Shown here: positions 1-64,000 of the stretch, in pieces
Layout: each line of letters opens with the position of its first letter
Position numbering within the stretch: position 1 is the first letter of the stretch
The notes under the pieces: generated by a model
Database searches by the model: none
What the model saw: the letters and a program-made list of their open reading frames with translations, nothing else
Told to the model about the DNA's origin: nothing
Position numbers and translations under genes: made by a program
From: an uncultured bacterium
GTDB lineage: Bacteria; Cyanobacteriota; Vampirovibrionia; Gastranaerophilales; Gastranaerophilaceae
NCBI GenBank assembly: GCA_949298985.1
Contig: CASFYV010000026.1
Coordinates: 124,001-188,000 of the forward strand
Reading direction: 5' to 3'
Length of the DNA: 64,000 nt

Positions 1-816
1 AAGTTTTTGAGCAATCGTAGCTCTTAAAGTTTCACTCAACTGCTTTCTAATTAAATGTCTGTTAGCTTCTTCATACATATTAACAATTCTATTAATAGTT
101 TGAACCGCATCATTAGTATGCAATGTAGAAAACACTAAATGACCTGTTTCAGAAGCTTTTAATGCCGCATCCATTGTTTCTTTATCCCTAATTTCGCCAA
201 TAAAAATCACATCAGGATCTTGTCTAAGTGCAAATTTTAACCCATCAGAAAAACTCTTAGTATCAACACCTATTTGTCTTTGAGAAACAATACTATTTTT
301 AGATTCAAAAATATATTCAATCGGATCTTCAACAGTAATAACGTGCTTAGAATAATTAATATTAATCTGATTGATTAAAGCTGCAATAGTTGTAGATTTA
401 CCGCACCCGGTAGGACCTGTAACCAAAATAATACCATTTTTGTATTCTATAAATTTCTTTAAAATAGAAGGTAAAGATAATTCTGACAACTGAGAAATAT
501 TATAAGGAATATTTCGAATAACAAGTCCAGGAAGTCCAACTTGTCTGTTATAATTAATTCTAAATCTTGAACAGCCTTTTATCTCAAACATAAAATCAAC
601 ATCACACAAAGTTAAAATTTCATCTCTAATTGCAGTAGGTGCAATTTCAAGAATTGAATTATCAATATCCTCTTTGGTTAAAACCGGCGCATTAGTTTTT
701 TTTATAACCCCATTTTTTCTAATATATGGAACTTGCCCTACTTTTAAATGCTCATCAGAAGCCCCAAGAGCAACAGCACTTTTTAAAAATTGAATTATGT
801 TAAATTTCTCTTCCAT
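1..816 (-). CDS. pilT: PilT-type twitching/secretion ATPase, 3' end cut by window edge
   Basis: This cytoplasmic hexameric ATPase of the PilT/GspE family would power retraction of type IV pili. The visible 272 codons hold the N-terminal PAS-like region (ASDEHLKVG near residue 20), Walker A GPTGCGKST near 134, the Asp box VITVEDPIEY, a Walker B/Glu region DVIFIGEIRD and the His box STLHTND. The C-terminus lies outside the window. I chose the ATG at 816 because only it is in frame with the domain. The good ribosome site (AGGAGA) sits 25 nt upstream and instead serves an out-of-frame ATG at 835 created by a 19-bp duplication. GspE-type loaders are longer, so PilT is more likely than PilB. No other pilus gene is in the window. 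Confidence 0.9.
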   Translation of the reverse strand, partial: MEEKFNIIQFLKSAVALGASDEHLKVGQVPYIRKNGVIKKTNAPVLTKEDIDNSILEIAPTAIRDEILTLCDVDFMFEIKGCSRFRINYNRQVGLPGLVIRNIPYNISQLSELSLPSILKKFIEYKNGIILVTGPTGCGKSTTIAALINQININYSKHVITVEDPIEYIFESKNSIVSQRQIGVDTKSFSDGLKFALRQDPDVIFIGEIRDKETMDAALKASETGHLVFSTLHTNDAVQTINRIVNMYEEANRHLIRKQLSETLRATIAQKL

Positions 817-835
817 TGTTAAATTTCTCTTCCAT
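798..835. repeat. perfect tandem 19-bp duplication over the pilT start codon
   Basis: Positions 798-816 and 817-835 are identical. Each copy contains a minus-strand ATG. The upstream ATG (835) has the ribosome site but opens a frame of only 11 codons, stopping at 800-802. The downstream ATG (816) opens pilT. Removing one copy would place pilT directly behind the ribosome site, so the single-copy form is probably ancestral. Confidence 0.9.
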
Positions 836-962
836 ACAAAATCTCCTAAAATAATGTTATCATTATTAATCAAATTTGACAATAAGGAGATAAACTATAA
901 ATTTCCCTAGAGGAGAAGGGGGTGGGGTAAAAGTTGAAACAAGTTAAAAATAAATCTCTATT

Positions 963-983
963 CACTAGTCACTACTCACTAGT
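963..983. repeat. heptanucleotide tandem repeat (3 units, CACTAGT type)
   Basis: Three consecutive 7-mers read CACTAGT, CACTACT, CACTAGT. The same style recurs at 1493-1527, 1549-1576, 31059-31079 and 60599-60670, always between genes. The layout resembles the short tandemly repeated heptanucleotide (STRR) elements known from cyanobacteria. Confidence 0.7.
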
Positions 984-1492
984 TTACAAAAATTTGCACA
1001 ATACGGACTAATTACTAATTTTTCCCCTCTCTAACTCTCCCCATTTGGGGAGAGAACATTATGAAGTGTCCACTTATCTGGGGACACTTCAGGGGGTAGG
1101 GGGTGGGGTTGTATAAGTTATAAAGTGCAAAGAATTGCACACTAATTGCTCAAAACCTACCCTACCCTTGAGGGAGGGTCGAAATCTTTGATTTCGGGGT
1201 GGGGTAAAGATAAAAGTTGAAAAGAGGATAAGTTTAGAAGTTGAGGAGTTTAAAAGAAGTTAAAAAAACTCCTTCCACTATTGGGGAGCGAATTTTCGGT
1301 AGGGGACGGCTGCGAAGCAGACTAACCCGTAAGGTGGAGGAAAGCTGGGAACTTTCCGACACCCAGAATAATCCAAGACAAGGCTGAGATGGGGATTTTT
1401 TTTTGAAAGATAAGCTTAAGAGTTTAGAAGAAATTAATAATAATTTCTACTTACTAGTCACTAAATACAAAATTTTGATACAAAGAATTGCA

Positions 1493-1527
1493 CACTAATT
1501 ACTACTCACTAGTCACTAGTTACTAGT
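1493..1527. repeat. heptanucleotide tandem repeat (5 units)
   Basis: Five 7-mers in phase read CACTAAT, TACTACT, CACTAGT, CACTAGT, TACTAGT. They lie just downstream of the flagellin gene in its direction of transcription. No coding potential is seen. Confidence 0.75.
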
Positions 1528-1548
1528 TTATAAGAATTATAATGTTCT

Positions 1549-1576
1549 CCTCACACCTCACTAATCACTAATCCCC
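1549..1576. repeat. heptanucleotide tandem repeat (4 units)
   Basis: Four 7-mers read CCTCACA, CCTCACT, AATCACT, AATCCCC. They end four bases before the flagellin stop codon region, so they would lie in the flagellin mRNA 3' end. Confidence 0.65.
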
Positions 1577-1579
1577 AAC

Positions 1580-3400
1580 TTACAACAACTGCAATGCTAT
1601 GCTTGGATTTTGATTTGCTGTTGCAAGCAATGTCGCACTTGCCTGCTGTAATATCTGATTCCTTATATAAGCACTGCTTTCCTCCGCAATATCAGCATCA
1701 CTTATCATAGAACGCGTTGATAATAAATTTTCTCTTTGTATACCAACCTCTTCTATAACACTCAAAAGTCTATTTTGAACAGAACCAATTTCTGTTTGAC
1801 GATTAGATAATAAAGTTAACAAACCATCGATAATAGCAATTGAATTTTCATTTTCTATACATCCATATACAGAATCTATTAATGAAATATCATTAATTCC
1901 TAACGCTACAGTAATAACAGAATTCTCGTTTGAATTTATTCCAACTTGAATACTAGTTATTTTTTCTAAAATAATACCTAATATGGAAGACACTTTACCA
2001 GTATTTTCACCTATACCTATTTCTGCAACATTCTTATTATCACCACCATTATACAAGACATTACTTATTGTGGAATTTTGCAAATTTCCAACAACGACAC
2101 CTAAATTACTACCCCCAGAAACTGAACCATAAAAAGTACAATTACTCATACTCGCATAACTATTAGACAACAAACCTAATAAACCACCAATATTTTTTCC
2201 TGTTCCACTAACATTTCCATCTACATAACAATTTAAAGTTGTATTCCAACTTACTCCTGCAATTCCTCCAACATAGTCTTTTCCATAAACATTTCCTAAC
2301 ACATAACAATTTTTAATAGTAACAGCTGACGAGCCAACTAAACCACCAACTTGTTGATTTCCAATAACTTCTACATCAGTCCAACAAGAATTAACAATCG
2401 TATACTTTAAAGTCCCGGCTAACCCTCCCAAAGAACTATAATTACTACTTGTTGATTTTAAAGTTCCTCCTTTTACGTAACAATTTTCTAAATTATTCAT
2501 TTGGGCATTTCCAACAATACCACCTACATATGTTCTACCAATTATTTCAACATTTTCCAAGCCCAAATTATACACCGGATTATGAGCTCCTCCTATTAAA
2601 GCCACATTGTCTTCATTTGGTCTATTTATATAAAGATTTTTTATAACATAACCATTGCCATTGATAGACCCTTTAAAACCTCCACTTTTTGCAATAGGCT
2701 CAAAGCCTTCGCCTATTGAATATTTAGACATATCTATATCGTTAGCTAATACGAAAGTACCACCTTTTATTTGAGAATTATTTGACATTTTAGAAAGTTT
2801 AACCAGCTCATCTGCAGATGATATCGAATAATTTCCTGAAGATATAACTGTATCATCAGCAACATCTTCTAACCTAGTCATTATACTCGTATCTACTTTA
2901 TTAATTTCATTAATAAAACCTTCTTCTTTTATATTTAACGAATCTAAATTTGCACCTGCCCCTGTTGGTATATTAGAAATTGATTCCAATAAACTCATTC
3001 CATTATATAAAGTACCTTCTTTTACCCTATACAACTCATTAATTATATTCATAGCTTCTAAATTTAATGCATTTAATGATTCTAATGAATTTGTTTTATT
3101 AACTGCATTTACAGCTATTATCCTGAGCTTTGAAGCCATTGTTTGCATTATCGAAAGAGAATCAGAAGCAGTATTAAACATATCAAGAGCTTTTAATGCA
3201 TTATCTTCTGCCACACTATAGGCATTTATTTTTGTCGATAAATTTGTTTTTATAAAATACCCTGCTGCATTATCTTTTGCGTGGTTTATCTTAAATCCCG
3301 TACTCATTCGCTCTATCGCTTGGTTTAATGATGAGGTTGAACTCTTTAAAGATGATTGAGCTATTATACTGGATAGATTTGTGTTGATTGTTAACGCCAT
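1580..3400 (-). CDS. flagellin with a GLUG-repeat central domain
   Basis: This is a flagellar filament subunit, exported by the flagellar type III system and assembled outside the cell. Residues about 1-140 match the conserved flagellin N-terminal D0/D1 helices (MALTINTNLSS start, then DNAAGYFI). Residues about 520-606 match the C-terminal helices, ending in a typical Leu-rich tail (ALQLL). The surface-exposed middle, about 270-450, is made of GLUG-type repeats (VGGIVGN, LGGLAGT, VGGLVGS, VGGIAGV, IGGLLGL), a module better known from secreted adhesins and proteases. At 606 residues it is much longer than a minimal flagellin (about 270). The start is fixed by the conserved N-terminus, although the ribosome site is weak (GTGGGGTGG). 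No other flagellar gene is in the window. Confidence 0.9.
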   Translation of the reverse strand: MALTINTNLSSIIAQSSLKSSTSSLNQAIERMSTGFKINHAKDNAAGYFIKTNLSTKINAYSVAEDNALKALDMFNTASDSLSIMQTMASKLRIIAVNAVNKTNSLESLNALNLEAMNIINELYRVKEGTLYNGMSLLESISNIPTGAGANLDSLNIKEEGFINEINKVDTSIMTRLEDVADDTVISSGNYSISSADELVKLSKMSNNSQIKGGTFVLANDIDMSKYSIGEGFEPIAKSGGFKGSINGNGYVIKNLYINRPNEDNVALIGGAHNPVYNLGLENVEIIGRTYVGGIVGNAQMNNLENCYVKGGTLKSTSSNYSSLGGLAGTLKYTIVNSCWTDVEVIGNQQVGGLVGSSAVTIKNCYVLGNVYGKDYVGGIAGVSWNTTLNCYVDGNVSGTGKNIGGLLGLLSNSYASMSNCTFYGSVSGGSNLGVVVGNLQNSTISNVLYNGGDNKNVAEIGIGENTGKVSSILGIILEKITSIQVGINSNENSVITVALGINDISLIDSVYGCIENENSIAIIDGLLTLLSNRQTEIGSVQNRLLSVIEEVGIQRENLLSTRSMISDADIAEESSAYIRNQILQQASATLLATANQNPSIALQLL

Positions 3401-3464
3401 TAAACCACCCCACTTTCTAAAAGTAAGATGATTCTCTTTTTATTATTTGAAACAGTCGGAAAGC

Positions 3465-3566
3465 CTATAAATAGAGGATTATCCCCCCCCCCGACTCACC
3501 AAAAATGCCTACCGTAAGAGGGTTTGAGATGTCAAACATCCGCATTTCTTCTTTTAGCTTCGACAT
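3465..3566 (-). CDS. short ORF crossing a G10 tract upstream of flagellin
   Basis: This 33-codon ORF begins MSKLKEEMRMFDIS, has AAAGGA about 12 nt before its ATG, and runs through the homopolymer at 3483-3492. With 10 G it stops at 3465-3467. With 11 or 8 G the reading would continue to a TAA overlapping the flagellin ATG (TAATG), giving 55 codons. It may be a phase-variable leader for the flagellin, a decayed gene or chance. I do not recognise the peptide. Confidence 0.35.
   Translation of the reverse strand: MSKLKEEMRMFDISNPLTVGIFGESGGGIILYL
3483..3492. repeat. C10/G10 homopolymer tract
   Basis: Ten consecutive C (G on the coding strand of flagellin) lie about 85 bp upstream of the flagellin start. 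Such a run is unexpected in DNA this AT-rich, and long poly-G tracts are classic slipped-strand mutation sites. Confidence 0.85.
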
Positions 3567-3684
3567 ACTAACTACATATCCTTTAGTTTAGTACACATAT
3601 CTATATACCTAGTATAACTCGTATATATAAGGTATGCAATCATTTATTACATTTTCGTTACAATTGGATATTATACAAAATTAA

Positions 3685-4044
3685 TTAACAAGAATAGCTA
3701 CATCCACCGCTGAAAGAAGAAACACTACCAGAAGAGAATGATCCAACAGATGCTGAAGCAATAGAACCACAAGATTCACCGGCTCCTACGTATGCAATAG
3801 AGCCACAAGATTCACCTGCACCTGTATAAGCAATAGAACCACTTGTTTCACAACTTTGTGCAAAATTCATAATCGCTGCATCACTTGGACCAGAATAAAA
3901 ACTGCAAGTATCAACTCCAGAATCTGTATTAGAAAAAATCAAACTTGTATTATCAGAAATCAAATGAGTTGTCTTAGGAGAAACATCTGCTCCAATGAAT
4001 TTAAAACAAGTTGAGTTATTATCATCAGTAGTTAATGTTAGCAT
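3685..4044 (-). CDS. Cys-rich Gly/Ser repeat peptide, unknown function
   Basis: This 119-residue protein has an acidic, Thr/Asn-rich N-terminal half and a C-terminal half made of 12-residue repeats (SGSIAYTGAGE, SCGSIAYVGAGE, SCGSIASASVG). It ends GGCSYSC. There are seven Cys, mostly in S-C-G or E-S-C settings, and no signal peptide. The DNA repeat unit is 36 bp (3758, 3794, 3830). I chose the ATG at 4044, which sits 7 nt after AAGGATG; an upstream in-frame ATG overlaps that site. A leader-like half followed by a repetitive Cys/Ser/Gly core recalls precursors of modified peptides, but no maturase gene is nearby. A structural or surface repeat peptide is equally possible. It carries the GCAATT/ACTT upstream element shared with five other genes. 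Confidence 0.65.
   Translation of the reverse strand: MLTLTTDDNNSTCFKFIGADVSPKTTHLISDNTSLIFSNTDSGVDTCSFYSGPSDAAIMNFAQSCETSGSIAYTGAGESCGSIAYVGAGESCGSIASASVGSFSSGSVSSFSGGCSYSC
3758..3865. repeat. 36-bp in-frame tandem repeats inside the Cys-rich peptide gene
   Basis: Units start at 3758, 3794 and 3830. The first two are close copies and the third is degenerate. Each encodes a 12-residue Gly-Ser-Ile-Ala block, so copy number could vary without breaking the frame. Confidence 0.8.
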
Positions 4045-4079
4045 CTTAATCATCCTTTTATTATTATCTACATATATAT

Positions 4080-4106
4080 AAAGTAAATAAAAATTTATGA
4101 ATTTCA
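4080..4106 (-). promoter_or_regulatory. shared GCAATT-type promoter element (GAAATT variant)
   Basis: GAAATT and TACTTTATATATA lie upstream of the Cys-rich peptide gene, with G and the A of ACTT exactly 21 nt apart. The other five copies have GCAATT, so this one carries one mismatch. Confidence 0.5.
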
Positions 4107-4201
4107 ATCAAGAAAGTTATCTTTACATTTTGTTACATTAGAATTTAATATAAGAAATATGTATATTTTTTTGATAAAATGAAGTTGAAGGGCTTATATT
4201 T

Positions 4202-6202
4202 ATGAAAAAAAAATATTTATTAGTATCAATATTGATAATAATAGCTTCCTTGTCAGCAACTCAAATAGAAGCAAAAATGACAAAAGAAGCTCATGCATTA
4301 TATCAACAAGCTTGTAATTATGAATACAGAAGTGATTATCTTAATGCAATAAATTTAATACAAAAAGCCATCTCAATAAACGGAGATGATGCAATGCTTT
4401 ATACAAAAATTGCAGGGCTTTATTCTGATATTGGACGATATGAAGATGCTTTGGGGGCATACAAAAAAGCTATAAAACTTCGTCCAAATGATGCCTTTAT
4501 ATATATAAGCATGGGAAATATTTTACAAACAATAGGTGATTATGAAAATGCGTATAATTCATTCATGCAAGCCCAACAAATTTATCCTGAATATAAATAT
4601 AACTACCTAAATTTAGCTAATATTGAATATTTTAGAAAAAATTATAAGCACGCAATAGAAAATTATAATACCTTTTTAAGTGCTTATCCGGAACATCAAG
4701 AGGCAAGTGAAAACCTTGCAAATGTATATTATGCATCAAACCAACCGGAAAAAGCATGTGAAATATATTCTGATATTTACAAAAAATACCCATCAGCTTT
4801 CAAAGATTTCACAAATTACGGAATGGCTTTATATGATACAAAACAATATCAAGCAGCTTCTGAAATTTTAGAAAAAGCATTAGAAAACAATCCTGACGAT
4901 GAAGTTATATTAGCAAAATTAGCACTTTCATACCAAAATATGGAAGAAAATGAAAACGCGTTAAAGACATATCAAAAATTATTTGAAATTAATCCAAAAC
5001 TAACAGGATTAAAATTTGATTATGCGAACTTACTAGGTAACATGGATAAAAATGAAGAAGCTATTGAACAATACAAAGAATACTTAATAGCATTTCCAGA
5101 TGATGCCGATGCTTATAGAAATCTTGGGCTTGTTTACAAAAAGCTTGATAACAATGAATTAGCATTGTTTTATTTTGAAAAATCTTATTCAAAAGACTCC
5201 TCAAACAATGAAACAAAAAAAGAACTTGCACTTTGCTATCATAAAAAACAAGATTATATAAATGCTTTGAAATACTATGATTTAGCCATTAAAACAGAAC
5301 CTGATAATTATGAATTAATCGCAAATAAAGCATTAACACTACACGCAATGAATAATTATGTTGCAGCAATAGAACTTTATAAAGAATTATTAAATAAACA
5401 ACCAAATGAAAGACTTTCACAAAACCTAGCTGCAGCATCAATCGCATATGGATATGATTTATATTCAAAAGCTGATTATGGACAAGCAATATTATTTTTC
5501 GAAGATGCAATAAATATAAATAACAAAGAAGCATCTGCATATTTTGGATATGCCCAAGCAAATGAAAAACTTGGTTGTACCGAGATAGCACTTAAAAACT
5601 ATGAAAAAGCAGTGCTATTAGCACCAGGAAATAGAGATTATAATATTGCTCTATCAGATTTAAAAAACAAATTAAAAACATCTTCTAATAAAAACGAAGA
5701 AATTTCTACGCCAACTGATTTCCAAAAAATTGCACCTCTTAATTACGACGAATTAATAAAAAAAGGAGATGAATTTTTTAAAAGTCAAAAGTATAGCGAA
5801 GCAATAGATTATTATACAAAAGCAATTATATACAAGCCTAGCGATAGTACAACGCTTTTGAAAATTGCTAATACATATAAAATCTTAGGAAACAATGTAA
5901 AAGCTCTTGATTTCTATGATAAATTACTAACTATAGATTCTAACAATACTGACGCATATTTTAACAAAGGTTTAATCTACGCAAATCAAAAAAATTATGA
6001 CGAATGTATTGAATGCCTTGAAAAAGTAATAAAACTAACTCCAGACTTTCCTTATGCTTATTATTCATTAGGTTTGGCATATGAACAAAAAAACGATACT
6101 GATAAAGCATTAGAATATTATTATCTATATTCTGGAATTGAAACAGATGAAAAAATGCTTAATACTGTAAAACAAAAAATAAAGCAACTAGAAAATAATT
6201 AA
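4202..6202 (+). CDS. secreted TPR-repeat protein (666 aa)
   Basis: Residues 1-24 form a Sec signal peptide (basic start, hydrophobic core, cleavage after QIEA). The rest is an almost continuous array of about 15-17 tetratricopeptide repeats with the usual W/Y-G-Y-P spacing (for example YEDALGAYKKAIKLRPND), broken by a linker near residues 490-515. Such proteins are scaffolds in the periplasm or at the outer membrane; the partner cannot be told from sequence. GAAGGG lies about 9 nt before the ATG. A lipoprotein gene follows after 10 bp and probably shares the transcript. It could serve envelope or pilus assembly, but nothing here proves that. Confidence 0.85.
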   Translation: MKKKYLLVSILIIIASLSATQIEAKMTKEAHALYQQACNYEYRSDYLNAINLIQKAISINGDDAMLYTKIAGLYSDIGRYEDALGAYKKAIKLRPNDAFIYISMGNILQTIGDYENAYNSFMQAQQIYPEYKYNYLNLANIEYFRKNYKHAIENYNTFLSAYPEHQEASENLANVYYASNQPEKACEIYSDIYKKYPSAFKDFTNYGMALYDTKQYQAASEILEKALENNPDDEVILAKLALSYQNMEENENALKTYQKLFEINPKLTGLKFDYANLLGNMDKNEEAIEQYKEYLIAFPDDADAYRNLGLVYKKLDNNELALFYFEKSYSKDSSNNETKKELALCYHKKQDYINALKYYDLAIKTEPDNYELIANKALTLHAMNNYVAAIELYKELLNKQPNERLSQNLAAASIAYGYDLYSKADYGQAILFFEDAININNKEASAYFGYAQANEKLGCTEIALKNYEKAVLLAPGNRDYNIALSDLKNKLKTSSNKNEEISTPTDFQKIAPLNYDELIKKGDEFFKSQKYSEAIDYYTKAIIYKPSDSTTLLKIANTYKILGNNVKALDFYDKLLTIDSNNTDAYFNKGLIYANQKNYDECIECLEKVIKLTPDFPYAYYSLGLAYEQKNDTDKALEYYYLYSGIETDEKMLNTVKQKIKQLENN

Positions 6203-6212
6203 GGAATAATCT

Positions 6213-6620
6213 TTGAAAATTTTAAAAAGTATTGCTCTTATAATATTTACATTGATAATTTTCACGGCCTGTACATTTGAAAGAGGGATTGTCTTATTTA
6301 ATACTCAGCCCATTACAAAAGAAAATGCCTTAAAAAATTCAAAAGTATTTAATGAAGGAGCAAGAGTTTATTATTTATTTATCGCCCCTAAAAAAATGAA
6401 TACTGAATTTATTAGAGTACAAGTCTTTAAAATGACAGACAAAGCTCCTTGGGGAGGAAACGAAGTAGTCAGAACAAAAGACTATCGATTAATGAAAGAT
6501 GAGCGATATTATCACACAAATTACTTTACATTATATGAAAAAGGACGTTATGTAATGCAGGTATTTTCGCATAATGATTTTCAACACCCATTAGCACTAA
6601 ATGATTTTTACATAAAATAA
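6213..6620 (+). CDS. small lipoprotein, unknown function
   Basis: The 135-residue product starts with a short lipoprotein signal whose lipobox is IFTAC (Cys near residue 20), so it should be lipidated by Lgt. The remainder is a compact domain with no family I recognise (motif PWGGNEVVRTKDY near 88). It follows the TPR gene by 10 bp and is closed by a strong terminator, suggesting the two proteins act together in the envelope. Confidence 0.75.
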   Translation: MKILKSIALIIFTLIIFTACTFERGIVLFNTQPITKENALKNSKVFNEGARVYYLFIAPKKMNTEFIRVQVFKMTDKAPWGGNEVVRTKDYRLMKDERYYHTNYFTLYEKGRYVMQVFSHNDFQHPLALNDFYIK

Positions 6621-6633
6621 AAATTTTTACAAC

Positions 6634-6667
6634 AAAAAAGCAACTTATACAAAAGTTGCTTTTTTTA
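6634..6667 (+). terminator. rho-independent terminator after the TPR-lipoprotein operon
   Basis: Stem AGCAACTT (6639-6646) pairs with AAGTTGCT (6653-6660) and is followed by a run of T. A-runs on the other side could let it work on the opposite strand for rpsN transcripts as well. Confidence 0.85.
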
Positions 6668-6788
6668 TTTATTAACTCAAGCAAATTGGTCTTATACAGT
6701 CAAAGCCCATCCCGCTTGACAGATATAATTAACTATTAAGAGATTGTATGTACTTAGAGCCATAAGTCTAAATTACATTTACCCCCCC

Positions 6789-6995
6789 CTACCAGCTTGC
6801 TTTAGTAACACCAGGTAAAACACCTTGGTGAGCCATTTTTCTTAAACAAATTCTGCAAAGACCGAAATCTCTGTGAAAACCGTGAGGTCTGCCACAAATA
6901 CTGCATCTATTATGTAGTCTTACTTTTGGATATTTACCTTTAGCAGCTAATTCTTCGCGTCTTAGTTCTTTGTTTATCATCGCTTTTTTAGCCAT
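6789..6995 (-). CDS. rpsN: 30S ribosomal protein S14, zinc type
   Basis: This 68-residue S14 binds the 3' domain of 16S rRNA in the small-subunit head. It is the short zinc-binding form, with CSIC and CRIC (C-x2-C...C-x2-C) and the conserved C-terminal KASW. It is a few residues longer than the usual 61 because of an insertion in the N-terminal basic part. It is the last gene of the S10-to-S14 run; the usual next gene, S8, is missing here. A C8 run directly follows the stop codon. Confidence 0.95.
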
Positions 6996-7076
6996 GATTT
7001 TCTCCTTTACTAATTTCTAAAATAATTTTAACATAATCGGGATTAAAAAATCCATCTACGTTATATTTACAGATTA

Positions 7077-7634
7077 CTAAGCTTTCATACCTTTAAAAGG
7101 CATACCTAAAAGTCTTAATAATTCTCTAGCTTCATCATCAGTGTTAGCAGTAGTGATAACAGAAACGTTCATACCTTTAACTAAATCAACTTCTTCATAA
7201 GTGATTTCAGGGAATAAAGCTTGCTCTTTAAGCCCTAAAGTATAATTACCTCTGCCATCAAAACTCTTAGCAGACACCCCTCTAAAGTCACGAATACGAG
7301 GAAGAACAACACAGATTAACTTTTGTAAGAAATCATACATTCTTTCACCACGTAAAGTAACCATAGCACCAACAGGCATTCCTTCTCTCAATTTATAAGA
7401 AGCAATAGATTTTTTAGCTTTAGTAACCAAAGCTTTTTGTCCTGCTATTTTAGTTAACTGAGCTTGAATAGATTCAGCTATTTTTGAATTATGAGAAGCT
7501 TCACCAACTCCCATGTTTAAAACGATTTTATGAAGTCTAGGAATCATCATATCGTTTTTATACCCAAATTTTTCTTTTAAAGCTGATTTTACTTCTTCAT
7601 CATATTTTGCTTTTAAGCTTTTTGTTCTTGTCAT
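7077..7634 (-). CDS. rplE: 50S ribosomal protein L5
   Basis: This 185-residue L5 binds 5S rRNA and the central protuberance. Family hallmarks are [11 protein letters not shown] near residue 40, the [10 protein letters not shown] segment, and [17 protein letters not shown]. Length and start ([11 protein letters not shown]) are normal. It lies between L24 and S14 as in most bacteria, with 70-80 bp gaps that are wide for this operon. Confidence 0.97.
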
Positions 7635-7704
7635 TTTTCTTTTCCTTCTACTAAGACGATATCAACATCAGATAAAATTTCGAAGATTCGAAAACAAATC
7701 TATG

Positions 7705-8040
7705 TTAAGCGTCTAATTGTTCACCACATTTTTTGCAAACGCGAACCTTTTTACCGTCCACTTCTGCGTGTTTAATTCTGGTAGGCTTTTCACAGCTAGG
7801 GCATACAATCATAACGTTAGAAGAATCAATAGGAGCTTCCTTCTTGATTAATCCACCTTGAATTCCATATGCAGGATTAGCTTTTGTAGCCTTAGTAATC
7901 ATATTAATACCTTCAACAATCACTTTAGATTCTTTTGGCATTGATTTTTTAATATTACCAGTTTTTCCTTTATCTTTGCCTGCAGTGATGATAACTCTAT
8001 CACCAGTTTTAACATGCAATTTTTTATTATTATCTGTCAT
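7705..8040 (-). CDS. rplX: 50S ribosomal protein L24
   Basis: This 111-residue assembly-initiating protein of the large subunit has the KOW motif VKTGDRVIITAGKDKGKTG near residues 10-28. The C-terminus carries two Cys pairs (CPSC and CKKC), the zinc-ribbon form of L24. It sits 13 bp after L14. Confidence 0.96.
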   Translation of the reverse strand: MTDNNKKLHVKTGDRVIITAGKDKGKTGNIKKSMPKESKVIVEGINMITKATKANPAYGIQGGLIKKEAPIDSSNVMIVCPSCEKPTRIKHAEVDGKKVRVCKKCGEQLDA

Positions 8041-8053
8041 TTTACGGCTCCTA

Positions 8054-8422
8054 CTATATTACTTCCGGTGCAAGAGACACAATCTTCATAAAGTTTTTGT
8101 CTCTTAATTCTCTTGCTACAGGTCCGAAAACACGTGTACCACGTGGGTTGCCATCTTTGTTGATAATTACAGCTGCATTTTCATCAAATCTGATAACTGA
8201 ACCGTCAGCACGTTTAATATCGTGTTTAGTTCTAACGATAACAGCTTTTACAACTTCAGATTTTTTTACTGTCATATTAGGAGTAGCGTCCTTAACAGTA
8301 GCAACTACAACATCACCTACAGCAGCAAACTTTTTATTAGAGCTACCCATTACGCGGATAACTAATAATTCTTTAGCACCTGTATTATCTGCTACTACTA
8401 GTCTTGTTTCTTGTTGTATCAT
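8054..8422 (-). CDS. rplN: 50S ribosomal protein L14
   Basis: This L14 of 122 residues, the standard length, begins [18 protein letters not shown] and contains the conserved FGPVARELR near the C-terminus. It binds 23S rRNA at the subunit interface. An 81-bp gap with a small hairpin separates it from S17. Confidence 0.98.
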
Positions 8423-8503
8423 TTTTCTTTTCCTTTTTACTTTTACTTATCTGTCCATGAAACTTATGCGTCAAGTCTCACCCCGATAAGACTTTAATTT
8501 AAA

Positions 8504-8749
8504 CTACTTAGCTTTTTCTACGATAGATTCAAGAACCCATCTTTTTCCACCTGATAAAGGTTTTGATTCAATAATTCTTACAGTATCACCGATACCACAT
8601 TCGTTATTTTCATCATGAGCTTTATAGTTTTTAGTTGTTTCTATAATTTTCTTGTATTTTGGGTGTGGATCATAAGAAGCTACTTTTACGACAATAGTCT
8701 TGTCCATTTTATCACTTATAACTACACCTTGTCTTTCCTTTTTAGGCAT
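8504..8749 (-). CDS. rpsQ: 30S ribosomal protein S17
   Basis: This 81-residue OB-fold protein binds 16S rRNA helices 7 and 11. The signature [14 protein letters not shown] is near residues 8-21, and [13 protein letters not shown] near the end. Its start overlaps the end of L29 by 8 bp, indicating translational coupling. Confidence 0.97.
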
Positions 8750-8945
8750 TTGTTACCTCGATTTCTTTTTCTCTTATAACAGTTTTAGCTTGAGCTATTA
8801 AACGTTTTGTTTTTGCAATCTCTGCAGTATTTTCTAATTTATGCATTGAAAGTTTGATTCTGTTTTCTAACAATTGTTTTTTAGAATCAACAACAAATTG
8901 CTTTAACTCATCTACTGTTTTTTCACGCATTTCACTTAATTTCAT
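8742..8945 (-). CDS. rpmC: 50S ribosomal protein L29
   Basis: This 67-residue helical hairpin protein ([16 protein letters not shown] start) sits at the polypeptide exit, where trigger factor and SRP dock. The position between L16 and S17 is canonical. Confidence 0.96.
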
Positions 8946-8964
8946 TTTTATTTTTCCTTAATAA

Positions 8965-9378
8965 TTATACAGATTCTTTTTCAATAACTTTAACTTTGAT
9001 AGGTAATTTTTGAGCTGCTAATTCTAAAGCTCTAACAGCAATAGCTCTATCAAAATAATCAAGTTCAAATAAAATTCTGTTAGGTTTTACTACTGATACC
9101 CAGTATTCTACGTTACCTTTACCAGAACCCATACGAGTTTCTGCTGGTTTTGCAGTAATCGGTTTATCTGGGAATATCTTTATCCAAACGTTACCGCCAC
9201 GTTTGATTTCACGAGTCATTGCACGTCTTGCAGCTTCAATCTGACGGCTTGTAATCCAACCAGGTTCAAGTGCTTTTAATGCATAACGACCAAATTCGAA
9301 CTCAGTACCTCTTGTTTCAGTACCTTTCATTCTACCTTTCATCATTTTGCGGTATTTTGTCTTTTTTGGCATTAACAT
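8965..9378 (-). CDS. rplP: 50S ribosomal protein L16
   Basis: This 137-residue L16 contacts the A-site finger and tRNA. Hallmarks are [19 protein letters not shown] at the start, [12 protein letters not shown] mid-protein, and [12 protein letters not shown]. The start matches the family's ML-x-PKR consensus. Confidence 0.97.
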
Positions 9379-9400
9379 TATATTATTCTCCTGTTACTTA

Positions 9401-10132
9401 TTATTTTGTTTCTACAGGTTTACGTTTTCCACGTCTTCCGTTAAATCTTTCACCTGTTGATTCTTTAGAGTTTTTAGACTTGATATTCATATCAGCCTTT
9501 TCACCCGGCATTAAGTTACCTTTGAAAATCCAAACCTTAACGCCAATTTTACCCATTATAGTATCAGCTTCCGTAAAACCATAATCAACATCAGCTCTTA
9601 GAGTTTGAAGAGGAATTCTACCTTCTTTAGCCCATTCGCTTCTTGCGATTTCAGCACCGCCTAAACGACCTGATACCATAACTTTAATACCTTGAGCACC
9701 AGCTCTCATTGCACGTTGCATTGCTTGTTTCATAACACGTCTGAATGCAACACGTTTTTCTAACTGTTGTGCTACATATTCTGCTAATAATAATGCATTT
9801 AAATCGATTCTTGCTACTTCAACTACATTTATAATAACCGGTTTTCCTAAGTATTTTGAAACTTCAGCTTTTAATTCATCAATTCCTTGACCGCCTCTAC
9901 CTACAACAATACCAGGTTTTGCTGTTACAACAGTAATTGTAGTACTTTGAGATTTTCTATCGATTAAAATATCAGCTACACCAGCAGCGTATAATTTTTT
10001 CTTTATAAATTTTCTAATTTTAGCATCTTCTGCTACGAATTCAGCATAATCTCTTATCTTAGCATACCATGTACTTGACCAAGGTCTGATTATACCTACT
10101 CTAAATCCGGTTGGATGTGTTTTTTGTCCCAT
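9401..10132 (-). CDS. rpsC: 30S ribosomal protein S3
   Basis: This S3, 243 residues, lies at the mRNA entry channel. [14 protein letters not shown] opens the protein, a KH domain with [10 protein letters not shown] is near residue 100, and [13 protein letters not shown] marks the C-terminal domain. The last about 30 residues are basic, as is common. Confidence 0.98.
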
Positions 10133-10143
10133 TTCATTCTTTC

Positions 10144-10482
10144 CTATTTTGCTGTATCACTAACTTTAATTGTGAGGTGAGATGTACGTTTGAGTCTCTT
10201 GTATATACGACCTTGCGCTCTTGGTTTACCTCTTTTATATGTTACACTTTCATCCGCAAAAATTTCTGAAACTTTTAGGGAATCAGCTTTTACACCAGCT
10301 TTTTCAAAAGCATTTGCAGCTGCTGCTTTCAAATTTTTTTCTACAACTCTAGCTGCAAAGTATGGCATAAAACGCAACATATCAAGAGCTTCATTAACAG
10401 CCTTACCTCTTACTTCGTTGATTACTCTACGAAGTTTTCTTGCTGTCATTTTTATATCTGTTTGTCTTGCTTTTGCTTCCAT
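10144..10482 (-). CDS. rplV: 50S ribosomal protein L22
   Basis: This 112-residue L22 lines the exit tunnel. The conserved C-terminal hairpin ([19 protein letters not shown]) is the loop where macrolide-resistance changes usually occur. Length is normal. Confidence 0.97.
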
Positions 10483-10530
10483 TTTTATTTTCCTTTTTTT
10501 AATTAATTCTTAATCAAAAATCTGTACAGA

Positions 10531-10812
10531 CTATTTACGTTTTGCTGTTTTATCTGAACCTGCATGCCCTCTGTACATTCTTGTAGGTGCAAATTCGCCC
10601 AACTTGTGTCCAATCATTTGTTCTGTTACATAAACAGGAACGTGAGTTTTACCGTTATGCACAGCTATCGTATGTCCCAACATATCAGGAATAATCATGG
10701 ATGCTCTTGACCAAGTCTTAACAACTTTCTTTTCTGAATTTTCATTCATCTTGTTAATTTTCTTTTGAAGAGCTTCTTCTACGTATGGGCCCTTTTTTAA
10801 TGAACGTGCCAT
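10531..10812 (-). CDS. rpsS: 30S ribosomal protein S19
   Basis: This 93-residue head protein forms a complex with S13. [15 protein letters not shown] and the C-terminal [16 protein letters not shown] are diagnostic. A 94-bp gap with a strong hairpin separates it from L2. Confidence 0.98.
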
Positions 10813-10858
10813 TAATTTCTCCTTTTATATATTTGTATTAATGTTTATAAAAATATTT

Positions 10859-10901
10859 TTTGCTATCTACGGGGTAAATTTTATTTTACCCCTCATAGCA
10901 A
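10859..10901 (-). promoter_or_regulatory. long hairpin between L2 and S19
   Basis: Arms GGGGTAAA and TTTACCCC form an inner stem, and TTGCTAT with ATAGCAA an outer stem, directly after the L2 stop codon. In the minus direction the stem is followed by AAAAATATTTTT rather than a clean T-run, so an RNA processing site or partial attenuator is more likely than a full terminator. Confidence 0.6.
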
Positions 10902-10906
10902 TTTAA

Positions 10907-11734
10907 CTATTTTTTACGTCTTCTAACAATTAACTTATCAGAAGCTTTACCTTGTTTTCTTGTTTTATAACCAAGAGCAGGTTTACCCCAAGGTGTTTTT
11001 GGATGTCCACCAGGACCGGTTTTACCTTCACCACCACCGTGAGGGTGATCACAAGGGTTCATTGTTACACCACGTACTGTTGGTCTAATACCCATGTATC
11101 TTTTTCTACCAGCTTTTCCAATTGATAAGTTTTTGAATTCAGCATTACCCAAAGTACCTACTGTTGCTAAACATTCTTTTCTTACCATTCTCATTTCACC
11201 TGAAGGTAATTTTATTGTTACATAGTTTCCTTCTTTTGCCATAACTTGTGCAAAGTTACCAGCAGAACGAACCATTTTTCCACCTCTACCTGGTGTTAAT
11301 TCAATATTGTGAACAATTGTACCTAAAGGCATCAATTCTAAAGGTATTGCATTTCCTGTTTGAACGGGTGCTTCAGGACCACTAACAATAACGTCACCTA
11401 CATTCAAACCTTCTGGTGTTAAAATATATCTTTTTTCACCATCAGCATAGAAAACTAATGATATTCTTACATTTCTGTTTGGATCATATTCAATAGTTTT
11501 AACTGTTGCAGGTACACCGAATTTTTCTCTTTTAAAATCTACTATACGGTAAGCTTGTTTTACACCGCCACCTTTATGACGACAAGTTATTCTACCTGTA
11601 TTATTTCTACCAGAAGTCTTTTTTAACTTCTTTAATAAAGATTTTTCAGGAGTTGATGTTGTGATTTCTTGATAATCACTTTTTGTCATACCTCTTTGTC
11701 CCGGAGATGTCGGATTAATTTTACGAATTGCCAT
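10907..11734 (-). CDS. rplB: 50S ribosomal protein L2
   Basis: This 275-residue L2 is required for subunit joining and peptidyl-transferase structure. [16 protein letters not shown] is near residue 45 and [14 protein letters not shown] near 225 (the conserved His of the PHGGGEG loop is present). It lies in the canonical position after L23. Confidence 0.98.
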
Positions 11735-11798
11735 TTTATTTTCTCCTATTCATATCTTTTTTTGGCTTTTTATTACTTAATTTCTCTGAATTTTTCTA

Positions 11799-12107
11799 CT
11801 AAATAGCAGTTAATTCTTCGATTGGATCACCTTCGATAGTTACTATTGCTTTTTTAGAAGAATCTGTTCTACCAAATTTTAGACCCATTCTTTTTTCGTG
11901 AGATGGCATATAAACTGTTCTTACTTTTTTAACTTTTCTTCCTGGAAAAGCTAATTCTACAGCTTGTGCGATTTCAACTTTTGTTGCATTTTTATTAACT
12001 TCAAAAGTGTATTGACCTAAAGCTGTTGCCATCATTGATTTTTCAGTTATGATTGGTTTTTTAATTACATCATATAACTTTTCTACGTTTGATCTTTCTT
12101 TACTCAT
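11799..12107 (-). CDS. rplW: 50S ribosomal protein L23
   Basis: This 102-residue exit-site docking protein for trigger factor has KKPIITEKSM near residue 16 and VRTVYMPSHEKR near 62. It overlaps the L4 stop codon by one base (TAATG), so it should be translationally coupled. Confidence 0.96.
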   Translation of the reverse strand: MSKERSNVEKLYDVIKKPIITEKSMMATALGQYTFEVNKNATKVEIAQAVELAFPGRKVKKVRTVYMPSHEKRMGLKFGRTDSSKKAIVTIEGDPIEELTAI

Positions 12108-12733
12108 TATTGCAACCTTTCTGTAATATCATTTACAGCTTTTTCTGTCATTACAACGAAATCAGCTTCTAGTAAGTCTTTTACATTTAAGTTTGTAGGT
12201 AATAAAAGCTTAACTGAAGGAATATTTCCTGCTGCTAAACTTAAATACTTATTTTCTTCTGCTGTTGTATCAGCTATTACTAAAATTTTTCCTGCTAAAT
12301 TTAATGATTTGATAATTCCAGCCATTAATTTTGTTTTTGGCTCAGTTATAGCTGAAAAATCTTTAACTACTACAATTTGTTCTTCTCTAGCAGACAATGC
12401 AGATTTTAAAGCCAATTTTCTTGCTTTTTGTGGCATATTGATTTCAAAACTTCTTGGTTTTGGTCCAAAAACTACACCACCACCTGCAAATAAAGGTGAT
12501 CTTAAAGAACCTGCTCTAGCACGACCTGTACCTTTTTGTTTCCAAGGTTTTTTACCACCACCAGATACTTCTGCTCTTGTTTTTGCACAAGCAGAACCTT
12601 GTCTTGTATTGTTTAATTGTCTTCTTAGTGCCAAATGCATTACATGTAAGTTTGGTTCAACTCCAAAAACTGCTTCGTTTAATGAAATTTCACCTAACTT
12701 TTCTCCGTTTGTATTTAATAATTGTTTTGACAT
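12107..12733 (-). CDS. rplD: 50S ribosomal protein L4
   Basis: This 208-residue L4 lines the exit tunnel opposite L22, and in many bacteria it represses the S10 operon. The extended loop KKPWKQKGTGRARAGSLRSP near residues 62-81 is intact. Length is normal. Confidence 0.97.
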   Translation of the reverse strand: MSKQLLNTNGEKLGEISLNEAVFGVEPNLHVMHLALRRQLNNTRQGSACAKTRAEVSGGGKKPWKQKGTGRARAGSLRSPLFAGGGVVFGPKPRSFEINMPQKARKLALKSALSAREEQIVVVKDFSAITEPKTKLMAGIIKSLNLAGKILVIADTTAEENKYLSLAAGNIPSVKLLLPTNLNVKDLLEADFVVMTEKAVNDITERLQ

Positions 12734-12818
12734 TTTCTTTTTTCCTTTTGATTTCCGCTTACCCCTTTCCTATCTCTAGGCTTTATATGGCAAGATCGGC
12801 TTGTATATTACCTAATTA

Positions 12819-13454
12819 TTAATTCCATTTTGTTCTTGTTGGAACAATTGTTACTAATCTTCCTTCACAACCTGGTACTGAACCTTTTACTAACACTAAA
12901 CCGTTTTCTACATCTACTTTTACTAGTTTTAATTTAGTAATAGTAACTCTTTCATTACCCATATTTCCAGCCATTCTTTTACCTTTGATAACACGGCTTG
13001 GAGTTGTACCTGCACCTATTGAACCAGGTTCTCTATGATTCTTTGAACCGTGAGCCATTGGTCCTCTTCCAAAGTTCCATCTTTTAACTGTACCTTGGAA
13101 ACCTTTACCTATTGATGTTCCTGTTACGTCAACTTTTTGAACATCATTTAATACCGATAAATCGATTTCTTGACCAACTTTATAGTCAGATGGATTTTCT
13201 ACTCTGAATTCTTGTAAATGTCTGTAGTTATCCAATCCATTTTTCTTGAAGTGTCCAATTTCAGCTTTTGTTAAATGTTTTTCTTTTGCTGCAATTGTAC
13301 CAACTTGTATAGCATTGTAACCATCAGTTTCCACAGTCTTTACTTGTGTTACAACTGTTTTGTCAACCTTGATTACTGTAACAGGAACTGCTAAACCTTC
13401 TGAATCAAAGATTTGAGTCATCCCTACTTTTTTACCTATTACACCTAGTGTCAT
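12819..13454 (-). CDS. rplC: 50S ribosomal protein L3
   Basis: This L3 seeds large-subunit assembly. I place the start at the ATG at 13454 (MTLGVIGKKVGMTQIF, 211 residues), which matches the family start and has AAAGGA 7-8 nt upstream; a longer in-frame version reaches 13502 but adds non-conserved residues. GMAGNMGNERVT and the HGSKNHREPGSIG loop are present. The gap to S10 is unusually long (228 bp). Confidence 0.97.
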   Translation of the reverse strand: MTLGVIGKKVGMTQIFDSEGLAVPVTVIKVDKTVVTQVKTVETDGYNAIQVGTIAAKEKHLTKAEIGHFKKNGLDNYRHLQEFRVENPSDYKVGQEIDLSVLNDVQKVDVTGTSIGKGFQGTVKRWNFGRGPMAHGSKNHREPGSIGAGTTPSRVIKGKRMAGNMGNERVTITKLKLVKVDVENGLVLVKGSVPGCEGRLVTIVPTRTKWN

Positions 13455-13600
13455 GTGTTTTTCCTTTCCGACATATATACTCAGCAAAATGCCTTGTACC
13501 AATATGCCTTTCTTCTTGCGAGCGCTACTGTCTTACTCTTTACCTATTTGGGTTGCCCCTGAGGGTTTTCACCTCCCGCCGCTTGGACGTCGTAGTTCAC
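13455..13600 (-). promoter_or_regulatory. structured leader before L3 (candidate r-protein leader RNA)
   Basis: The spacer between S10 and L3 is GC-richer than its surroundings and holds complementary blocks (GGGAGGT / ACCCTC and GGGG / CCC near 13550-13580). It fits a cis-regulatory leader for the L3-to-S14 genes, but I cannot assign a known leader family. Confidence 0.4.
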
Positions 13601-13631
13601 ATTATATGCATAATGCTTATTAAGTTTTCAA
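13601..13631 (-). promoter_or_regulatory. possible internal promoter upstream of L3
   Basis: TTGAAA (13626-13631) and TATAAT (13601-13606) on the minus strand are spaced 19 bp, longer than ideal. If used, the L3-to-S14 genes would have their own promoter and a leader of about 140 nt. Confidence 0.35.
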
Positions 13632-13682
13632 TTTTGTTACATTCTTACTTCTGCTAATTCGCTCTTTTGCAGAAATCTGAAA

Positions 13683-14000
13683 TTATAACTTAACTTCAAT
13701 ATCTACGCCAGCTGGCAAATCTAATCTACTCAATTCTTCTGTTGTTTGTTGAGTAGGTTCGTAAATATCGATAATGCGTTTATGTGTACGAATCTCGAAA
13801 TGTTCTCTTGATTTCTTATCTACGTGTGGTGAACGCAATACACAATATATACGTCTTTTTGTAGGTAAAGGAATTGGACCCGCTACTTTAGCGTCTGTTC
13901 TTTTTGCTGTTTCTACGATCTTTTCAGCTGATACATCAACTAATTTGTGTTCGTAAGATCTTAAACAAACTCTAATTCTTTGTCTTTTAGCTGTTGTCAT
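13683..14000 (-). CDS. rpsJ: 30S ribosomal protein S10
   Basis: This 105-residue S10 (also NusE, a transcription antitermination factor) contains [14 protein letters not shown] at the start and [18 protein letters not shown] in the middle. It opens the S10 cluster, behind its own promoter and a terminator that separates it from L18. Confidence 0.98.
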
Positions 14001-14106
14001 TTTTCATTCCTTTTTGTTTTATGTATTTACCTTCTCAAATTGCCTCTATGTAGCAAAATCTCTTTCCTACAGCAATCCGGCTATTACTTTCGACTATAGC
14101 ATTATA

Positions 14107-14135
14107 ATAGTAAATCAAACAAAAATCAGTGTCAA
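14107..14135 (-). promoter_or_regulatory. S10-operon promoter
   Basis: TTGACA (14130-14135) and TACTAT (14107-14112) are separated by 17 bp on the minus strand; an overlapping TATAAT lies 6 bp further down. The 5' UTR to rpsJ would be roughly 100 nt. Confidence 0.7.
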
Positions 14136-14200
14136 CAAGCCTTTTTTATTTGTTTTAACTTTTTACAAAAATTTACAATTATAATTTTATACAAAAAAAA

Positions 14201-14230
14201 AGACACTATTTCCTTTTAAAAATAGTGTCT
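14201..14230 (-). terminator. terminator after L18, between the two r-protein operons
   Basis: AGACACTATTT pairs with AAATAGTGTCT (11 bp, 8-nt loop), flanked by A and T runs, so it can work on either strand. It shows that S8-L6-L18 is a transcription unit separate from S10. Confidence 0.88.
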
Positions 14231-14250
14231 TTTTTATCCTGTACTTTTTC

Positions 14251-14619
14251 TTAGAACATCAAGCCAGCTTCTCTTGCTGCATCTGCTAATGCCGCAATTC
14301 TTCCGTGATATAAGAAACCGCCTCTGTCAAATACTACACATTCAACACCAGCCTTAAGAGCCTTCTTAGCAATAGCTTCACCAACTACTTTTGCAGCTTC
14401 GATATTTCCGCCATGTGCTAATTTTTCTTTAAGATCTTTATCAATCGAAGATGCTGAACAAATTGTTACATGTTTTTCATCATCAATTAATTGTGCATAA
14501 ATGTGTTTTGTACTTCTATAAACAGCTAATCTTGGAAATTCAGTTGTACCTGATAATTTCACTCTAATAGCTTGGTGTCTTTTTTGTACTTTTGGTTTTC
14601 TAATTTCTTGTTTAATCAT
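14251..14619 (-). CDS. rplR: 50S ribosomal protein L18
   Basis: This L18 binds 5S rRNA. The ATG at 14619 ([19 protein letters not shown], 122 residues) fits the family length and has AAAGG upstream; a longer version to 14649 adds a non-conserved basic stretch. The C-terminal [20 protein letters not shown] is diagnostic. It normally precedes S5, which is absent; a terminator follows instead. Confidence 0.96.
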
Positions 14620-14782
14620 TTTATTTTCAACCTTTCTGTTTTTACCCAAACCTGCTTAGAAAACAAGACCTAAGAGTTTATATGGGCTAATTCTCTAAAT
14701 TTCAATTTGTAACATAGAACTAGAAACCATTTTGTATAAATATTTTAATATACAAACAACTTCTAAATCTATACGCAAACTA

Positions 14783-15322
14783 CTATTTCTTACCAGCTTT
14801 ACCAGCTTTACGTCTGATGTATTCGCCTTCATATTTAACACCTTTTCCTTTATATACTTCAGGTGGACGTTTGCTTCTTATGAACGCTGCTACATCACCA
14901 ACTGTTTGTTTATTAGTACCTTTTACTGATATTTTAGTGTTTGCTTCTACTGATAATGTAATTCCTGCTGGAGGAACAATTAATACAGGGTGAGAATAAC
15001 CTAATGCCATATTTAAATTTGAACCTTCCATATTTGCACGGTAACCTACACCAACGATTTCTAATTTCTTTTCAAAACCTTTTGAAACACCTTCTACAGC
15101 ATTTGCTATCAAAGTTCTGAATAAACCGTGTAAAGCACCTGTTTTTCTATCATCTGAGTTTGGTTCTACAATGATATGATTATCAGCTACTGATACTTTT
15201 ACTTCATCTCTATATGTTACAGTTTCTGTTCCTTTTGGTCCTTTTGCTGTTAACACATTTCCTTCTATTTTAATTTCTACACCTGAAGGAATTTCTATAG
15301 GTTTTTTTCCAATACGTGACAT
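14783..15322 (-). CDS. rplF: 50S ribosomal protein L6
   Basis: This 179-residue L6 has two related domains. It opens MSRIGKKPIEIPSGVEI, and the C-terminal RSKRPPEVYKGKGVKYEGE is conserved. It follows S8 after a 110-bp spacer holding two hairpins (CCGAAT/ATTCGG and GGGATT/AATCCC). Confidence 0.97.
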   Translation of the reverse strand: MSRIGKKPIEIPSGVEIKIEGNVLTAKGPKGTETVTYRDEVKVSVADNHIIVEPNSDDRKTGALHGLFRTLIANAVEGVSKGFEKKLEIVGVGYRANMEGSNLNMALGYSHPVLIVPPAGITLSVEANTKISVKGTNKQTVGDVAAFIRSKRPPEVYKGKGVKYEGEYIRRKAGKAGKK

Positions 15323-15435
15323 ATTTTTCTCCTTTACTTAAAGGGATTGAATCCCCTCTACTGTCTACTTTTTCCGAATTAATTTATTCGGTTCGGGCTT
15401 TTCTGCCAATTACACCCGATTTTATTAAATTGTTA

Positions 15436-15831
15436 CTACCATACGTAGCAAAGAACTTCGCCACCTAAGTTTTCTTTTCTAGCTTTTCTGTCTGTTAATA
15501 AACCTTTGCTAGTTGAAACTACAGCAATTCCTAAACCACCTAATACTTGTGGTAAGTTTTTAGCCTTACAGTAGCTTCTTAAACCTGGTTTTGAAACACG
15601 TTTTAAGTTTGTAATAACAGGTTTGTTTGCTTCATCATACTTCAATTCAATTGTTAAGTATTTGAAGTGTCCTTCTGCTCTTTCTGAATAATCAGCAATA
15701 AAACCTTCTGATTTTAAAAGTTTTGCTAATGCAACTTTTAATTTTGAAGAAGGCATTTCTACTGATGGATGTGAAACTACATTTGCGTTTCTGATTCTTG
15801 TTAGCATATCTGCTATTGGATCTGTGTTCAT
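15436..15831 (-). CDS. rpsH: 30S ribosomal protein S8
   Basis: This S8 is a primary 16S binder and the repressor of the spc operon in E. coli. The ATG at 15831 gives 131 residues starting [17 protein letters not shown], with AAAAGGAAG just upstream; the longer frame to 15939 is leader sequence. The C-terminal GGEVLCYVW is conserved. S8-L6-L18 keep their usual order but sit upstream of S10 instead of after S14. Confidence 0.96.
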
Positions 15832-16108
15832 TTTTCTTCCTTTTCTCTTGTGGACTTCCGGAGTCAAAGTTTTATAACAATTCCAGATAAATTCCGACTT
15901 TCTTAGCTTCCAAACTAAACTATTTAAGCCACTTGCCATACAATCTTAAGCAATTCTTGGACTTATCACCTTATTCCCAAACTACATCAGACTTGGCAAC
16001 TTACCTAAATCTTGTCATTGTCCTTGCACCCGGAGTATCCGTGTACTCGTCGCTTACTAAATTAATTTCTGCTCATTTAAAAGCGTCTTTTAGCAGTCCG
16101 ACAAAATC
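15832..16108 (-). promoter_or_regulatory. long 5' leader of the S8-L6-L18 operon
   Basis: About 275 nt lie between the predicted promoter and rpsH without a convincing gene. A small overlapping frame (15939) is not conserved-looking. The length suggests an autoregulatory leader, possibly an S8 target, but no known structure is recognised. Confidence 0.4.
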
Positions 16109-16137
16109 ATACTATCATGAGCATGCTTTTTTTGCAA
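16109..16137 (-). promoter_or_regulatory. promoter of the S8-L6-L18 operon
   Basis: TTGCAA (16132-16137) and TAGTAT (16109-16114) on the minus strand have exact 17-bp spacing. Confidence 0.6.
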
Positions 16138-16271
16138 TAAAATCTTTACATTCCTTATAATTAAACTTTTTATCACAAAATACTCCCCACCTTACGGATA
16201 GTTTTTTATAAGTAAATTAAGTTTAATATAATTATTAAATCTTTTTCATACTTCCAGCTATTCTTAATTCC

Positions 16272-16296
16272 AAGAGCCTTTTGGCTCTTTTTCTTT
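16272..16296 (+). terminator. plus-strand terminator with no obvious gene upstream
   Basis: AAGAGCC, loop TTTT, GGCTCTT, then a T-run. No plus-strand gene precedes it. A TATAAT at 16227-16232 could start a short RNA of about 55-60 nt ending here, but its -35 is poor. Confidence 0.6.
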
Positions 16297-16300
16297 GTGC

Positions 16301-16590
16301 TACGCACGTAGAAATATGGTCGGCTGACAATCCTAAAAACTACCAGAATAAAATAAAATCACAGGTCAGCCTCAAAAGAATAACTACAAGCAAAAAACAA
16401 ACCTCATTACTACGCACGTAAACATATAGTCGGCTGACAATCCTAAAAACTACCAGATTAAAATAAAATTACAGGTCAGCCTCAAAAGAATAACTACAAG
16501 CAAAAAACAAACCTCATTACTACGCACGTAAACATATAGTCGGCTGACAGTTGTAAAATTACTATAATAAAATAAAACGTATAACTACAG
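16301..16590. repeat. 110-bp tandem repeats (2 full units plus a degenerate third)
   Basis: Units begin at 16301, 16411 and 16521 with the palindrome TACGCACGTA. Units 1 and 2 differ at only a few bases; unit 3 diverges after CGGCTGACA and is shortened. In the full units GGCTGAC and GTCAGCC (16322-16328 and 16365-16371 in unit 1) form a 7-bp inverted repeat around 36 nt. The array fills the gap between the S8 operon promoter and a secreted protein gene. No coding frame is convincing. Confidence 0.85.
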
Positions 16591-16606
16591 ACGGGATGAA
16601 AATATT

Positions 16607-17254
16607 TTAATATTCTTCGCGCAACATCAATATCACTGTATTTAATTCATCTTTTAAATATTCAAGCTGCTGCGCAATGTTTTCAGGATTATAAATAGAA
16701 CCGCTTTCAGAATATGCCAAATATCGTTGATATGTTATAGCTTCTCTTCTCAATAATGAAATTGATTTTACATATCGATTAACATCTTGAAGTTTTCTAA
16801 AAGATTCATAATAACTTTCTGGTTTTCCTTTATACTTTTCTCCTAAATTATCAATATTTAATGACAATAAATTAGCTTTTGTAACAAACAACTGAACATT
16901 TTCATTATCTTCTATACAATCTACGAGTTTTTCCAACATTGGAATAATTTCCATAGCATCATCAACGAACGGAGAATTCTTATCCTTTTTCTGAATTATA
17001 TTTATAAAAGCAGGATTATCTTTAGGTACAGGCTTTAAATCTGCAGGATTATCAAAACCATCTTGAGATTCAAATATCGGAGTTGTTACTTTTGTTTTTG
17101 ATTTTTCTACTTTATCACCTATATTAGGCAAAGTCCCAGCATACCCCTTACCTTCTAATTCTTTTTCTAAAGCTTTATCTTTCTTATTCCAGAAAAAAGC
17201 ATTAGAAGGCAGGGCAAAACTCATCAATAACAAAACTATCAAAAACTTTTTCAT
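16607..17254 (-). CDS. secreted protein of unknown function (215 aa)
   Basis: A Sec signal peptide covers residues 1-19 (MKKFLIVLLLMSFALPSNA, cleavage before FFWNKK). The mature part is charged, low-complexity to about residue 95 and then mostly helical, with no family I recognise. The mRNA may be leaderless: TATAAT ends 6 nt before the ATG, with TTGCCT 16 bp upstream, and no ribosome site is visible. Confidence 0.75.
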   Translation of the reverse strand: MKKFLIVLLLMSFALPSNAFFWNKKDKALEKELEGKGYAGTLPNIGDKVEKSKTKVTTPIFESQDGFDNPADLKPVPKDNPAFINIIQKKDKNSPFVDDAMEIIPMLEKLVDCIEDNENVQLFVTKANLLSLNIDNLGEKYKGKPESYYESFRKLQDVNRYVKSISLLRREAITYQRYLAYSESGSIYNPENIAQQLEYLKDELNTVILMLREEY

Positions 17255-17360
17255 AACTATATTATATTCATTTATTCTAAAAAGGCAAAATTTACCTAAC
17301 GGATTAATAGAAAAAATCTATCCTATTATTTAATCTAACGATATAAAGAAGGAGTATAAA

Positions 17361-18665
17361 ATGTGCGAAATTGATGATATAAAAGCAAGACAAATTCTTG
17401 ACTCTAGAGGTAATCCTACTGTCGAAGCGGAGGTTAAATTAATTGACGGAACTATGGCAAGAGCCTCTGTCCCTTCAGGAGCTTCTACAGGTATTTATGA
17501 AGCTAAAGAACTACGTGACAACGTCAAAACAGAATACTTTGGAAAAGGTGTTCTTAAAGCTGTTGATAATATTAATTCTTCAATCACTCCAAATCTTTTA
17601 GGAGAAGATGTAACTAACCAAAAAGTTATTGATAACATAATGATGGAACTTGATGGAAGCTTTGACAAATCAACACTTGGAGCAAATGCAACCTTAGCAG
17701 TTTCCCTTGCCTGTGCAAGAGCGGCTTCTAAATATTATAATTTACCTCTTTATGAATATTTAGGTGGAATAAACGCAAGAATTCTTCCTACTCCGATGAT
17801 GAATATTTTAAACGGCGGAGTTCATTCTAACAATTGTCTTGATATTCAAGAATTTATGATTGTACCAACAGGTGCAAATAACTTCTCTGAAGCATTAAAA
17901 ATTGGGGCTGAAATTTTCCATACTTTAAAACATATTCTCATAGAAAGAGGTTTCTCTACAAATGTTGGAGATGAAGGAGGTTTTGCTCCTGACTATACAT
18001 CATCTAAAGAAGCTATTGAGACATTAATTTCTGCAATAGAAAAAGCAGGTTATAACACTAATAACGTAAAGATTGCTCTAGATATTGCAGCTTCTGAACT
18101 ATATGAAGAGGGAGAATGTTCAGGTGGTGTATGTTCTTTGAGTAAATACTATCTAAAGGGAGAAAATAAAAAGCTTACATCAGAGGAAATGGTAATTTAT
18201 CTTGAAAATTTAGTTGAAAATTATCCAATAATTTCAATTGAGGATGGAATGGCTCAAGATGATATTTTAGGATGGCAACACTTAACGGAAAGATTAGGCA
18301 AAAAATGCCAGCTTGTTGGAGATGACCTATTTGTTACAAACGTAAAACGATTACAAGACGGGATTGAAAAAAGCTTAGCAAATGCTATTTTAATTAAACC
18401 AAATCAAATAGGAACTTTAACTGAAACAATGGATACAATTCTATCCGCTCAAAAAAACGGATACGCAACAATTATTTCTCACCGCTCCGGAGAAACTGAA
18501 GATACTTTTATTTCTGACTTAGCTGTTGGCATGAATTCCGGACTTATAAAAACCGGCTCAATCTCCCGTTCAGAAAGGATTGCTAAATACAATCAATTAC
18601 TACGAATTGAAGAAAACCTAGAGTTCTCAGCGGAATACTATGGGATAAAATCTTTCAATTTTTAG
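17361..18665 (+). CDS. eno: enolase
   Basis: Enolase interconverts 2-phosphoglycerate and phosphoenolpyruvate in glycolysis. At 434 residues its length is normal. Seen motifs are [14 protein letters not shown] at the start, the mobile loop GASTG, the catalytic-loop GDEGGFAP, metal ligands in [10 protein letters not shown] and [10 protein letters not shown], the catalytic Lys in [11 protein letters not shown], and [18 protein letters not shown] lies 8 nt before the ATG. It is transcribed alone and converges with a small gene, overlapping by 4 bp. Confidence 0.98.
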
Positions 18666-18865
18666 CAATAAAACCCTTTAAAATTTTTCTTAGAAACATC
18701 CGCTAATTGAAAGAAATAATCTCTCAAAGAAACAGATTGCTTTCCAAAAATCTTATTATCTATCAACAAATGACTTTTAAGTACTCCATCCACTGCTTTT
18801 TGTGGGGGGTACTTTTTGAATTGATTTCCGACATAAAGTCTTGCAACATTGTTCCCTAAAATCAT
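18662..18865 (-). CDS. small protein, unknown function (67 aa)
   Basis: This 67-residue basic protein has no family I recognise. It is supported by AGGTG just before the ATG and by the GCAATT/ACTT promoter element shared with five other genes. Its last 4 bp overlap the end of enolase, tail to tail. It ends GFYC. Confidence 0.55.
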
Positions 18866-18900
18866 AAAACACCTACTTTTTTATACAGTCCACACCTAAT

Positions 18901-18932
18901 ATATAAAAGTATTACAAAACTCTAAAATTGCC
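18901..18932 (-). promoter_or_regulatory. shared GCAATT-type promoter element
   Basis: GGCAATTTT and ATACTTTTATATA are spaced 21 nt from the G of GCAA to the A of ACTT, upstream of the 67-aa gene. Confidence 0.55.
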
Positions 18933-18971
18933 AAAAACTTTACAATTATTAATACATAGAGATTTAAATAT

Positions 18972-19247
18972 CTAATCGTCAAGAAGAGTAAACTCTTCGC
19001 CCAATCTCTCTTCTAAAAGTTTTACTAAATCTGAACACCTTATCCCTAATGCCTCAGACAATTTCCATAATGTTACAAACTTAACATTATTTGTACCATT
19101 TTCTATATTACTTAAAGACCCTTTACTTATCCCAAACGAAATTGCTAAATTATCAAGCGAACTTTGAGAAATATTACGTCTTAAATCTTTAATTAATTGA
19201 CCTAATACATCTGCTAATTCTTCTGTCTTTAAATTATTTTCTTGCAT
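18972..19247 (-). CDS. XRE-family transcriptional regulator (copy 1)
   Basis: This 91-residue helix-turn-helix protein (HTH about residues 25-75, GISKGSLSNIENG recognition region) continues into LWKLSEALGIRCSDLVKLLEE. I use the ATG at 19247 because it aligns with the paralogue at 19470-19745; an upstream frame to 19286 adds 13 unlike residues. No ribosome site is seen; TATTAT sits exactly 6 nt before the ATG, suggesting a leaderless mRNA. The 3' third is nearly identical in DNA to copy 2, while the N-terminal half is strongly diverged. Confidence 0.85.
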   Translation of the reverse strand: MQENNLKTEELADVLGQLIKDLRRNISQSSLDNLAISFGISKGSLSNIENGTNNVKFVTLWKLSEALGIRCSDLVKLLEERLGEEFTLLDD

Positions 19248-19469
19248 TATTTTATAATAAATGATATTATCATATCGCACGTTCAATACATTAAACTTTT
19301 AAATTATTATGATTTTTGCTACTTACATAAAAAATAGATTTATTAAAAACATCAGGTTATATATAAAAATAGAATGTAAAAGAACAAAATGTAATTCTTT
19401 ACACGAAAAGTCATATAAAAGACCTGTTAAAATAAAAACAACTTTAATTTTTCAAAAAACTAATAAGGA

Positions 19470-19745
19470 CTATTCATCAAGAAGGGTAAACTCTTCACCC
19501 AATCTCTCTTCTAAAAGTTTTACTAAATCTGAACACCTTATCCCTAATGCCTCAGACAATTTCCATAATGTTATAAACTGGCAATTATTATTACCTCGTT
19601 CTAATTTACTTAATGTCCCCTTATTCAACTCATATTCATTCGCTAATTTATTTATCGTAGAACTATTTCTAGCAGATCTTAACTCTCTTAAAATCTCTCC
19701 TAAAACAATAGCAAATTTTTCAGCTTTTATATCTTTTTCTTGCAT
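19470..19745 (-). CDS. XRE-family transcriptional regulator (copy 2)
   Basis: This 91-residue paralogue of the gene at 18972 has the HTH at about residues 25-75 (ELNKGTLSKLERG). The last about 40 residues match copy 1 except for one or two positions. It is divergent from the 88-aa gene at 19808; the perfect palindrome TTCCTATAGGAA lies between them and is a plausible operator. TATCAT ends 6 nt before the ATG. Confidence 0.85.
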   Translation of the reverse strand: MQEKDIKAEKFAIVLGEILRELRSARNSSTINKLANEYELNKGTLSKLERGNNNCQFITLWKLSEALGIRCSDLVKLLEERLGEEFTLLDE

Positions 19746-19780
19746 TCTTTCATGATAAATGATAGATTATAGACAAATGT

Positions 19781-19792
19781 TTCCTATAGGAA
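19781..19792. promoter_or_regulatory. palindrome in the divergent xre / 88-aa promoter region
   Basis: TTCCTATAGGAA is a perfect 12-bp palindrome between two divergent starts, a likely binding site for the neighbouring XRE protein. Confidence 0.45.
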
Positions 19793-19807
19793 TAATTGAG
19801 GCAAATA

Positions 19808-20071
19808 ATGATTAGACTTACTAAATATATAGAAAATGAATTAACTAAAAACAACTGGTTCTTTGCACAAGCAGAAAGCAGTATGATGGCTAGTATCGAT
19901 TTTATAGATTACGTTTTAAAAGATAAAAATTTAGTGAATTTATCTGATGAAGAATATAAATACATTGAACAAACAAGAACTTGCTACGTAAATATTCAAA
20001 ATCTAACTTCTGAAATAAAAAAAGAAATACAAAAATACAAAGAAGCTTATATTGAATTATTTTCAGACTAA
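19808..20071 (+). CDS. small helical protein, unknown function (87 aa)
   Basis: The ATG at 19808 has TTGAGG about 7 nt upstream; the earlier TTG at 19796 is part of that ribosome site. The protein (MIRLTKYIENELTKNN start) is predicted helical and acidic at the end (ELFSD), with no recognised family. It is divergent from an XRE regulator, a layout repeated twice more in the window. Confidence 0.65.
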   Translation: MIRLTKYIENELTKNNWFFAQAESSMMASIDFIDYVLKDKNLVNLSDEEYKYIEQTRTCYVNIQNLTSEIKKEIQKYKEAYIELFSD

Positions 20072-20074
20072 ACT

Positions 20075-20671
20075 CTAAAGCTCTCTTCGACCTTCAATAG
20101 CTCTTGCTAAAGTTACTTCATCAGCATACTCTAAATCTGCTCCGACTGGCAGCCCAAAAGCTATTCTCGAAATTTTTATACCAAAAGGTTTTATTAATTT
20201 TGTAAGATACAAACTTGTAGCTTCTCCTTCAACAGAAGGTGATAGTGCTAATATAACTTCTTTAACATTCTCATCTGTTAATCTAGATAATAATTCCTTA
20301 ATTCTTATATCCTCTGCTCCAATACCATCCATAGGAGAAATTAAACCTTGAAGAACATGATACAAACCTCTATATTCATTCGTTTTTTCTATAGCTATTA
20401 AATCTTTTGTTTCAGCTACCACACATATAACAGATCGATTTCTTGAATTAGAAGAACAAATTTCACAAGGACTTTGAGTTGAAATATTAAAACATATTTC
20501 ACAAGTCTTAGAATTCTTTTTTGCTTCCAAAATAGCATTAGCAAATTTTTCCACTTCACTTAATGGCATTTTTAAAATTTGAAAAGCCATCCGTTGTGCC
20601 GACTTTGGGCCAACGGATGGAAATTTCTGAAATTGTTCTATTAATGTTGCTATACTTTTTGGATAAATCAT
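20075..20671 (-). CDS. recR: recombination mediator RecR
   Basis: RecR works with RecO/RecF to load RecA at gaps. This 198-residue protein has an N-terminal HhH region ([17 protein letters not shown]), a C4 zinc finger (CEIC and CEIC, residues about 57-72), a Toprim domain beginning [11 protein letters not shown], and the C-terminal Walker-like [12 protein letters not shown]. It lies 17 bp after the YbaB gene, the usual dnaX-ybaB-recR neighbourhood, although dnaX itself is at 43-45 kb. Confidence 0.97.
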
Positions 20672-20688
20672 AATAACAAATTTCTAAA

Positions 20689-21024
20689 TTAGAATAAACC
20701 AGGAATACTAATTCCTCCGGTTACAGCTTTCATCTTTTCTTCCATAACTTTAATAGCTTTTCCTGAAGTTTGATTGATTGCTGTTGTTATTATATCTTCT
20801 AACATTTCGATTGTATCTTCTGAAACAGAAGATGGATTTTCAGGATTAATTGCTTCGGCAGAAAGTTTTATTGATTTAAATAAACCTTTTCCATCACAAA
20901 TAACTTTTACAGAACCATTTCCTGCTTCACCTGTTATATCCATTTTGTTAAGCTCATCTTGAGTTTCTTTTAACTTCTTTTGAATATTTTGAGCTTGCTT
21001 CATCATATTCATCATGTTCATCAT
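20689..21024 (-). CDS. ybaB: YbaB/EbfC nucleoid-associated protein
   Basis: This 111-residue DNA-binding protein of the YbaB/EbfC family has an unusual Met-rich start (MMNMMNMMKQAQNIQKKL), the conserved GNGSVKVICDGKG core, and a Gly-rich C-terminus ending GGISIPGLF. It is in an operon with recR. Confidence 0.93.
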   Translation of the reverse strand: MMNMMNMMKQAQNIQKKLKETQDELNKMDITGEAGNGSVKVICDGKGLFKSIKLSAEAINPENPSSVSEDTIEMLEDIITTAINQTSGKAIKVMEEKMKAVTGGISIPGLF

Positions 21025-21053
21025 AATTAGCGTTCCTCCTTACCATTAGTCTG

Positions 21054-21812
21054 TTATATCGAATTTTCGATTTTTGACATTAAATCATCATCTATATCAA
21101 AATTTGCATAAACATTTTGAACATCATCATGTTCTTCTAATCTACCTAATAATCGCATTATATTTATTGCAGTTTTTTCATCTGTTACTTCAATTGTATT
21201 TTGAGGTATTCTAGTAAATTCTGCAGTTGTAGATTTAAACCCTTCTTTTTCTAAACCTTCTGTTATCGTCTGAAGATTTGCAACAGAAGTATAAACTTTA
21301 TACTCATCATCTTCTTCAATTATATCTTCAGCATCAAGATTTATAGCGGCTTCAAAAAGAGCATCGAAATCAATGCCTTCTTTTTCAAAAGTTATACAAC
21401 CTTTTTTATCAAACATCCAGCCTACGCATCCAGTTTCACCTAAATTACCGTTAAATTTTGAAAAATAACTTCTTACATCACCTGCTGTTCTATTCTTGTT
21501 ATCTGTCATAGCTTCTACAACAACAGCAACTCCTCCAGCTGCATAACCTTCATAAATCATTTCATCATAATTTTCTTGAGAACCTGAACCAGAACCTTTT
21601 TCTATAGCTCTTTTTATATTATCATTTGGAAGTCCGGCTGCTTTTGCTTTCTCGATTGCAGTTCTTAATCTGAAGTTTCCGGCAGGATCAGGACCGCCCA
21701 ATTTTGAAGCTACAATAATTTCTCTTGAAAATTTTTGAAATTCTGCAGCTCTTAATGAATCTGTTTTAGCTTTTTTATGTTTAATTGTTGACCATTTTGA
21801 GTGTCCGCTCAT
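21054..21812 (-). CDS. yebC: YebC/PmpR-family (TACO1-like) protein
   Basis: This family acts as a transcription regulator and, in recent work, a translation factor for difficult proline runs. The 252-residue protein starts MSGHSKWSTIKHKKAKTD and holds LPNDNIKRAIEKGSG and the MTDNKNRTAGDVRSYFSKF segment. It precedes ybaB-recR on the same strand. Confidence 0.95.
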   Translation of the reverse strand: MSGHSKWSTIKHKKAKTDSLRAAEFQKFSREIIVASKLGGPDPAGNFRLRTAIEKAKAAGLPNDNIKRAIEKGSGSGSQENYDEMIYEGYAAGGVAVVVEAMTDNKNRTAGDVRSYFSKFNGNLGETGCVGWMFDKKGCITFEKEGIDFDALFEAAINLDAEDIIEEDDEYKVYTSVANLQTITEGLEKEGFKSTTAEFTRIPQNTIEVTDEKTAINIMRLLGRLEEHDDVQNVYANFDIDDDLMSKIENSI

Positions 21813-21860
21813 TTGATATCCCCTTTTTATCTATAAAATCTGCTTTACAATGATACTAAA

Positions 21861-21884
21861 AACTACTTGATATATCAAGTAGTT
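21861..21884 (-). terminator. terminator after the zinc dehydrogenase gene
   Basis: AACTACTTGATA and its perfect complement form a 24-bp palindrome, followed on the minus strand by a short T-run (TTTTT). Confidence 0.75.
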
Positions 21885-21911
21885 AATTTATAGTTTTTAT
21901 TTTCTCCACAT

Positions 21912-22943
21912 CTACGGACGGATTAAAAATTTAATAGCATTTCCTGCAATATGCTGTTCCATAGCATATTCCACTTTTTCAAGAGGAAGTTCTGCAGTTA
22001 TTAATTTTTCAACCTCAACATCACCTGCCGCTATCAAATCTAATGCCTGTCTAAAATATTTTGGTGTATGGTGAAAAACGCTCATTAAACGAATATCACC
22101 ATAATGCATTTTTGTAGTATCTATGCTTACTTTTGAACCGGATTTACATCCGCCAAAGAAATGAACAGTACCTCCCGGTCTTACGCAAGAGAATACCAAT
22201 TCCCATATTTCAGGCATTCCAACACATTCTATTGCGACATCTAATCCTCGTTTTTCATCAGAAAAATCCTTAAAAATAATTTCAGGATTAGAATATTTCT
22301 TCAAATCAACAATTTCATCCACTTGAGCGAACTCTTCTGCTAATTTAAGTTTCAAAGGATTTCTTCCTGCAACTATAACTCTTGCACCTTTTAGCTTGCA
22401 CAATCTTGCAAACATCAAACCAATCGGACCAATACCAATCACACCTACAGTTTGACCAGACTTTATACCAGTTCTCTCTACTCCATGTACTACATTTGCC
22501 AAAGGTTCAGTAAATGCAGCTTTTTCATATGGTAAACTTGGAGGCAATAATAAAGTATTCTTCTTTACAATTCTTTCAGGAACTACTATATATTCAGCAT
22601 AAGCACCATTTAACAAATCTAAATTTTCACAAAGATTATATTCCCCTCGCTTACAATAAAAGCATTCTCCACAAGGAGCAGAATTTGCACAAACAACTCT
22701 ATCACCAACTTTAACATTTTTAACATCATCAGCAACTTTTTCTACAATTCCTGAAAATTCATGGCCAAAGCCTGATGGAATATTTTTTATTAATACTGGA
22801 TGTCCTCGTCTATAAGTCTTAACATCTGTCCCACAAGTTAATGCAGCTTTTATTTTCACAAGAATTTCACCTTTTTCCAAAGGTTTAATCATTGTATCTT
22901 CATACTTAATATTCTGAGGTCCGTAATATAAAACAGCTTTCAT
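21912..22943 (-). CDS. zinc-dependent medium-chain dehydrogenase
   Basis: This is an NAD(P)-dependent alcohol/polyol dehydrogenase of the sorbitol/threonine dehydrogenase type, 343 residues. The catalytic zinc site is seen as CGTD near residue 37 and GHEFSG near 61. The structural zinc uses four Cys in CGECFYCKRGEYNLC near 92-106. The Rossmann motif GVIGIGPIGLMFA is near 167. The substrate cannot be told. It lies 2 bp after the OmpH-like gene at the end of the TPR-lgt-ompH run. Confidence 0.9.
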   Translation of the reverse strand: MKAVLYYGPQNIKYEDTMIKPLEKGEILVKIKAALTCGTDVKTYRRGHPVLIKNIPSGFGHEFSGIVEKVADDVKNVKVGDRVVCANSAPCGECFYCKRGEYNLCENLDLLNGAYAEYIVVPERIVKKNTLLLPPSLPYEKAAFTEPLANVVHGVERTGIKSGQTVGVIGIGPIGLMFARLCKLKGARVIVAGRNPLKLKLAEEFAQVDEIVDLKKYSNPEIIFKDFSDEKRGLDVAIECVGMPEIWELVFSCVRPGGTVHFFGGCKSGSKVSIDTTKMHYGDIRLMSVFHHTPKYFRQALDLIAAGDVEVEKLITAELPLEKVEYAMEQHIAGNAIKFLIRP

Positions 22944-22945
22944 AA

Positions 22946-23401
22946 TTATTTAATCACCTGTAGTATAGTTGCAGTTATATCATCTCCACCATAAATAACT
23001 GCAGATTTTGGAAGAACCATTGTATATCCCATCTCAGTAGCTTTTTTGCCTATTTGAGCAGTTATATTAGCATCAATTACTTTTAACTTATTTGCATAAT
23101 CTTTAGCATTTGCTTCCCTTTTTGCAACTAATTGTTTTTCATATTGTTCAGCAACAGATTTTTTCTTATTTGCATCAGTCTGTTTATTTACATCTGCTTG
23201 AGCTTTCTTTATAAAATTAGCTAACTCTTTATTTTTAGCTTCTTGAGAAGCTTTCAAAGTCTTAACTTGAGAAGAGGATGATACAACTTTTTGTATATCA
23301 ACAACCGCTATTTTTTGTGGCTGAGGAGCTGCAAATGTTACCAATGTTGAAAACATAACTGATACTATTGACATTATTGCCAGTTTTTTATTTAATTTCA
23401 T
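22946..23401 (-). CDS. OmpH/Skp-family periplasmic chaperone
   Basis: This 151-residue protein has a Sec signal peptide (residues 1-24, ending TFAAP), then IAVVDIQKVVSSSSQV and a long charged coiled coil, the Skp tentacle pattern. Skp holds unfolded outer-membrane proteins in the periplasm. Its start overlaps the end of lgt by 14 bp. Confidence 0.85.
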   Translation of the reverse strand: MKLNKKLAIMSIVSVMFSTLVTFAAPQPQKIAVVDIQKVVSSSSQVKTLKASQEAKNKELANFIKKAQADVNKQTDANKKKSVAEQYEKQLVAKREANAKDYANKLKVIDANITAQIGKKATEMGYTMVLPKSAVIYGGDDITATILQVIK

Positions 23402-24179
23402 CTCTTCCCCCTTTTCTCATAATTAATACAATTATTGATAAGATAATTATACAAACAGATACAAATATTGCAACAGGTAATCCAAAAACATATTTCACAC
23501 TGTCGATACGTAAACTTTCAACAAATATCCTTATAATTGAATATAATATTAAATATATTAATGCTAAGTTTCCGTCTTTCTTTATAATATTTTTCTTTGC
23601 TATATAAAACAAAAACACAAACAATGCAAAATCTAAAATACTCTCATAAAGAAAAGTTGGATGAAAAAATTGCATTTCTTGAAAAGGAATTGGACGATAT
23701 TGAGGTGCGATATAAAGTTTCCAAGGTAAATTACAAGGCCCACCAAAAGCCTCCGAATTAAAGAAATTTCCCCATCTTCCGATTGCTTGAGCTAAAGGTA
23801 AACCAACAGCCGTTACATCCAAAAGTTTTTTATAATCTAAATTTCTTCTTTTAGCAAAAATTAAAAGCCCGACTATTCCTGCAAAAATAGCCCCATGAAT
23901 TGATATTCCACCATGACGAATTGCTAAAATTTCAGTTGGAAATCTTAAATAAAAATCAAAATTTAATGCACAATAATAAAACCTTGCTCCTAAAATACCA
24001 AAAACTATCAAATACGGAGCTAAATCTATTATCGTCTCTTTCTTAAAATCATAATACTTGTAAGCAATAAAATCAGAAACTAAAACTCCTATTGAAATTG
24101 CTAGAGCCATTATTACACCATAAAAATATATTTTTATGCCGAATATTGTACATAGAATCTGAGATGGTGATGTAAACAT
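23388..24179 (-). CDS. lgt: prolipoprotein diacylglyceryl transferase
   Basis: Lgt transfers diacylglycerol from phosphatidylglycerol to the lipobox Cys, the first step of lipoprotein maturation. The 263-residue protein has about seven membrane segments, RHGGISIHGAI near residue 87, and the Lgt signature GRWGNFFNSEAFG near 137. It lies between a TPR lipoprotein and the OmpH-like chaperone in one operon. Confidence 0.96.
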   Translation of the reverse strand: MFTSPSQILCTIFGIKIYFYGVIMALAISIGVLVSDFIAYKYYDFKKETIIDLAPYLIVFGILGARFYYCALNFDFYLRFPTEILAIRHGGISIHGAIFAGIVGLLIFAKRRNLDYKKLLDVTAVGLPLAQAIGRWGNFFNSEAFGGPCNLPWKLYIAPQYRPIPFQEMQFFHPTFLYESILDFALFVFLFYIAKKNIIKKDGNLALIYLILYSIIRIFVESLRIDSVKYVFGLPVAIFVSVCIIILSIIVLIMRKGGRDEIK

Positions 24180-24197
24180 TATCCTATAACACTACCT

Positions 24198-24743
24198 TTA
24201 AGAATTTTTCTTAACAAAATCTTCCATTTCTTTTATTAAATCATTAACAACATCCATATCATCTGCACTTGGAAATTTTGCTATATATTTTTTCATATTT
24301 TCTATAGCTTCTTTTTTTAAATTCAAAGCCTTTTGCTTATCTTCAGAAGAAACCTCTACATTTTTGTCACTATCTTCTTGATTTTCACTTACATTAGAAC
24401 CGTGTTCAAAAATTTCATCCGCATACTCAGATTGAGCAAGACCTAAAGAATAATAAGTATTAACACTGTCGGGTTTTAATTCTAGAACTTTATTAAAAGC
24501 TTCTATTGCTTGTTCGTATTTTTTTGCATTCATAGCTGCAATACCAAGATTATAATACGTCTCATACATTGTATTATCAAGTTCTAAACTTGCTTGCAAT
24601 CTTTCCATTGCCAATTCATATTGACCTTTTTCCATATATTCCGCAGCTTTATTATTAAGTTCTTGAATTGCTATATTATTTATACAAGCTGTAGAAATAA
24701 CCGCAACCAATAAAACAGATGCTATCATTAAAGCTTTTTTCAT
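24198..24743 (-). CDS. TPR-repeat lipoprotein
   Basis: A lipoprotein signal with lipobox ISTAC puts the Cys at residue 20. Two to three TPR units follow (KGQYELAMERLQ, KKYEQAIEAFNK), then an acidic linker and a C-terminal helix pair. It is probably periplasmic and membrane-anchored. It is first in the lgt-ompH operon, so it is co-expressed with the enzyme that lipidates it. Confidence 0.85.
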   Translation of the reverse strand: MKKALMIASVLLVAVISTACINNIAIQELNNKAAEYMEKGQYELAMERLQASLELDNTMYETYYNLGIAAMNAKKYEQAIEAFNKVLELKPDSVNTYYSLGLAQSEYADEIFEHGSNVSENQEDSDKNVEVSSEDKQKALNLKKEAIENMKKYIAKFPSADDMDVVNDLIKEMEDFVKKNS

Positions 24744-24870
24744 ATCAACTACACCCTCATCTTATGTTACATATTCTATTACACAACATCGAAATAATCA
24801 AGCTTGTAAAAATTCACGCAATTGTCTTTTCATCTGTTTGAAGTATACTTAATGAAAAGAGGTAATAAAA

Positions 24871-25950
24871 ATGAAAGACATGTTAGATAAAATCATTCAG
24901 ATAGAAGAGAAATACAAAGAACTTGGAGAAAAACTCTCTGATCCGGCGATTATACAAGATTACAATACGTTCAGAGATTTATCAAAACAACGTAAATCAA
25001 TGGAAGAAACTGTTGAATTATATTATGCTTGGAAAAAAGCTGTTGATGCAATAGAAGAAGCAAAACAACTTATTCATGAAGAAAAAGATGAAGAAATGAA
25101 ACAATTTTTAAGAACTGAAATGGAAGAAAACGAATCTAAACTTCCTGAATATGAAGAAAGAATGAAAATTCTTTTACTTCCACGAGATCCAATGGATGAC
25201 AAAGATATTATGTTAGAAATCCGCGGAGGAGCAGGAGGAGACGAAGCAAATATTTTTGCCGGTGACTTAATGAGAATGTACATGAGATACGCTGATAAAA
25301 TGGGCTGGCAAACTCAGATCTTAAGTAAAACAGAATGCGAAGCCGGCGGAGTTTCAGAAGTCATTATTTCAATGAAAGGTGATAGCATCTATTCAAGACT
25401 TAAATACGAATCCGGAGTTCACCGTGTACAAAGAGTTCCTGCTACAGAATCTCAAGGAAGAGTTCATACTTCAACAGCAACAGTTGCAGTTATGCCTGAA
25501 GTTGACGATGTTGAAGTAGAATTAAACATGAATGATATCGAAATTACAACGGCTCGTTCTGGTGGTGCAGGAGGTCAAAACGTTAACAAAGTTGAAACTG
25601 CTGCTCGTGTATTCCACAAACCAACTGGTATTATGATTTTCTGTACAGAAGAGCGTTCCCAACTCCAAAATAAAGAAAGAGCTTTACAAATTTTAAAGGC
25701 AAAACTTTATGATATGGAAGTTCAAAAACAAATGCAAGAAATTACAGATTTAAGAAGATCACAAGTTGGTACAGGAGACCGATCTGAAAGAATCAGAACA
25801 TATAACTTTCCTCAAGGAAGACTTACTGACCACAGAATCGGACAAAACTTAAACGTTTGGACTGTTATCGACGGAGAACTCGATGAATTAATTAATCTAT
25901 TGATTGAATACGATCAAAAAATTAAATTAGAAAAACTTGCACAGATTTAA
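24871..25950 (+). CDS. prfA: peptide chain release factor 1
   Basis: RF1 reads UAA and UAG and triggers peptide release. At 359 residues its length is normal. The stop-codon tripeptide PAT appears in [10 protein letters not shown] near residue 187 and the catalytic GGQ in [10 protein letters not shown] near 232. The anticodon tripeptide PAT marks it as RF1, not RF2. It heads prfA-ylxR-infB-comEC. Confidence 0.97.
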
Positions 25951-25963
25951 AAGTGGAGAAAAA

Positions 25964-26206
25964 ATGCTTCGAAAATGTGTCGGATGTAATAAATTAATAG
26001 AAAGAAATAAACTTATTAAAATTACAAAAAACCACAAAGACGGAAAGATAATAATAAACCCGGATTCTAAAACATTTGGCAGATCAGCATATCTTTGTTA
26101 TAATCAAAGTTGTATCGAAGCAGCATTGAAAAAAAATAAATTAAACAGAGTATTAAAAACCTCTGAGGACTTGAAAGGAATATTAGATGGACAGTATAAG
26201 AGTTAG
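25964..26206 (+). CDS. ylxR: YlxR-family RNA-binding protein
   Basis: This 80-residue DUF448/YlxR protein has CVGCNKLIERNKLIKI near the start and GRSAYLC near residue 46, both typical. I use the ATG at 25964 with GTGGAG 6 nt upstream. YlxR usually lies between nusA and infB; here prfA replaces nusA. It overlaps the infB start by 20 bp. Confidence 0.92.
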   Translation: MLRKCVGCNKLIERNKLIKITKNHKDGKIIINPDSKTFGRSAYLCYNQSCIEAALKKNKLNRVLKTSEDLKGILDGQYKS

Positions 26207-28655
26207 TGAATTAGCAAAAGAACTTGGAATGACAAGTAAAGAAGTAATTGAAAAATTTGCAGAAATATCGATAATCGTAAAATCGCATTCTAATACTGTT
26301 ACAGCGACACAAATAAAAAAATTAAAAGAATTTTTAGGTATATTGCCTAAAAAATCTTCAACAAAGCCAAAAGCTTTTGTCGTAAAAAAAGCTAAAACTG
26401 TTGAAGAAAGTAATTCTGATAATAATGAAAAAATTGAAACTAAAAATAAAGATATTCCTGAAGAAAAAGTTGAAGAAAAAAAAGAAATAAAAAAAGTCCA
26501 AGAAAAACCTATTATTAGAGTAGAACGTACAAAAATTGAATATCCTAAAAATCAATCAAGAATAGAAATAGTAAGAAAAGCTCCTCAAAAACCAATAAAA
26601 AAATCAGAAGAAAAATCTGAAAAACCATCTTCTGAAAAGAAAAATTTTGCAAAACCTAATCAAGAAAAAAAATTGGTAGAAAGACGAATAATTCCTCAAG
26701 AGATTTATGAAGGAAAAAACACACCTTCCAGCAAAAAGAAAAACGATCAAAGAAAGAAAGATAAAGATTTTAATTCAAAAAAAGAAGATCAAGAAATGAT
26801 TTCTTTAGAAAAAGCGGCAGCACAAAAACATAAAAAGAAATCACATAAGGAAGAATCCGTTGAAGAAATTAAACAAATCGTTGTTAATTCAGCAATGACA
26901 ATCAGTGAGCTAGCTGACAAAATACACAAAACACCTGCGGAAATAGTTAAATTTCTAATGTTCCAAGGTATTATGGCAACAGTTAACCAACTAATAGACG
27001 TTGAAACAATAAAAAAAGTTTGTGCTGAATACGAATTAGAAGTCTTAGAAGAAGACATTGATGCATTCATCGAAGAAGAAATGGAAAAAGAGCAAAAACA
27101 AAAAGCTCTAAATGAAGTGGATAAAAAGTTACTAAAAAAACGAGCTCCTGTAGTTAGTATCATGGGACACGTAGACCACGGTAAAACAACTTTATTAGAC
27201 AGTATTCGAGCTTCTAAACACAAAATTGTTGCAACAGAAGTTGGTGGCATTACACAATCTATTGGTGCTTATACTGTTTATCTAGATAACAAAAACGAAA
27301 AAAAAATTGTATTTGTAGATACTCCTGGGCACGAAGCTTTTACTGAAATGAGAGCAAGAGGTGCAAAGGCTACAGATATTGCAATTCTTGTTGTTGCAGC
27401 AGATGATGGTATAATGCCACAAACAATAGAAGCGATTAACCACGCAAAAGCAGCAGAAGTTCCTATAATCGTTGCTGTAAATAAATGCGATAAACCTAGT
27501 GCAAACCCTGATAAAGTATTACAACAGCTTACTGAACACGGTTTAGTCCCAGAAGCTTGGGGTGGAGATACTATTGCAGTTCAAGTTTCAGCATTACAAG
27601 GAACCGGTATTGATGAATTGCTTGAATACATTCTGTTAGTAGCAGAAATTCAAGATTTAAAAGCAAATCCTAAAGCAGAAGCTTCAGGTGTTGTAATTGA
27701 AGCAAACTTAGACAAAGGAAAAGGTCCTGTAGCAACATTATTAGTACAAAACGGAACTTTAAGAACCGGTAACTGTATCGTTGTAGGAACTGCTTGTGGT
27801 AGAGTAAGAGCATTATTATCAGACTCCGGAGAAAGAATCCAAAAAGCAGAACCGTCTACCCCTGTTGAAATTTTAGGACTAACAGAAGTTCCAAATGCAG
27901 GTGATTACTTTGAAGTTGTAAAAAATGAAAAAGAAATGAAAGCTATCATTGATAAACGTAAAGAAAAAGAACGTAATAAACGTTTAGATGCAATGCTTCC
28001 TGCTCATATGAGAAGAGAATCAGGTGCTGAAGATGGTGCTACTCAATTAAACTTAATTATTAAAGCTAATACTCACGGTTCAGCAGAAGCGGTTGCACAA
28101 GCAATTGCTCAATTTGAATCAAAAGAAATTGATACAAAAATTATTCACGTTGGAGTTGGAGATATCTCTGAAGCAGATGTTATGTTAGCTTCAGCTTCTA
28201 ACGCTTTGATTCTTGGATTTACAGTAAAAGAAGATTCAAATGCATTAGCTGCTGCTGAAAGAGAAGGTGTAACCATCAAAAAATATGATATCATTTATCA
28301 AATTCTTGAAGATATTGAAAAAACAATGGTATCGCTTCTTTCTCCAGAAATTAAAGAAGTTACAACAGGTGAAGTTGAAATTAGACAAATCTTTACTATC
28401 GGTAAAATTCAAAAAATTGCCGGTTGCTATGTTACAGAAGGTAAAATTAATAGAAACGACACTGCAACTATTTACAGAGACGGTAAAGAAATCTTTAAAG
28501 GTGCTATTGATCAACTTAAGAGATTTAAAGATGATGTTAAAGAAGTTGCTCAAGGTTTTGAATGCGGACTTTCTTTTGTAAAATTCAATGATATCCAAGA
28601 AGGCGATATTGTTAAATTTACTACAAAACAAGAAATTGAACGCTCTGAACTATAA
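26187..28655 (+). CDS. infB: translation initiation factor IF-2
   Basis: IF-2 is the GTPase that places fMet-tRNA on the 30S subunit. This 822-residue protein has an N-terminal IF2_N motif ([20 protein letters not shown]), a long Lys/Glu-rich low-complexity linker to about residue 215, a second IF2_N ([16 protein letters not shown]), and the G domain with [12 protein letters not shown] near 330, DTPGHEAF and NKCDKP. C-terminal barrel and fMet-binding domains follow. AAAGGA precedes the ATG. Confidence 0.97.
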
Positions 28656-28669
28656 TAGGCTCTATTATA

Positions 28670-31051
28670 ATGGAATACCTTAAAAATAAGAACTTTTTAA
28701 TGTTGCTTATTGTTGGATTTTATATTTTTGCATTGGTTGCAGTACTTTATAACTTCCAAATTTTTGCTACATTTTTGGTTTTGTTATTATCAATTTGGGC
28801 AATTTATAAAAATATTTTTTCACCAAAATATCTACTTATTTGTAATCTAATTTTTTACTTTGGAATATTCAACATTTCCTTAAAAATAAAAGATACAGAT
28901 ATTTTACTTAATATTGCTCCTAAAAAAGCTACAATACAAGGTCAAATCATATCAATACCACAAACAAAAGATTATAATAAACAAAAATTTTTCTTTTTAG
29001 TTGATAATATTGAATATGATAACAAATCATTAGAATTAAAGAATGAAAAAACTTTTGTTACATTAACCAATTGCAATAAGAAACTAAAATTATACGATAG
29101 TTATAAAATAGAAGGAGTTCTTTCAACGCCCTTTAAAGCAGGAAACCCTTCTCAATTTGATTATGGAAACTACTTAAGAAATTTCAATTCTTATTCCGTT
29201 TTTTACGGAAAAGAAAATAACTGTATCTCAAAAATTAATCATTCAAAAACTTTATACGAAAAATCTCTTCAATATATAAATAACTATAGAGAAAAAATAA
29301 TAACAAAACACTCTAAAATCATAAAAACTCCTAATTTAGAACTCTTGGGAGGTATTGTTTTTGGAGATGATGCAATTTCTCCACCTGAAAATATAAAAAA
29401 TTCTTTCACAAATTCAGGACTACTGCATATACTTGCAGCTTCTGGAATGAATGTTGCTTTTATATTCTCATTCTTTTACTATTTTTTATCTTTATTTAAA
29501 GTAAACTTTAAATTAAATATATCCTTTTGCATTTTAATGATAATTACATACTCTCTAATGACGGGCCTTGGACCATCTGTCGTTAGAGCTACACTTATGC
29601 TAATTTTTGTTCTAATAGGTAAACTAATTGACAGAGATACGCATAGTATAGCCCTGCTTTCATTTGTAGCTTTTTTAATGCTAATATACAATCCAATGTA
29701 TCTTAATGACGTTGGTTTTCAATTATCCTTTTTAGTAACATTTGGACTATTACTATCTGCACCTTTCTTAAATAAATTTAAAAATAAAATTATTAGCTGG
29801 ATTATTGGAACAATAACAGTTCCAGTAATCGCTCAACTTTGGGTTATACCATTACAAATTTTTTATTTTAATAATATTAGCGTTTATTCTGTTTTTGCTA
29901 ATATCTTAAGCGTGCCTATATTATCAATTGTTAGCTTCATAGGCTTTATAAATTCTTTACTGGGATTTATTATTCCAAATACTTTATTTAATTTATTTGA
30001 CTGCCTATTAAATCCACTATTGACACTAATTATAAATATTTCAGATTTTTGGGGAAATCTACCAAATTCAATAGCCCAAACATCACACCCTTCTATTTTC
30101 CAACTAATTTTATACTACCTTATTCTAAGCTCCCTAACCCTACTTATAAATAGCGAAATACGAGAAAAATACCTACACAAAATAAAAAACTTTGTTTTAA
30201 TACTAACAACAATATTATTAATTTCACTAATCCCCATAAAAAATTCAAATTTAGAAATTATCACATTTGATGTAGGAAATGCTGACTCTTTCTTGATAAA
30301 AACTCCGAAAAATGAATATTTCATAATAGATACAGGGAAAAGCGGATACAATGGCGGAAAATCTCAAGCTGAAATTGTCATTTTAAAATACCTAAAAGAC
30401 AATGGTATTAAAAATGTAGAAGGTATTATCTTAACACATTTTGACAACGATCATTCAGGAGGAATTATAGATCTCGTAAACAAATTAAACATCAAAAGTA
30501 TTTATATAAATTCATTTAATCACAATTCCAAAGAAGCTAAATTTCTATATAAAAATCAAAAAAATAAACTTATTTTAGCAAATAACAATCAAATGATTTA
30601 TAACAAATCAAACGTAAAAATTACAAACTACATTACACAAAAAATAAAAGAAAATGATGACAATGAATCTTCTATAATAACATTAATAGAATATGATAAA
30701 TTTAAAATGCTCTTTACCGGTGATGCTGGTATTAGAACACTAAAAGAAATAAAAACATATTTACCTCAAAACATTTCAATTCTTAAAGTTGGTCACCACG
30801 GAGCATTTGGTAGTGTTGACCAAAATTTAATAAAATACTTTAATCCACAAATATCTATAATTTCGGTAGGAGAAAATAAATTTGGACATCCATCTATTTA
30901 CACATTAAATATCCTAAGAAATACTCAAATTTTAAGAACAGATAACAATAATTCAATTAAAATCATCACAAATAAAAACAATTTTAAAATATACACCTAC
31001 AATTCATTAAAAAGAAAATACATACAAAAAAAAGTCCCTAATCGGGACTGA
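28670..31051 (+). CDS. comEC: ComEC/Rec2 DNA uptake channel
   Basis: ComEC carries single-stranded DNA across the inner membrane in natural transformation. The 793-residue protein has an N-terminal OB-like region with two membrane segments, the Competence domain (LLHILAASGMNVAFIF near 252), several further helices, and a C-terminal metallo-beta-lactamase-like domain with THFDNDHSGG near 585 and KVGHHGAFGS near 705. It follows infB by 14 bp. With the PilT ATPase this hints at, but does not prove, competence. Confidence 0.93.
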   Translation: MEYLKNKNFLMLLIVGFYIFALVAVLYNFQIFATFLVLLLSIWAIYKNIFSPKYLLICNLIFYFGIFNISLKIKDTDILLNIAPKKATIQGQIISIPQTKDYNKQKFFFLVDNIEYDNKSLELKNEKTFVTLTNCNKKLKLYDSYKIEGVLSTPFKAGNPSQFDYGNYLRNFNSYSVFYGKENNCISKINHSKTLYEKSLQYINNYREKIITKHSKIIKTPNLELLGGIVFGDDAISPPENIKNSFTNSGLLHILAASGMNVAFIFSFFYYFLSLFKVNFKLNISFCILMIITYSLMTGLGPSVVRATLMLIFVLIGKLIDRDTHSIALLSFVAFLMLIYNPMYLNDVGFQLSFLVTFGLLLSAPFLNKFKNKIISWIIGTITVPVIAQLWVIPLQIFYFNNISVYSVFANILSVPILSIVSFIGFINSLLGFIIPNTLFNLFDCLLNPLLTLIINISDFWGNLPNSIAQTSHPSIFQLILYYLILSSLTLLINSEIREKYLHKIKNFVLILTTILLISLIPIKNSNLEIITFDVGNADSFLIKTPKNEYFIIDTGKSGYNGGKSQAEIVILKYLKDNGIKNVEGIILTHFDNDHSGGIIDLVNKLNIKSIYINSFNHNSKEAKFLYKNQKNKLILANNNQMIYNKSNVKITNYITQKIKENDDNESSIITLIEYDKFKMLFTGDAGIRTLKEIKTYLPQNISILKVGHHGAFGSVDQNLIKYFNPQISIISVGENKFGHPSIYTLNILRNTQILRTDNNNSIKIITNKNNFKIYTYNSLKRKYIQKKVPNRD

Positions 31052-31058
31052 AAATTTT
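31032..31058 (+). terminator. terminator overlapping the comEC stop codon
   Basis: AGTCCC and GGGACT form a stem around TAATC, followed by AAAATTTTT. The TGA stop of comEC lies inside its 3' arm. Confidence 0.7.
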
Positions 31059-31079
31059 TGTAAGATGTAAGATGTAAGT
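31059..31079. repeat. heptanucleotide tandem repeat (3 units, TGTAAGA type)
   Basis: TGTAAGA, TGTAAGA and TGTAAGT follow the comEC terminator, in the same period-7 style as the repeats near 1 kb and 60.6 kb. Confidence 0.65.
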
Positions 31080-31101
31080 AAGATTATATAAGAGATGTGC
31101 T

Positions 31102-31395
31102 TTATGCGATAAAATTATTTCCAAATCTGTTTGAACCATAAAAGAATGATTCTCTCATTACTTGTTGTAAATTTCTTTTTCTAACTACCTTATTTCCAAT
31201 TTTTGTATTTGCAATATCCTCAACAGATTTTTCATAACAAGATGTTACTAATGAAGAGATATATTTTACAACCGGAGTTTCTTTATTTACTTCCTCTGGA
31301 GCTACTGTTTCAACTTCTTTATCAAACTCTGCTAAAAAGTCTTTTATTGAATTCATTTCTTCTGTTGTTACTTCTGATTTTATAAATAAATTCAT
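31102..31395 (-). CDS. small protein, unknown function (97 aa)
   Basis: This 97-residue protein begins MNLFIKSEVTTEEMNSI, with an acidic N-terminal half and a basic C-terminal half ending FYGSNRFGNNFIA. There is no signal peptide and no recognised family. AAGGAG lies 8 nt before the ATG. It has the clearest copy of the GCAATT/ACTT promoter element and is isolated between comEC and a glycosyltransferase. Confidence 0.65.
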   Translation of the reverse strand: MNLFIKSEVTTEEMNSIKDFLAEFDKEVETVAPEEVNKETPVVKYISSLVTSCYEKSVEDIANTKIGNKVVRKRNLQQVMRESFFYGSNRFGNNFIA

Positions 31396-31424
31396 TTTCT
31401 TACTCCTTGAATATCTCTTATGTA

Positions 31425-31457
31425 TATATAAAGTATTTACTAACTCAAAAATTGCTT
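31425..31457 (-). promoter_or_regulatory. shared GCAATT-type promoter element
   Basis: AGCAATTTTTGAG, then TAAATACTTTATATATACATA, with 21 nt from G to A. The right half is nearly identical to the copy at 38200-38230. Confidence 0.6.
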
Positions 31458-31548
31458 TTTTAAACCTGTTTTATTAAGAAATGTAACATTGAATTAAAAA
31501 AAAAAGGAAAAACGCCACAAAAGTTAATGTTTTTGATATAATCGTGAT

Positions 31549-31582
31549 ATAGGCAACTGTTTATACAGGTCATAAAAGCCTA
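31549..31582 (+). promoter_or_regulatory. 5' UTR hairpin before the glycosyltransferase
   Basis: TATAGGC and GCCTATA pair around about 20 nt in the leader, just downstream of a TATAAT near 31536. No known riboswitch is recognised. Confidence 0.35.
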
Positions 31583-31604
31583 TAAAGGATGGTTTTGGGA
31601 GATT

Positions 31605-32951
31605 ATGAGAGAAAGAATTCTTTTATTTGTAATATTGTCATGCTTGGGGGTATTTTTATATATTTTTCAAAATCATGTTAATACGGTCGTAGGTTTCGTT
31701 ATATTATGTGTGTGTATGGTAATATACGGCTTATATTCAATTGCCGCAATGAAATATCAAAAAAGAAAATTAAAAAAACACCCCCCTGTTATTAATGAAT
31801 CATTTAAGCCTTTTGTAACAGTTATGATTCCGGCTCATAATGAAGAAAATGTAATAGCTTGTACTGTGAAGAATATCTTAAAAATGGATTATAATAATTT
31901 TGAAATTATTGTAATTGATGATAGAAGTACTGACAGTACTGCAAATGTAATAAAAAAACTTGAAGAAGAATTCCCCAATGTAAAAGCTTTAATTCGAGAA
32001 AAAGACGCATTCCCAGGTAAATCTGCCGTTTTAAACGATGCATTAAAACTAGCTAAAGGGGAAGCTATTTTGGTATTTGATGCTGATGCAACAGTTGATC
32101 CAGATTTTTTATCCAAATTAGTTCCTAATTTAGAACCAGCAGATGTTGGAGCCGTTCAAGCAAGAAAAATTATTAGAAACAGTAATTATAATTTTCTAAC
32201 AAGATGTCAAAATAATGAATATACATTTGACACATATCTTCAAGCAGGAAGAGATGCCGTTAAAGGTGCAGTAGAGCTTAGAGGTAACGGTGAATTAATA
32301 AAAAGAGTTGCTCTTGACGATATCAATGGTTGGAATAATTATACAATTACAGATGATTTAGATATGTCTACTAGATTACATATAAAAGGTTGGGATATCA
32401 GATATTGCCAAGATGCTTGCGTTTATGAAGAAGGTATTATATATATCTTGCCTCTGTTCAGACAAAGAAGAAGATGGCTTGAAGGAACTATTAGAAGATA
32501 TTTAGAATATTTTGCAGAAGCAATGCTTTCTAAAAAAATGTCTTTAAGAGCAAGATTAGATATGGCTGTATATATTACCCAATTTATAATGCCATTATGG
32601 TTTATGATGGAAGTATTTTTTAGAATAGTAAAACTTTTAACAGACAAAATTGATCCATATAGCCTTCACAACGTACTTTGGTCATCTTTAATTGTATCAG
32701 TAGTAGTAGGGTTAGGATTTTTCTTCGCTATAAGATATAGTTTAAGAAAATATGCTGGATATCCAAGATTAAAAGCATTTATAGAAGCTTTTGAAACAAC
32801 GATTTATTTCTTAATAATATGGTTCCCAATGGAATTGTTTATTTGTGGTAAAATATTATTCTGCAAGAAAGATTTAAACTGGGGCAAAACCGCACACGGT
32901 TTAATTCTGGAAGAAGAATGTAGACAAGAAAAAGAATTACAAGAGGTATAA
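31605..32951 (+). CDS. membrane family-2 glycosyltransferase
   Basis: This 448-residue inner-membrane GT2 enzyme resembles cellulose or poly-GlcNAc synthases. It has two N-terminal membrane helices and a GT-A domain with VIDDRSTDST (near 107), DADAT (near 160), ITDDLDMSTR (near 248) and the processivity motif QRRRWLEGT (near 286), then three C-terminal helices. It likely makes an extracellular polysaccharide, but the product is not determinable. It precedes apt by 6 bp. Confidence 0.88.
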   Translation: MRERILLFVILSCLGVFLYIFQNHVNTVVGFVILCVCMVIYGLYSIAAMKYQKRKLKKHPPVINESFKPFVTVMIPAHNEENVIACTVKNILKMDYNNFEIIVIDDRSTDSTANVIKKLEEEFPNVKALIREKDAFPGKSAVLNDALKLAKGEAILVFDADATVDPDFLSKLVPNLEPADVGAVQARKIIRNSNYNFLTRCQNNEYTFDTYLQAGRDAVKGAVELRGNGELIKRVALDDINGWNNYTITDDLDMSTRLHIKGWDIRYCQDACVYEEGIIYILPLFRQRRRWLEGTIRRYLEYFAEAMLSKKMSLRARLDMAVYITQFIMPLWFMMEVFFRIVKLLTDKIDPYSLHNVLWSSLIVSVVVGLGFFFAIRYSLRKYAGYPRLKAFIEAFETTIYFLIIWFPMELFICGKILFCKKDLNWGKTAHGLILEEECRQEKELQEV

Positions 32952-32957
32952 GTAGCT

Positions 32958-33506
32958 ATGTTAGAAAAAGATAAATTTGATTATGTAAGAGAACACGTAA
33001 GAACAGTTCCGGATTTTCCTAAAAAAGGAATTATGTTTTTAGATATTACTACAGCGACTAAAGATGCTAAGGCAATGGAATATATGATTGAATTTTTATA
33101 TAAAAAATTCAAAAATGAAAATGTTAATTACATTGCAGGTGTTGAATCTAGAGGTTTTATTTTTGGTGCTGCACTTGCTTATAAATTAAATGCAGGTTTT
33201 ATACCTATAAGAAAACCGAATAAGCTACCTGCAGAAACAATAAAAGAATCTTATTCATTAGAATACGGAACAGATACTATTGAAATGCATGCTGACGCTT
33301 TAAAACCAGGAGATAGAGTAATAGTGATAGATGATTTATTAGCAACAGGTGGAACAGCCGTGGCTGCTTGTAAATTAGTAAAAAGAGTTGGAGCAGAAGT
33401 TGTAGCATCTGCATTTATAATAGAACTTGATCCTCTTAAAGGTAGAGAAAAAATTGAAGCAGAAGGTATTAAAGTAATTTCAATGCTAAACTATGACATT
33501 GACTAA
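32958..33506 (+). CDS. apt: adenine phosphoribosyltransferase
   Basis: Apt salvages adenine with PRPP to AMP. The 182-residue protein carries the PRPP-binding motif VIVIDDLLATGGTA near residue 122 and the APRT-typical VESRGFIFGAALA near 61. It is co-transcribed with the glycosyltransferase and closed by a strong terminator. Confidence 0.96.
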   Translation: MLEKDKFDYVREHVRTVPDFPKKGIMFLDITTATKDAKAMEYMIEFLYKKFKNENVNYIAGVESRGFIFGAALAYKLNAGFIPIRKPNKLPAETIKESYSLEYGTDTIEMHADALKPGDRVIVIDDLLATGGTAVAACKLVKRVGAEVVASAFIIELDPLKGREKIEAEGIKVISMLNYDID

Positions 33507-33560
33507 CTTGATATTTTAATAAAAAACTTTTCTACAAGAATGCTCTTTAAAATTAAGATA

Positions 33561-33595
33561 AAATAAAAACTCCCTAGTTCAGGGAGTTTTTATTT
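33561..33595. terminator. bidirectional terminator between apt and gatA
   Basis: AAAAACTCCCT and AGGGAGTTTTT form an 11-bp stem with A and T tails, between two convergent genes. Confidence 0.88.
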
Positions 33596-33608
33596 TTAAG
33601 TTTTATAA

Positions 33609-35072
33609 TTAAATATTAGCAAGTTGTTTATAATAATCATGCTGTTGTTCAAACTTATAAGCAATATTGAACAACTTAGATTCTGTTAACTGCGGAGTCA
33701 TAATTTGAAGCCCTATAGGCATACCATCAGTATCAAACCCTGCAGGAACAGAAATCGCAGGGATTCCGGCTAAGTTAGCAGAAATAGTAGCAATATCAGT
33801 TAAATACATAGCAAGAGGATCTTCAGTTTTAGCACCTAAATCAAAAGCTGTGTTTGGACAAGTTGGAGAAATTAGAGCATCAACTTGAGCAAATGCTTTT
33901 AAGAAATCCTCTGTAACAACCCTTCTCATCTGTAGAGCCTTTTTATAATAAGCATCGTAATATCCAGATGATAATGCATATGTTCCAAGCATTATACGAC
34001 GTTTAACTTCAGGTCCAAAACCTTCCGCTCTTGTCTTACAATACATTTCAAGTAGATTTTTAGCATCCGCTGTTCTATGACCATATCTAACACCATCAAA
34101 TCTAGCCAAATTAGAGCTACATTCTGCAGTTGCTAAAATATAATAAATACCAATTGAATGTTTTAAATTAGGTAAAGAGATCTCAACAATTTCAGCCCCT
34201 AAAGATTTATAAGTATCAATTGCAGCTTGCATTGCTTTCTGTACATCAGGAGCAAGACCTTCTGAAATCAATTCTTTAACAACACCAATTTTCATGCCTT
34301 TTATATCATTGTTTAAACCAGCTCTGTAATTTTCTACAGGCCTGTTTAAAGAAGTTGAATCATGATAATCATAACCGGCGATAACTTCTAAAAGAGCTGC
34401 TGCATCTTCTACAGTTCTTGCGAAAGGACCAATTTGGTCAAGAGATGAAGCAAAAGCTATCAAACCATATCTTGAAACAATACCATAGGTCGGTTTCATA
34501 CCAACAATACCGCAAAAACTTGCAGGTAATCTAATACTTCCACCTGTATCTGAACCAAGAGCTAAAGTAGCTTCACAAGCAGCTACAGAAGCGGCAGATC
34601 CACCAGATGAACCACCTGGAACCTTATTTAAATTCCAAGGATTATGAACTTTTTTAAATGCTGAATTTTCATTAGAAGAACCCATTGCAAATTCATCCAA
34701 ATTAGCTTTACCAACAATTGGAATTAAATTGTCCAAAAGTTTTTGCGTAGCTGTAGCATTGTATGGTGAAACAAAATTCTCTAAAATCTTACTAGATGCA
34801 GTAGTTTTAGAACCAATTAAATTCATATTATCTTTTAAAGCTAAAGGAACACCCGCAAGAAGAGGTAATTCTTCACCTTTAGCAATTTTTTCGTCCACTT
34901 TCTTTGCAGTTTGCAAAGCAGTATCTTCTGTTAAAGAATTAAAAGCTCCGAGTTTTTCATCTATTGATTTAATTCTATCAATAGAAGCTTTTGTAAGTTC
35001 AACGGCTGAAACTTCCTTATTTTTAAGTGCCTTGCTCTGTTCTATTGCACTCTTTTTCAATAGTTCTAGCAT
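33609..35072 (-). CDS. gatA: Asp/Glu-tRNA amidotransferase subunit A
   Basis: GatA releases ammonia from glutamine for GatCAB, which converts Glu-tRNA(Gln) to Gln-tRNA(Gln). The 487-residue amidase-signature protein has the catalytic Lys in PLALKDNMN, the serines in GGSSGGSAAS, and GSDTGGSIRLPASF. gatB and gatC are not in the window. gltX and a tRNA-Glu lie within 6.5 kb, in keeping with the indirect Gln-tRNA route. Confidence 0.97.
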   Translation of the reverse strand: MLELLKKSAIEQSKALKNKEVSAVELTKASIDRIKSIDEKLGAFNSLTEDTALQTAKKVDEKIAKGEELPLLAGVPLALKDNMNLIGSKTTASSKILENFVSPYNATATQKLLDNLIPIVGKANLDEFAMGSSNENSAFKKVHNPWNLNKVPGGSSGGSAASVAACEATLALGSDTGGSIRLPASFCGIVGMKPTYGIVSRYGLIAFASSLDQIGPFARTVEDAAALLEVIAGYDYHDSTSLNRPVENYRAGLNNDIKGMKIGVVKELISEGLAPDVQKAMQAAIDTYKSLGAEIVEISLPNLKHSIGIYYILATAECSSNLARFDGVRYGHRTADAKNLLEMYCKTRAEGFGPEVKRRIMLGTYALSSGYYDAYYKKALQMRRVVTEDFLKAFAQVDALISPTCPNTAFDLGAKTEDPLAMYLTDIATISANLAGIPAISVPAGFDTDGMPIGLQIMTPQLTESKLFNIAYKFEQQHDYYKQLANI

Positions 35073-35148
35073 AATTTCTCCTTAAAAGGGGATAAAATAC
35101 ATCCTCAAATTCCCCTTCTTCAAAATAAATTATACCAAAAACATAAAT

Positions 35149-36495
35149 TTATTTACATCTGCCTGTAATAACTTTTGCAAAGTATTGAACAAGAATTGCA
35201 AATTCCCATAAAAGCTTACGATGTCTTATATAATATAGATCATATTTAAGCCTGTCCTCAGCTGTTGGATCACAAACATTAATTTGTTGCCAACCGCACC
35301 AACCAGGACGAACCCAGTTTCTGCATTCCCAGAAAGGAATACGTTCCTTATTTTCATAATAAACTTCTTCTCTAACAGGTCTTGGACCTACTATACTCAT
35401 TTCACCTCTTAAAACATTAATCATTTGAGGCAATTCATCAATATGAAACTTTCTAAGAATTCTGCAAAATGGCATAATTCTTTTATCATCAACTTGTACT
35501 TCGTTTAAATCATCATCAAAATTATCTTCAACCTTATCTTGATACATTGTTCTAAACTTAATCATTTTAAAAGGTTTTCCATATTTTCCAATTCTTGTTT
35601 GAAAATAAAAAACAGGACCCAAATCTGAAAGCTTAATACCAATCATTGCAATAATCGAAATTGGTAACGTTACTAACATAATAAAAATTGACGAAATAAT
35701 GTCACATAAACGTTTTAAGTGTGCATATAAAATTGCTTTTTTCTTTGTACAGTCATAAAAAAGCCAATTAACAGTCATTTTTGATACTAAATACTTACTA
35801 GTAATTTTTTCATAAAATTTAGGCATCCTCCAAACTTTAACTTCCAACGGAATACCTTTTACTAAATCTGTAAGAATTTCCGCATCCATTCTAGATTTTA
35901 CAGCGACAATTACAATTTTAACATTATTATCTTTTATAACAGCTTCAGAATCACAAGTAAGCCCAAGAATTGGAATAGTAGAGTCTTCATCTTCTATAGT
36001 ATTCATATTATCATCTAAAAATCCAACAACTTTCATACCCAACTCCGGACGAGATTGAATTTCTTCTGCAATCAACTTTCCATCTTGACCTGCACCTACA
36101 ATTAAAACATTTTTAACTGATTTACAATAAGAATTAAAAAATTGAAAAACTGCTCTAAAAAGAAATAAACCTGTAAAAATCAAAACGGCATTAACAGCCA
36201 ATAAAATAAATGCAACAATATTAAAACCTAAAAAATATAAAGGCAAAGCTGTAATTACAGTTGCAACAGAAACTCCTTCAAAAAGATAGTAAATATCTTT
36301 TAAAGAATATTTTCTAATATCATAAAATTTTTTAGTATACAAAACAAAAGTAAGTACTAATAAAACCAAAAAAGTTATTAAAAATAGTTGAGTCAAAGAA
36401 TTAGTAAAACTACAAAAAGTAAATAATGTAATAAACGCAATAATCAACGTATCAAAAAATGCTAAAACATATATAGATCTGGAAATAACAGGCAT
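35149..36495 (-). CDS. polyprenyl-phosphate sugar-1-phosphate transferase
   Basis: This enzyme of the WcaJ/WbaP class starts exopolysaccharide or O-antigen units by moving a sugar-1-phosphate onto undecaprenyl phosphate. The 448 residues hold four N-terminal membrane helices, a CoA-binding-like Rossmann region (VLIVGAGQDGKLIAEEI near 127), and a C-terminal catalytic domain with KMIKFRTMYQD and LRGEMSIVGPRPVREEV. Which sugar is used is not visible. Confidence 0.92.
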   Translation of the reverse strand: MPVISRSIYVLAFFDTLIIAFITLFTFCSFTNSLTQLFLITFLVLLVLTFVLYTKKFYDIRKYSLKDIYYLFEGVSVATVITALPLYFLGFNIVAFILLAVNAVLIFTGLFLFRAVFQFFNSYCKSVKNVLIVGAGQDGKLIAEEIQSRPELGMKVVGFLDDNMNTIEDEDSTIPILGLTCDSEAVIKDNNVKIVIVAVKSRMDAEILTDLVKGIPLEVKVWRMPKFYEKITSKYLVSKMTVNWLFYDCTKKKAILYAHLKRLCDIISSIFIMLVTLPISIIAMIGIKLSDLGPVFYFQTRIGKYGKPFKMIKFRTMYQDKVEDNFDDDLNEVQVDDKRIMPFCRILRKFHIDELPQMINVLRGEMSIVGPRPVREEVYYENKERIPFWECRNWVRPGWCGWQQINVCDPTAEDRLKYDLYYIRHRKLLWEFAILVQYFAKVITGRCK

Positions 36496-36570
36496 AAAAA
36501 TCTCCTATGATAAAATAACTCTTTGACCTATTCATTATAACATATTTAGCTAAAATATAACAGAGCATAA

Positions 36571-36598
36571 AAAAAGAAGCCTCTAACGGGCTTCTTTT
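36571..36598 (-). terminator. terminator after tRNA-Glu
   Basis: AAGAAGCC and GGCTTCTT form the stem, with TTTTTTT following on the minus strand. Confidence 0.85.
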
Positions 36599-36603
36599 AT
36601 AAA

Positions 36604-36679
36604 TGGTACCCCCAAGCGAATTCGAATCGCTGTCTACACCGTGAAAGGGTGTTGTCCTAGGCCTCTAGACGATGGGGGC
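36604..36679 (-). tRNA. tRNA-Glu (anticodon TTC)
   Basis: This 76-nt tRNA has acceptor stem GCCCCCA paired with TGGGGGT, anticodon loop CTTTCAC with TTC, T-loop TTCGAAT, and an encoded CCA at 36604-36606. A terminator follows directly. It is the substrate for the gltX product encoded at 40-41.5 kb. Confidence 0.95.
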
Positions 36680-36834
36680 TAGTTCCTATCGACAATTATT
36701 ATAATAACAAATCAATTTTCATTGTCAACTATATTTTTTTAACAATTTATATTCAAACAAATTAATTTATTTAAGCTATATTGAAAAACTTTCCTGTTAG
36801 GCATAATATAAAGAAAAAAGGAAATGAGGATAAT

Positions 36835-37587
36835 ATGATTAATCGAAAATCTAGAGATGAAATTAAAAGAATGCGTCATGCCGGACATATTGTAGCTTTA
36901 GTTCATCAAGAAATGAAAAAGGTTGTAGAACCTGGTATTTCTACAAAAGAACTTGATAACATTGCAATGAAAATAATTAAAGAAAACAAAGCTATCCCTA
37001 CATTTTTAGGTTATGCAGGTTTTCCGGCTTCTATTTGCACTTCAATTAATGAACAAATTGTCCACGGCATTCCATCAGAAAACGTTATCCTAAAAGAAGG
37101 TGATATAATTGCAATAGACGTTGGTGCTACTTATGGTGGTATGGTAGGAGATAGTGCTTGGTCTTATGCTGTTGGCGAAATTTCAGAAGATAAAAAACGC
37201 TTAATGCGTGTAACCGAAGAATCTCTTATGGCTGGTATTGCTAAAATGAGAGCAGGAAATGTTTTAGATGATATTTCAGGAGCAATAGAAGATGTCGCAA
37301 ATCGTGAAAAACTCGGAATCGTACGCAGATACGGCGGTCACGGAGTAGGACATTCTATGCACGAAGATCCATTTTTATTCAACTACAGAGTTGGAGATAA
37401 AACTCCTATAAAATCTGGCATGGTTATTGCAATTGAGCCTATGCTTAATTTAGGCGGTGATGATGTAATAGTCTTAGATGATGAATGGACTGTCGTTACT
37501 AAAGATGGAATGCCATCTGCTCACTTTGAACATACAGTTCTTGCAACAGATGGCGATCCTATACTTATGACTACTTTAATGGATTAA
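36835..37587 (+). CDS. map: methionine aminopeptidase type I
   Basis: Map removes the initiator Met. The ATG at 36835 (MINRKSRDEIKRMRHAG, 250 residues) has GAGGATAAT directly before it; a TTG-started extension to 36781 is not conserved. Metal ligands lie in AIDVGATYGGMVGDS (two Asp), GGHGVGHSMHEDP (His), IAIEPML (Glu) and the final HFEHTV (Glu). It is monocistronic here, not next to secY/infA as often. Confidence 0.96.
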   Translation: MINRKSRDEIKRMRHAGHIVALVHQEMKKVVEPGISTKELDNIAMKIIKENKAIPTFLGYAGFPASICTSINEQIVHGIPSENVILKEGDIIAIDVGATYGGMVGDSAWSYAVGEISEDKKRLMRVTEESLMAGIAKMRAGNVLDDISGAIEDVANREKLGIVRRYGGHGVGHSMHEDPFLFNYRVGDKTPIKSGMVIAIEPMLNLGGDDVIVLDDEWTVVTKDGMPSAHFEHTVLATDGDPILMTTLMD

Positions 37588-38168
37588 TTAAACCAACCAA
37601 TAACAGTTTCCATTAATTTTTCAAAATCTGATTTACAATGTTCTTTTAATTCAACCTCTTTGTGATTTTTTTCTGCTAATTTTTGCTGTCTTAATTCTTC
37701 TTGCGCTTTTGCTTCAGTTTTTTCTTGTTTTTCTCTTACAGATTTTTCAGCATCTGTTTCTACATCAAATTTTAAAACAGCTCCGTCATCACAATATATA
37801 TTAGTAATTCCTGCATTTGCATCAATTTTAACATCCTTTACTCCAGAAGTTCCAATCAACTTCTTAGCATCAAGCAAATCTCTATCACTGACGTCATCCG
37901 CATTTCCGTCTAAATTTCTTAAAGCATCAAAAATGCCATATCGAGTAGTATTTAAATCTAAAGTCTTTAAATCATTTGCTTTACCATTAGAATAAACTCT
38001 TTGTGTCTTACCTGCTTGTCCATTTTTTACAACAGCTTTTATATCCCCTTCTTCACCCATTTCACGCTTATGATAATTCATAATCTCTGTATTTCTAGAA
38101 AAATTAACTACAAAATTTTTTTTTGGATTAGAAGCCATTACTACTGTTAAATTACCGCCTGTTACCAT
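37584..38168 (-). CDS. unknown protein with an EF-hand-like stretch (194 aa)
   Basis: The ATG at 38168 has AAAAGGAG before it; a longer frame reaches 38204. There is no signal peptide and no family I recognise. Residues about 88-105 (LDGNADDVSDRDLLDAKKL) look like a Ca-binding loop but are one residue short of EF-hand or dockerin spacing. A Lys/Glu/Gln-rich helix follows near residues 138-180. It has a clear GCAATT/ACTT promoter element and overlaps the end of map by 4 bp, tail to tail. Confidence 0.65.
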   Translation of the reverse strand: MVTGGNLTVVMASNPKKNFVVNFSRNTEIMNYHKREMGEEGDIKAVVKNGQAGKTQRVYSNGKANDLKTLDLNTTRYGIFDALRNLDGNADDVSDRDLLDAKKLIGTSGVKDVKIDANAGITNIYCDDGAVLKFDVETDAEKSVREKQEKTEAKAQEELRQQKLAEKNHKEVELKEHCKSDFEKLMETVIGWFN

Positions 38169-38197
38169 ATTTTCTCTCCTTTTATATCGTGTATGTA

Positions 38198-38230
38198 TAT
38201 ACAAAGTATTTAACTTTAAAATAATTGCTA
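38198..38230 (-). promoter_or_regulatory. shared GCAATT-type promoter element
   Basis: AGCAATTATTTT, then TTAAATACTTTGTATATACATA, with 21 nt from G to A. Confidence 0.6.
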
Positions 38231-38309
38231 TTTTGTAAACATTTGTAAAACTTTACAAATATTTTTGTGTGTTATACAATCAAATAAAATAGATAATATG
38301 AGGTAAAAA

Positions 38310-38552
38310 ATGGATCAAATAATTAAAGTAGCTTGGGAATTAAACGAAAACAGTGAAAATCGTTACAAATTAGTTTATGAAATTGCTGAGCTTGCAAAAA
38401 AATTAGTAGATGAAACTCAAATGAAAAAAACCCGAGACGAATTCGGATTTGAGGAGCCTATTAGCGATAGTTCTTACAAAAAAGAAAATCCTGTTGAACA
38501 CGCTATTATGGTTAAAGCTTCTGAATCTGATGACACTGAGTTGGTTGGATAA
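38310..38552 (+). CDS. rpoZ: RNA polymerase omega subunit-like protein
   Basis: This 80-residue protein has NRYKLVYEIAELAKKLV near residues 17-33 and NPVEHAIMVKASE near 60-72. This order resembles the omega signature (NRY-x-LV-x-A-x-x-A+) and the cyanobacterial KPVIRAI block. Omega stabilises the beta' subunit. GAGG lies 6-7 nt before the ATG. It is monocistronic with its own terminator. The similarity is judged by eye, so confidence is moderate. Confidence 0.6.
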   Translation: MDQIIKVAWELNENSENRYKLVYEIAELAKKLVDETQMKKTRDEFGFEEPISDSSYKKENPVEHAIMVKASESDDTELVG

Positions 38553-38570
38553 GAAACTTTAAAATAATAA

Positions 38571-38606
38571 AAAAGGCTCCTTCTAAATTGAAGGGGTCTT
38601 TTTTTG
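38571..38606 (+). terminator. terminator after the omega-like gene
   Basis: AAGGCTCCTTC and GAAGGGGTCTT pair (with G-T pairs) around TAAATT, then a T-run. Confidence 0.85.
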
Positions 38607-38625
38607 TAAAAATTTCTTAATAAAA

Positions 38626-38656
38626 TAGCAATTTTTAAGATTTTCAGTACTTAAAA
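38626..38656 (+). promoter_or_regulatory. shared GCAATT-type promoter element
   Basis: AGCAATTTTTAAG, then CAGTACTTAAAAG, with 21 nt from G (38628) to A (38649), upstream of the 15-codon ORF and the 422-aa gene. Confidence 0.5.
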
Positions 38657-38675
38657 GAAAGGTAGGTCGTGTAGT

Positions 38676-38723
38676 ATGAACAAAAAATCTAAAAAACTAA
38701 AAAATTTGAAGTGGGGGCTGTAG
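38676..38723 (+). CDS. possible 15-codon leader peptide
   Basis: MNKKSKKLKNLKWGL then TAG, very basic, with AAAGGTAGG upstream. It ends 4 bp before the start of the 422-aa gene, whose own ribosome site is weak, so coupled translation is possible. It is too short to be sure. Confidence 0.3.
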   Translation: MNKKSKKLKNLKWGL

Positions 38724-38727
38724 TCCT

Positions 38728-39996
38728 ATGCCGATAAATATAGCGAAAATTTATTCCACATTAGGAAACCCTAACTCACTAGTTCCACTAGCCGTAAAAG
38801 ATGCATCAAGCTGTATAGGTATGACAGCCGGTTCTTATGCAACGGGTAAAGAAGAGGGTGTTGACAGATTTATTGATGAATTTGGAACAGAAGCTCTTTG
38901 GCTTGGAGGAATTCCTGCTTATAAATGGATTTTTGATAAAACAATTTTTAAATCTTGTAAATTAGATGCAAAAATTGATCCTAGAAATTTTAAAGACATG
39001 GAAATTTATCAAAAAGCAAAAGAATATGCACCTACTCAAGAAATTAAAGATAATCTCATAAAAGCCGAAAAAAATTCAAAATTATTTAAAAAACTTGCGA
39101 TGGGAAAATTTGCAGTGTCTACAGTTCTAGCAGCTGCTACTTATTTTGGATTAACTAGACTTAAGCAAAAATATACCGAAAATAAAATCAGAAAAAATTT
39201 AATAAAAGAATATAATGAAAAGAAAAAACACGATTTAAACAAACAATCAAATCCATCTTTTAAAGGTTTAGGTAAAGCTGTTGAAGAATTAGCGTTTTCT
39301 CCTGTTAAAAACATGTACTTAATGGACGGATTTATCACTACAGAAAGACTTACTGATTCAAGATCGCCTCAAGAATTTGTGGGTTATGCGATTAAAGAAG
39401 GCTCTTGTTTGTGTTTTCTATATTATGCAGGTGGTAAAATTCAAGAATTAATGGAAAAAGCTGCAAAGAAAAAACATGATAAATCTATTACATTAGATTC
39501 AAGAGTTATTGAAAGTGAAGAATTGAAAAAAGTATTCGAAAATTCTTCTATAGAAAAAAGTCTGGCAGAATTTAATAAAGCAAACACTTCTAATATAAGT
39601 TTATATGAATTTTTACATAAAAACCCTGAAAACCAAATAGTTAAGTTTGCTAAACAATCAGATTTAATAAAAACTTTCGAAAAAACTGATAAAATTGATA
39701 CGAGAGCTTTTATTGACTTAAAAGACATTGAAGGGCTTAAAGACAATGTAAACGAATTATATGAACAATATAAAAGAGCCTTAGCAAAAGGAGAAAATTC
39801 CGATAAATTCTTTGATGGAGTAAGAAAGCTAAAAAGAAGTTCAATAAGAACAAATATCGCCTCTTGTATTTTAGCATTAGGAGTATTAACACCTGCTGCA
39901 ATGCTTATTAAAAGACTTACTGACAAGGGTGGAAGTGAATTCCAAACTAAAAAAGAAATTAAAGAACAGTTAATCAAAGAAGGTATTATTTCATAA
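38728..39996 (+). CDS. membrane-associated lineage protein, unknown (422 aa)
   Basis: This protein (MPINIAKIYSTLGN start) has no family I recognise. Two hydrophobic stretches are visible, near residues 130-148 (FAVSTVLAAATYFGL) and 375-397 (CILALGVLTPAAMLI), with long charged helical regions between. The segment NPSFKGLGKA near residue 177 looks like a short linear motif. There is no cleavable signal. It is preceded by a 15-codon ORF and a GCAATT/ACTT element, and closed by a terminator shared with gltX. Confidence 0.65.
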   Translation: MPINIAKIYSTLGNPNSLVPLAVKDASSCIGMTAGSYATGKEEGVDRFIDEFGTEALWLGGIPAYKWIFDKTIFKSCKLDAKIDPRNFKDMEIYQKAKEYAPTQEIKDNLIKAEKNSKLFKKLAMGKFAVSTVLAAATYFGLTRLKQKYTENKIRKNLIKEYNEKKKHDLNKQSNPSFKGLGKAVEELAFSPVKNMYLMDGFITTERLTDSRSPQEFVGYAIKEGSCLCFLYYAGGKIQELMEKAAKKKHDKSITLDSRVIESEELKKVFENSSIEKSLAEFNKANTSNISLYEFLHKNPENQIVKFAKQSDLIKTFEKTDKIDTRAFIDLKDIEGLKDNVNELYEQYKRALAKGENSDKFFDGVRKLKRSSIRTNIASCILALGVLTPAAMLIKRLTDKGGSEFQTKKEIKEQLIKEGIIS

Positions 39997-40005
39997 TTTT
40001 CAAAT

Positions 40006-40046
40006 AAAAAAGAGCCTTTAGACAAAATCTAAAAGCTCTTTTTTTA
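40006..40046. terminator. bidirectional terminator
   Basis: AAAAGAGC...TTTAG and CTAAA...GCTCTTTT form an interrupted stem with A and T tails, between convergent genes. Confidence 0.85.
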
Positions 40047-40057
40047 TATTTAATATT

Positions 40058-41524
40058 TTATTTTATGCTTCTTTTAGCTCTTTTAATGCAATTATCTTTT
40101 CCTAAGATAGCAAGAGTTGCAGTCATATCAGCACCACGAGTTCTGCCTGTTATTGCAGCTCTTATTGCCCACATTGTAACTTTTGGCTTAACACCTTTTT
40201 CTTTATATTCACTTCTAAAAGCTTCCAATTTTTCATGAAGATTTTCTTCACTCCATTCCCAATCTTTAGCTTGTTCTACAAATGATTTTAATACATCTTG
40301 AGAAATTTCTGTATCAATAACTTCTGTCTGAACTTCAGGTTCAATTTCAACATTTTCTCCTCCAAAGAAATATGAAACCGCATCTGTAATATCAGATAAC
40401 AATATTAAAGGTTCTCTTGTTATTTCAACCATTCTTGTATATTGTGCATCTGTTAATTCACTTAAATCATATTTTGTTAAATATTTTTTTAATTTTTCTT
40501 TTAATTCTTCTATTGGAAGCATTTTTATGTAATGACTGTTCATCCATTTTAATTTATCATATTCAAAAATTGAATTAGAAGAAGAAATTTCCCCAATTCT
40601 AAAATCTTCGGCAATTTTATCCACAGGTTTAATTTCTTCACCATCAGAAGGTGCCCAACCCAATAAAGCAACAAAGTTTACTAAAGCTTCTGTTAAATAT
40701 CCTTGTTCTACGAAATCTGAAACTGCTGTTGCACCATGTCTTTTTGAAAGTTTACTTCTATCCGGAGCTAATATCATACCTAAATGACCAAATCTTGGAA
40801 CTTCGAAACCTAAAGCTTCAAAGATTAGAATTTGTTTATATGTATTTGAAATATGATCTTCTCCTCTAATTACGTGTGAAATTTTCATCAAAGCATCATC
40901 AATTACTACAGCATAATTATATGTTGGAGCTCCATTGGATTTCATAATTACAAAATCACCAATCAAATTAGTATCCATATGAAGTTTTCCTTTTACAAGA
41001 TCTTCAAATTCTAATATTGAACTATCATGAAAAGCAGCTTGAGCTTTTGCTACATTAAATCTTATTGCAGGTTTTCTTCCTTCTGCTCTTAATTTTGCTT
41101 TTTCTTCTTCTGTTAAATTTTCACATTTTTTAGAATAAACATAAGCTTTTTTATTTTGTGTAGCTTCTTCTTTTTCTGCTTCTAACTCTTCAGGAGTACA
41201 AAAACATTCATAAGCAAAACCTTTATCCAACAATTCTTGAATATATTTAGGATAAATATCAAATCTTTGAGATTGAGTATAAGGTCCGTATTCACCACCA
41301 ACATCAGGACCTTCATCCCAATTTAAACCTAATGCTTTTAAACTATCAAAAATATTATCAACATATTCTTGGCTTGTTCTCTCTGCATCTGTATCTTCTA
41401 TTCTTAAAACAAATTTTCCATTATTCTTTTTCGCAAATAAGTAGTTAAACAAAGCTGTTCTAGCTGTTCCTACGTGCAAATTCCCGCTTGGAGAAGGTGC
41501 TATTCTTACTCTAACTTCTGACAT
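40058..41524 (-). CDS. gltX: glutamyl-tRNA synthetase
   Basis: GltX charges tRNA with glutamate. At 488 residues its length is normal. The class I signature is PSGNLHVGTARTAL near residue 9 and the KMSKS-like loop is SKLSKRHG near 254. Because gatA is present, it probably also charges tRNA-Gln (non-discriminating), which is inference. Confidence 0.97.
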   Translation of the reverse strand: MSEVRVRIAPSPSGNLHVGTARTALFNYLFAKKNNGKFVLRIEDTDAERTSQEYVDNIFDSLKALGLNWDEGPDVGGEYGPYTQSQRFDIYPKYIQELLDKGFAYECFCTPEELEAEKEEATQNKKAYVYSKKCENLTEEEKAKLRAEGRKPAIRFNVAKAQAAFHDSSILEFEDLVKGKLHMDTNLIGDFVIMKSNGAPTYNYAVVIDDALMKISHVIRGEDHISNTYKQILIFEALGFEVPRFGHLGMILAPDRSKLSKRHGATAVSDFVEQGYLTEALVNFVALLGWAPSDGEEIKPVDKIAEDFRIGEISSSNSIFEYDKLKWMNSHYIKMLPIEELKEKLKKYLTKYDLSELTDAQYTRMVEITREPLILLSDITDAVSYFFGGENVEIEPEVQTEVIDTEISQDVLKSFVEQAKDWEWSEENLHEKLEAFRSEYKEKGVKPKVTMWAIRAAITGRTRGADMTATLAILGKDNCIKRAKRSIK

Positions 41525-41628
41525 AATTTACATCCTTCCTTTGTATTTTACCTAATAATTATTACACAAAGAGAAAAAGGGGTAAAGTCTAGGGTAAATA
41601 TAAGAAAATATAATTTGATAAATTACAA

Positions 41629-41650
41629 ATAAAATAAAACATGTTATTAT
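41629..41650 (+). promoter_or_regulatory. promoter of the matrixin-like gene, short or no leader
   Basis: TATTAT (41645-41650), with TTACAA 16 bp upstream, ends 9 nt before the ATG. There is no ribosome site, so the mRNA would have only about 3 nt of leader. Confidence 0.45.
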
Positions 41651-41659
41651 ATAAATACC

Positions 41660-42436
41660 ATGCAAAAAAGAACATACCTTAACGGCAGTGTAAAGAATGG
41701 AAATATAATGAGATGGCCAATAAACAATTTAGTGGTCTACATTGCTCCTATGAAATTTTATTCAAAGCCTGGAGAAGATGCAAAATATCGTAAAATGGTA
41801 CTTGATGCATTTTCAGTTTGGTCTGCTGCAACCGGAGGAAAATTACACTTTAGAGTAACAAATGTTCTTTTAGAATCCAATATCAACGTAGATTGGAAAA
41901 GAGTAGACAGAAAAGCTCTTGGGCATTGCTATTTCAATTGGGACGCTCAAGGGCGTCTTTATGGAGCCGAAGTTTCAATTGGTCTTACTGACGGTAGAAT
42001 TCATCAACAATATGATAGTGATATAGAAGTTTATCACACAATTTTACACGAAATTGGACACGCTCTTGGTTTAAACCATAGCCCATACCCTGAAGATATT
42101 ATGTATACTCCTCACCAATATGGAGTAGCTTCTCTTTCCGAGAATGATAAATATTCAATAAATTGGTTATATAGACTCCAAGCAGGAGCTTCTGTTAAAC
42201 AATTAGCTTCTAAATATGGAATTTCTACATCTACTGACATAGATTCTGTAATTAGAAAAATTGACGCTAAAAATAATAATTCAGAGCAAAATGATAAAAT
42301 TAAAATCTCTACAAAAAGAGATTTGCTTGAAGAAGCTTCTAATATTGGGGATTTAAAACGGTATAATATGATGTTACAAAATATTTCTCTAAATCAAAAT
42401 GTTAAGAATTATTTAAATAACAACCGACAAAAATAA
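41660..42436 (+). CDS. matrixin-like zinc metalloprotease
   Basis: This 258-residue metzincin has the zinc motif HEIGHALGLNH (H-E-x2-H-x2-G-x2-H) near residue 130 and the Met-turn IMYTP near 147, the M10 matrixin arrangement. The N-terminal MRWP...VYIAP block is the usual matrixin strand; a prodomain with Cys switch and a signal peptide are absent. The C-terminal about 80 residues are charged and helical. It could be exported by a non-Sec route or act inside the cell. Confidence 0.88.
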   Translation: MQKRTYLNGSVKNGNIMRWPINNLVVYIAPMKFYSKPGEDAKYRKMVLDAFSVWSAATGGKLHFRVTNVLLESNINVDWKRVDRKALGHCYFNWDAQGRLYGAEVSIGLTDGRIHQQYDSDIEVYHTILHEIGHALGLNHSPYPEDIMYTPHQYGVASLSENDKYSINWLYRLQAGASVKQLASKYGISTSTDIDSVIRKIDAKNNNSEQNDKIKISTKRDLLEEASNIGDLKRYNMMLQNISLNQNVKNYLNNNRQK

Positions 42437-42441
42437 AAATT

Positions 42442-42474
42442 AAGCAATTTTTAACCACAAAAAAACTTTTATAA
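42442..42474 (+). promoter_or_regulatory. shared GCAATT-type promoter element
   Basis: AAGCAATTTTTAAC, then AAACTTTTATAAAAT, with 21 nt from G (42444) to A (42465). Confidence 0.55.
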
Positions 42475-42503
42475 AATATGGTTACTAATTTAAGGTTGTA
42501 AAA

Positions 42504-43271
42504 GTGGTAAATCCTATTTCGTTTAATACGAATATTACATACAATAGATTTCAAGAAAACAAGCCTGTTGAAGATTCTCCAAATCCTTTGAGATTAAAAG
42601 CAAATCTTTCAAGCCTCTCTGCAATGTCTAATTATAATCAAGTTTTACTTAAACCAAAATTTGATGAAGATTCCAATATAATTTTAAATAAAATTGATGA
42701 ACTTATAAATCTATCACCTAAAAGATTAAATTTACCACATAGTTTTAAAATTAATGAAATAAATGGTGAAAGAATTTTTGATTCTGAAAACAAATTAAAA
42801 TTAATAATAAATTACGAAAATGGAATAAAAAAAGAATATTATCCTGCAAAAGACAATATCAATATTGAAAAAATAATAGAAAAAAACAAAGATACAGATG
42901 AAATAATTTCTTCTATAGAACCTTTCTATGATAAAATTGGAAACCTAAAAACCAAATTAACAATCTTTGATGACAAAATTAATAAAGAATACACTATGTT
43001 CACAATAGAAGAAGATGGGCAAATAAATAGCATAACAAAATTTTCAAGCACAGGTAACAACTTTAAAACACTATTTATAAATCCTTATAGTAAATCTCCT
43101 GAAAGATATACTGAATTAATTGAAAATAAAGATGGAGAATTTGAAATTATTGATAGTCACATTGGAGCAAATAAAGAAATTATTAACATAAAAAAAGCAA
43201 CTCCATATAAGAAAACAACAATAAAATATGAAAATGGTAAGAAAATCATTGATGTTAAACAAATTAACTAA
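42504..43271 (+). CDS. lineage-specific protein, unknown (255 aa)
   Basis: It starts at GTG with AAGGTTG upstream. The N-terminus (VNPISFNTNITYNRF) is polar, and the body contains beta-rich stretches such as repeated tyrosine/lysine hairpins (IINYENGIKKEYY, IKYENGKK). There is no signal peptide or known domain. It abuts the end of dnaX with no gap. It carries the shared promoter element. Confidence 0.65.
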   Translation: MVNPISFNTNITYNRFQENKPVEDSPNPLRLKANLSSLSAMSNYNQVLLKPKFDEDSNIILNKIDELINLSPKRLNLPHSFKINEINGERIFDSENKLKLIINYENGIKKEYYPAKDNINIEKIIEKNKDTDEIISSIEPFYDKIGNLKTKLTIFDDKINKEYTMFTIEEDGQINSITKFSSTGNNFKTLFINPYSKSPERYTELIENKDGEFEIIDSHIGANKEIINIKKATPYKKTTIKYENGKKIIDVKQIN

Positions 43272-45110
43272 TTACTCAATATATTTTCCATCAAATAAAT
43301 CCAATATCATCTTTTCCTGATCTGATTCTTCTCTAGATTTCTCATCAGTTTTTTTATTTTCTAAATCTTTTTCAGGAGCTGATACCGATTCACTCTCAAG
43401 AGAAATACGATTTTCTTCTTCTACAATTTTTTCTTTTACATCAATCTTTTTTTTTTCTTCTTGAATATCGTCTTTTGCTAATTCTAGATTTACACTAGCT
43501 ACGTTATTTTTAGAAATCTCTGCATCACCAGCTTGAGGTAATCTAATCTGAACAGATATATTAGATGTATTAAACATAATATCCGCAGCTTCTATAATCA
43601 TTTGCTTTTTGTTTGTATCATTTATTTGAGAAACTAACTTTTCATTCTTAAATGTTAAAATAATTCCATCTTGAGCAATTTTTACAGGAGTTGCTAAATT
43701 TAATAAAGCCTTTGTTGAAGGACTCTTTATATTCATCAATAAAACTTTCCACAAAGATTGAATATCACTTCCATCCGCCTTTTTAGAAATTGGAGGTGGG
43801 GTGAAATCTTCATTTTGAGATTCTTGATGCTGTTGAACTCTAGGAGCAGGTTCTTGTTTTGGTTGAATTGGAGCAGGACGAGTTACCGGTTCACTTTGAG
43901 TAACTTCCTTAACCTGAACAACATTTACTGAATTAGATATCGGGATATTTCCAGCACCATTTTCCAAAGCCTTTATTCTATTTTGCAAATCTATAAGCTT
44001 TGTATTTTCTGTCATATTAGCTAAATCAATCATTGCGACTTCTAACCATAAATGTTGATTTGTAGCCATTTTTACTTCTTTTATATAATATGAAACTTTC
44101 TCTATCAAAAATACTATCTGTTGAGTTTCCAACAAATCCTTTTGTTTAGAAAGTTCTGCAATCTGAGCTTCATTTAATCCGGTTAATTCAGGCAACAACT
44201 CTGATTTACAATTTTTTGTAATCAATAAATTCTTAAAATATTCACATAAATTTGTTAAAATCTGTAACGGTTCGTTACCTGAATTATAAATTTCATTCAA
44301 AATTTCTATAGCTTCATTTGAAGATGAAGATATTATTTTTTCACTTAATCTATTTAAAACATCAAAAGAAATTCTACCTAATATCGAATTAACATCTTCT
44401 GAAGTAACTTCTTTAGATGCTCCTAACAAGCTTAATTGATCTAATAAAGAGATACTATCTCTCATTCCTCCAGCTGAATTCTTAGCAATTGTAAACAAAG
44501 CATCATCTGATATATTAATTTTTTCTTCATCAGAAATATACCGTAGATGTTTTACAATATCTTCTGTAGTAATTCTTCTAAAATCAAATCTTTGACAACG
44601 ACTTTTTATCGTATCCAAAACTTTATGAACTTCTGTTGTTGCTAAAATAAAAATAACATTTTCAGGAGGCTCTTCCAATGTCTTTAAAAGAGCATTAAAA
44701 GCGTGATTAGTCAACATATGAACTTCATCGATTATATAAATCTTATACTTTCCATGAACAGGAGTATACTGAATTTTTTCCAAAATACTTTGTGTATCTT
44801 CAACTTTTCTATTACTTGCAGCATCAATTTCTATAACATCAATAGGAATAGAGTTCATTATATCCTGACAACTTTCACAAACCCCACAAGGATTAATTGT
44901 CGGACCATTTTTACAATTCAAAGATTTCGCTAAAATCCTTGCGGTTGAAGTCTTTCCAGTACCTCTTGGACCAGTAAACAAAAAAGCGTGAGCAATTTTC
45001 CCCAACTCAATTGCACTGGTTAAAGTCTTTTTTATATGCTCTTGTCCAACCAACTTATCAATTGTTTGAGGACGATATTTTCTATATAATGGTACGTAAC
45101 TTCCACTCAT
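43272..45110 (-). CDS. dnaX: DNA polymerase III subunits gamma/tau
   Basis: DnaX is the clamp-loader ATPase. The 612-residue protein starts VPLYRKYRPQTIDKLVGQEH; the P-loop is GPRGTGKTSTAR near residue 46, a zinc finger lies at about 64-79 (CKNGP...CGVCESC), the DExx box is IDEVHMLT, and the SRC motif is KSRCQRFDF. The C-terminal about 200 residues are charged, as in tau. The A-rich slippage site used in E. coli is not obvious. Confidence 0.96.
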   Translation of the reverse strand: MSGSYVPLYRKYRPQTIDKLVGQEHIKKTLTSAIELGKIAHAFLFTGPRGTGKTSTARILAKSLNCKNGPTINPCGVCESCQDIMNSIPIDVIEIDAASNRKVEDTQSILEKIQYTPVHGKYKIYIIDEVHMLTNHAFNALLKTLEEPPENVIFILATTEVHKVLDTIKSRCQRFDFRRITTEDIVKHLRYISDEEKINISDDALFTIAKNSAGGMRDSISLLDQLSLLGASKEVTSEDVNSILGRISFDVLNRLSEKIISSSSNEAIEILNEIYNSGNEPLQILTNLCEYFKNLLITKNCKSELLPELTGLNEAQIAELSKQKDLLETQQIVFLIEKVSYYIKEVKMATNQHLWLEVAMIDLANMTENTKLIDLQNRIKALENGAGNIPISNSVNVVQVKEVTQSEPVTRPAPIQPKQEPAPRVQQHQESQNEDFTPPPISKKADGSDIQSLWKVLLMNIKSPSTKALLNLATPVKIAQDGIILTFKNEKLVSQINDTNKKQMIIEAADIMFNTSNISVQIRLPQAGDAEISKNNVASVNLELAKDDIQEEKKKIDVKEKIVEEENRISLESESVSAPEKDLENKKTDEKSREESDQEKMILDLFDGKYIE

Positions 45111-45157
45111 ATTTAAATTTTATCATAAAAGTTTTTAGTAATATATTTTAAACTTTT

Positions 45158-45186
45158 TTGAATAAAGTTTTATTTTATATTAAAAT
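45158..45186 (+). promoter_or_regulatory. promoter giving a leaderless amidase mRNA
   Basis: TTGAAT (45158-45163), 17 bp, TAAAAT (45181-45186), then 6 nt to the ATG at 45193. The predicted transcription start is the A of ATG. Confidence 0.6.
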
Positions 45187-45192
45187 AACCAT

Positions 45193-46530
45193 ATGCAAAG
45201 AGGGCTAATACTTTTTTTATTACTTATTTCAACTATTACAAATGTTTACGGTTACGAACTTATATTACCAAGAAGTAAAAATTCTACCGTTGAAACAAAC
45301 TACATTCTTTTCCTTGGTAAAGCTAGCAATACCGAAAATATTACAATTAATAATGAAAAAGTTTTTACATCATCTAACGGGGCTTTTGCTCATTCTATCA
45401 AACTAAAAGATGGTGATAACAGAATTTTAGTTCGCTCTAATTTCAATACACAAGTCTATAAAGTTTGCAAAAAAACTAAAATCAAAAAAGATGAAATAAA
45501 ACTTAATGAATTTGAAATAAAGCCTGCTATTATAAAAAAAGATAATACCCCTCTTAGAAATACTCCTATAAATTCAGGAATGAATAGAATATCACATTTA
45601 TTTAAAAATACAACCGTACTTATTAATGGAGAATTTGGAGAATTTTATAAAGTATTTTTATCAAAAGATAAGGAAGCTTGGATTGCAAAAGAAGATGTAG
45701 AATTTATCAACACAAAAAACTCACAAATAGCATCTTTTATAAATATGGATTCTAAAAAATATAGTAATGCTCAATTACAAACAATATCTTTTACCAAAAA
45801 TCTACCATATACAATAGAAGATAATGAAAAAGAAATTCTATTTAAAATCTACAATCCTGAACTATCACAAAATTCTTTTTACACATTAAATATTCCTAAA
45901 CCTAAAAAATATACTTATAAAATTTCTTTAGACGATGGAACATATACTTTTAAAATAAACGAAATTCCTAAAAATTTATCAGAATACACAATCATAATTG
46001 ATGCAGGACACGGAGGCTCAGAAAAAGGTGCAATTGGGGGACTAGGAGATAAAGAAAAAGACATTAACTTAAAAATAGCTCTAGAACTTGAAAAAATACT
46101 AAAAGCACAAAATATAAATGTATTACTAACAAGAGAATGTGATGGGAATGTTGATTTAGCAACAAGAGTTGATTTTGCAAAAAAAAATGAAGCAAATATT
46201 TTTGTAAGTATCCACTTAAATTCTATTGGTGATACACAAATGAATATTCATAAAATGAGAGGTACAAGTATTTATTATTATAATAAACACTCAAAACCCC
46301 TTGCCGAAATTTTAGAAAAAACAGTAACTAAATTTGCAGGAACAAAAAGAAACGGAATACATACCGGAAGTTTTGCAGTTCTAAGACCAACTGAATATAT
46401 AAGTGTTCTTGTAGAAGCTGCCTACATGATAAATCCACTAGATACAGTTCTATACAAAAAAGAAGATTTTGCAAAAAATGTTGCCGAGGGTATTGCAAAC
46501 GGAATTATAGAATTTATCACCCAAAATTAA
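45193..46530 (+). CDS. N-acetylmuramoyl-L-alanine amidase (AmiC type)
   Basis: This periplasmic enzyme cleaves the amide between MurNAc and the stem peptide during cell separation. The 445-residue protein has a signal peptide (residues 1-19), a divergent N-terminal half that may contain an SH3-like region (near 120-170), and the Amidase_3 domain from about residue 265: DAGHGG (zinc His), EKDINL (Glu), SIHLNS (His) and VEAAYM (catalytic Glu). It is alone between divergent dnaX and a terminator. Confidence 0.92.
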   Translation: MQRGLILFLLLISTITNVYGYELILPRSKNSTVETNYILFLGKASNTENITINNEKVFTSSNGAFAHSIKLKDGDNRILVRSNFNTQVYKVCKKTKIKKDEIKLNEFEIKPAIIKKDNTPLRNTPINSGMNRISHLFKNTTVLINGEFGEFYKVFLSKDKEAWIAKEDVEFINTKNSQIASFINMDSKKYSNAQLQTISFTKNLPYTIEDNEKEILFKIYNPELSQNSFYTLNIPKPKKYTYKISLDDGTYTFKINEIPKNLSEYTIIIDAGHGGSEKGAIGGLGDKEKDINLKIALELEKILKAQNINVLLTRECDGNVDLATRVDFAKKNEANIFVSIHLNSIGDTQMNIHKMRGTSIYYYNKHSKPLAEILEKTVTKFAGTKRNGIHTGSFAVLRPTEYISVLVEAAYMINPLDTVLYKKEDFAKNVAEGIANGIIEFITQN

Positions 46531-46566
46531 AATAGAGCCCTCAAAAGAGAACTCTATTTTTTATTT
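46531..46566. terminator. terminator after the amidase gene
   Basis: AATAGAG and CTCTATT, with an inner CTC/GAG pair, followed by T-runs; it probably also serves the convergent ROK kinase. Confidence 0.78.
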
Positions 46567-46582
46567 TAAACAACTTTTGCAA

Positions 46583-47527
46583 CTAAGATTTTATCAAAAG
46601 ACTAGCACCGATAACACCAGCAGTATTACCCAATTGCGCAGGAACAATTTCAACTTCCTTTTGAATTGTCATAGCACGTTTAGCGATAGTTTCTCTAATT
46701 GGATCTAAAAGAATATCACCAGCATCGGCAACGCCACCGCCGATAATAATTTTTTCCGGATTAAGTAAATTAACAACGCTAGTTAAGCCCATACCAATAT
46801 ATTCACCCATTATTCTAAAAATTTGTTTAGCAACAGGATCACCCTCTTTCGCAGCTACTGCAACTATATAAGGTGTAATATCAGGATTAGCTAATTCTCT
46901 ATACTTAGTAGATTTTCCACCTTTAATATATTCTTCTGCCATAGCAACAATGCTAGGACCAGAAGCGTATGCTTCTAAACAACCTCTATCACCACAACCA
47001 CAAAGAGGTCCACCTTCCATATTTAATTTAATATGTCCGATTTCTCCTGCTGCATTAGAAGCGCCACGAACTAATTTACCATTGATTACTAACCCCGAAC
47101 CAATACCAGTACCAACTGTAATACAAACTAAATTTTCACATCCGACACCTGCTCCATAGTTTAATTCACCTAATGCAGCTGTTCTTACGTCATTATCAAC
47201 TCTAGTAGGGATTCCAAATTCTTTTTCCATAATTTCAGCTATAGGAACATTTACCCAACCAGGAATATTTGGAGCAAGTCTTACAATACCTTTTTGACAA
47301 TCAATTTGTCCAGGAAAACCGAACCCCATACCTTCTATATCAGATGCTTGAAGCTTTGTTTCTTTTAACAAATCTCTAATTGCATCTTTCATACTGTTGA
47401 TTGTATATTCATATCCCATTTCAGCTCTTGTAGGGATTGAATTTGAATAAATAATTTTACCTTCATCACTTACTAATGCTATCTTGACGTTAGTACCTCC
47501 TACGTCAACACCGATTCTTTGTGCCAT
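46583..47527 (-). CDS. glk: ROK-family sugar kinase (glucokinase)
   Basis: This enzyme likely phosphorylates glucose with ATP. The 314-residue protein has the phosphate motif GVDVGGTNVK at residue 6, the sugar-site NDVRTAALGE and EIGHIKL, and the ROK zinc motif CGCGDRGCLE near 178. The length is typical of ROK glucokinases, but N-acetylated sugars cannot be excluded. Confidence 0.92.
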   Translation of the reverse strand: MAQRIGVDVGGTNVKIALVSDEGKIIYSNSIPTRAEMGYEYTINSMKDAIRDLLKETKLQASDIEGMGFGFPGQIDCQKGIVRLAPNIPGWVNVPIAEIMEKEFGIPTRVDNDVRTAALGELNYGAGVGCENLVCITVGTGIGSGLVINGKLVRGASNAAGEIGHIKLNMEGGPLCGCGDRGCLEAYASGPSIVAMAEEYIKGGKSTKYRELANPDITPYIVAVAAKEGDPVAKQIFRIMGEYIGMGLTSVVNLLNPEKIIIGGGVADAGDILLDPIRETIAKRAMTIQKEVEIVPAQLGNTAGVIGASLLIKS

Positions 47528-47585
47528 TTATAATTCTCCTTCCTATAATCGCGTTAAAATTCTAACATAAACACCCTTTTTATGC

Positions 47586-47591
47586 TAGAAT
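47586..47591 (+). promoter_or_regulatory. extended -10 of a leaderless bioG mRNA
   Basis: TGC TAGAAT, then 6 nt to the bioG ATG. The -35 region is weak (TAACAT) and compensated by the extended -10. Confidence 0.45.
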
Positions 47592-47597
47592 TTTGTT

Positions 47598-48209
47598 ATG
47601 AAATATAAATGGTTAAATCAAAAAAATAATTCTAAAATAATAGTATTTTTCAATGGTTGGGGAATGGATGAAAGTGTTGTTAATCACTTAAACCCAGAAA
47701 CATATGATATTGTTATGTTTTATGACTACAATGATTTAAATACAGATTTCGACTTCAAAATAATAAATTCCTACAAACAAAAACACCTTATAGCTTGGTC
47801 TATGGGAGTTATGATTGCTACATTATTTAATCAAAATTATGATACTAAAACTGCAATTAACGGAACTATTTTTCCTATAAATAATGAATATGGAATTCCA
47901 GAAAGAATATATGATTTAACAATCAAAGGTTTCAACGAAAAAGGAGCTAAAAGATTTGTAAATAACATGTTTTTGAAAGAACCTCCTTCTTTTGAAATAA
48001 AAAGAGAAATTGAAAATCAAAAAAATGAGCTTATTGCTTTAAAAAAATACAAAGGAAACGAAAATTTCAAATACACCAGAGTAATTTTAAGCAGTGATGA
48101 TAAAATTATCCCAACAAAAAATCAAATTAACTATTGGAAGATTGAACCTAATATTATTAGTGGTCACTGTCCGTTCTTTCAATTAAAATCTTGGAGTGAA
48201 TTATTATGA
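47598..48209 (+). CDS. bioG: pimeloyl-ACP methyl ester esterase, BioG type
   Basis: BioG frees pimeloyl-ACP from its methyl ester in biotin synthesis, ending the chain-building step started by BioC. The 203-residue alpha/beta hydrolase (DUF452) has FFNGWGMDE near residue 18, the nucleophile in IAWSMGV near 67, and the late His in SGHCPFF near 191. It overlaps bioC by 4 bp (ATGA). Later biotin genes (bioF, A, D, B) are not in the window. Confidence 0.87.
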   Translation: MKYKWLNQKNNSKIIVFFNGWGMDESVVNHLNPETYDIVMFYDYNDLNTDFDFKIINSYKQKHLIAWSMGVMIATLFNQNYDTKTAINGTIFPINNEYGIPERIYDLTIKGFNEKGAKRFVNNMFLKEPPSFEIKREIENQKNELIALKKYKGNENFKYTRVILSSDDKIIPTKNQINYWKIEPNIISGHCPFFQLKSWSELL

Positions 48210-48934
48210 ACAAAGAACTAATTCAAAAAAGATTTGCAAAAAATTTAGATACATACAATGAGAATGCCAAAATTCAGAAAATTATGGCAGAACGATTATT
48301 CTCATTTCTTAAAAACAAAGATTTCAACTCAATTTTAGAAATAGGTTGCGGAACCGGTTTTTTAACTTCTTTAGCCGCTAAAAATTTAAAATTTAGCTCA
48401 TATACTGCAAATGATATAGTAAAAGAATGTGAAGATTATATTAAAACAATAAATTCAAACATTCAATTTTTATGTGATGATATTGAAAATTTTATTAATA
48501 ATACTAGCAATAAATACGATTTAATAATATCTAATGCTTCAGTACAATGGATAGAAAATTTTGAAGAATTTGTAAACAAACTAATCTCAAAATTAAACCC
48601 AAACGGAATTTTATTATTTTCAACTTTTGGAAAAGAAAACTATAGAGAAATCTACCACGTTATAGGAGAAAGTTTAAATTATTATTCTCCTTTAGAATTA
48701 AAGGACTTTTTTAAAGAATTCAATCCAATCATAGAAGAAGAAATACGTATAATGGCATTCAAAACTCCTATTGATATATTAAAGCACATTAAAAATACAG
48801 GAGTAAACTCAATAGAAGCTCATAGTTGGACAAAAACAGATATGCAAAAATTTGAAAACGGATACAATAATTTTTGTGCTAAAAATCCTACACTAACATA
48901 TAATCCTATATATGTGTTTATCCAAAAACCTTAA
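48206..48934 (+). CDS. bioC: malonyl-ACP O-methyltransferase BioC
   Basis: BioC methylates malonyl-ACP so that fatty acid synthesis can build pimelate. The 242-residue SAM methyltransferase starts KELIQKRFAKNLDTYNENA, the BioC-type N-terminus, with motif I LEIGCGTGFLT near residue 44 and SNASVQWIEN near 110. It is translationally coupled to bioG. Confidence 0.93.
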   Translation: MNKELIQKRFAKNLDTYNENAKIQKIMAERLFSFLKNKDFNSILEIGCGTGFLTSLAAKNLKFSSYTANDIVKECEDYIKTINSNIQFLCDDIENFINNTSNKYDLIISNASVQWIENFEEFVNKLISKLNPNGILLFSTFGKENYREIYHVIGESLNYYSPLELKDFFKEFNPIIEEEIRIMAFKTPIDILKHIKNTGVNSIEAHSWTKTDMQKFENGYNNFCAKNPTLTYNPIYVFIQKP

Positions 48935-49014
48935 AATGGGACAGTTGGGTAATATCAGAATAAATAAAATTAATATAGAATAGTGTCATAGTGTGAAATT
49001 CAAACTGAGGCTAT

Positions 49015-50139
49015 ATGGAAACTGCTCATACTGACGCTATTTTAAACCCAAAAGAACGTTTCTTTATCAACCAAAAAAATATAGAAGCCCTACTGGAAAA
49101 TATTCCTAAACTTATTTATATGAAAGATTTAAACGGGAATTATATTACAGGTACAAAACAAGCTCAAAGTTTTGTAAATGAAGGCTTTGATAATTTACAC
49201 AACATACACCTTGATGTATTAAAAACAAAAAATACCAATTTAGCAGAAGATAAATTTGTAATAGAGAATAATAAAACTATTAGTAATGAACGAGAAATTT
49301 ATGATATCAATGGACATCCTCATTGTTATCAAATTTATAAAGCCCCAATTAATAATTCAAAAAAGAAAGTAGTAGGTATCGCAGTAATGGTAAACAATGT
49401 AGACAAAGCAAAACTTTTGGAAGCCCAAAGAGAAACTTTTGTAGCATCGCTAGGTCACGACTTAAAAAATCCGACATTGGCACAAATAAGAGCTGTTGAA
49501 CTTTTATTAAAAGGGAGTTTTGGAGATATTCCTGATGCTCAAAGAGAAATTTTGGAAATGGTTCTTGATTCTTGTAGATATATGAGTGCAATGCTTGCAT
49601 CTTTACTTGCTACATATAGAAACGAAAGAGGAGTTGTAAGACTAAATTATGAAAAAATTTCACTAGAAGATTTAGTAATGGAATGTATTAGTGAAATGAT
49701 CTATATAGCAAAAGATAAAGAGGTCGGCGTATCTATTCATAAAGAGGACTGTACTAATCCGACTTTCTATGGAGATAAAGTACAGATAAAAAGAGTAATA
49801 ATGAATTTACTATCAAACGGTATAAAGTATGCTTTTAAAAAATCAACTTTGCATATAAACTTGTATAATGAAAACAATTATACTTGTTTTAAGTTTGAAA
49901 ATAATAGTCCCTACATTCCACCAGATAAAAGAGAATCTATTTTTGCACAATACGTATCCTTTGCAGAAACTCACAAAGAATTAGGGATAGGCTTAGGACT
50001 TTATGCTTCTCAAAAGATTATTAAAGCACACGAAGGTGAAATCTTTGTAGAAAGTTATGAAGACGAAAGAAGTATATTTGGTTTCAAAATCCCAACTGAA
50101 ATAGAAGATAAAGAAAAACCAAGAACTGTTACTTTTTAA
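49015..50139 (+). CDS. soluble PAS histidine kinase, atypical ATP site
   Basis: This 374-residue sensor kinase has no membrane segment. A PAS domain lies at about residues 22-130, the H-box SLGHDLKNP near 144, the N-box NLLSNGIKYA near 262, and the G2 motif GIGLGLYAS near 323. The G1 segment reads ENNSPYIPP, where the normal D-x-G-x-G is lost, including the Asp that binds adenine. No response regulator is adjacent. It may have altered nucleotide binding or work as a signalling scaffold. Confidence 0.88.
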   Translation: METAHTDAILNPKERFFINQKNIEALLENIPKLIYMKDLNGNYITGTKQAQSFVNEGFDNLHNIHLDVLKTKNTNLAEDKFVIENNKTISNEREIYDINGHPHCYQIYKAPINNSKKKVVGIAVMVNNVDKAKLLEAQRETFVASLGHDLKNPTLAQIRAVELLLKGSFGDIPDAQREILEMVLDSCRYMSAMLASLLATYRNERGVVRLNYEKISLEDLVMECISEMIYIAKDKEVGVSIHKEDCTNPTFYGDKVQIKRVIMNLLSNGIKYAFKKSTLHINLYNENNYTCFKFENNSPYIPPDKRESIFAQYVSFAETHKELGIGLGLYASQKIIKAHEGEIFVESYEDERSIFGFKIPTEIEDKEKPRTVTF

Positions 50140-50143
50140 AATT

Positions 50144-50467
50144 CTACTTAATTTTTTTATAAACCTTTTTTATATATTCCATTTTTTTAGATATATATTC
50201 AAATATATTAAAATTTTCTATTTTATCAAAATAATAACTAGAAGCTTCTGTCGTATTATATAAAGAATTCAAATTTGCTTTATAAAAAACACTAACCCCA
50301 TTTTTATCACATTTTTTCACAGAAAAATCAATTTTATCTGAATTTGTACCAATTTTTTTACCGATTTTTGTTAATTTATTGATTTCTTTTTTTGATAATA
50401 AGCCTTCCTCAGAACTAATATTCGTAATAGCTCTAAAACTTAAAGACTTTGAATCATTAATCTTCAT
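50144..50467 (-). CDS. small basic protein, unknown function (107 aa)
   Basis: This 107-residue Lys-rich protein (MKINDSKSLSFRAIT start) has no recognised family. The ribosome site AAAGGAG is good. It follows the phosphohexomutase gene, separated by a hairpin (GGCTGGG / CCCGGCC). Confidence 0.55.
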   Translation of the reverse strand: MKINDSKSLSFRAITNISSEEGLLSKKEINKLTKIGKKIGTNSDKIDFSVKKCDKNGVSVFYKANLNSLYNTTEASSYYFDKIENFNIFEYISKKMEYIKKVYKKIK

Positions 50468-50477
50468 AAAACTCCTT

Positions 50478-50506
50478 TTATTAAAGGCCGGGAACCCCCA
50501 GCCCTT
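50478..50506 (-). terminator. weak hairpin between the phosphohexomutase and the 107-aa gene
   Basis: GGCTGGG and CCCGGCC flank GTT on the minus strand and are followed by TTTAATAAAA. It could attenuate transcription into the small gene. Confidence 0.4.
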
Positions 50507-50518
50507 AAACTTTAAAAT

Positions 50519-51997
50519 TTACGAAACTTTTACAGATAATTCCTTTATTATTTCTAATAATTTATTTACCATTAAATCTTCATATTTTTGAGCATTCTCT
50601 TTTGAATCTGCTTCAAATCTTAAAGTGAATACAGGTTCCGTATTACTTTGTCTTATAAGAGCAAATCCTTTTTCAAAGACTATTCTCATACCATCAAGAG
50701 TTATGATATCTTTTATTTTTGTACCGAAAAATTCAGGATTTGTTGCTATTACTTTTTGGAACTCTTCTAATGTATCTTTTTTCAAAGAATTAGGACAAGA
50801 TAATCTAACTTCAGAAGAAGAATAAATAGCTTCAAAAGGTTTTAGCATATCAATTATTTTAAAACTTGGATTAGCTTTTTTATTTTTGGCAACAATTTCT
50901 ATAATTCTACATCCTGCATAAACAGCATCGTCAAAGCCGTGATATCTATCTTTAAAGAAAGTATGTCCGCTCATTTCACCGGCAAGAATAGCTCCTGTTT
51001 CTTTCATTTTTGATTTAATATATCCGTGTCCTGTTTTACACATAATAGCAATTCCACCCATATCATTAATAGTATCATACAAGACCTGAGAACATTTTAC
51101 TTCGGAAACAACAATCGGCTTTATACCTTTTTGATTATATTCTTTAATAATATCTTCCGCATAAATTAATAATAACTTATCACCTGTCATAGAATTACCA
51201 TCAGAGTCAATAACACCAATTCTATCGCTATCACCGTCAAAAGCTATACCAATATCAGCTTTATTAGCAACAACAGCTTTTTTAATATCAGCCAAAGTTT
51301 TTTCATCACTTGGATTTGGATGATGGTGAGGAAATCTTCCATCAGGCATAGAATATAATTCAACAACTTCACAACCTAAAGCTCTGTACAATTTAGGTGC
51401 CACAACACCTCCTGTAGCGTTAGCTGAATCTACTACAACCTTAATACCTTCCCCTATTCTTCCAAATTTCTTTTTCATATCCTCTATATAATCAGGAATA
51501 ATATCATATTCATTCAATATTCCGAAAGGAACAGGAGGAATATTTAATTTAAATTCTTCGAAAGTTAAATCTCTAACTTCTTTTATCTGTTCTTCATTAA
51601 GCGATTGTTTATTATAAGTCATCTTCATGCCGTTATACTGACTAGGATTATGGCTTGCTGTAATAATCATAGCACCAGTTACAGGCATATATTTAGTTAT
51701 AAAAGGAGGTACTCCTACAACTTCTGAATAATATCCAATCGGAGTCGGAGCCAAACCTAAATCCACAACATTTGCACCACAAGAACGAATTCCATCTATT
51801 AAAGATTTTGATAAAGATGGAGAATGTAATCTAGCATCTCTACATACAGTAATCCATATATCAGAAGGTAATTTTTTTGAATATTTTACTAAAAATTGAA
51901 CAAACCCTCTTCCAGTATAATAGAACAATTCTTCAGTTATATCTTCCCCATAAATTCCTCTAATATCATTTTTCCCAAACGCTGATTCTTTTAACAT
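50519..51997 (-). CDS. phosphomannomutase/phosphoglucomutase
   Basis: This enzyme interconverts hexose 1- and 6-phosphates for cell-surface sugar precursors. The 492-residue alpha-D-phosphohexomutase has the phosphoserine loop ITASHNPSQYNGMK near residue 110, the metal loop DGDSDRIGV near 255, the sugar loop GEMSGHTFF, and the phosphate loop RQSNTEP near the end. It resembles the AlgC/ManB group more than PgcA. Confidence 0.92.
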   Translation of the reverse strand: MLKESAFGKNDIRGIYGEDITEELFYYTGRGFVQFLVKYSKKLPSDIWITVCRDARLHSPSLSKSLIDGIRSCGANVVDLGLAPTPIGYYSEVVGVPPFITKYMPVTGAMIITASHNPSQYNGMKMTYNKQSLNEEQIKEVRDLTFEEFKLNIPPVPFGILNEYDIIPDYIEDMKKKFGRIGEGIKVVVDSANATGGVVAPKLYRALGCEVVELYSMPDGRFPHHHPNPSDEKTLADIKKAVVANKADIGIAFDGDSDRIGVIDSDGNSMTGDKLLLIYAEDIIKEYNQKGIKPIVVSEVKCSQVLYDTINDMGGIAIMCKTGHGYIKSKMKETGAILAGEMSGHTFFKDRYHGFDDAVYAGCRIIEIVAKNKKANPSFKIIDMLKPFEAIYSSSEVRLSCPNSLKKDTLEEFQKVIATNPEFFGTKIKDIITLDGMRIVFEKGFALIRQSNTEPVFTLRFEADSKENAQKYEDLMVNKLLEIIKELSVKVS

Positions 51998-52069
51998 TTA
52001 TACTCCTTTAAAATTTTCTCTCTTAAATATTTCTTAATTCTAAGATTCATTCTCAACAATTATTTATAG

Positions 52070-52075
52070 TAAAAT
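52070..52075 (+). promoter_or_regulatory. -10 element 6 nt before the ABC permease ATG
   Basis: TAAAAT, six bases, then ATG at 52082. No ribosome site. The -35 is weak. Confidence 0.4.
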
Positions 52076-52081
52076 GATAGC

Positions 52082-52918
52082 ATGAAAAAAAGTGAAAATG
52101 GATTATTTTTTGTACTACCGGCTTTTATTGGAACACTTATATTCATCGTAATTCCAATCATTTGTTCTTTTTCATTAAGCTTTACCAATTGGGATTTATT
52201 AAATGATATTGAATTTGTGGGCTTACAAAATTATAAAGAAATTTTCTTAGAAAAAGAGTTTCTGCAAATTCTTATAAATACAGTTGTATATGCACTATCA
52301 ACAACTTTTTTTGCTGTAATAATACCTTTAATAATAGCTTCAATTTTAAACAACAAAATCAAAGGATCAGAACTATTTAAAACCGTATATTTTTTACCTT
52401 TTATTACTCCAGCGATAGTAATCGCAATAGTCTGGTCGTGGATATTTGATCCGAATATCGGACTTATTAATACAATATTTAAAACTAATCTAACTTGGCT
52501 TTTTGATACACACCTAGCCATGCCGGTATTAATTTTTATCTCCGTATGGAAACTTATTGGATACAATGTGATTCTATTTTTAACAGGCTTTACTACTATT
52601 AATGAGAATATATATGAAGCAGCTAGAATTGATGGTGCTAGTGAAAAAGAAATTTTTAAAGATATAACACTTCCACTTTTGAAACCTACAATTTATTTTG
52701 TCACATTAATTACAGCAATATCATCCTTTCAAGTCTTTGATTTAATTTATGTACTAACATCAGGCGGTCCAAACGATGCAACAAATGTGTTAGTTTATTC
52801 TATTTATAAATATGCTTTTGAATACTTTGATATCGGAAAATCCTGTGCGTTGGCTTATATTTTATTTTTTATAATATTTATCCTCGCACTATTACAAAAG
52901 AAGTTAGTTAAAGAATAA
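52082..52918 (+). CDS. sugar ABC transporter permease, UgpA/MalF type, orphan
   Basis: This 278-residue inner-membrane protein has six predicted helices and the EAA loop (EAARIDGASEKEIFKDITLP near residue 178) that contacts the ATPase. Such permeases normally work with a MalG-type partner, a binding protein and an ATPase; none is adjacent. It may be supplied by genes elsewhere. Confidence 0.9.
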   Translation: MKKSENGLFFVLPAFIGTLIFIVIPIICSFSLSFTNWDLLNDIEFVGLQNYKEIFLEKEFLQILINTVVYALSTTFFAVIIPLIIASILNNKIKGSELFKTVYFLPFITPAIVIAIVWSWIFDPNIGLINTIFKTNLTWLFDTHLAMPVLIFISVWKLIGYNVILFLTGFTTINENIYEAARIDGASEKEIFKDITLPLLKPTIYFVTLITAISSFQVFDLIYVLTSGGPNDATNVLVYSIYKYAFEYFDIGKSCALAYILFFIIFILALLQKKLVKE

Positions 52919-53007
52919 TTGATTTCCTTTTTTTAATAGCAAAAAAAAGTTTTACAAGTTTTATAAAAACTATAAACTTGCAATTAAAAGAAAGGAATAA
53001 AAAAAAT

Positions 53008-54435
53008 ATGCAAATTACTTCTCCAAAACTAATTAATTCAACCCCTAAATATTTAAAAAAAATAATACTCCCAGCAGTATTTGCAACAGGTCTTACAGCT
53101 TGTACAAATATAAATAATAATACTTTAACACAACAAGCTAATACAGAAGTTCAACAAACATCTTCTGATGTATTTGAAAAAAGCAAAAAAATTGAAGACT
53201 TAAAAGAATTAGAAAGACAAAAAGATGCAAAAAACTTCCAAAAAGCAATTTTCCAAGCATTACCATACATTAATAACGGGAAATTTAAAAAAGTTGAAGC
53301 AATGGAAAATGGTTTTATATTAGATGGTAAATACAAATTAAAATTACTTAAAAAAATTGATACAATTGGAATTGGTGAACTTCTATCAGCTAGTACTTCC
53401 GAGTTAAAAGAATATAAAAAAGAATCTGCAAACATCTATGGAGGTCATTATAGCTTATTTGATGACCACAGCTTTAAAATGGATAAATTAAAAAATGGCA
53501 ATTTCAATCTTATTTATAAAAATGATGATAAAATAGAAGCCCTTGCATTTTCAAAAGACGGAAAATTACTAAGTAAATTTGAAGCTTTCAAGCAAAACTC
53601 TTCAGAACCACCTTATGAACTACCTTTTAAAGAGAAGTTCTCTGATGTTTATAATTTTAAATCTTCACCAGAAAATACCGATGATAAAATTGTAAAATTT
53701 AACAATCCTCTATCAGATAAAGAGTTAAATGTTTTTAAAAACCTAATTGCAGATAAATTGTCTGATATAAAAATTGTTGATACGAAACAAGATGGTGATG
53801 CTTTAGTTTTTAAATATAATACCAACTTTGCTGATCCCGAAGGTGAATATACTCTTATAGTTAAAAATACAATTGGGCTAAATTATGAGCGAGAATCAGA
53901 TTCAGGTTCAGACGCCGATTTTAGTACCCTCAAAATTCACACTTTAGATAATGGAGGGTATTTATTTTATGAAACATACGGAGATTTTTTTCGGAGTAAT
54001 TATTTAACCTATTTAGATAAAGATTTGAATATCAAAGATGAAAATTGGTACAGACAAGACAAAGCCATAAGGGAAAAAATTAAAAAAGAATTATCAGCTG
54101 CTCAAATGGAAAAGGCTCTTGAAAATATAAAAAATGGCAAACCTGCACAATATAAGTTGGACGATTGTTATTTGATATTGCTACCAAAACCTAACGAAAA
54201 GGTGGTTGGAGAAACTTCTTTAAGTACAAGAGCATTAACTTCCTGTGAAAATGTAAGAAACGATATTGAAAATGTAAAAAACGCTATTGAAAATTTATCG
54301 CCGGCAGAGAAGTCAATGATTGTTGCAACTACAGTTGCAGTAGGAGGAATTATGGTTGAAGCAGTAATGATTCCTACCGCTCCTTTGGTTGCATTAGGAA
54401 TAGAAGGTGTTTTATTTAACCAAACAGGGGAATAA
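53008..54435 (+). CDS. large lipoprotein of unknown function (475 aa)
   Basis: The ATG at 53008 has AAAGGAATAA upstream; an earlier frame starts at 52978. The signal has a long n-region and a lipobox TGLTAC with Cys near residue 32. The mature protein is charged, with repeated beta-type segments (YKLKLLKKID, FNLIYKNDDK) and a C-terminal hydrophobic stretch near 440-465 (MIVATTVAVGGIMVEAV) that may be a second membrane anchor. No recognised family. Confidence 0.7.
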   Translation: MQITSPKLINSTPKYLKKIILPAVFATGLTACTNINNNTLTQQANTEVQQTSSDVFEKSKKIEDLKELERQKDAKNFQKAIFQALPYINNGKFKKVEAMENGFILDGKYKLKLLKKIDTIGIGELLSASTSELKEYKKESANIYGGHYSLFDDHSFKMDKLKNGNFNLIYKNDDKIEALAFSKDGKLLSKFEAFKQNSSEPPYELPFKEKFSDVYNFKSSPENTDDKIVKFNNPLSDKELNVFKNLIADKLSDIKIVDTKQDGDALVFKYNTNFADPEGEYTLIVKNTIGLNYERESDSGSDADFSTLKIHTLDNGGYLFYETYGDFFRSNYLTYLDKDLNIKDENWYRQDKAIREKIKKELSAAQMEKALENIKNGKPAQYKLDDCYLILLPKPNEKVVGETSLSTRALTSCENVRNDIENVKNAIENLSPAEKSMIVATTVAVGGIMVEAVMIPTAPLVALGIEGVLFNQTGE

Positions 54436-54470
54436 TTAAAATATAAACCTCTAATTTTAGTTTATAATAA

Positions 54471-54502
54471 AAACCGCTATTGCAAAACAGAGCGGTTTTT
54501 TA
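54471..54502 (+). terminator. terminator after the lipoprotein gene
   Basis: AAACCGCT and AGCGGTTT, 12-nt loop, then TTTTTT. Confidence 0.85.
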
Positions 54503-54579
54503 ATAGTTTTGACAATGAAAATTAAATATAACAAATCTTTGATTTTATAACACATATAAAATTAGTAATTTTATTTTTC

Positions 54580-54594
54580 TCCCCAACAGGGGAA
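54580..54594. repeat. isolated CCCC/GGGG hairpin
   Basis: TCCCC AACA GGGGA, similar to the CTCTCCCC/GGGGAGAG hairpin near 1036. The remaining 54503-54670 spacer holds nothing else I can name. Confidence 0.4.
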
Positions 54595-54670
54595 GGTGTT
54601 TGGCAAATTTTGTTAATTATTTCTTCTATTAGAATAAGACAAGAAAAATCAAAAAAGTTATATAATAATT

Positions 54671-54826
54671 TTACAATGTCTTTATAATATTGTAAATTTC
54701 TTCTAGAAAAGGTTTAGCTTCTTCTAGAGTATTATTTTTACAATGACTTTTACTTAAAACTATTAAATAAAGAATCATATTAGATATAATATTAATTTTT
54801 TCTTGATAACTATAAACTAATTTCAT
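54671..54826 (-). CDS. small helical protein, unknown function (51 aa)
   Basis: The protein begins MKLVYSYQEKINIISNM and ends NIIKTL, 51 residues, with AGAGG 5 nt before the ATG and a strong promoter (TTGACA, 16 bp, TATAAT). It is divergent from a small XRE gene and shares a palindrome with it, the same layout as 19.5-20 kb and 59.7-60.3 kb. Confidence 0.6.
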   Translation of the reverse strand: MKLVYSYQEKINIISNMILYLIVLSKSHCKNNTLEEAKPFLEEIYNIIKTL

Positions 54827-54844
54827 ATAACCTCTCGTTATTCA

Positions 54845-54872
54845 ATTATATATGAATACACATATATGTCAA
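54845..54872 (-). promoter_or_regulatory. promoter and operator of the 51-aa gene / xre pair
   Basis: On the minus strand TTGACA (54867-54872) and TATAAT (54845-54850) are 16 bp apart. The inverted repeat TATATG-N6-CATATA (54849-54866) lies between them and overlaps the -35 region of the divergent xre gene, so one bound repressor would block both. Confidence 0.6.
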
Positions 54873-54891
54873 TATAAACTAAGATAAATAA

Positions 54892-55116
54892 ATGCAAAAG
54901 AAAGAATTATATAAAATCATCGGTAAAAATATTCAAAGAGAAAGGGCTAGATTAGGCTACACTCAAGAGACTTTTGCAGAACTAATGAATGTAAGCTGGA
55001 GCTACGTTTCTAAAATCGAATCTGGGGTATTAAACCTTTCTTTAGGTAAAATTTTAGAAATTTCAGAGTTTTTGAATATAGATTTAAGTGTTTTATTAGA
55101 TATCAAAAATAAGTAA
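54892..55116 (+). CDS. small XRE-family regulator (74 aa)
   Basis: This 74-residue protein is little more than one Cro/CI-type HTH (residues about 10-65: RARLGYTQETFAELMNVS, then SYVSKIESG). TAAGAT ends 6 nt before the ATG and no ribosome site is visible, suggesting a leaderless mRNA. It probably represses itself and the divergent 51-aa gene through the TATATG palindrome. Confidence 0.85.
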   Translation: MQKKELYKIIGKNIQRERARLGYTQETFAELMNVSWSYVSKIESGVLNLSLGKILEISEFLNIDLSVLLDIKNK

Positions 55117-55127
55117 TCTTAATTTTT

Positions 55128-56420
55128 TTAAACTTTAAGTTTTTGAAACAATTCTTCAAACTCAGGGAACGAAATCTTTGTCCATTCGAAACCGTTAATT
55201 CCGATTTCTTTTTCACAAATTAACCCTGCTATATAAAAACTCATTGCAAGTCTATGGTCATGATAACTCTCTAAAAGAGCATTACCTTTTAAAAGACCTT
55301 TTTTACCTCTTACAATAAAACCGTCTTTTGTTTCAGAGATATCTACTCCGATTTTAGTTAATTCTTCTACAAGACACTTGATTCTATCGGATTCTTTATT
55401 TCTTAAATCTTCTGCATTTCTAATTATAGTTTCACCATCAGCTTGGGAAGCTAATACCGCAATAACAGGTAATTCATCAATTAGTCTTGGAATATCTTCT
55501 CCTTCAATTACACAAGCTTTCAAAGAGTCGGTATATTTTATTCGGATATCACCAACAGGCTCGCCTGATAAAATTTGTTCATTAAGAATACTAATATCAC
55601 CGCCCATCCTTTTTACAACATCAATAATACCTGCTCTTGTTAGATTTAATCCGACATTTTTAATTATAAAATCCGCACCTTTAACGATTAATCCTGCAAC
55701 AATAAAAAATGCAGCAGAAGAAATATCACCAACTACTTGAATATCTTTTGCTATGAGCTTTGATGAAGAAACTGTTACTATTGTATTATTTCTGGTAATT
55801 TCTGCTCCTAAATATTCAAAAAGCCTTTCTGTATGATCTCTTGAAATATAAGGCTCAGTGAAAGATGTTTTTCCGTAAGCATTTAATCCTGCAAGAAGAA
55901 TACAAGATTTCACCTGAGCAGAAGCTAGTTTAGAGGTATAATCAATACCTTTGAGTGCTATTCCCTTAATTTTTAATGGAGCATGCCCATCTACAGATTC
56001 AATATTTGCTCCCATTAGACTAAGAGGCTCTATAACTCTCTTCATTGGGCGTTTTGAAAGACTCTCATCACCTACTAAGATAGAATTAAAACTTTGTCCT
56101 GCTAAAATTCCTGAAACTAATCTCATTGTAGTTCCTGAATTTCCGCAATCTAGAGTAAAAAAATCTTTAATTGGAGCTACTAAAACACCGTTAGATTTAA
56201 TTTTTAAAGTTTTATTATCAATAAATTGAATATCAACACCTAAATTTTTGAATAAATTAAGAGTAGAATGACAATCAGCACCTGATGAAAAATTACTAAC
56301 TATACAGTTTCCTTCAGCGATTGAAGAAAACATAACCGCTCTATGTGAAATAGATTTATCAGAAGGAATAGTTATCTCACCTCTTAAAGGTACTTTTTGT
56401 TTTTCTACAGTCTTTATCAA
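55128..56420 (-). CDS. aroA: 3-phosphoshikimate 1-carboxyvinyltransferase (EPSP synthase)
   Basis: AroA is the sixth step of the shikimate pathway to aromatic amino acids. The 430-residue protein has SDKSISHRAVM near residue 20, the PEP-site GNSGTTMRL near 93 with Gly-Thr intact, SAQVKSC, RNKESDRI and DHRLAMS. It is alone on this strand. Confidence 0.97.
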   Translation of the reverse strand: MIKTVEKQKVPLRGEITIPSDKSISHRAVMFSSIAEGNCIVSNFSSGADCHSTLNLFKNLGVDIQFIDNKTLKIKSNGVLVAPIKDFFTLDCGNSGTTMRLVSGILAGQSFNSILVGDESLSKRPMKRVIEPLSLMGANIESVDGHAPLKIKGIALKGIDYTSKLASAQVKSCILLAGLNAYGKTSFTEPYISRDHTERLFEYLGAEITRNNTIVTVSSSKLIAKDIQVVGDISSAAFFIVAGLIVKGADFIIKNVGLNLTRAGIIDVVKRMGGDISILNEQILSGEPVGDIRIKYTDSLKACVIEGEDIPRLIDELPVIAVLASQADGETIIRNAEDLRNKESDRIKCLVEELTKIGVDISETKDGFIVRGKKGLLKGNALLESYHDHRLAMSFYIAGLICEKEIGINGFEWTKISFPEFEELFQKLKV

Positions 56421-56541
56421 AGCTATTTACCTCATAGAAATTTTATCATGAGTATTAATTTTTGTAAAAATTTAATCTTAAAATCTAAAGTTTTAAAAAC
56501 AAAAGCCGATATTAAAAATATAGACTTGGAGTGTGTGTATT

Positions 56542-56898
56542 ATGGAAGTAAACAAAATAAGCTTTTCTATAGGAATTTTTATTCCTCCTATGGATGAGGA
56601 ACATCAACAAATAGCAAGACGCTTAAGAATGTATGGTATAACTCCAAGCGGAAACAAAAATGCAGATAAAGCAAAATTACATGAAATAGAATTAAGAGAA
56701 GCAAAAAAAGAAGACTGTGTTTCAAACAAATTTTTAACAGTAACAAAAGAGGAACAAGAAAAAATCCAAGAAAAAAAGAAAGAAAAAAGAAAAGAAATTA
56801 ACCCTGAAAAATATCCTGACAACTCTAAAGCAATAGAAAATTTAGCTCAACAAAACTTTCTTGCTATAAAAATGAAGAATAAAAAAGAACCTTCTTAA
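56542..56898 (+). CDS. charged lineage protein, unknown (118 aa)
   Basis: I use the ATG at 56542; GGAG lies 10 nt upstream, and a GTG three codons earlier is the alternative. It begins MEVNKISFSIGIF. Residues 65-100 are a Lys/Glu-rich helix, probably coiled coil. No recognised domain. Its stop overlaps the end of kdsA. Confidence 0.55.
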   Translation: MEVNKISFSIGIFIPPMDEEHQQIARRLRMYGITPSGNKNADKAKLHEIELREAKKEDCVSNKFLTVTKEEQEKIQEKKKEKRKEINPEKYPDNSKAIENLAQQNFLAIKMKNKKEPS

Positions 56899-57701
56899 TC
56901 TCTAATCAAATTATAAATTTCATTACATTTTTTGAAAACATTTTTAGCATCAGAAAGAGATAACATATTTGGGCCATCACATAAAGCACAATCAGGATTA
57001 GGATGTATTTCAAAGAATAAAACATCAGCCCCGGCAGCCATCGCACATTTTGCTAAAGTTGGAACAAATCTTCTATCTCCACCGGTAGAATCACCGTTTG
57101 ACCCAGGAGTCTGAACACTATGAGTTGCATCAAATACAACAGGATAACCAAACTCTTTCATAACAGGAATAGAGCGAAAATCTACAACCAAATTGTTATA
57201 ACCAAATGTTGTTCCTCGATCTGTTAGCATTATATTTTTATTTCCGCTATCTTCTACTTTTTTAACGATAGATTTCATCTGTTCAGGTGCTAAAAATTGC
57301 CCTTTTTTGATATTAACAATTTTTCCGGTCTTTGCAGCAGCTACTAACAAATCCGTTTGACGACACAAAAATGCAGGAATTTGTATTATATCAGCGACTT
57401 CTGCAACAATCTCAGCCTGTTCCGGTAAATGAATATCAGTTACAATTGGTAAATCAAACTCTTTTTTTATCAGAGCAAGCATTTCCAGACCTTTTTCAAT
57501 TCCTACCCCACGGTAAGAATTTATAGAAGAACGATTAGCCTTATCAAAAGAAGATTTGAAAACATAATTAATACCTAACTCTTCACAAACCTTTTTTAGT
57601 CCTTCTGCGGTTGTTCTCAAAACTTCCATTGATTCTATCGCACAAGGTCCAGCAAGAATTGTTAACTTATCTTTTCCTATCTCAAAATCTTTAAGTATCA
57701 T
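56895..57701 (-). CDS. kdsA: 3-deoxy-8-phosphooctulonate synthase (Kdo8P synthase)
   Basis: KdsA condenses PEP with arabinose 5-phosphate to make the Kdo precursor for LPS. The 268-residue barrel has AGPCAIES near residue 15, FKSSFDKANRSS near 50, TDRGTTFGYNNLVVDFR near 162 and HPNPDCALCDGPN near 232. The marker shows an LPS-type outer membrane. AAAGGA lies upstream of the ATG. Confidence 0.96.
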   Translation of the reverse strand: MILKDFEIGKDKLTILAGPCAIESMEVLRTTAEGLKKVCEELGINYVFKSSFDKANRSSINSYRGVGIEKGLEMLALIKKEFDLPIVTDIHLPEQAEIVAEVADIIQIPAFLCRQTDLLVAAAKTGKIVNIKKGQFLAPEQMKSIVKKVEDSGNKNIMLTDRGTTFGYNNLVVDFRSIPVMKEFGYPVVFDATHSVQTPGSNGDSTGGDRRFVPTLAKCAMAAGADVLFFEIHPNPDCALCDGPNMLSLSDAKNVFKKCNEIYNLIRD

Positions 57702-57834
57702 AAGGCATTATCCTTTCGATAGTTCAATCATCAAAGCAGGCTGTTAATAGATATTTAATCTTGTCATTTTACCAAATGCCTGCCGATAATATATTCTTTC
57801 TTTTTGAAACTTTTTCTTTTTAGTAAAGAAAAAG

Positions 57835-58839
57835 TTATCCGATATCCCATCTTCCGCAAGTTCCGCCCCAACGAGCGATAATATTACCTTTTATATCACC
57901 AATTTTTTCAACATGGCCAACAGGTTCAGCACCTTCTAAAATTGTGATAACTTCACAATTATTAGAACAACCTGTACACTGACAAGTCACAGATTGGAAG
58001 TTCATATTTCCAACTTCCCAACCCTTAAACTTAGTATCAACTTCTGTATACTGATGATTTTCCATTGCTAATAATGCTGCACCAATCGCACCCATAGTTT
58101 GGTGATTTTCAGGAACAACAATTTTAGTATTCAAAGCTTCTTCAAAGGCTTTTACCATACCTGAATTTGTAGCAACACCGCCTTGGAAAGAAACAGTTGG
58201 TAATAATTCTTTACCTAAAGCCAAATTAGAAAGATAATTTCTAACAAGAGCTTGACAAAGACCATATAATAAATCTTCAACAGGATATCCTAATTGTTGT
58301 TTATGAATCAAGTCACTTTCAGCGAAAACCCCGCATCTTCCTGCAATTCTTGCAGGATTTTCAGAACGAAGAGCTGTTTCTCCAAATTTTTCAATAGGAA
58401 CATTAAGTCTTTGAGCTTGGTGATCCAAAAAACTTCCTGTTCCGGCTGCACATACAGTATTCATAGCAAAATCTGTAACAATACCATCTCTTAAAATAAT
58501 TATTTTACTATCCTGACCACCAATTTCCAAAATAGTTTGTACTCCAGGAATATTAGTACTTGCAGCCACAGCATGTGCTGTAATTTCATTTTTTACAACA
58601 TCAGCTCCAACCAAAGCTCCTGCAAGATTTCTACCTGAACCTGTAGTTCCAACACCTTTTACAGAATAATCACAAATTGCTTGAGATACTATTTGTTTTA
58701 AACCATTCTGTACAGCATCCACAGGTTTACCTGCAGTCTTTAACATATAAGAATCAACGTACTTACCTTTTTCATCAACTAAAGCAAGTTTTGTTGTAAC
58801 TGATCCAACATCTATTCCTAAATATACATCTAAACTCAT
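57835..58839 (-). CDS. BcrAD/BadFG-type activase ATPase with Cys-rich tail
   Basis: This 334-residue ASKHA ATPase is like the activators of 2-hydroxyacyl-CoA dehydratases and benzoyl-CoA reductases, which drive ATP-dependent electron transfer. The phosphate motif is GIDVGSVTTKLAL, then GTTGSGR, EIGGQDSK, the 4Fe-4S-type Cys in CAAGTGSFLD, GRCGVFAESD, and GGVATN. An added C-terminal block has CQCTGCSNNC. Long fused forms (about 1,400 aa) exist; here only the N-terminal part is present. No dehydratase lies nearby; pflA is next upstream. Confidence 0.85.
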   Translation of the reverse strand: MSLDVYLGIDVGSVTTKLALVDEKGKYVDSYMLKTAGKPVDAVQNGLKQIVSQAICDYSVKGVGTTGSGRNLAGALVGADVVKNEITAHAVAASTNIPGVQTILEIGGQDSKIIILRDGIVTDFAMNTVCAAGTGSFLDHQAQRLNVPIEKFGETALRSENPARIAGRCGVFAESDLIHKQQLGYPVEDLLYGLCQALVRNYLSNLALGKELLPTVSFQGGVATNSGMVKAFEEALNTKIVVPENHQTMGAIGAALLAMENHQYTEVDTKFKGWEVGNMNFQSVTCQCTGCSNNCEVITILEGAEPVGHVEKIGDIKGNIIARWGGTCGRWDIG

Positions 58840-58907
58840 CTTTTACCTTCTTCCCTTAATATAAAGTAATTATATCACAAAAGAATATAGGTAAAAGCTT
58901 TTGTTAA

Positions 58908-59654
58908 CTATTTATTACGTTCTTCTTTCATTGCTGAAATTATAATGTTTCTAGCCTTCAAAGCTTCATCATGAGAAAGCGGCGAAACTCCTTTTAAAGG
59001 ATAATCTATACCCAAATTTTCATACTTAGGAATCGCCATATCATGATAAGGCAATACATCCAAAGCTTTTATATTTTTTAATGGTGCCAAGAATTGTCCT
59101 AAACGTTTTAAATATTCTTCCTTATAAGTAATTTCAGGAACAACCACATGTCTTACCCACATCGGTTTATTTATATCAGATAAATATTTAGCAAACACTA
59201 AAATATTTTTATTAGAATGCCCCGTAAGCTTTTTATGTTCTTCATCATCAATATGCTTAATATCTAATAATACTAAACTTGTATATTTTAATAATTCATC
59301 AATTTTACTGGTATCATTTTTATTAAATAATAATCCTGAAGTATCCAAAGCCGTATGAATATTTCTTTCTTGAGCTTTTTTAAACAAATCTGTGACAAAA
59401 TCCATTTGGCATAAAGGCTCTCCTCCTGTAACAGTAATACCTCCTGCACAGAATTCCTTTACACCTTCATATTGTTTTATAATTTCATCTGTAGAAAACT
59501 TCTGATTGTCTTTAAATTCCCAAGTATCAGGGTTATGGCAATATTGACATCTTAACGGACAGCCTTGTGTAAAAACAACAAACCTAATTCCAGGTCCATC
59601 AACAGTACCACAACTTTCAACCGAATGTATATTTCCAAAAACTTGTTCTGTCAT
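58908..59654 (-). CDS. pflA: pyruvate formate-lyase activating enzyme
   Basis: PflA is a radical SAM enzyme that abstracts H from the glycyl-radical Gly of PFL. The 248-residue protein has the cluster motif CPLRCQYC (C-x3-C-x2-C) near residue 32 and the SAM-site TVTGGEPL near 76. It lies about 0.7 kb from the glycyl-radical gene it should act on, separated by a small divergent module. Confidence 0.95.
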   Translation of the reverse strand: MTEQVFGNIHSVESCGTVDGPGIRFVVFTQGCPLRCQYCHNPDTWEFKDNQKFSTDEIIKQYEGVKEFCAGGITVTGGEPLCQMDFVTDLFKKAQERNIHTALDTSGLLFNKNDTSKIDELLKYTSLVLLDIKHIDDEEHKKLTGHSNKNILVFAKYLSDINKPMWVRHVVVPEITYKEEYLKRLGQFLAPLKNIKALDVLPYHDMAIPKYENLGIDYPLKGVSPLSHDEALKARNIIISAMKEERNK

Positions 59655-59695
59655 AATAAATTACCTCTTTAATATATCTCATTATCCAAATTTTA

Positions 59696-59926
59696 TTACA
59701 AAAGTAACTTATTACCAAGCTCAACCTCTAGTTTATTTGACTGCTTAGATAAAGCAGTAACAGTTCTTGTTAATATAACAGATAACGTAGAAATCTCGGC
59801 ACCATTTAAATTTCCACTATCCAGCACCAATTCTTCCAAAATTCTTGCCAAACACTTGACATTCCAAATCTCAATACAAATTTTTTCAAATTTTTTGTAA
59901 AAAAACAGTTGTTCTTTTTTATCCAT
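59696..59926 (-). CDS. small helical protein, unknown function (76 aa)
   Basis: This 76-residue helical protein begins MDKKEQLFFYKKFEKI, with AAAGGTGG 5 nt before the ATG. No recognised family. It is divergent from an HTH gene, with an inverted repeat (TTAAATAAATA / TATTTATCTTTAA) in the shared spacer. It is inserted between pflA and the PFL genes. Confidence 0.6.
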   Translation of the reverse strand: MDKKEQLFFYKKFEKICIEIWNVKCLARILEELVLDSGNLNGAEISTLSVILTRTVTALSKQSNKLEVELGNKLLL

Positions 59927-59948
59927 AATCCACCTTTATTAAATTTTG

Positions 59949-59978
59949 TTAAATAAATATTGGAGTATTTATCTTTAA
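59949..59978. promoter_or_regulatory. inverted repeat in the 76-aa / HTH spacer
   Basis: TTAAATAAATA (59949-59959) and TATTTATCTTTAA (59966-59978) are complementary except for one extra base. A second palindrome, GACA-CATT-TGTC (60013-60024), overlaps the -35 of the HTH gene. Confidence 0.45.
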
Positions 59979-60019
59979 CAAGACAAATACATCTTAAATA
60001 ATATCAAATTAAGACACAT

Positions 60020-60048
60020 TTGTCAACATTCAGACAGAAATGTATAAT
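60020..60048 (+). promoter_or_regulatory. promoter of the HTH gene, leaderless
   Basis: TTGTCA (60020-60025), 17 bp, TATAAT (60043-60048), then 6 nt to the ATG at 60055. Confidence 0.65.
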
Positions 60049-60054
60049 TTAGTT

Positions 60055-60267
60055 ATGGAAAATTTTGTAAAAAAGCAAATAAAATTATTACTTCTTCAAG
60101 AAGATATAAAATTAAAAGAATTGGCGATTTTGATGTCTGAAAAAACTAACAAAAAATATACTCCTGACTCTTTATCGCATAAAATAGGAAGAAACAGTAT
60201 CACATACAGTGAAATGATTTGTATAGCTGAGATTTTGGGATATGAGATTAAGTTTATAAAAAAATAA
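60055..60267 (+). CDS. small HTH DNA-binding protein (70 aa)
   Basis: The protein MENFVKKQIKLLLLQ... has an XRE-like helix-turn-helix (KLKELAILMSEKT, then TPDSLSHKIGRNSITYSEM) and ends IKFIKK. I use the ATG at 60055 rather than the frame from 60040, because the promoter -10 covers the earlier codons. It probably controls itself and the divergent 76-aa gene. It resembles short phage-type or chromosomal regulators, with no closer assignment. Confidence 0.7.
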   Translation: MENFVKKQIKLLLLQEDIKLKELAILMSEKTNKKYTPDSLSHKIGRNSITYSEMICIAEILGYEIKFIKK

Positions 60268-60300
60268 GGTGCTATCAAAAGATAACACCTTATTTAAAAT
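60262..60300. terminator. bidirectional terminator between the HTH gene and the glycyl-radical gene
   Basis: AAATAAGGTG-TATC and GATA-CACCTTATTT form a long stem around AAAA, with T-runs on both sides. The HTH stop codon lies inside it. Confidence 0.85.
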
Positions 60301-60320
60301 TTTATATTTACCTTTACCCC

Positions 60321-60575
60321 TTAGCAGCCGCAGTTGTTTCCTAAAGAACCATGGAATGTTCTTGAAATAACATCGTCTTGTTGTTCTTTAGTTAATTTAA
60401 TAAAGTTTACTGCATAACCTGAAACTCTAACTGTAAGTTGAGGATATTTTTCAGGATGAGCTTGTGCATCTAGTAAAGTTTCTCTGTTGAATACGTTTAC
60501 GTTTAAGTGGTGGCCACCTTTTTCAACATAACCGTCTAATAAATTTATTAAATTTTCTTCTTGTTGAGTTGTCAT
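60321..60575 (-). CDS. separate glycyl-radical domain of pyruvate formate-lyase
   Basis: This 84-residue protein equals the C-terminal part of ordinary [22 protein letters not shown] near residue 12 and [19 protein letters not shown] near residue 48, with the radical Gly in [26 protein letters not shown] follows, then a Cys tail NNCGC. I use the ATG at 60575 with AAAGGAATAA upstream; the frame to 60656 is non-conserved. Unlike E. coli GrcA, which is a spare part, here the upstream PflB has no such domain, so this gene must supply the radical. A 1-2 kb operon with pflB is likely. Confidence 0.9.
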
Positions 60576-60598
60576 TTTATTATTCCTTTCTATTGTTT

Positions 60599-60670
60599 GT
60601 GAGGGGTGAAGCGTGAGGTGTGAAGAGCTCTTTAAAAAATTCTCATCACCCTTCACTCATCACTCTTCAC
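60599..60670. repeat. inverted heptanucleotide repeats between the two PFL genes
   Basis: Left arm 60599-60626 is four 7-mers (GTGAGGG, GTGAAGC, GTGAGGT, GTGAAGA). Right arm 60643-60670 is four 7-mers (TCATCAC, CCTTCAC, TCATCAC, TCTTCAC). The arms are mutually complementary with mismatches and form an imperfect 28-bp stem with a 16-nt loop between the PflB body and the glycyl-radical gene. Confidence 0.8.
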
Positions 60671-60685
60671 TAAATTTATTTACCT

Positions 60686-62767
60686 CTATTGGCAAGTACC
60701 TTCGCAACATCCACAATCTAATTGGATATCCAAGTCACCCATAAACACTTCATCTTTACCTAAAGCATTAGGGATAATTGAGAATGTATTTGAGATACCG
60801 TCTTGAGCATCATTGAACGGTAATTTAGCAACAGATGCTAAAGATGCAACTGCACCGTGAGAATCACGACCGTGCATTGGGTTAGCACCAGGAGCTAGAG
60901 GGATACCAGCTTTTCTGCCATCCGGAGTGTTACCTGTTTTCTTACCATATACTACGTTAGAAGTAATTGTTAAGATAGACATTGTAGGAATAGAATTTCT
61001 ATATGTATAGTGTTTTCTAATCATGTTCATGAATTTCTTAACGATATCTACTGCAAATTGGTCAACTCTATCATCGTTGTTACCATATTTTGGATAATCG
61101 CCTTCTACTTCATAATCAACTACAATACCATCTTCATCTCTAATAGTTTTAACTTTAGCATATTTAATAGCTGATAAAGAGTCAGCAACTACAGAAAGAC
61201 CAGCGATACCTGTTGCAAAATATCTTTTTACATCTCTATCGTGTAAAGCCATTTGAGATCTTTCGTAGCAATATTTATCATGCATATAGTGAATACAATT
61301 TAATGTATTTACATATAAACCAGCTAACCATTCCATCATATCTTCATATCTTGACATTACTTCATCAAAATCAAGATATTCAGAAGTAATTGGTCTGAAC
61401 TTAGGTCCGATTTGTTCTTTTAATCTTTCATCAACACCACCGTTGATTGCATATAATAAACATTTAGCTAAGTTAGCACGAGCTCCGAAGAACTGCATTT
61501 CTTTACCAACAACCATTGAAGATACACAACAAGCAATTGCATAATCATCACCGTGAGTAACTCTCATCATATCATCATTTTCATATTGAATAGATGAAGT
61601 TGTGATAGAAATATGAGCAGCATATTGTTTAAAGTTGTGAGGTAATCTCTTTGACCATAAAACTGTCATATTTGGTTCTGGAGCGGTACCTAAATTTTCT
61701 AAAGTGTGAAGGTATCTGAAAGAGTTTTTAGTAACCATATGACGACCGTCAACACCAACACCACCTATTGATTCAGTTACCCAAGTTGGGTCGCCGGAGA
61801 ACAATGAATTGTATTCAGGAGTTCTTGCGAATTTTACTAATCTTAACTTCATAATGAAGTGGTCAATCATTTCTTGAGCTTCTTCTTCAGTTATTACACC
61901 GTTTCTTAAATCTCTTTCAATAAAGATATCCAAGAAAGTAGAAGTTCTTCCTAAACTCATAGCAGCACCATTTTGTTCTTTTACTGCTGATAAGTAACCA
62001 AAATATAACCATTGAATAGCTTCTTTAGCATTTTTAGCTGGTTGAGAAATGTCATAGCCATATGTTTGACCTAATTGTTTCATTTCTTCTAATGCTCTGA
62101 TTTGTTCAGCAATTTCTTCTTTTAATTGAATTTTATCAGGAGTCATTTCACCATCTAAAGAAGCGTGTTGTTCTTTTTTATCTTCGATTAATCTGTCGAT
62201 ACCATAAAGAGCAATTCTTCTGTAGTCACCAATAATACGTCCACGTCCATAAGCATCAGGAAGACCTGTTAAAATAGCTGCGTGACGAGCTTTTCTCATT
62301 TCAGGAGTATAAACATCAAATACACCTTGGTTGTGAGTTTTTCTATATTTTGTAAAAATTTCAGTAACTTCAGGATCTACTTCATATCCATAAGATTTGC
62401 AAGAAGTTTCTGCCATTCTTATACCACCAAATGGTTGTAAAGAACGTTTTAGAGGAGCATCTGTTTGTAAACCAACGATTTTTTCTAAAGCTTTATCAAT
62501 ATATCCGGCACCGTGAGAAGTAATTGTTGATACAATCTTTGTATCCATATCAACAACACCACCATTTTCACGTTCTTTTTTGAATAAATCACAGCATTCT
62601 TGCCATAATTTTGTAGTAGCTTCTGTAGGACCTGCTAAGAAGCTTGAATCACCATCATAAGGTGTGTAGTTTTTTTGGATAAAATCTCTTACATTGATTT
62701 CTGTTTGCCATTTTCCGCCAACGAAATCGGTTGTAGAAGATTGTTTTTCTAATGTTAATTCTGACAT
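60686..62767 (-). CDS. pflB: pyruvate formate-lyase catalytic body, lacking the glycyl-radical domain
   Basis: PFL converts pyruvate and CoA to acetyl-CoA and formate. The ATG at 62767 ([11 protein letters not shown], 693 residues) has GGAGATAAAA before it; a frame to 62812 is leader. The thiyl pair is present in [20 protein letters not shown], followed by [16 protein letters not shown]. The protein ends [16 protein letters not shown] then a Cys tail ([10 protein letters not shown]) where other PFLs continue into the glycyl-radical domain. About 60-65 residues carrying the radical Gly are missing and are encoded by the next gene. Confidence 0.95.
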
Positions 62768-62828
62768 TTTTATCTCCTTTTTTTTCGTCATACTTTGTGA
62801 CAATTTTAACACTTCTAATTTTAATAAT

Positions 62829-62871
62829 ATTATACCGCGTAAATAAAATATTACACAGTTGTTTATACAAC
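62829..62871 (-). promoter_or_regulatory. pfl promoter with a putative activator site
   Basis: TATAAT (62829-62834) has no good -35. The palindrome GTTGT-N4-ACAAC (62858-62871) is centred about 42 bp upstream of the expected transcription start, the class II position for CRP/FNR-family activators. The 5-4-5 spacing fits FNR-like sites, but the half-site is not the FNR consensus. Confidence 0.5.
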
Positions 62872-62932
62872 ATTTATTAAATTTTTATTAAGATTTACAA
62901 TTTTTACAAAAAAACTATTGCATATACTAAAA

Positions 62933-62943
62933 AAATCTGTATA
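62933..62943 (+). promoter_or_regulatory. promoter -10 region of the SprA-like gene
   Basis: TTGCAT near 62918, 16 bp, TATAAT near 62940; the ribosome site GGAGG follows about 25 nt later. Confidence 0.5.
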
Positions 62944-62980
62944 ATAAATAATCTAAAGTGTTAATGGAGGTTATGTGTAT

Positions 62981-63340
62981 ATGAATTACATGAGCATTCC
63001 AAGTTTTAAAAACCAACTAATCAAAAGTAATTTTGAAAAAATTTATGCACACGAGAAAGCTCATAAAAACGCAGCTGGAGCATTAGCAGGAGCTATTGTC
63101 ATTGAAAAAAACGCACAAGGAATTCCTGTTGGCGGGCATGTTTCTATAAAAATGCCGACACTTAATCCTAAAAATCCAAAGCGTACAATTGAACAAGCTG
63201 ACACAGTAATAAATTCCGCAATGGCTCCTTCTGATCCCTCAAGTCAAGACTATAAAGTTGCTGCTCAAGCTAAAAGTATTAAATCTCAAGCTATTGATTT
63301 ACAAAACAAACAAAAAAAGAGGTTAGATTATTATGCTTAA
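62981..63340 (+). CDS. SprA-related putative metallopeptidase (short form)
   Basis: The 119-residue protein carries the SprA-related (PF12118) core: HEKAHKNAAG near residue 25, a zinc-type HExxH, GGHVSIKMP near 50, TIEQADTVINSAMAPSDPS near 69 and SQDYKVAAQA. Family members are usually longer, with an N-terminal extension that is missing here. GGAGG lies about 10 nt before the ATG at 62981; a GTG at 62975 is the alternative start. Confidence 0.8.
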   Translation: MNYMSIPSFKNQLIKSNFEKIYAHEKAHKNAAGALAGAIVIEKNAQGIPVGGHVSIKMPTLNPKNPKRTIEQADTVINSAMAPSDPSSQDYKVAAQAKSIKSQAIDLQNKQKKRLDYYA

Positions 63341-63416
63341 AAACTTTTTGACTCTTATATATAGTTTATTAAATCCTCAATATAGTTATGTTTTTATAAA
63401 AGAAGAAAAATTTTAA
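63333..63416 (+). CDS. possible 27-codon ORF after the SprA-like gene
   Basis: MLKNFLTLIYSLLNPQ... overlaps the preceding stop by 8 bp, with GAGG about 10 nt upstream. It is hydrophobic at the start. It may be a coupled small protein or chance. Confidence 0.25.
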   Translation: MLKNFLTLIYSLLNPQYSYVFIKEEKF

Positions 63417-63418
63417 AT

Positions 63419-63691
63419 CTAAAACAAATCACTATGACTTCCTGTTATAACTAAAGTCAATACAAGAATATTCTTTTCGATTTTATATATCAATAACCAA
63501 TCAGGTTCGATATGACATTCTCTGTATTTTGAATAGTTACCAGAAAGGCAATGATCTTTATGTTTTTGGGGTAATTCTTCTCCTGATGCTAAAATATTAA
63601 TAACATTTTGCAACTTTGCTAAATCTTTTCCTCGCTTTTTCATCAACTTAAGCGAATGTTTCATTTGTGTAGAATATACTATTGAATACAT
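63419..63691 (-). CDS. YafQ-family toxin (RelE superfamily mRNase)
   Basis: This type II toxin cleaves mRNA on the ribosome. The 90-residue protein has the YafQ pattern: RGKDLAKLQNVINIL near residue 20, HCLSGNYSKYRECHI near 47 and PDWLLIYKI, with a late His/Asp (GSHSDLF). It is directly downstream of its antitoxin, 3 bp away. Confidence 0.92.
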   Translation of the reverse strand: MYSIVYSTQMKHSLKLMKKRGKDLAKLQNVINILASGEELPQKHKDHCLSGNYSKYRECHIEPDWLLIYKIEKNILVLTLVITGSHSDLF

Positions 63692-63694
63692 TAA

Positions 63695-63964
63695 TTAATC
63701 CTCTAGCATTGATTTCATAGCGTCTTCTACACTATTAAATTTCTTCGATAATCCAACCCCATTTTCTACATCTTCAATAGCTTTTATCGTTTCAGAATTA
63801 AGATTATTCATAGATATTTCAAAAGGAATTCTTTGCTCCCTTACAACAGTTCTTACAAACATATTTATAGCTGTAGACATTGTTAATCCAAACTCTTCAC
63901 ACAAACTATCAAATTTTTGTTTTAAATTATCGTCAATTCTAATACTAATATTTGATTGTGTCAT
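63695..63964 (-). CDS. DinJ/RelB-family antitoxin
   Basis: This 89-residue ribbon-helix-helix antitoxin (NISIRIDDNLKQKFDSLCEEFGLTMSTAINMFVRTVVRE) should bind DNA through the N-terminus and the toxin through the C-terminus. It is first in the pair, as usual for dinJ-yafQ. Confidence 0.92.
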   Translation of the reverse strand: MTQSNISIRIDDNLKQKFDSLCEEFGLTMSTAINMFVRTVVREQRIPFEISMNNLNSETIKAIEDVENGVGLSKKFNSVEDAMKSMLED

Positions 63965-63981
63965 ACAAAAAACCTATTCTG

Positions 63982-63998
63982 TTAATACATTGTATCAA
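63982..63998 (-). promoter_or_regulatory. operator-like palindrome of the toxin-antitoxin pair
   Basis: TTAATAC-ATT-GTATCAA is an imperfect inverted repeat (one mismatch) 18-34 bp before the antitoxin ATG and overlaps a TACAAT -10-like hexamer, fitting autorepression by the antitoxin. Confidence 0.5.
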
Positions 63999-64000
63999 CA

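Follow-up and report, generated by a model that had tools for sequence, protein, structure and literature searches.

A poly-G tract in a leader reading frame as a putative gene-by-gene switch of long flagellins in Candidatus Gastranaerophilales

Gastranaerophilales are gut-dwelling, non-photosynthetic relatives of cyanobacteria and are essentially uncultured. The stretch of DNA analysed here, 64 kb in length and referred to below as the window, belongs to a 1.79 Mb assembly of 31 contigs whose close relatives are MAGs of Candidatus Gastranaerophilales; the source organism is itself a Candidatus Gastranaerophilales MAG. On its minus strand lies a flagellin gene preceded by a short leader open reading frame (ORF) with a homopolymeric G tract. 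The features of this locus are as follows, with the basis of each in brackets:

1580..3400 (-): GLUG-type flagellin of 606 aa, the gene controlled in the proposed scheme (Pfam)
3402..3434 (-): RNA hairpin of 14-15 bp, GAAUCAUCUUACUUU / UAG / AAAGUGGGGUGGUUU, over the flagellin Shine-Dalgarno sequence (predicted folds)
3405..3411 (-): flagellin Shine-Dalgarno sequence GGGGTGG, in the 3' arm of the hairpin (duplex energy -12.9 kcal/mol)
3400..3566 (-): ON form of the leader ORF, reached at G11 or G8, with 55 aa at G11 (frame computation; the relative L169/L044 keeps the ON frame)
3465..3566 (-): leader ORF as assembled, ATG start, 33 aa, OFF form (stop 64 nt ahead of the flagellin start)
3483..3492 (-): G10 homopolymer, putatively the site of slipped-strand switching (n = 2 mod 3 is ON)
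3579..3583 (-): leader Shine-Dalgarno sequence AAGGA, inside AAAGGATATG, 12 nt before the leader ATG (sequence)
3590..3690 (-): conserved, promoter-containing upstream block (DNA search of the own genome)

The product of 1580..3400 is a flagellin composed of Flagellin_N, GLUG repeats and Flagellin_C, with Pfam matches to PF00669 (6.5e-22, 78.5 bits), PF00700 (7.3e-17, 61.9 bits) and PF07581 (1.4e-11), those to PF00669 and PF00700 exceeding their cut-offs. Read directly, the minus strand of 3483-3492 is a run of ten G. Only four G8 matches exist on either strand of the window, three of them inside this tract, as against 0.08 expected from dinucleotide shuffles; it is a mononucleotide tract long enough to slip and beyond what chance would provide. 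The leader around it, 3566-3465(-), reads MSKLKEEMRMFDISNPLTVGIFGESGGGIILYL as assembled. At G11 it runs on as ...GGGDNPLFIGFPTVSNNKKRIILLLESGVV, with its TAA overlapping the flagellin ATG by the last base to form TAATG, while at G12 it stops after 29 aa. By frame computation the ON lengths of this tract are n = 2 mod 3 (8, 11), and the assembled G10 is OFF. A first-pass annotation of this DNA had placed a G10 tract within a 33-codon ORF upstream of a GLUG flagellin, and had stated that the gain of one G, or the loss of two, would extend this ORF to 55 codons ending TAATG on the flagellin ATG. All of this anatomy is established here, G8 being ON as well as G11.

The same annotation held the ribosome site of the flagellin to be weak, which proved wrong. 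GGGGTGG begins 11 nt before the flagellin ATG and its predicted duplex with the anti-Shine-Dalgarno sequence, at -12.9 kcal/mol (classical flagellins have a median of -8.2), is strong, though buried in the predicted hairpin, whose 14-15 bp end beside the flagellin start codon. Accessibility of the start region is below that of upstream shuffles in the window (z -2.3) and in the relative L169 (z -2.4), which keeps the helix via G-U/A-U changes. Long flagellins as a group have stronger Shine-Dalgarno sequences than classical ones, with start regions unpaired at 0.34 and 0.32 versus 0.62. Sequestration of the Shine-Dalgarno sequence as a general property of all loci was considered and rejected: outside the window's subfamily, start occlusion is mostly no more than composition predicts, and therefore the opening of a hairpin may not be the general step. 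An Rfam scan of the locus returned no RNA family, and a terminator scan found none nearby, hence there is no evidence for attenuation. Between the flagellin and a TPR protein lies a further small ORF, 3685-4107 (-), with a Gly/Ser/Cys-rich C-terminus containing repeats (GAGESCGSIAY...); its 120-aa form has no Pfam match, and the product may be a small peptide that is secreted or modified.

The own genome contains four GLUG flagellin genes (that of the window, one at 36.9k of the same contig, C26, and one each on contigs C30 and C31) and four copies of the promoter block (C26:127590, C9, C7 and C26:36986) with identities of 100, 91, 85 and 85%, each ahead of a leader. Behind these blocks lie tracts of G10 in the window, G8 on C9 and G10 on C7, and none at C26:36986. 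As assembled, only the tract-less copy at C26:36.9k has its leader in the ON frame; the C9 leader, read directly at G8, stops soon after the tract, and contig C7 ends too early for its leader frame to be judged. An exact 141-mer is common to the end of C9 (promoter and leader) and to the flagellin-start ends of C30 and C31, a length that, by our own inference, would fit an assembler whose largest k-mer is 141. DNA rearrangement was considered as a means of switching flagellins and set aside: with four promoter blocks for four GLUG flagellins, the simplest account of the sharing between C9, C30 and C31 is that a repeat common to two leader-flagellin pairs has collapsed, although an exchange of promoters or flagellins is not excluded.

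Flagellin upstream regions were gathered from genomes of the same genus, with N-termini located by tblastn, and a further set of genomes was searched and fetched after the pattern had been seen. In the pooled set, a tract of G7 or longer within 480 nt upstream is present in 28 of 71 long flagellins versus 1 of 35 classical flagellins (p 2e-5). The lone classical case, L213, derives from a long flagellin by truncation; apart from it, the tract is absent from the classical, ~300-aa flagellins. The motif AAGGATATG of the leader ribosome site was found again ahead of leader starts in relatives. The switch had been described in the first-pass annotation as one at a single site; its anatomy at the window locus stands, but its scope does not, as the design recurs genus-wide upstream of dozens of flagellins. 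Two other families of the order were tried, in which few long flagellins were readable, and among the flagellins whose start could be located none had a G6+ tract upstream, so the tract-leader system may not extend beyond this genus. It counts against the explanation favoured below that a leader cannot be recognised ahead of every long flagellin. A second class (L033, L051, L107, L161, L200), mostly with an LSLNTN-type N-terminus, is without one, and in these AAGGATATG is itself the flagellin Shine-Dalgarno sequence, 6 nt away.

The frame relation between tract and flagellin was assessed without regard to the leader start, by checking each of the three frames behind the tract for an uninterrupted path to the flagellin start. 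Such a path exists in all 29 tract-bearing upstream regions (G7-G18), ~9.9 being expected from dinucleotide shuffles, and in 28 of them exactly one frame is open; the log10 product of the shuffle values over the 29 loci is -27.6. Sixteen loci are numbered L148 and above, of which four (L148, L169, L171 and L213) are first-batch contigs, leaving 12 new ones fetched only once the pattern was known; all 12 pass, with a combined shuffle probability of ~3e-10. These loci have common ancestry, and the shuffle probabilities overstate their independence. The longest runways measure 391 nt (L022), 382 (L154), 373 (L031), 354 (L148) and 347 (L157), with individual shuffle values of 0 to 0.01, and at the tract loci the frames other than the ON frame nearly always close early, the first stop lying a median 16 nt past the tract. 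At all tract loci, even across 200-390 nt, the leader stop ends at +1 to +14 relative to the flagellin start, thus overlapping or abutting it as translational coupling requires. Frame conservation is thereby established, and a change in tract length alters whether the leader's frame reaches the flagellin start; an effect on the flagellin product is inferred. In L022, L148, L154, L157 and L213 the leaders have ~140-155 codons and contain translated stretches such as SPRPLWERAEF / SPRPLGERVEF, which resemble insertions of intergenic repeats that have stayed in frame.

Between close relatives, all length differences behind the tract are 0 mod 3 (indels of 6, 24 and 147; a net 27 in L022/L148). 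Codon position in the ON frame has little influence on where substitutions fall in these comparisons and the amino acids encoded after the tract are poorly conserved, and for this reason it is the openness of the leader, rather than its peptide, that appears from the sequences to be kept. Copies lacking a tract are informative in the same respect, since their leader reaches the flagellin start in 18 of 26 cases versus 5.4 expected (e.g. L024, L103, L086); L024 has non-repetitive codons in place of the tract and L103 an interrupted tract, both in the ON frame. Such frame data are what is expected if the arrival of ribosomes at the start codon, and not the peptide, is the function. A different reading is that the tract acts as RNA or DNA, whether as a pairing site for a C-rich small RNA of the H. 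pylori RepG kind, as a G-quadruplex or as a spacer, with control graded by length and the leader frame incidental. The nucleotides before the tract (CTCAAACCC.CTTGTAGTCATGCTTTTC) lend this some weight, being conserved yet translated in two different frames across loci, as SNPLVVMLF in some and LKPACSHAF in others. However, this reading predicts no open frame, no restriction of indels to 0 mod 3 and no open tract-less leaders, and with all three seen it is regarded as very unlikely.

Tract lengths vary between relatives with conserved flanks, 12 versus 10 in L060/L064, 11 versus 9 in L113/L194, 15 versus 11 in L184/L201 and 10 versus 11 in L014/L169. Variable tract length among close relatives, as demanded of slipped-strand (simple-sequence-repeat) phase variation, is therefore established, these being species or paralogues and not strains. 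RNA polymerase and ribosomes can slip on homopolymers, and transcriptional or ribosomal slippage at the tract could let a single genotype make ON and OFF products in fixed proportion, without heritable switching; a fixed OFF-length genotype could then still yield some flagellin. Free variation of tract length among relatives ill suits a fixed slippage device, which we consider unlikely as the explanation, although both processes may co-occur. A point against the favoured explanation is that in the assemblies ON-length tracts are found in only 3 of 20 loci with an assigned leader start (L023, L064 and L171, the last with two open frames), the window being OFF. Assembled tract lengths may be majority or wrong values; in Bifidobacterium breve, G12 is dominant where the reference has G11 (PMC9187656).

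A chance homopolymer or an assembly error without any role is scarcely tenable. Tracts of G8 or more do occur elsewhere in these genomes, often within an iterated GGGGTAAATG motif, yet neither chance nor error accounts for recurrence at the same place in many species with a conserved frame, and most tracts upstream of other genes lack a frame that reaches the next start. Considered on its own, the motif GGGGTAAATG, present at window positions 6776-6789 and genome-wide, has 38 occurrences versus 3 for its reversed control, partly in tandem arrays with spacings of 13-14, 51 or 54-55 nt; in relatives, tracts of G9 or more followed by TAAATA/TAAATG recur between genes.

Frame could also matter at the level of the transcript rather than by coupling at the start codon, if an OFF leader were left untranslated and Rho ended transcription within it. 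Leaders out of phase do leave from tens to nearly 390 nt untranslated, and polarity has been proposed for the downstream genes of B. breve pilus clusters (PMC9187656). Against this, a TIGR00767 search of 19 genomes of the order Gastranaerophilales found no Rho termination factor over the family cut-off, the sub-threshold matches (26-65 bits versus a cut-off of 509) being mostly frames of ~440-515 aa that resemble paralogous ATPases. In addition, leader stops cluster at the flagellin start, which polarity would not need. With no recognisable Rho in these genomes, the factor appears to be absent and transcriptional polarity is unlikely for that reason; taken as a whole, this alternative is judged highly improbable. 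Coupling by the arrival and reinitiation of ribosomes is accordingly favoured, an inference rather than a demonstration.

The explanation we regard as best, and hold with considerable confidence, is slipped-strand phase variation of a translationally coupled leader, with one switch per flagellin gene; slippage, coupling and the equation of ON with expression are inferred. The phase-variable, flagellin-coupled leader suggested by the first-pass annotation is strongly supported by comparative data, namely the recurrence of the design across the genus, the open frames at all 29 loci, the 0 mod 3 indels and the open tract-less leaders. The G10 tract would be a contingency-type switch residing in a translated leader, or runway, and not in the flagellin itself. 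Ribosomes would load at the leader Shine-Dalgarno sequence (AAGGATATG) and, with a tract of ON length (here 8 or 11), would reach the flagellin start, open the hairpin over the flagellin Shine-Dalgarno sequence, terminate at TAATG and then reinitiate on the flagellin. At other tract lengths an early stop past the tract would leave the hairpin closed and little flagellin would be made. Replication slippage would alter the length of the tract, and one G more or less is probably enough to switch each flagellin between on and off, an inference made without reads, strains or expression data. With a leader and tract of their own on many long paralogues, a population may contain a shifting mix of expressed flagellins. 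It also seems likely, with somewhat less assurance, that this amounts to a genus-wide combinatorial flagellin repertoire, in which most long GLUG flagellins (four here, more elsewhere) have their own leader and many a poly-G switch acting by frame-dependent coupling, the leader being kept as an open frame and hardly as a peptide, and some copies being locked on by loss of the tract.

Flagellin is a major target of immunity and of phage in the gut. The data point to heritable, gene-by-gene switching of flagellins in Gastranaerophilales, the switching itself being inferred, as are slippage in living populations and any benefit through host immunity, phage or surface variation. If true, flagellins in this non-photosynthetic cyanobacterial gut lineage would vary by slippage, with a coupled leader as the intermediary. 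A slippery leader that merely delivers ribosomes is a route which standard scans for phase variation in coding sequences could miss. The proposal makes a sharp prediction, namely that expression tracks tract length mod 3 with the ON lengths known, and carries a warning that tract lengths in MAGs are not to be taken as fixed.

A literature search, of partial coverage with most subscription papers missing, found no paper on flagellin phase variation in Gastranaerophilales or on a phase-variable coupled leader, and no system was found in which a slippery leader is coupled, gene by gene, to a flagellin separate from it; since coverage was partial, priority is not certain. The poly-G contingency loci of Campylobacter, Helicobacter and Neisseria are alike in that the length of a homopolymeric G tract mod 3 sets the frame (G7-G18 here), the product is surface-exposed and many loci exist per genome. 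Their tract, however, is typically part of the coding sequence or promoter of the gene itself, whereas here it lies in a separate leader ending at the start of the controlled gene, leaving the flagellin protein sequence unaffected. The sortase-pilus switch of B. breve, likewise in a gut commensal, also has a short translated ORF with a G tract near its start, whose length decides whether translation reaches the structural gene, with G11/G12 mixtures measured at the locus (PMC9187656). There the short ORF and the pilin fuse into one protein; in the present loci leader and flagellin are in different frames and the leader stop lies 1-14 nt past the flagellin start, which implies reinitiation. H. 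pylori RepG / tlpB shares a variable G-repeat in an mRNA leader but differs by graded control through small-RNA pairing, with no leader ORF described (PMC8295292). Salmonella Hin and the C. difficile flagellar switch likewise belong to gut bacteria and change flagella or flagellin stochastically, as is proposed here, but they operate by DNA inversion rather than slippage, with one switch per system and not per paralogue. Translational coupling in operons and in the coupling clusters of PMC3711429 has the same TAATG or ATGA-type overlap and a downstream start dependent on upstream translation. Such ordinary coupling is usually constitutive and links two functional proteins, whereas here the upstream peptide seems to be only a runway, and a switchable one.
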